Part shown: piece by piece, positions 1 through 10,519 of the stretch
Position numbering within the stretch: the stretch's first letter is position 1
Layout: each line of letters opens with the position of its first letter
Assembly (NCBI GenBank): GCA_016871655.1
Contig: VHCR01000037.1
Coordinates: forward strand, 1-10,519
Source of the DNA: Verrucomicrobiota bacterium
Lineage (GTDB): Bacteria; Verrucomicrobiota; Verrucomicrobiia; Chthoniobacterales; UBA6821
Length of the DNA stretch: 10,519 bases
Reading direction: 5' to 3'
The notes under the pieces: model-generated
What the model was told of the DNA's origin: nothing
What the model saw: the letters and a program-made list of their open reading frames with translations, nothing else
Databases searched by the model: none
Position numbers and translations under genes: made by a program

Positions 1-109
1 AACAACCTCCCCCAAAAATGAAAAAGAAAAATCGCGCACTGACTTTCTTTTTTTCAGGCATCACAAATTCCAGTGCGAGCATCGCAATGATGGGAATCAG
101 AATGAGCAT
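1..109 (-). CDS. N-terminal start of an unidentified membrane protein (partial)
   Basis: An ATG at 109-107 opens a frame that stays open to the window edge for 36 codons, beginning MLILIPIIAMLALEFVMPEK. The first ~17 residues form one hydrophobic segment, followed by a basic stretch (PEKKK) and another hydrophobic run, so this looks like an integral membrane protein with a short positively charged loop. The start lies only 2 bp after the TAA of the upstream acyltransferase gene, so it is very likely co-transcribed and translationally coupled. In other bacteria AlgI-like acyltransferases are often followed by a partner SGNH/AlgJ-type protein; too little sequence is present to say whether this is such a partner. 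A hydrophobic segment followed by a P-x-K-K motif is also seen at the start of sterol-desaturase-like proteins, but that is only a guess. The function is unknown. Confidence 0.55.
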   Translation of the reverse strand, partial: MLILIPIIAMLALEFVMPEKKKVSARFFFFIFGGGC

Positions 110-111
110 AT

Positions 112-1539
112 TTAAAATTGAAAATAAATGAAGTTCACCGTGCCGCTTGACATGAAGAGAAGGCCAACGAGAAGAGCGATAGCAATGATTCCGTAGAGCA
201 TAGTTGTTGAGCGGAGACTCCAGCGTTCACGCAATTGATGACTTCCGTTAAAAGCCATATCAAAAAAAAGAGGCAGCACCACGAGGAGCCAGGGAAAGCT
301 TATAGCAGCTGGAGAAAAAGCCACTGGCATCATATGAGATAACACCATTACTCCTTTCCCAAATTGTTGAAAAATAAAAACAGTGTCTTTTAGAGTTGCC
401 GCTCGAAAAGGAACCCAACAACAAAAAACGATCGCCTGTGTTAAAATCCACGCGATAGCTTTTGGTACAATAATTTTTTTTGCAACAAGGCGCCTCCAAA
501 AATGATTCACACAAAGCGCCACACCGTGCACCCCTCCCCACAATAAAAAATTCCAACTGGCACCATGCCATAATCCTCCAAGCAACATCGTCACGATGAT
601 GTTAAAATAATTTCGGGAAACGGAACAACGATTCCCTCCCAACGGAATGTAAAGATAGTCACGAAGCCATGTCGAAAGGGAAATGTGCCAGCGATGCCAA
701 AAGTCAATAAGCGATGTTGCCCGATAAGGAAAATTAAAATTATCAGGAAGCGTATAACCTAGTAAATTAGCCACTCCGATGGCCATGAGTGAATAACCTG
801 CAAAATCAAAATAGATCTGGCCATAAAACCCCAAGCACCCCCCCAACAGCGTTAACGGGGTCTGCTTTAGAAGAGTCTCAAAAATAGGATTCACGACTGC
901 AGCAAGATGATCCGCAAAAACAGCCTTGTAAAGAAATCCGAGGGCAAACTTACGCGCCCCTTCTACAAATTGAGCAGCATCAAAAAATCTTTTTTCATCC
1001 AGCTGCGGCAAGAATGTTGGCGCATGAATAATAGGTCCAGCGACGAGGTGCGGAAAAAATGAAAGATAGACTCCTAATTTGATGATCGATTGTTCTGCCG
1101 CAAGTTTTCCACGATAAATCGTCACCACATAACTAATCGCTTGAAAAATGTAAAAGCTAATGCCAGCTGGGAGAATAATTTTAAGCGTCGTCCAAGTAAC
1201 ACGTCCCCCCATCTGTTCTGTTATTCCTTTCAACGATCCTAAAAAAAAGTTGGTATATTTAAAATAACCAAGCACACCAAGCAGAAGAGCACATGCCAGC
1301 ATCATCAAATATTTTCTGCAAGGTAACTCGACTTCGATTTTTTCCATCAATTTTCCGGCAATATAAGAAATCAAAATGACAATCGCTAACAACCCAGTAA
1401 ATCGCCAATCCCACCAGCCATAAAAAAAGAAATTCGCAAGGAGCAAAAAAGGATGACGCCAACGATCTGATGGCAACATCCAATAAATCACAAGGACAAT
1501 GACTAAAAAGAAAAAAAAGGGAATTGTTGTGAAGATCAT
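112..1539 (-). CDS. MBOAT-family O-acyltransferase (AlgI-like)
   Basis: A 475-aa multi-membrane protein of the membrane-bound O-acyltransferase family, closest in layout to alginate O-acetyltransferase AlgI. Such proteins pass acyl groups across the inner membrane to modify extracytoplasmic polysaccharides. Diagnostic features are the N-terminus MIFTTIPFFFFLVIVLVIYW, the block FWHRWHISLSTWLRDYLYIP near residues 280-299, the invariant MBOAT histidine in GGLWHGASWN (about H325), a second histidine in GGVHG (about H338), DFAGYSLMAIG near 245-255, and the family-typical C-terminal ending FIYFQF. Length is normal for AlgI. I start at ATG 1539: a TTG at 1578 would add 13 residues encoded by the heptamer repeat, and family N-termini begin at the chosen Met. 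The ATG lies 10 bp after the TAG of the preceding gene with no Shine-Dalgarno sequence, so coupled re-initiation is likely. The acyl substrate and the glycan are not shown; no AlgJ/AlgX partner is visible. Confidence 0.93.
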   Translation of the reverse strand: MIFTTIPFFFFLVIVLVIYWMLPSDRWRHPFLLLANFFFYGWWDWRFTGLLAIVILISYIAGKLMEKIEVELPCRKYLMMLACALLLGVLGYFKYTNFFLGSLKGITEQMGGRVTWTTLKIILPAGISFYIFQAISYVVTIYRGKLAAEQSIIKLGVYLSFFPHLVAGPIIHAPTFLPQLDEKRFFDAAQFVEGARKFALGFLYKAVFADHLAAVVNPIFETLLKQTPLTLLGGCLGFYGQIYFDFAGYSLMAIGVANLLGYTLPDNFNFPYRATSLIDFWHRWHISLSTWLRDYLYIPLGGNRCSVSRNYFNIIVTMLLGGLWHGASWNFLLWGGVHGVALCVNHFWRRLVAKKIIVPKAIAWILTQAIVFCCWVPFRAATLKDTVFIFQQFGKGVMVLSHMMPVAFSPAAISFPWLLVVLPLFFDMAFNGSHQLRERWSLRSTTMLYGIIAIALLVGLLFMSSGTVNFIYFQF

Positions 1540-1546
1540 GAAAAAA

Positions 1547-1575
1547 AGGCTAGAGGCTAGAGGCTGGGGGAAAAA
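1547..1575. repeat. Heptamer tandem repeat, junction copy 1
   Basis: On the plus strand three heptamers AGGCTAG, AGGCTAG, AGGCTGG (1547-1567) are followed by GGGAAAAA (1568-1575). On the coding strand this reads T5-CCC then three STARCCT-type units. The repeat overlaps the end of the upstream glycosyltransferase-like gene, whose TAG (1550-1552) lies in the last unit, and ends 7 bp before the ATG of the acyltransferase gene. The same architecture recurs at 2472-2500 and 3385-3420. Confidence 0.85.
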
Positions 1576-2464
1576 CAAGCTGCTTGACCTCTTCCCATGA
1601 TGATTGCAATTCTACATCACCTGACTGTTCCAGCCATCGCTCCCAATGTTCCCCTGGTTCACCTTGCTGCATCACTCCACTCCAACAAAGGGAATAGGGC
1701 CCAAGATAGTGGATATATTTCCAAAATAATTTTTTTGCAGTATGATCACGAGCTAAACGGCCTCCTGTAATTTTGGCTTTAAAAAGCAGGAGATCCACAA
1801 TAAAACGCTCCACGCTTTCACAAAGCATACTCTTCCTCATCTCCCATTTCTTTTTTAAAAAAAGAGCTCCGTTAATGCGATAAGAACTCTTCATCAAAGA
1901 AATCATTTTTGGATCATTCGGATCGTCGCGATGCTTTTCAAAATTCCAAGCTGTGCGCTCTTTTCCTGGATAACATTTCAATCGCTGAAGAAGAATAGTC
2001 TGCAGTCCCTTCAAATTCCAAAGCCCAGGGTGTAATGAAAATTTCCAGAGATAGGAAATAGCACTCTGTTCCAACAGCGCATATTGCCGCGATAAAATTT
2101 TTCCCTCAACGCCACGATGCTGTCCATATCCTAAGAGTCCAATGTACGTCGCATTTAATTTAAGAGCTAATGATGGCAGCAGTTCATTGAGAGCCTTTTC
2201 ATGACAAGGTCCAACAGGAGGATGATCGTCTAAGATGAGATAAGCATGAGTAAAATCTCGTTGGAGAAGCCCGTCAACAGCATGCAACGTGACACTCATC
2301 CAATCTGTTGTCCCTACTTGATCATGGAGATATTGGTCATCATTGCCTTTCAAGCCAGAATAAAAAATGGGCGGATGATCCAACCATTGTCGTTCAATTT
2401 GGCCAGCTGTCCAATGCGCCAATTTTTCATAACGCTTAAAAGTGCTGATGAGAATGGCTAGCAT
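1550..2464 (-). CDS. Putative glycosyltransferase-like protein
   Basis: A 304-aa soluble protein. It begins MLAILISTFKRYEKL, which looks like the first beta strand of a GT-A fold (compare the family-2 neighbours). It carries LILDDHPP at residues 76-83, a plausible DxD-like metal/nucleotide-sugar site at the end of a beta strand, then FSLHPGLWN near 142-150 and AWNFE near 172-176. I recall a similar 'hydrophobic-P-x-hWx ... pWxFE' pattern from bacterial proteins annotated as uncharacterised glycosyltransferases, but assign no family number. The ATG at 2464 follows the TAG of the upstream gene by 10 bp with no clear ribosome-binding site. The last residues (FPPASSL) and the TAG stop are encoded by the junction heptamer repeat, so the native C-terminus probably ended nearer residue 297. 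Acceptor and donor sugars are unknown; the cytoplasmic face of the inner membrane is the expected location. Confidence 0.65.
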   Translation of the reverse strand: MLAILISTFKRYEKLAHWTAGQIERQWLDHPPIFYSGLKGNDDQYLHDQVGTTDWMSVTLHAVDGLLQRDFTHAYLILDDHPPVGPCHEKALNELLPSLALKLNATYIGLLGYGQHRGVEGKILSRQYALLEQSAISYLWKFSLHPGLWNLKGLQTILLQRLKCYPGKERTAWNFEKHRDDPNDPKMISLMKSSYRINGALFLKKKWEMRKSMLCESVERFIVDLLLFKAKITGGRLARDHTAKKLFWKYIHYLGPYSLCWSGVMQQGEPGEHWERWLEQSGDVELQSSWEEVKQLVFPPASSL

Positions 2465-2471
2465 AAAAAGT

Positions 2472-2500
2472 AGGCTACAGGTTAGAGGCTACAGGAAAAA
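2472..2500. repeat. Heptamer tandem repeat, junction copy 2
   Basis: On the plus strand AGGCTAC, AGGTTAG, AGGCTAC (2472-2492) is followed by AGGAAAAA (2493-2500). On the coding strand the three units each contain TAG or TAA seven bases apart, so all three forward frames are closed. The upstream family-2 glycosyltransferase stops at the TAG in the last unit (2475-2477). The next gene's ATG at 2464 lies 10 bp further on, exactly the spacing seen at copy 1. Confidence 0.87.
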
Positions 2501-3377
2501 TAAATTGTCTCATCAACCCCCAGGAAGATTTTTTTATGACCTTTCGCGGCGATTCATGCCAGGCTTTCTTGAGGTAACACCACGCTGCCCAATGATCTGT
2601 TTTAACGACGCTGTAGGCTTGCAGCAAATAATGCTGAGCTAATGTTGTTGCTCGCTCGTGGTCTAAATCAGATTTTTTTTCTTTGAGCAAATCGTAGTGT
2701 GGAGAAAAAATTTTTTTACGTTCTTCTAAAACACGATCCCAAGCCTTTATCGTCTTAGAATCAGGCTGCCGATGCTGAATGGCGAGCACTTCTGGCATGT
2801 AATGAAAGGAATAGTGTTCTGACATCCGCCACCAATATTCATAATCCATCGCATAGTGCAGTTGCTCATCAAGCAGTCCAATTGAGTCTATCACAGAACG
2901 TCGAAAAAAAACCGCTGGTTGATGAAGTTTGATGCGCGAACTCCACCATCTAATGAAATCGTTCCGATTTAAAAATTGCGCAACCATACGCTCTGGAGCA
3001 CTCTTACTGTCGTAAGAAATCTGCAAGGCATCGCCAAACACAACATCGATTGCAGGATTGCTAAAAATTTTCTGAAGTTTATGAAAAGTTTGTGGTGGAT
3101 AAGCATCATCGCTATTAAGCCAGCAGATGATTTCTCCTTGAGCAGCTCGCAAGCCCTTATTCAGAGCTTCCGATTGACCATGATCTGATTCAACGATAAT
3201 TTTAAGATGAGGATCATGAGACCATTTTTTCAAAACATCAGTCGTCTCATCCGTCGAACAATTATCGATGACGATCTGTTGGTAATCATCAACATTTTGA
3301 TTTTTGACGGATTCTAAACAAGCAGCTAGATAGCGACCTTGATTAAAAGAAGGCGTGATGACGCTGAAATACGGCAT
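2475..3377 (-). CDS. Family 2 glycosyltransferase
   Basis: A 300-aa GT-A-fold glycosyltransferase. The N-terminus MPYFSVITPSFNQGRYL is the standard first strand of family 2; VIDNCSTDET (about 36-45) binds the nucleotide; SDHGQSEALNKGL (about 64-76) and CWLNSDD (about 85-91) give the DxD-type metal site; and YAMDYEYWWRM (about 175-185) carries the acidic catalytic-base region. It should transfer a sugar from a nucleotide donor to a lipid-linked glycan in the cytoplasm; the sugar is not predictable. I start at ATG 3377. A TTG at 3407 would add ten residues read from the heptamer repeat, which do not belong to the fold. The C-terminal FPVASNL and TAG stop come from the downstream repeat copy (2472-2500), mirroring the FPPASSL end of the next gene. 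The 43-bp upstream gap is filled almost entirely by another repeat copy. Confidence 0.92.
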   Translation of the reverse strand: MPYFSVITPSFNQGRYLAACLESVKNQNVDDYQQIVIDNCSTDETTDVLKKWSHDPHLKIIVESDHGQSEALNKGLRAAQGEIICWLNSDDAYPPQTFHKLQKIFSNPAIDVVFGDALQISYDSKSAPERMVAQFLNRNDFIRWWSSRIKLHQPAVFFRRSVIDSIGLLDEQLHYAMDYEYWWRMSEHYSFHYMPEVLAIQHRQPDSKTIKAWDRVLEERKKIFSPHYDLLKEKKSDLDHERATTLAQHYLLQAYSVVKTDHWAAWCYLKKAWHESPRKVIKKSSWGLMRQFIFPVASNL

Positions 3378-3384
3378 GCGCCGT

Positions 3385-3420
3385 AGGTTACAGGTTACAG
3401 GTTGCAAGTTACAGGAAAAA
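3385..3420. repeat. Heptamer tandem repeat, junction copy 3
   Basis: On the plus strand AGGTTAC, AGGTTAC, AGGTTGC, AAGTTAC (3385-3412) is followed by AGGAAAAA (3413-3420). The copy starts, in the coding direction, directly after the TAA of the upstream membrane glycosyltransferase gene (3421-3423) and ends 7 bp before the ATG at 3377. It fills 36 of the 43 intergenic bases. Unlike copies 1 and 2 it does not extend the upstream reading frame. Confidence 0.87.
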
Positions 3421-4737
3421 TTACTCTTCCCCTACTAACCATTCGCGTTTTACTTCCACAAGTTTTCCTTCTTCAATTAATCGATCAACGGCATCTGCCG
3501 GAAGTTTTTTGGCTTTGATTCGTTCTTCGACGTTGAAGGCATCAACAACAAAGGGCTTTCCAGCGCGATAGGTAATGTACGATTCGCAAAAAACATCGAC
3601 TGGCGAGGTGCGCACTTCCTCTATGAGTTGCTGCATTTCTTGTTCCTCTTGCTTGATGGCAGCGCGGCCTGAAGAGGAAAAAATTTGTGTAAAAGAATAG
3701 AGATTGGAAGAAAAAAGAAAGGGCCCAATTAAAAAAATGAGCCAAAGTATTTGTAAGAGCTCTCTTTTTTGATCGTAAAGAAATTGAAACCCAACTCCCA
3801 TCGCAATTGCTACAATAATCACCAAATCAAACTGAGCATTTACAAAAACGCCGCTTCCGAGACGTTGTAAAAATCCTATTCCAAGAGCCATGATCATCAT
3901 AACCGTAATCCATTGAACAGACTTTTTCTCAGTCGTGCTCGATACCATAAAAATCCAAAGTATCATTCCAATGCATAGACCTCTTAAATCGTGAAGAGCA
4001 TCAATCGCTTTTGATGGCATCCAAGAACGTGGCGTTAAAAAGTTATGAAAAAAGTCTACACCATAGCAGCTGTAGCAACAGATCAAGCCAATCACAACAA
4101 GCGCTCCAGAAAAAAAAAGACTAAACCAAAGGGCCCTCCAGCGCTGCCACAGTGCGAGCCCTAGCATCGCAGAAAGCGGAAACGTAATGATGTTGTGCTT
4201 GAAAAAACCAGCTATCACCATGATGAGAAAGGGAAGCCAGTAGCTTTGATCTTTTTTTATTGCCTGCAAAAAAAGAAAAAAACCGATCAGCATAACCGCT
4301 TGAGCTAAGAGCTGAGGATCATTCACTCCAACATACCAGCGAAAGAAGAGGCACATTGTTGCCAAAAAATAAGCGCTTCCCACGACAGCGGCCTGTAACG
4401 ATCCGCCAAAATGTCTAACAATTTTTCCAATAAGAAAAGTGATGATCGCAATAGCAAGCAAGGAGAGCAACCTTCCAGCAAAAATCGGATCTCCTACAAT
4501 TTTTCCAAACTCACCAACAGTATAAAACGAAAGCGGTGGATAGTTGTTAGTAATCAACTTATCTAAACTTGGATAAAGAGCCATCTTTCCCAGTGCCGCA
4601 TCAGCAAAGAAGGCATTCCACCCTTCATTCGTATTGATCATGATAGGCAAGAAAGCTCGATAGCATGGCCAAAGAAAAGCTAAGCCTGCAATCAGAGCCA
4701 ACAAAAAAACTAATCCAGATATTATCTTTTTTGCCAT
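3421..4737 (-). CDS. GT-C-like polytopic membrane glycosyltransferase (PMT/ArnT-like)
   Basis: A 438-aa polytopic membrane protein. An N-terminal transmembrane segment (about 7-25) is followed by a large periplasmic-type loop with INTNEGWNAFF (about 34-44, acidic E38) and NNYPPLSFY (about 64-72), then a run of further hydrophobic helices, and a soluble C-terminal tail rich in E, K and R from about residue 365. An acidic residue in the first loop followed by a YPP motif is the usual pattern of GT-C enzymes of the dolichyl/polyprenyl-phosphate-mannose type. Such enzymes take sugars from polyprenyl-phosphate donors on the outer face of the inner membrane. Start is ATG 4737, 20 bp after the preceding stop, with only a weak GAGA upstream. 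A T9 run in the coding strand (plus 4110-4118) lies in a hydrophobic segment. The family level is confident; donor and acceptor are unknown. Confidence 0.75.
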   Translation of the reverse strand: MAKKIISGLVFLLALIAGLAFLWPCYRAFLPIMINTNEGWNAFFADAALGKMALYPSLDKLITNNYPPLSFYTVGEFGKIVGDPIFAGRLLSLLAIAIITFLIGKIVRHFGGSLQAAVVGSAYFLATMCLFFRWYVGVNDPQLLAQAVMLIGFFLFLQAIKKDQSYWLPFLIMVIAGFFKHNIITFPLSAMLGLALWQRWRALWFSLFFSGALVVIGLICCYSCYGVDFFHNFLTPRSWMPSKAIDALHDLRGLCIGMILWIFMVSSTTEKKSVQWITVMMIMALGIGFLQRLGSGVFVNAQFDLVIIVAIAMGVGFQFLYDQKRELLQILWLIFLIGPFLFSSNLYSFTQIFSSSGRAAIKQEEQEMQQLIEEVRTSPVDVFCESYITYRAGKPFVVDAFNVEERIKAKKLPADAVDRLIEEGKLVEVKREWLVGEE

Positions 4738-4757
4738 TTCTCAATTTATAAAAAAGA

Positions 4758-6944
4758 TTATTGAGCAGGCCAATGATAAACACGATAGCCACCGCTTTCA
4801 AAAACAGCACTATTTTTGAACGAATCGGGCCAGGCTACCTTCGTCTCAGGCCTCAGTAAATACCAAGCAATTGGATGCGTCTTGGTAAACGTTTTCAGTT
4901 CTTCTTCTGTCCTCATTTGCTTAAAAGATTCCATTTCTTTTAGTCGCTCGGTTATTCGAGGATCAGGATTTTTGATCATGACATAATTTTGTCGTTCTGA
5001 AAGACTAGAAACAACGCACAAAGGATCAACTTCTGAACCTTGAATAATCTCATGAGAATGACTCTGCTGCTTAATAAATTCAAGGGACTCAATCATAGCA
5101 ACAGGAACAGCATTGCCTTTTAACGTCATGTTCCATATTGGCATTGTTTGCAACCCATGCGCAAAAGTTAGCGGGAGAAACAGGCTTCCACCTAACAGAA
5201 GTGCAGCACCAAGTCGTCCTAAAATAGTTTTTGGAAGTTGATCTCTCCAGAATAAAAAATAAAGACCCCCTGTCGTCCAAGTCACCACTGCAAAATAAAC
5301 CCACATAAGCGGTCGATTCAAAAGTTCTTCAGGATCTGCTAAGTGTCTTGGATCCATCGAAAGTCCCATCGCCATGACTAAGTAATTTACAATCATCCAA
5401 AGTGGGAAAGACCAAACGATTGCATCAACTTTGCGTCGCAGAAAAAAAAGAACAAAAATAATCCCTACCCCCCAAAATCCTAACGTACAAAAATAAAGCA
5501 TGCTTCCAGCAAGCAGATGAAACCAGGGAAAAGAGAGTGGATGGAGCCACAAATGTTCCAGCAAAAAAGAATGCAGAACTCCGACATCGGTCCATTGCGA
5601 AAGCACCTTACAATATTTGTGAATGCCTCCTCCATTGAGAGCAATGAGAGGAACCGAAGGAGAACGTTGTGAAAGATGAACAATAAAAGTAAAAAAAAGC
5701 GTTCCAGCCCCTGCCACAAAAAACTTTTTCCACTTTTCACATTGTAAAAAAAAGAAACAAGGAAAGAGCAGCAAAATAAAAGCATTGGCAACGAAAAACT
5801 GCGCTTTAAAAATCAGCATTACTCCTAAAAAAAACCAACTCGTAAAAATTAAAGTTAGTTTTTTTAATCGACTTCTTTCAAAACTCGCTGCTGACGATGA
5901 AGTACTAGGAGCTTCCGGCGCACAGCGGCTGAGTTTATATTTAATACTCGATGACGCGAGCACCGGAGCGACGCCGCAATTCGCGTCAGCAGTAGAGTTT
6001 TGAAAGAAGTCGCGGCATCCCTGAATCATGAAAAGCCAGGCAAGAGCCCCGCATCCAAGTCCATAAAAGCTTGCAGGGCCAACATGGAGATGAAAATGAT
6101 AACTGAGAAATTTTATTTGAAATCCTTGATAATAGGCATCGGGCAAAAAAACCACAGCAACCGTTGCCGCCACTGCTGGCCAACCTTTCCAAAAAGCATG
6201 AGCCAATGTGAACCCTGCCAATCCTAAAAGAAAAACTCCTACTGGAATTAAGAAACAGGAAAAAAGAACAAGGGCGCTGACTCCAGTTAAAGAGACAACT
6301 GCTGCAGGCATCAAATAACTTGCATAGTGATAAAAACTAAGAGGCATACCACTCATGTAGACAGCCGATATTTGATGACCCCCATCAGCTTGAGCAAAAG
6401 CACTAATAAAACGTGCATGTAAAAAACTATCCCCCCAAATAGGAAAATAGATCATTCCATTTTCATGAAGCGGAACGCTCAAAGGATCAGAGCACAATAA
6501 TGTCGCTCCAATTCCAGAAAGCAAAAGCGCGAACACGCCTGGCAATTGCTCTTCAAAAGTAGAAGCAATTTTTTGTTGATAAAAAAGTGAAAGAAAAAAT
6601 CCCAACAAACCAATTCCTGCAAGCAGAAAAAAACCATACTGCACCGTCATTAACCTCAAAATAACTAAGACAAAAAGAAGTGTATTAAAAATAAAAAAGC
6701 CGAATAGCAGTTGAATAGGACGTTGCAATGAAACACCTTTAGACAATGGAAGCAGCGGCAATAAAAAAACGCCATACCCAAGAGAAGCTAAGCTCATCAA
6801 CGCGAAACAACCAATCGAAGCCATCGAGCAGATGCGCCCTCGCTCCCAAAGCCAATATTGAGAAAAGCCGGTGAAGCAAAGCCATGTAAATGTGAGAGTC
6901 AAGAGCGATTGAACTCTTGGACGATGAAATAGGAATCTCAACAT
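4758..6944 (-). CDS. Large polytopic membrane protein, putative GT-C-like, carrying an in-frame palindromic insertion
   Basis: A 728-aa integral membrane protein with about a dozen or more hydrophobic segments and a soluble C-terminal domain from about residue 620 (EFIKQQSHSHEIIQGSEVDP) to the end. An extracytoplasmic-type loop holds PIWGDSFLHARFISAF (about 168-183), where D172 could be the catalytic acidic residue of a GT-C fold, and a second loop contains SYHFHLHVGPASFYG (about 281-295). The C-terminal HPIAWYLL and YRVYHWPAQ resemble ends of membrane glycosyltransferases. I infer a polyprenyl-linked sugar transferase or other polysaccharide membrane component; a specific family is not recognised. 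Residues 312-358 (with parts of codons 311 and 359) come from a 144-bp palindromic element; without it the protein is 680 aa and runs GCR-LKKLTLIF. The insert is rich in S, A and P, with no membrane helix, in a loop before a transmembrane segment. ATG 6944 lies 7 bp after the previous stop. Confidence 0.7.
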   Translation of the reverse strand: MLRFLFHRPRVQSLLTLTFTWLCFTGFSQYWLWERGRICSMASIGCFALMSLASLGYGVFLLPLLPLSKGVSLQRPIQLLFGFFIFNTLLFVLVILRLMTVQYGFFLLAGIGLLGFFLSLFYQQKIASTFEEQLPGVFALLLSGIGATLLCSDPLSVPLHENGMIYFPIWGDSFLHARFISAFAQADGGHQISAVYMSGMPLSFYHYASYLMPAAVVSLTGVSALVLFSCFLIPVGVFLLGLAGFTLAHAFWKGWPAVAATVAVVFLPDAYYQGFQIKFLSYHFHLHVGPASFYGLGCGALAWLFMIQGCRDFFQNSTADANCGVAPVLASSSIKYKLSRCAPEAPSTSSSAASFERSRLKKLTLIFTSWFFLGVMLIFKAQFFVANAFILLLFPCFFFLQCEKWKKFFVAGAGTLFFTFIVHLSQRSPSVPLIALNGGGIHKYCKVLSQWTDVGVLHSFLLEHLWLHPLSFPWFHLLAGSMLYFCTLGFWGVGIIFVLFFLRRKVDAIVWSFPLWMIVNYLVMAMGLSMDPRHLADPEELLNRPLMWVYFAVVTWTTGGLYFLFWRDQLPKTILGRLGAALLLGGSLFLPLTFAHGLQTMPIWNMTLKGNAVPVAMIESLEFIKQQSHSHEIIQGSEVDPLCVVSSLSERQNYVMIKNPDPRITERLKEMESFKQMRTEEELKTFTKTHPIAWYLLRPETKVAWPDSFKNSAVFESGGYRVYHWPAQ
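5869..6012. repeat. 144-bp palindromic element inserted in frame in a coding sequence
   Basis: The ends are perfect 18-bp inverted repeats: CGACTTCTTTCAAAACTC at 5869-5886 and its complement at 5995-6012. Pairing continues with CTGCTGACG (5888-5896) against 5984-5992 after a 1/2-nt bulge, then GCTTCCGG (5911-5918) against CCGGAGC (5963-5969) with one bulged base, and GAGT (5931-5934) against ACTC (5946-5949) near the apex. All pairs share a centre near 5940, so the whole unit has dyad symmetry. Its length is 48 codons and it keeps the host gene open. It is visibly richer in CG dinucleotides than its surroundings. No transposase and no flanking target duplication is seen. This matches the general form of Rickettsia palindromic elements that encode peptides inside host proteins; whether it is related to them is not known. 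Confidence 0.88.
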
Positions 6945-6951
6945 ACCTTGA

Positions 6952-7632
6952 TTATGAAACTGTTTTTAACCACTTGCCAAACCATCGATACTTGCGCGAC
7001 TTTTTTATCTCTTGACTAAAATAGCGTAATTTTTCTTCCGCTCGTTCAAATTCTTTTTCCCAACTCCAACCAGAATGTGGTTTTTGCCAGGCAATAAAAG
7101 GAGATGGCACCCATATTTTAAACTGATCTTTTCCGAAAAGATTATCAATGTTAGGACGTTTTTCTAGAGGGAGAGGAAGATCATACCAATCTAACAAACG
7201 ATCGTAGGAACTTTGATTGTAAATGATAAAATGTGCAGTTATAGCATCGATGCATTCGATAAGTTCAAGTTGTAGCGACTCTTTTGATTTAAAATCAGTT
7301 GCCAATTTTTTGGGATAGACAAATAAAGCTCCTCCCAAAAAAAGATCCCATCGATTTTTTTCTTGAAGTAGAAATTGTGAAATAGCTGGCCACTCTTTGA
7401 TCGCCTCTCGAGGAACACAGTCATCTTCAATGACAAAAACATAAGGCCACCTTTCCTTTTTAGCACGTGCAATAATCTCAAGATGCGTCATGGTACAACC
7501 AATTTGTTTATGCTCATTCGACATGACGACATAGCGTTCACATTCGATTCCATAAGGCTGAAAAGCTTTCTGCACCTCTTGAAACTGTTCTGGCTTCGAA
7601 TCGAGATTAATAACAAAAGCTTTATTGATCAT
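6952..7632 (-). CDS. Family 25 glycosyltransferase (LPS biosynthesis type)
   Basis: A 226-aa family-25 glycosyltransferase, the family of Haemophilus/Neisseria Lex2B/LgtB-type LPS galactosyl- and glucosyltransferases. The N-terminal MINKAFVINLDSKPEQF contains the family's hallmark first strand (VINLDxxxE). GCTMTHLEII (45-54) matches the usual 'GC-x2-SH' block, and VIEDDCVP (67-74) is the acidic EDD metal/donor site. IAWQKPHSGW near residue 188 is shared with the paralogue at 9682-10293. Length is typical. It likely adds a hexose to a lipid-linked core or O-unit in the cytoplasm. The ATG (7632-7630) overlaps the TGA of glf by 4 bp (ATGA), so translation is coupled to glf, and its stop is 7 bp before the next gene. 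A role using or decorating galactofuranose is only suggested by position. Confidence 0.9.
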   Translation of the reverse strand: MINKAFVINLDSKPEQFQEVQKAFQPYGIECERYVVMSNEHKQIGCTMTHLEIIARAKKERWPYVFVIEDDCVPREAIKEWPAISQFLLQEKNRWDLFLGGALFVYPKKLATDFKSKESLQLELIECIDAITAHFIIYNQSSYDRLLDWYDLPLPLEKRPNIDNLFGKDQFKIWVPSPFIAWQKPHSGWSWEKEFERAEEKLRYFSQEIKKSRKYRWFGKWLKTVS

Positions 7633-8783
7633 AAAATCTGTTCCAATTTTTTAAATTCTGTGAGCGCCATACCAACGACCTGATCCATATTGTAGTAGCG
7701 ATAGGTCCCAAGGCGGCCAATAAAAGAAACGTTTTCTCCAGCATCTGCAAGTTTTTTATAACGTTGATAGAGCGTTGTGGCATCAGCAGCTGGAATCGGG
7801 TAATAGGCCTCTTTGCCAGGCTCATAATCATCGGGATACTCTCGAACGATGGTCGTATTGTTACATTCTTGTCCCGTGGCATGCTTGATTTCAACAATAC
7901 GCGTGAAATTTTCTTCGTTGGGATAGTTTACTTGCATCGCTGGCTGCCAAAAATTTTTCTTTCCACTGATTTTTTCACGAGAGAGAAGTTGCTCGCTCGT
8001 GAACGATTCAGGCTCAAAACGGAGCGATCGATAAGGAAGTGGTCCATAACAATAGTCAAAATAATCATCGATAGCTCCCGTATAGATCATGTGATCAAAA
8101 GTGACCTCTGATAAAATTTCTCGATAATCGGTCTCTAGTTTTAATGTGATCTTGTCCCCACAGGCTTCCACCATTCGTTCAAACATCCGCGTATAACCTT
8201 CTTTGGGAAGCGCCTGGAATTCTTCTCGCAGATAGCGATTATCCCGATTAGTGCGAATAGAAATTCGCCCGCAAACCGAGGCGTCAAGCTCCTTAGGATC
8301 ACGCTTCCATTGTTTGAGCGTGTAACCTTTAAAAAATTTCTCATACAACCCCCAACCGACTTGTGAAACAATCACCTCTTCGGAATTTTTTGGCGATTCG
8401 ATCGGAACTCGATGCTCTGCTAGCCATTGCTCCATTTCCTCACTCGTAGAAGAACGTCCTAAAAATTGTTCAAACGTATTGAGATTGATCGGAAAATTCC
8501 AGTAACGCCCATCATCATACGATAAAATCTCGTAGTTCACCTGATGCCACTCCGTAAACTGAGAAAGATAATCACGAATGAGTGGCGAATTGGTGCGAAA
8601 ATAGTGAGGCCCATAACGGTGAATTAAAACACCAGCATCATCGTAATAGTCGTAGGCATTGCCTCCGAGATGATCACGTCGATCAACGACAAGACTCGCC
8701 TTGCCACATTGAGTTGCTACCCGCTCTGCAAAAGTCAGACCTGAGAATCCACTCCCAACGATGAGATAGTTATAATGTTTCAT
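7629..8783 (-). CDS. glf: UDP-galactopyranose mutase
   Basis: A 384-aa flavoenzyme converting UDP-galactopyranose to UDP-galactofuranose, the activated donor for Galf in surface glycans; cytoplasmic. Visible motifs are the FAD dinucleotide-binding start YLIVGSGFSGLTFAE (6-20), DRRDHLGGNAYD (34-45), RYGPHYFRT (56-64), YWNFPINL (94-101), the active-site tryptophan motif GYTLKQW (153-159), CGRISIRTNRD (171-181), PYRSLRF (250-256) with an arginine expected to bind the diphosphate, and GRLGTYRYYNMDQ (356-368), the conserved C-terminal FAD/substrate segment. Length is slightly above the ~370 aa usual for bacterial Glf. I start at ATG 8783 because the flavin-binding strand begins right there; a longer in-frame extension to 8909 has no family match and runs back through the preceding gene. 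The start overlaps the upstream TGA by 4 bp and its own TGA overlaps the next ATG by 4 bp. Confidence 0.96.
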   Translation of the reverse strand: MKHYNYLIVGSGFSGLTFAERVATQCGKASLVVDRRDHLGGNAYDYYDDAGVLIHRYGPHYFRTNSPLIRDYLSQFTEWHQVNYEILSYDDGRYWNFPINLNTFEQFLGRSSTSEEMEQWLAEHRVPIESPKNSEEVIVSQVGWGLYEKFFKGYTLKQWKRDPKELDASVCGRISIRTNRDNRYLREEFQALPKEGYTRMFERMVEACGDKITLKLETDYREILSEVTFDHMIYTGAIDDYFDYCYGPLPYRSLRFEPESFTSEQLLSREKISGKKNFWQPAMQVNYPNEENFTRIVEIKHATGQECNNTTIVREYPDDYEPGKEAYYPIPAADATTLYQRYKKLADAGENVSFIGRLGTYRYYNMDQVVGMALTEFKKLEQIL

Positions 8784-9676
8784 TTCGTAATCCAGTCGGG
8801 TAGTGGCTTTGAACAAAGAGCCGCTAATAATTGAGCTTTCCAATGAAAAACTCCCAATGCTCGGGCTTCTTTTAACAATGGTTTTAAAATATCCGTGCAG
8901 CGCCGCCAAACTGCTTCATCAAGAGCTGACTTGACGATTTGCTTTTCACTGGGCATCCAGTTTGTTGCAACATGACGCTCAGATGCCCATTTTTTCAGGC
9001 TTCGCTGCGCTAGTTGCCCTCGAAAAATCCGTTTGCTATGTTGCGAGCCATGAGAGGAAGGCCTCCAAATTTTGTCGAGCACCACTGTGTTGCAAAAAGT
9101 AATTTTTTCTAACAACCCGCATTTAATCCAATAGTCACGATCCTCCATTGGCTCATAACCTGTGACAAAGCCACCGACTTTTCCGTGAAGCTCTTTTTTT
9201 ATTAAAGCTGATCCTGGCGTTGCAATCGCACAACGCCAAAAATTTCGCTCCGCACCGTGCGGCGGCTCGCCTGCTGCAAAATCAAACCCATTGAGCCTCG
9301 CCAATTGCGGTGGTTCTCGACGTTCGATAACCATGCCGTAAACGACATTCGCTTGCTGCTGTTTAGCTGTCACCAATAAACTTTCGAGCGCATGAGGCAA
9401 CAATTGATCATCAGCATCTAAAAAAAGTAGCCACTCTCCCACAGCCCGCTCTGCCCCGATATTCCTAGCTCGTGAGACACCTTCGTTTTTAGTGAAAAAA
9501 TATTTTACCCGATCTGCAAACGCCGCTATTACCTTTGCTGTCTCATCCTGACTCCCATTATCGATCACGATAATTTCATGAGGGTCGAGCGTCTGATGCA
9601 AACACGATTGCAACGTCGCTCTTAACGTCTCTTCCGCATTATAAGCCGGGATAATGATGCTGATGGAAGAGTTCAT
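8780..9676 (-). CDS. Family 2 glycosyltransferase
   Basis: A 298-aa GT-A glycosyltransferase. ISIIIPAYNAEETLRATL (5-22) is the classical first strand and helix, VIDNGSQDET (37-46) binds the nucleotide, NEGVSRARNIGAE (64-76) and LLFLDADD (83-90) give the DxD metal site, and EPMEDRDYWIKCGLL (175-189) holds the acidic catalytic-base region seen in family-2 enzymes. A basic C-terminal part with W and K/R residues probably packs on the membrane. As it lies directly before glf with a 4-bp overlap, it is the best positional candidate for a transferase using UDP-Galf, but the sequence itself does not identify the donor. The ATG at 9676 is 5 bp after the previous TAG, with AAGGA about 12 nt upstream, so it can be read by coupling or from a modest ribosome-binding site. 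Confidence 0.93.
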   Translation of the reverse strand: MNSSISIIIPAYNAEETLRATLQSCLHQTLDPHEIIVIDNGSQDETAKVIAAFADRVKYFFTKNEGVSRARNIGAERAVGEWLLFLDADDQLLPHALESLLVTAKQQQANVVYGMVIERREPPQLARLNGFDFAAGEPPHGAERNFWRCAIATPGSALIKKELHGKVGGFVTGYEPMEDRDYWIKCGLLEKITFCNTVVLDKIWRPSSHGSQHSKRIFRGQLAQRSLKKWASERHVATNWMPSEKQIVKSALDEAVWRRCTDILKPLLKEARALGVFHWKAQLLAALCSKPLPDWITK

Positions 9677-9681
9677 CTGTT

Positions 9682-10293
9682 CTATTCTTCCTTTTTTACA
9701 AATGCATTCAATATTTTTTCAGCCTGCATAAAAGAAACGGTACAATCGTTCATCTCTTTTAAAATATCGCTAAAGTGTGGTTTTTGCCAGGCAAGAAAGG
9801 GAGACGTCGTCCATGTTTTGACCTGACTCAGTTGAATAAAAATATCAATTGCCGGCTTATGTTCAAGAGGCATAGCCCACCATTCGTGCCAGGCCAATAA
9901 TCGGTCGTAAGAGGATTGATGATAAATCATGAAGTGTGCCGCAAGAGGAAGAACTCCTTCAACCACGGTAAGATCAGAGGCTAAAGTCGCAATTTTTTTG
10001 AGAGGGTGTATGAAAATCACTCCTCCAAAAAAAACATCCCAATGCTCTTGTGTTTGCTCGAGGAATGCAGCAACTAACGGCCACTGTTTCATGGCTTCAC
10101 AAGGAATGGCGTCATCTTCTAACACCATCACATAAGGCCAACCTTTTTCTTTAGCCCGAGCAATCAGTGTGAGATGACTCAAAGTGCACCCGAGAGCACC
10201 CCGTTCATGTTGAATCGCCGAAAAGCGTTCACAATCGATGCCAAACGGTTTAAAAGCTCGTTTCACTTCCTTAAAAAATTGGTAGTGCAACAA
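9682..10293 (-). CDS. Family 25 glycosyltransferase lacking the N-terminal strand (probably 5'-truncated)
   Basis: This open frame is a close paralogue of the glycosyltransferase at 6952-7632: FKEVKRAFKPFGIDCERF aligns with FQEVQKAFQPYGIECERY, LGCTLSHLTLIARAKEKGWP with the same block, LEDDAIP (58-64) with IEDDCVP, and TSPFLAWQKPH with PSPFIAWQKPH. It lacks the first ~10 residues, including the family-defining VINL strand. Only seven codons precede the TTG at 10293 before an in-frame TGA (10315-10317), and neither they nor the other two frames encode that strand. The first in-frame ATG falls at about residue 55, just before the EDD motif. A GAGG lies 19 nt before the TTG, too far for good initiation. 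The catalytic EDD and the rest are intact, with no internal stops, so loss is either recent or the frame is translated from a non-ATG codon. Probably a 5' truncation; activity doubtful. The next gene starts 5 bp downstream. Confidence 0.75.
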   Translation of the reverse strand: MLHYQFFKEVKRAFKPFGIDCERFSAIQHERGALGCTLSHLTLIARAKEKGWPYVMVLEDDAIPCEAMKQWPLVAAFLEQTQEHWDVFFGGVIFIHPLKKIATLASDLTVVEGVLPLAAHFMIYHQSSYDRLLAWHEWWAMPLEHKPAIDIFIQLSQVKTWTTSPFLAWQKPHFSDILKEMNDCTVSFMQAEKILNAFVKKEE

Positions 10294-10384
10294 TTCGTCT
10301 GTAAATTGGTTTCCTCAGGTCTTTTTGATTTCAGTACTTCTGTCTCTTATTAGAGGTGGAGTTGTCAGATAACTGGAGGTAGGC

Positions 10385-10420
10385 ATGAAGCCTTACGAGC
10401 ACCCCATGGGGTGCTCGTAA
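10385..10420 (+). other. Possible 11-codon leader ORF overlapping the palindrome
   Basis: On the plus strand GGAGG (10375-10379) stands 5 nt before ATG 10385, ideal Shine-Dalgarno spacing, followed by MKPYEHPMGCS and TAA (10418-10420). Most of the frame is inside the 36-bp palindrome. This arrangement resembles a leader peptide over an attenuator hairpin, or the start of a gene interrupted by the palindrome. The frame is too short to exclude chance. Confidence 0.25.
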
Positions 10421-10424
10421 GGCT
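10389..10424. repeat. Perfect 36-bp palindrome
   Basis: The 17-bp arm AGCCTTACGAGCACCCC (10389-10405), the central AT, and the exact complement (10408-10424) form an uninterrupted perfect palindrome centred on CCATGG. It is GC-rich against an AT-rich background. Neither side is followed by a T-run: plus continues CGGCCAAGAG and minus continues TCATGCCTACC. It is therefore not a standard intrinsic terminator, though a strong RNA hairpin or DNA cruciform could still block transcription. It lies 96 bp upstream of the truncated family-25 gene and could equally be a dispersed repeat or a protein-binding site. Confidence 0.9.
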
Positions 10425-10483
10425 CGGCCAAGAGTGGTTAGATTAAGTTTGAAAAATAACTACTAACTACCTCAAACCATCTC

Positions 10484-10519
10484 ATGACCGAACACACTGA
10501 TACTACCTTTTCTAAAGAT
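10484..10519 (+). CDS. Possible start of a divergent gene (partial)
   Basis: ATG 10484 opens a plus-strand frame reading MTEHTDTTFSKD to the window edge; an in-frame TAA at 10457-10459 prevents an earlier start. There is no Shine-Dalgarno sequence and only 12 codons are visible. The opposite strand is also open here from the edge to a TAA at 10438-10440 (26 codons), which could be the end of an upstream gene of the operon. I cannot decide between the two, or neither. Confidence 0.2.
   Translation, partial: MTEHTDTTFSKD

Follow-up and report, generated by a model that had tools for sequence, protein, structure and literature searches.

A probably MITE-like palindromic element lying in frame in protein genes of one Chthoniobacterales genus

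KNOWN PALINDROMIC ELEMENTS WITHIN GENES

Coding palindromes have been described above all in Rickettsia (PMC10969869, PMC2229807). The RPEs found there are hairpins of about 105 to 150 bp that fall into several families within the genus and lie in frame in conserved genes as well as between genes (PMC10969869, PMC2229807); their target duplication is given as unknown in the relevant passage of PMC2229807. Other elements come close in one respect or another. RUP is small, with terminal inverted repeats that are the ends of IS630-Spn1 (PMC2229807). The 107-bp form of the Correia element can be fused in frame to ORFs, whereas the 155-bp form, which carries stops, stays intergenic (PMC2229807). 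QMITE1 of Coxiella burnetii combines a conserved core with variable ends and direct repeats of 2 to 3 nt (PMC5896051). REP and REPIN sequences are palindromic and dispersed, with some inside genes (PMC3733652), and nematomorph mitochondria carry perfect inverted repeats of up to 284 bp inside coding genes (PMC6649704).

The element described here was noticed in a stretch of 10,519 nt of bacterial DNA, referred to below as the window. How does it compare? Like the RPEs and their Wolbachia relatives, it is a palindrome in the range of about 100 to 150 bp that lies in frame in protein genes. It differs from them in four respects. (i) It belongs to another phylum, with records from Chthoniobacterales and Verrucomicrobiia rather than Rickettsiales. 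(ii) Target duplication is seen. (iii) One of its arm types is the end of an IS. (iv) Coding on both strands has been measured. With RUP, Correia/NEMIS, and ERIC it shares small size, terminal inverted repeats, and target duplications (PMC2229807), but many of its copies sit in genes that are conserved and in part essential, and a single core is combined with several arm types. QMITE1 is longer, at 300 to 400 bp, and its in-frame cases are mainly in hypothetical proteins (PMC5896051), while REP and REPIN are built of 20- to 40-bp units and depend on Y1 enzymes, at seven loci of which no significant match of the present element was found. The nematomorph palindromes resemble it as inverted repeats in coding genes and differ in being mitochondrial (PMC6649704). 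No coding palindrome in Verrucomicrobia was found among the open-licence literature matches listed, in which the nearest mention of the phylum concerns REPs in Opitutus (PMC3733652).

With matches in the hundreds, empty sites, target duplications, and, for one arm type, a matching IS end, the mode of movement becomes testable, and conserved enzymes with an insert of about 49 residues, together with their insert-free relatives, form a natural set for asking how proteins gain segments.

THE COPY IN THE WINDOW

The window corresponds to contig C37 in a draft assembly of 1.80 Mb with a completeness of 86.7%. Its minus strand carries a gene for a polytopic membrane protein (4758..6944) of 728 codons, and the element occupies positions 5869..6012, 144 bp in all, without interrupting the reading frame. 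The ends are perfectly inverted, as originally described: the left outer arm (5869..5886, plus strand), presumed to be a terminal inverted repeat, and the right outer arm (5995..6012, plus strand) are 18 nt each and 100% complementary. Between them lies a conserved core (5887..5994, plus strand) with covarying helices, as judged by pair counts in a 44-sequence alignment, in which every sequence has GCT at 5887-5889 and AGTAG at 5991-5995. The copy belongs to arm subfamily I and scores 160.5 bits against the covariance model described below. When folded, the 144-nt strand reaches -73.4 kcal/mol, compared with a shuffle mean of -39.7 (sd 3.7; z -9.2), and none of 200 dinucleotide shuffles folded as well. 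The plus strand of the window is the one that favors G-U pairs.

Read in minus frame 1, the element encodes residues 312-359 of the host protein (DFFQNST...ERSR). Without the 144 bp, the sequence at the junction is TGC CGA TTA AAA, which reads GCR-LKK with the arginine codon intact, exactly as anticipated. The contrast drawn in the original prediction between a hydrophilic insert and a hydrophobic host also holds, with a mean hydropathy of -0.30 over the 48 residues and +0.63 over the remainder. An AlphaFold2 model of the host, of modest quality (mean pLDDT 63.1), places residues 322-350 in coil with helices at 290-321 and 351-378 on either side, and pLDDT falls below 50 at residues 316-350; the next hydrophobic segment after the insert spans residues 360-378. 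As modeled, then, the insert region is a disordered loop, in agreement with the earlier guess. At E 1e-5 the host protein matches no family in Pfam or in NCBIfam, a library that includes an RPE1 model; the comparison with RPEs was made by protein profile.

A DISPERSED FAMILY IN ONE GENUS

The original prediction had supposed that the palindrome belongs to a mobile family, and other copies, empty sites, and target duplications all support this. A BLAST search of the window's own genome gave 32 matches. A covariance model was then available from 44 aligned copies (49 seeds, with four dropped and one more excluded at alignment), and at E 0.01 per genome it finds 358 matches, dispersed over six genomes of a single Chthoniobacterales genus and counted among the best 150 candidates per genome. 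These genomes, designated G000 to G005, hold 58, 28, 25, 7, 128, and 112 matches, respectively. In an order-wide sample under stricter filters, 6 of 147 genomes had matches, and all six belong to this genus, 1 of 39. G031, from another family of the order, not among the six positive genomes and perhaps outside the sample, gave a single weak 43-bp BLAST match (E 1.4e-5). The element pattern also occurs in the named MAG records Chthoniobacterales bacterium JAIEQF01 and Verrucomicrobiia bacterium JAPLTJ01 (Lac Pavin), a comparison in which the window's own genome may have been excluded. Phage and plasmid collections gave no element match at E 1e-5.

Detailed counts below come from sequence stretches around loci (L-numbers), picked around copies among the best 150 listed of the 358, and the fractions describe that sample rather than all 358. 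The stretches contain 168 model matches. Removing six (opposite-strand duplicates in L141, L108, and L156, an end fragment in L133, a fragment in L189, and L181:9615) and adding the window copy leaves 163 copies for analysis.

EMPTY SITES AND TARGET DUPLICATIONS

Is the 48-residue segment an insertion? Of 19 database homologues of the host, 12 were aligned; the protein itself, two partial sequences, and four that matched mainly by the insert or by short stretches were excluded. The 48 residues are missing from 11 of the 12, among them homologues with as little as 32% identity, and present in one close relative. Exactly 48 residues are lacking in the G005 orthologue and in a G004 paralogue, while the G004 orthologue carries a 48-residue insert at the identical position. 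Distant homologues thus do not share the residues, and other copies exist, the reverse on both counts of what would speak against the original prediction. With residues 310-361 as the query, 12 proteins were recovered. Besides the host protein itself and its G004 orthologue there are ten, including an isoleucyl-tRNA synthetase (source name), two proteins of the glycogen phosphorylase family (PF00343), a homoserine dehydrogenase, and a class V aminotransferase. Some proteins have more than one insert: a class V aminotransferase-family protein (P0016) has two with different arm types, and a 745-codon ORF of G004 (L172:486-2720) contains two element copies.

An empty homologous site was found in the sequence at hand for 29 of 59 in-frame copies. 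The net gain is 49 codons at 14 of these sites, 48 at 5, 42 to 47 at 8, 60 at 1, and 76 at 1, so that at 10 of the 29 it is neither 48 nor 49. A gain of 49 codons is the most frequent because insertion also duplicates 3 bp (144 + 3 bp). The window copy, with no target duplication, adds exactly the 48 codons claimed for it, though the family's usual gain is 49.

The duplications were examined in 161 of the 163 copies. Arm subfamilies I and II together have exact 3-bp duplications in 21 of 72 copies (I, 13 of 55; II, 8 of 17), compared with 3.3 expected after re-pairing, and none of 5,000 shuffles reached 21; the other 51, including the window copy, have none. The remaining subfamilies have 3 in 89, with 2.0 expected. 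The duplicated triplets in subfamily I include AAT (4), ATT (3), and ACT (3), from a table in which ties were resolved slightly differently, and those in subfamily II are TCA (5), TTA (2), and TGA (1). Where 14 filled and empty sites were aligned as DNA, clean TCA and TTA duplications were apparent at two and a likely AAT at a third; at the others, the window's site among them, the duplication is unclear or changed. In subfamily III, TA lies on both sides of 10 of 11 copies at one of seven offsets (inside the model bounds); the figure is 1 of 19 in IV and 2 of 3 in VI, while in V it is 3 of 17 at one offset and 4 of 17 at another. Groups of IS5 have ANT, TNA, or TA targets. Empty sites and target duplications together show that the element inserts.

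READING FRAMES AND HOST GENES

An ORF that spans the element with at least 100 flanking codons is present for 68 of the 163 copies. Of these spanning copies, 59 have a length that is a multiple of 3, as have 32 of the 95 others. Only two of the six frames, one per strand, account for 62 of the 68: minus frame 1, the frame of the window copy and the family's most frequent coding frame, with 40, and plus frame 0 with 22 (the other frames total 6). Gene dwelling is also a matter of arm subfamily, spanning ORFs being found for 38 of 55 copies in I and 15 of 17 in II, compared with 0 of 12 in III, 1 of 19 in IV, 3 of 17 in V, 0 of 3 in VI, and 11 of 40 others. In 31 of the 53 gene-dwelling copies of I and II both favored frames are open together, compared with 2% of shuffles. 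Since each strand of the element often has one open frame, either orientation can yield a readable fusion, and since the gene-dwelling subfamilies duplicate 3 bp, an insertion of 144 + 3 bp preserves the frame. The proposal of an in-frame coding-repeat family like that of Rickettsia is supported, and coding on both strands adds to it.

Which genes are hosts? Host names come from 21 distinct host proteins taken from the 59 in-frame copies, 18 of them with a family match. Those matched include SecA, IspH, HolA (DNA polymerase III delta), homoserine dehydrogenase, NuoG, and PEP carboxylase, as well as UDP-galactopyranose mutase, a penicillin-binding transpeptidase, and a PD-(D/E)XK transposase-like protein. 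In the window's own genome, undecaprenyl diphosphate synthase is a host. From open frames in conserved genes such as these, we infer that the fusions are translated.

ARMS, CORE, AND A LINK TO IS5-TYPE ELEMENTS

The outer arms vary from copy to copy, but in concert. Complementarity over the outer 11 nt, measured in 146 copies, is 89% when the two arms of one copy are compared and 44% when arms of different copies are; in 41 of the 146 the outer arms pair perfectly. The core motifs AGTAG and GAGCACC are retained in 126 and 128 of the 146, respectively. One core bears several arm types, a feature that, like the IS match described next, goes beyond the original observation.

One arm type matches the end of an IS. 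Arm AGAGGGTGTCTTGAAA shares 16 identical nt with the left end of an element at G000:C20 that carries DUF4096 and DDE_Tnp_1 domains, and so the arms of this type are IS ends. The adjoining element at that locus is a covariance-model match (E 4.7e-21). The IS5-type element there (L206:190-1244) has its right end apparently replaced by the core element; the pair has TAA on both flanks, by our reading, and the transposase reading frame is split. This IS end is seen again at G000:C67 and G004:C25.

For arms I and II, no inward pair at IS distance was found in the transposase loci or in the six genomes, all incomplete drafts. A partner may be missing because ISs often lie at contig breaks and the drafts are incomplete; even so, the missing IS for types I and II, the window's type included, is the main gap in the model. 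In the stretches, ten arm queries gave seven arm pairs at IS distance, none with a linkable transposase and several ending in copies. Several candidate partners were set aside. DDE_Tnp_1, DUF4096, and Y1 transposase loci mostly have different ends, and the ends of DDE_3 (IS630-type) elements resemble a nested 165-bp repeat (described below) rather than this element.

The family shows the features of a MITE, being small, devoid of a transposase, bounded by terminal inverted repeats, and present in many dispersed copies, with target duplication in I and II. We file it as MITE-like, functioning like the RPEs. It is probably a nonautonomous transposable element of MITE-like type, open to translation where it has inserted. 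A conserved hairpin-forming core lies between complementary outer arms, which would act as terminal inverted repeats moved in trans by resident IS5-type DDE transposases, presumably a different one for each arm type. ISs with ends RGACTTCTTTCAAAA or GAACCTGTCTTCAAA would fit this model. Insertions with closed frames or net lengths not divisible by 3 would be purged from genes, and the added peptide would be a tolerated disordered segment, not a functional domain.

A bolder version of this model, tentative and somewhat less than an even bet, holds that the structured core has swapped arms repeatedly and been mobilized by different IS transposases. Arm complementarity would then be kept up by hairpin-templated correction, in which one arm serves to rewrite the other, and the two-strand-open 144 + 3 bp forms would be favored because only they can live in genes. 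If true, this would amount to a protein segment that spreads itself and keeps the frame without being bound to a single transposase.

FOLD, CONSERVATION, AND OTHER EXPLANATIONS

How strongly is the fold conserved? In a sequence-only alignment, 94.4% of paired cells are complementary, compared with 78.7% after shuffling and no more than 42.1% when partners are slid. Two-sided changes occur in 29 of 45 pairs, with a covariation score of 0.424 against 0.137, figures for which the structure was derived from the same alignment and the score includes the effect of copy relatedness. Arm exchange would by itself leave the outer helix with two-sided changes, yet helix 2, which lies inside it, has them in 14 of 19 pairs. 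On the plus strand, G-U outnumbers A-C by 72 to 32 outside mostly-G-U pairs. In a model-fitted alignment the ratio in the outer arms is 16:8 and 27:4 for the two host orientations and 68:12 outside genes. It is possible, on this sequence evidence, that the plus strand acts as RNA or single-stranded DNA.

These properties bring to mind a REPIN-like spread as a folded single strand, by a Y1 (RAYT) transposase or through an RNA intermediate, in place of IS5-type DDE transposition. The strong, covarying fold and the G-U excess, which in the outer arms holds in either host orientation, speak for such a route, and Y1_Tnp is found in the copy-rich genomes (two in G000, two in G004, and one in G005) and in none of G001 to G003. 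On the other hand, the inner part of plus-coding copies has a G-U:A-C ratio of just 23:21, one arm type is, as mentioned, identical to an IS5-type end, and the best element match among seven Y1 loci, of which this genus contributes five, is nonsignificant (E 0.33). To our knowledge, Y1 enzymes make no target duplications, and 3-bp duplications exist here. Single-strand spread is therefore unlikely.

Much less probable still is that the element acts as a structured RNA or mini-intron and is excised from the mRNA, so that the peptide never appears in the host protein. Covarying helices, conserved unpaired motifs (AGTAG and GAGCACC), and copies inside essential genes would suit it, but frame and length are constrained as if translated, which excision would make needless; both orientations are coding (40 minus and 22 plus), and Rfam has no family match up to E 1 for window positions 5500-6400. 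Finally, that the 48 residues are an ancient part of the protein, lost in other lineages, is scarcely credible: the G004 orthologue does carry them at the same position, but 11 of the 12 aligned homologues do not, and isoleucyl-tRNA synthetase and glycogen phosphorylase are examples of unrelated proteins in which related peptides lie.

Returning to the MITE-like element, are its copies neutral passengers once inserted? The orthologous copies at the window's site are identical at 131 of 144 positions, compared with 65 to 87% in flank bins, and two G004/G005 pairs match at 141 and 142 of 144, one of them with 30 to 60 identical bases adjoining. Orthologous copies can therefore exceed their flanks in conservation, which is unlike a neutral passenger, although others do not (in one case 94 of 142 positions are identical where the flanks are at 85 to 89%). 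Conversion tracts account for some of the high-identity cases, and constraint may contribute. Copies that G002 and G003 carry in PD-(D/E)XK transposase-like genes (L183:2376-2519, L184:3849-3992, and L190:6236-6379) differ at 2 to 4 of 144 positions; among them, diverged pairs fall from 96 to 100% identity near the element to about 70% beyond 60 to 100 bp, a conversion-tract-like pattern.

OTHER REPEATS

Further repeats accompany the family. A 165-bp palindromic repeat with ends TATAGTGTATTAAATTGAAAAGGGCA is nested in two element copies (L024:1554-1718 and L026:1577-1741, at G000:C39 and C91), and its ends resemble those of the DDE_3 (IS630-type) elements at L216 and L219. An 81-bp dispersed repeat occurs at 27 places in the stretches, including L158:17527-17607, and lies in spanning ORFs at 5 of them. 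In the G004 orthologue of the host protein it accounts for 27 extra residues, and when inside element copies it gives rise to 225-bp forms.

The window itself contains several more. A 25-mer at 10282-10306 is identical in L212 and L272 and in L212 marks the break of an IS5-type transposase gene; another IS, interrupting a glycosyltransferase-like ORF (9682-10293), may end here. A 30-nt repeat rich in AGGCTACAGG/AGGTTACAGG recurs at successive gene boundaries (1547-1576, 2472-2501, and 3392-3421), and near the contig end, at 10389-10424, there is a perfect palindrome of 2 x 18 bp without a spacer.
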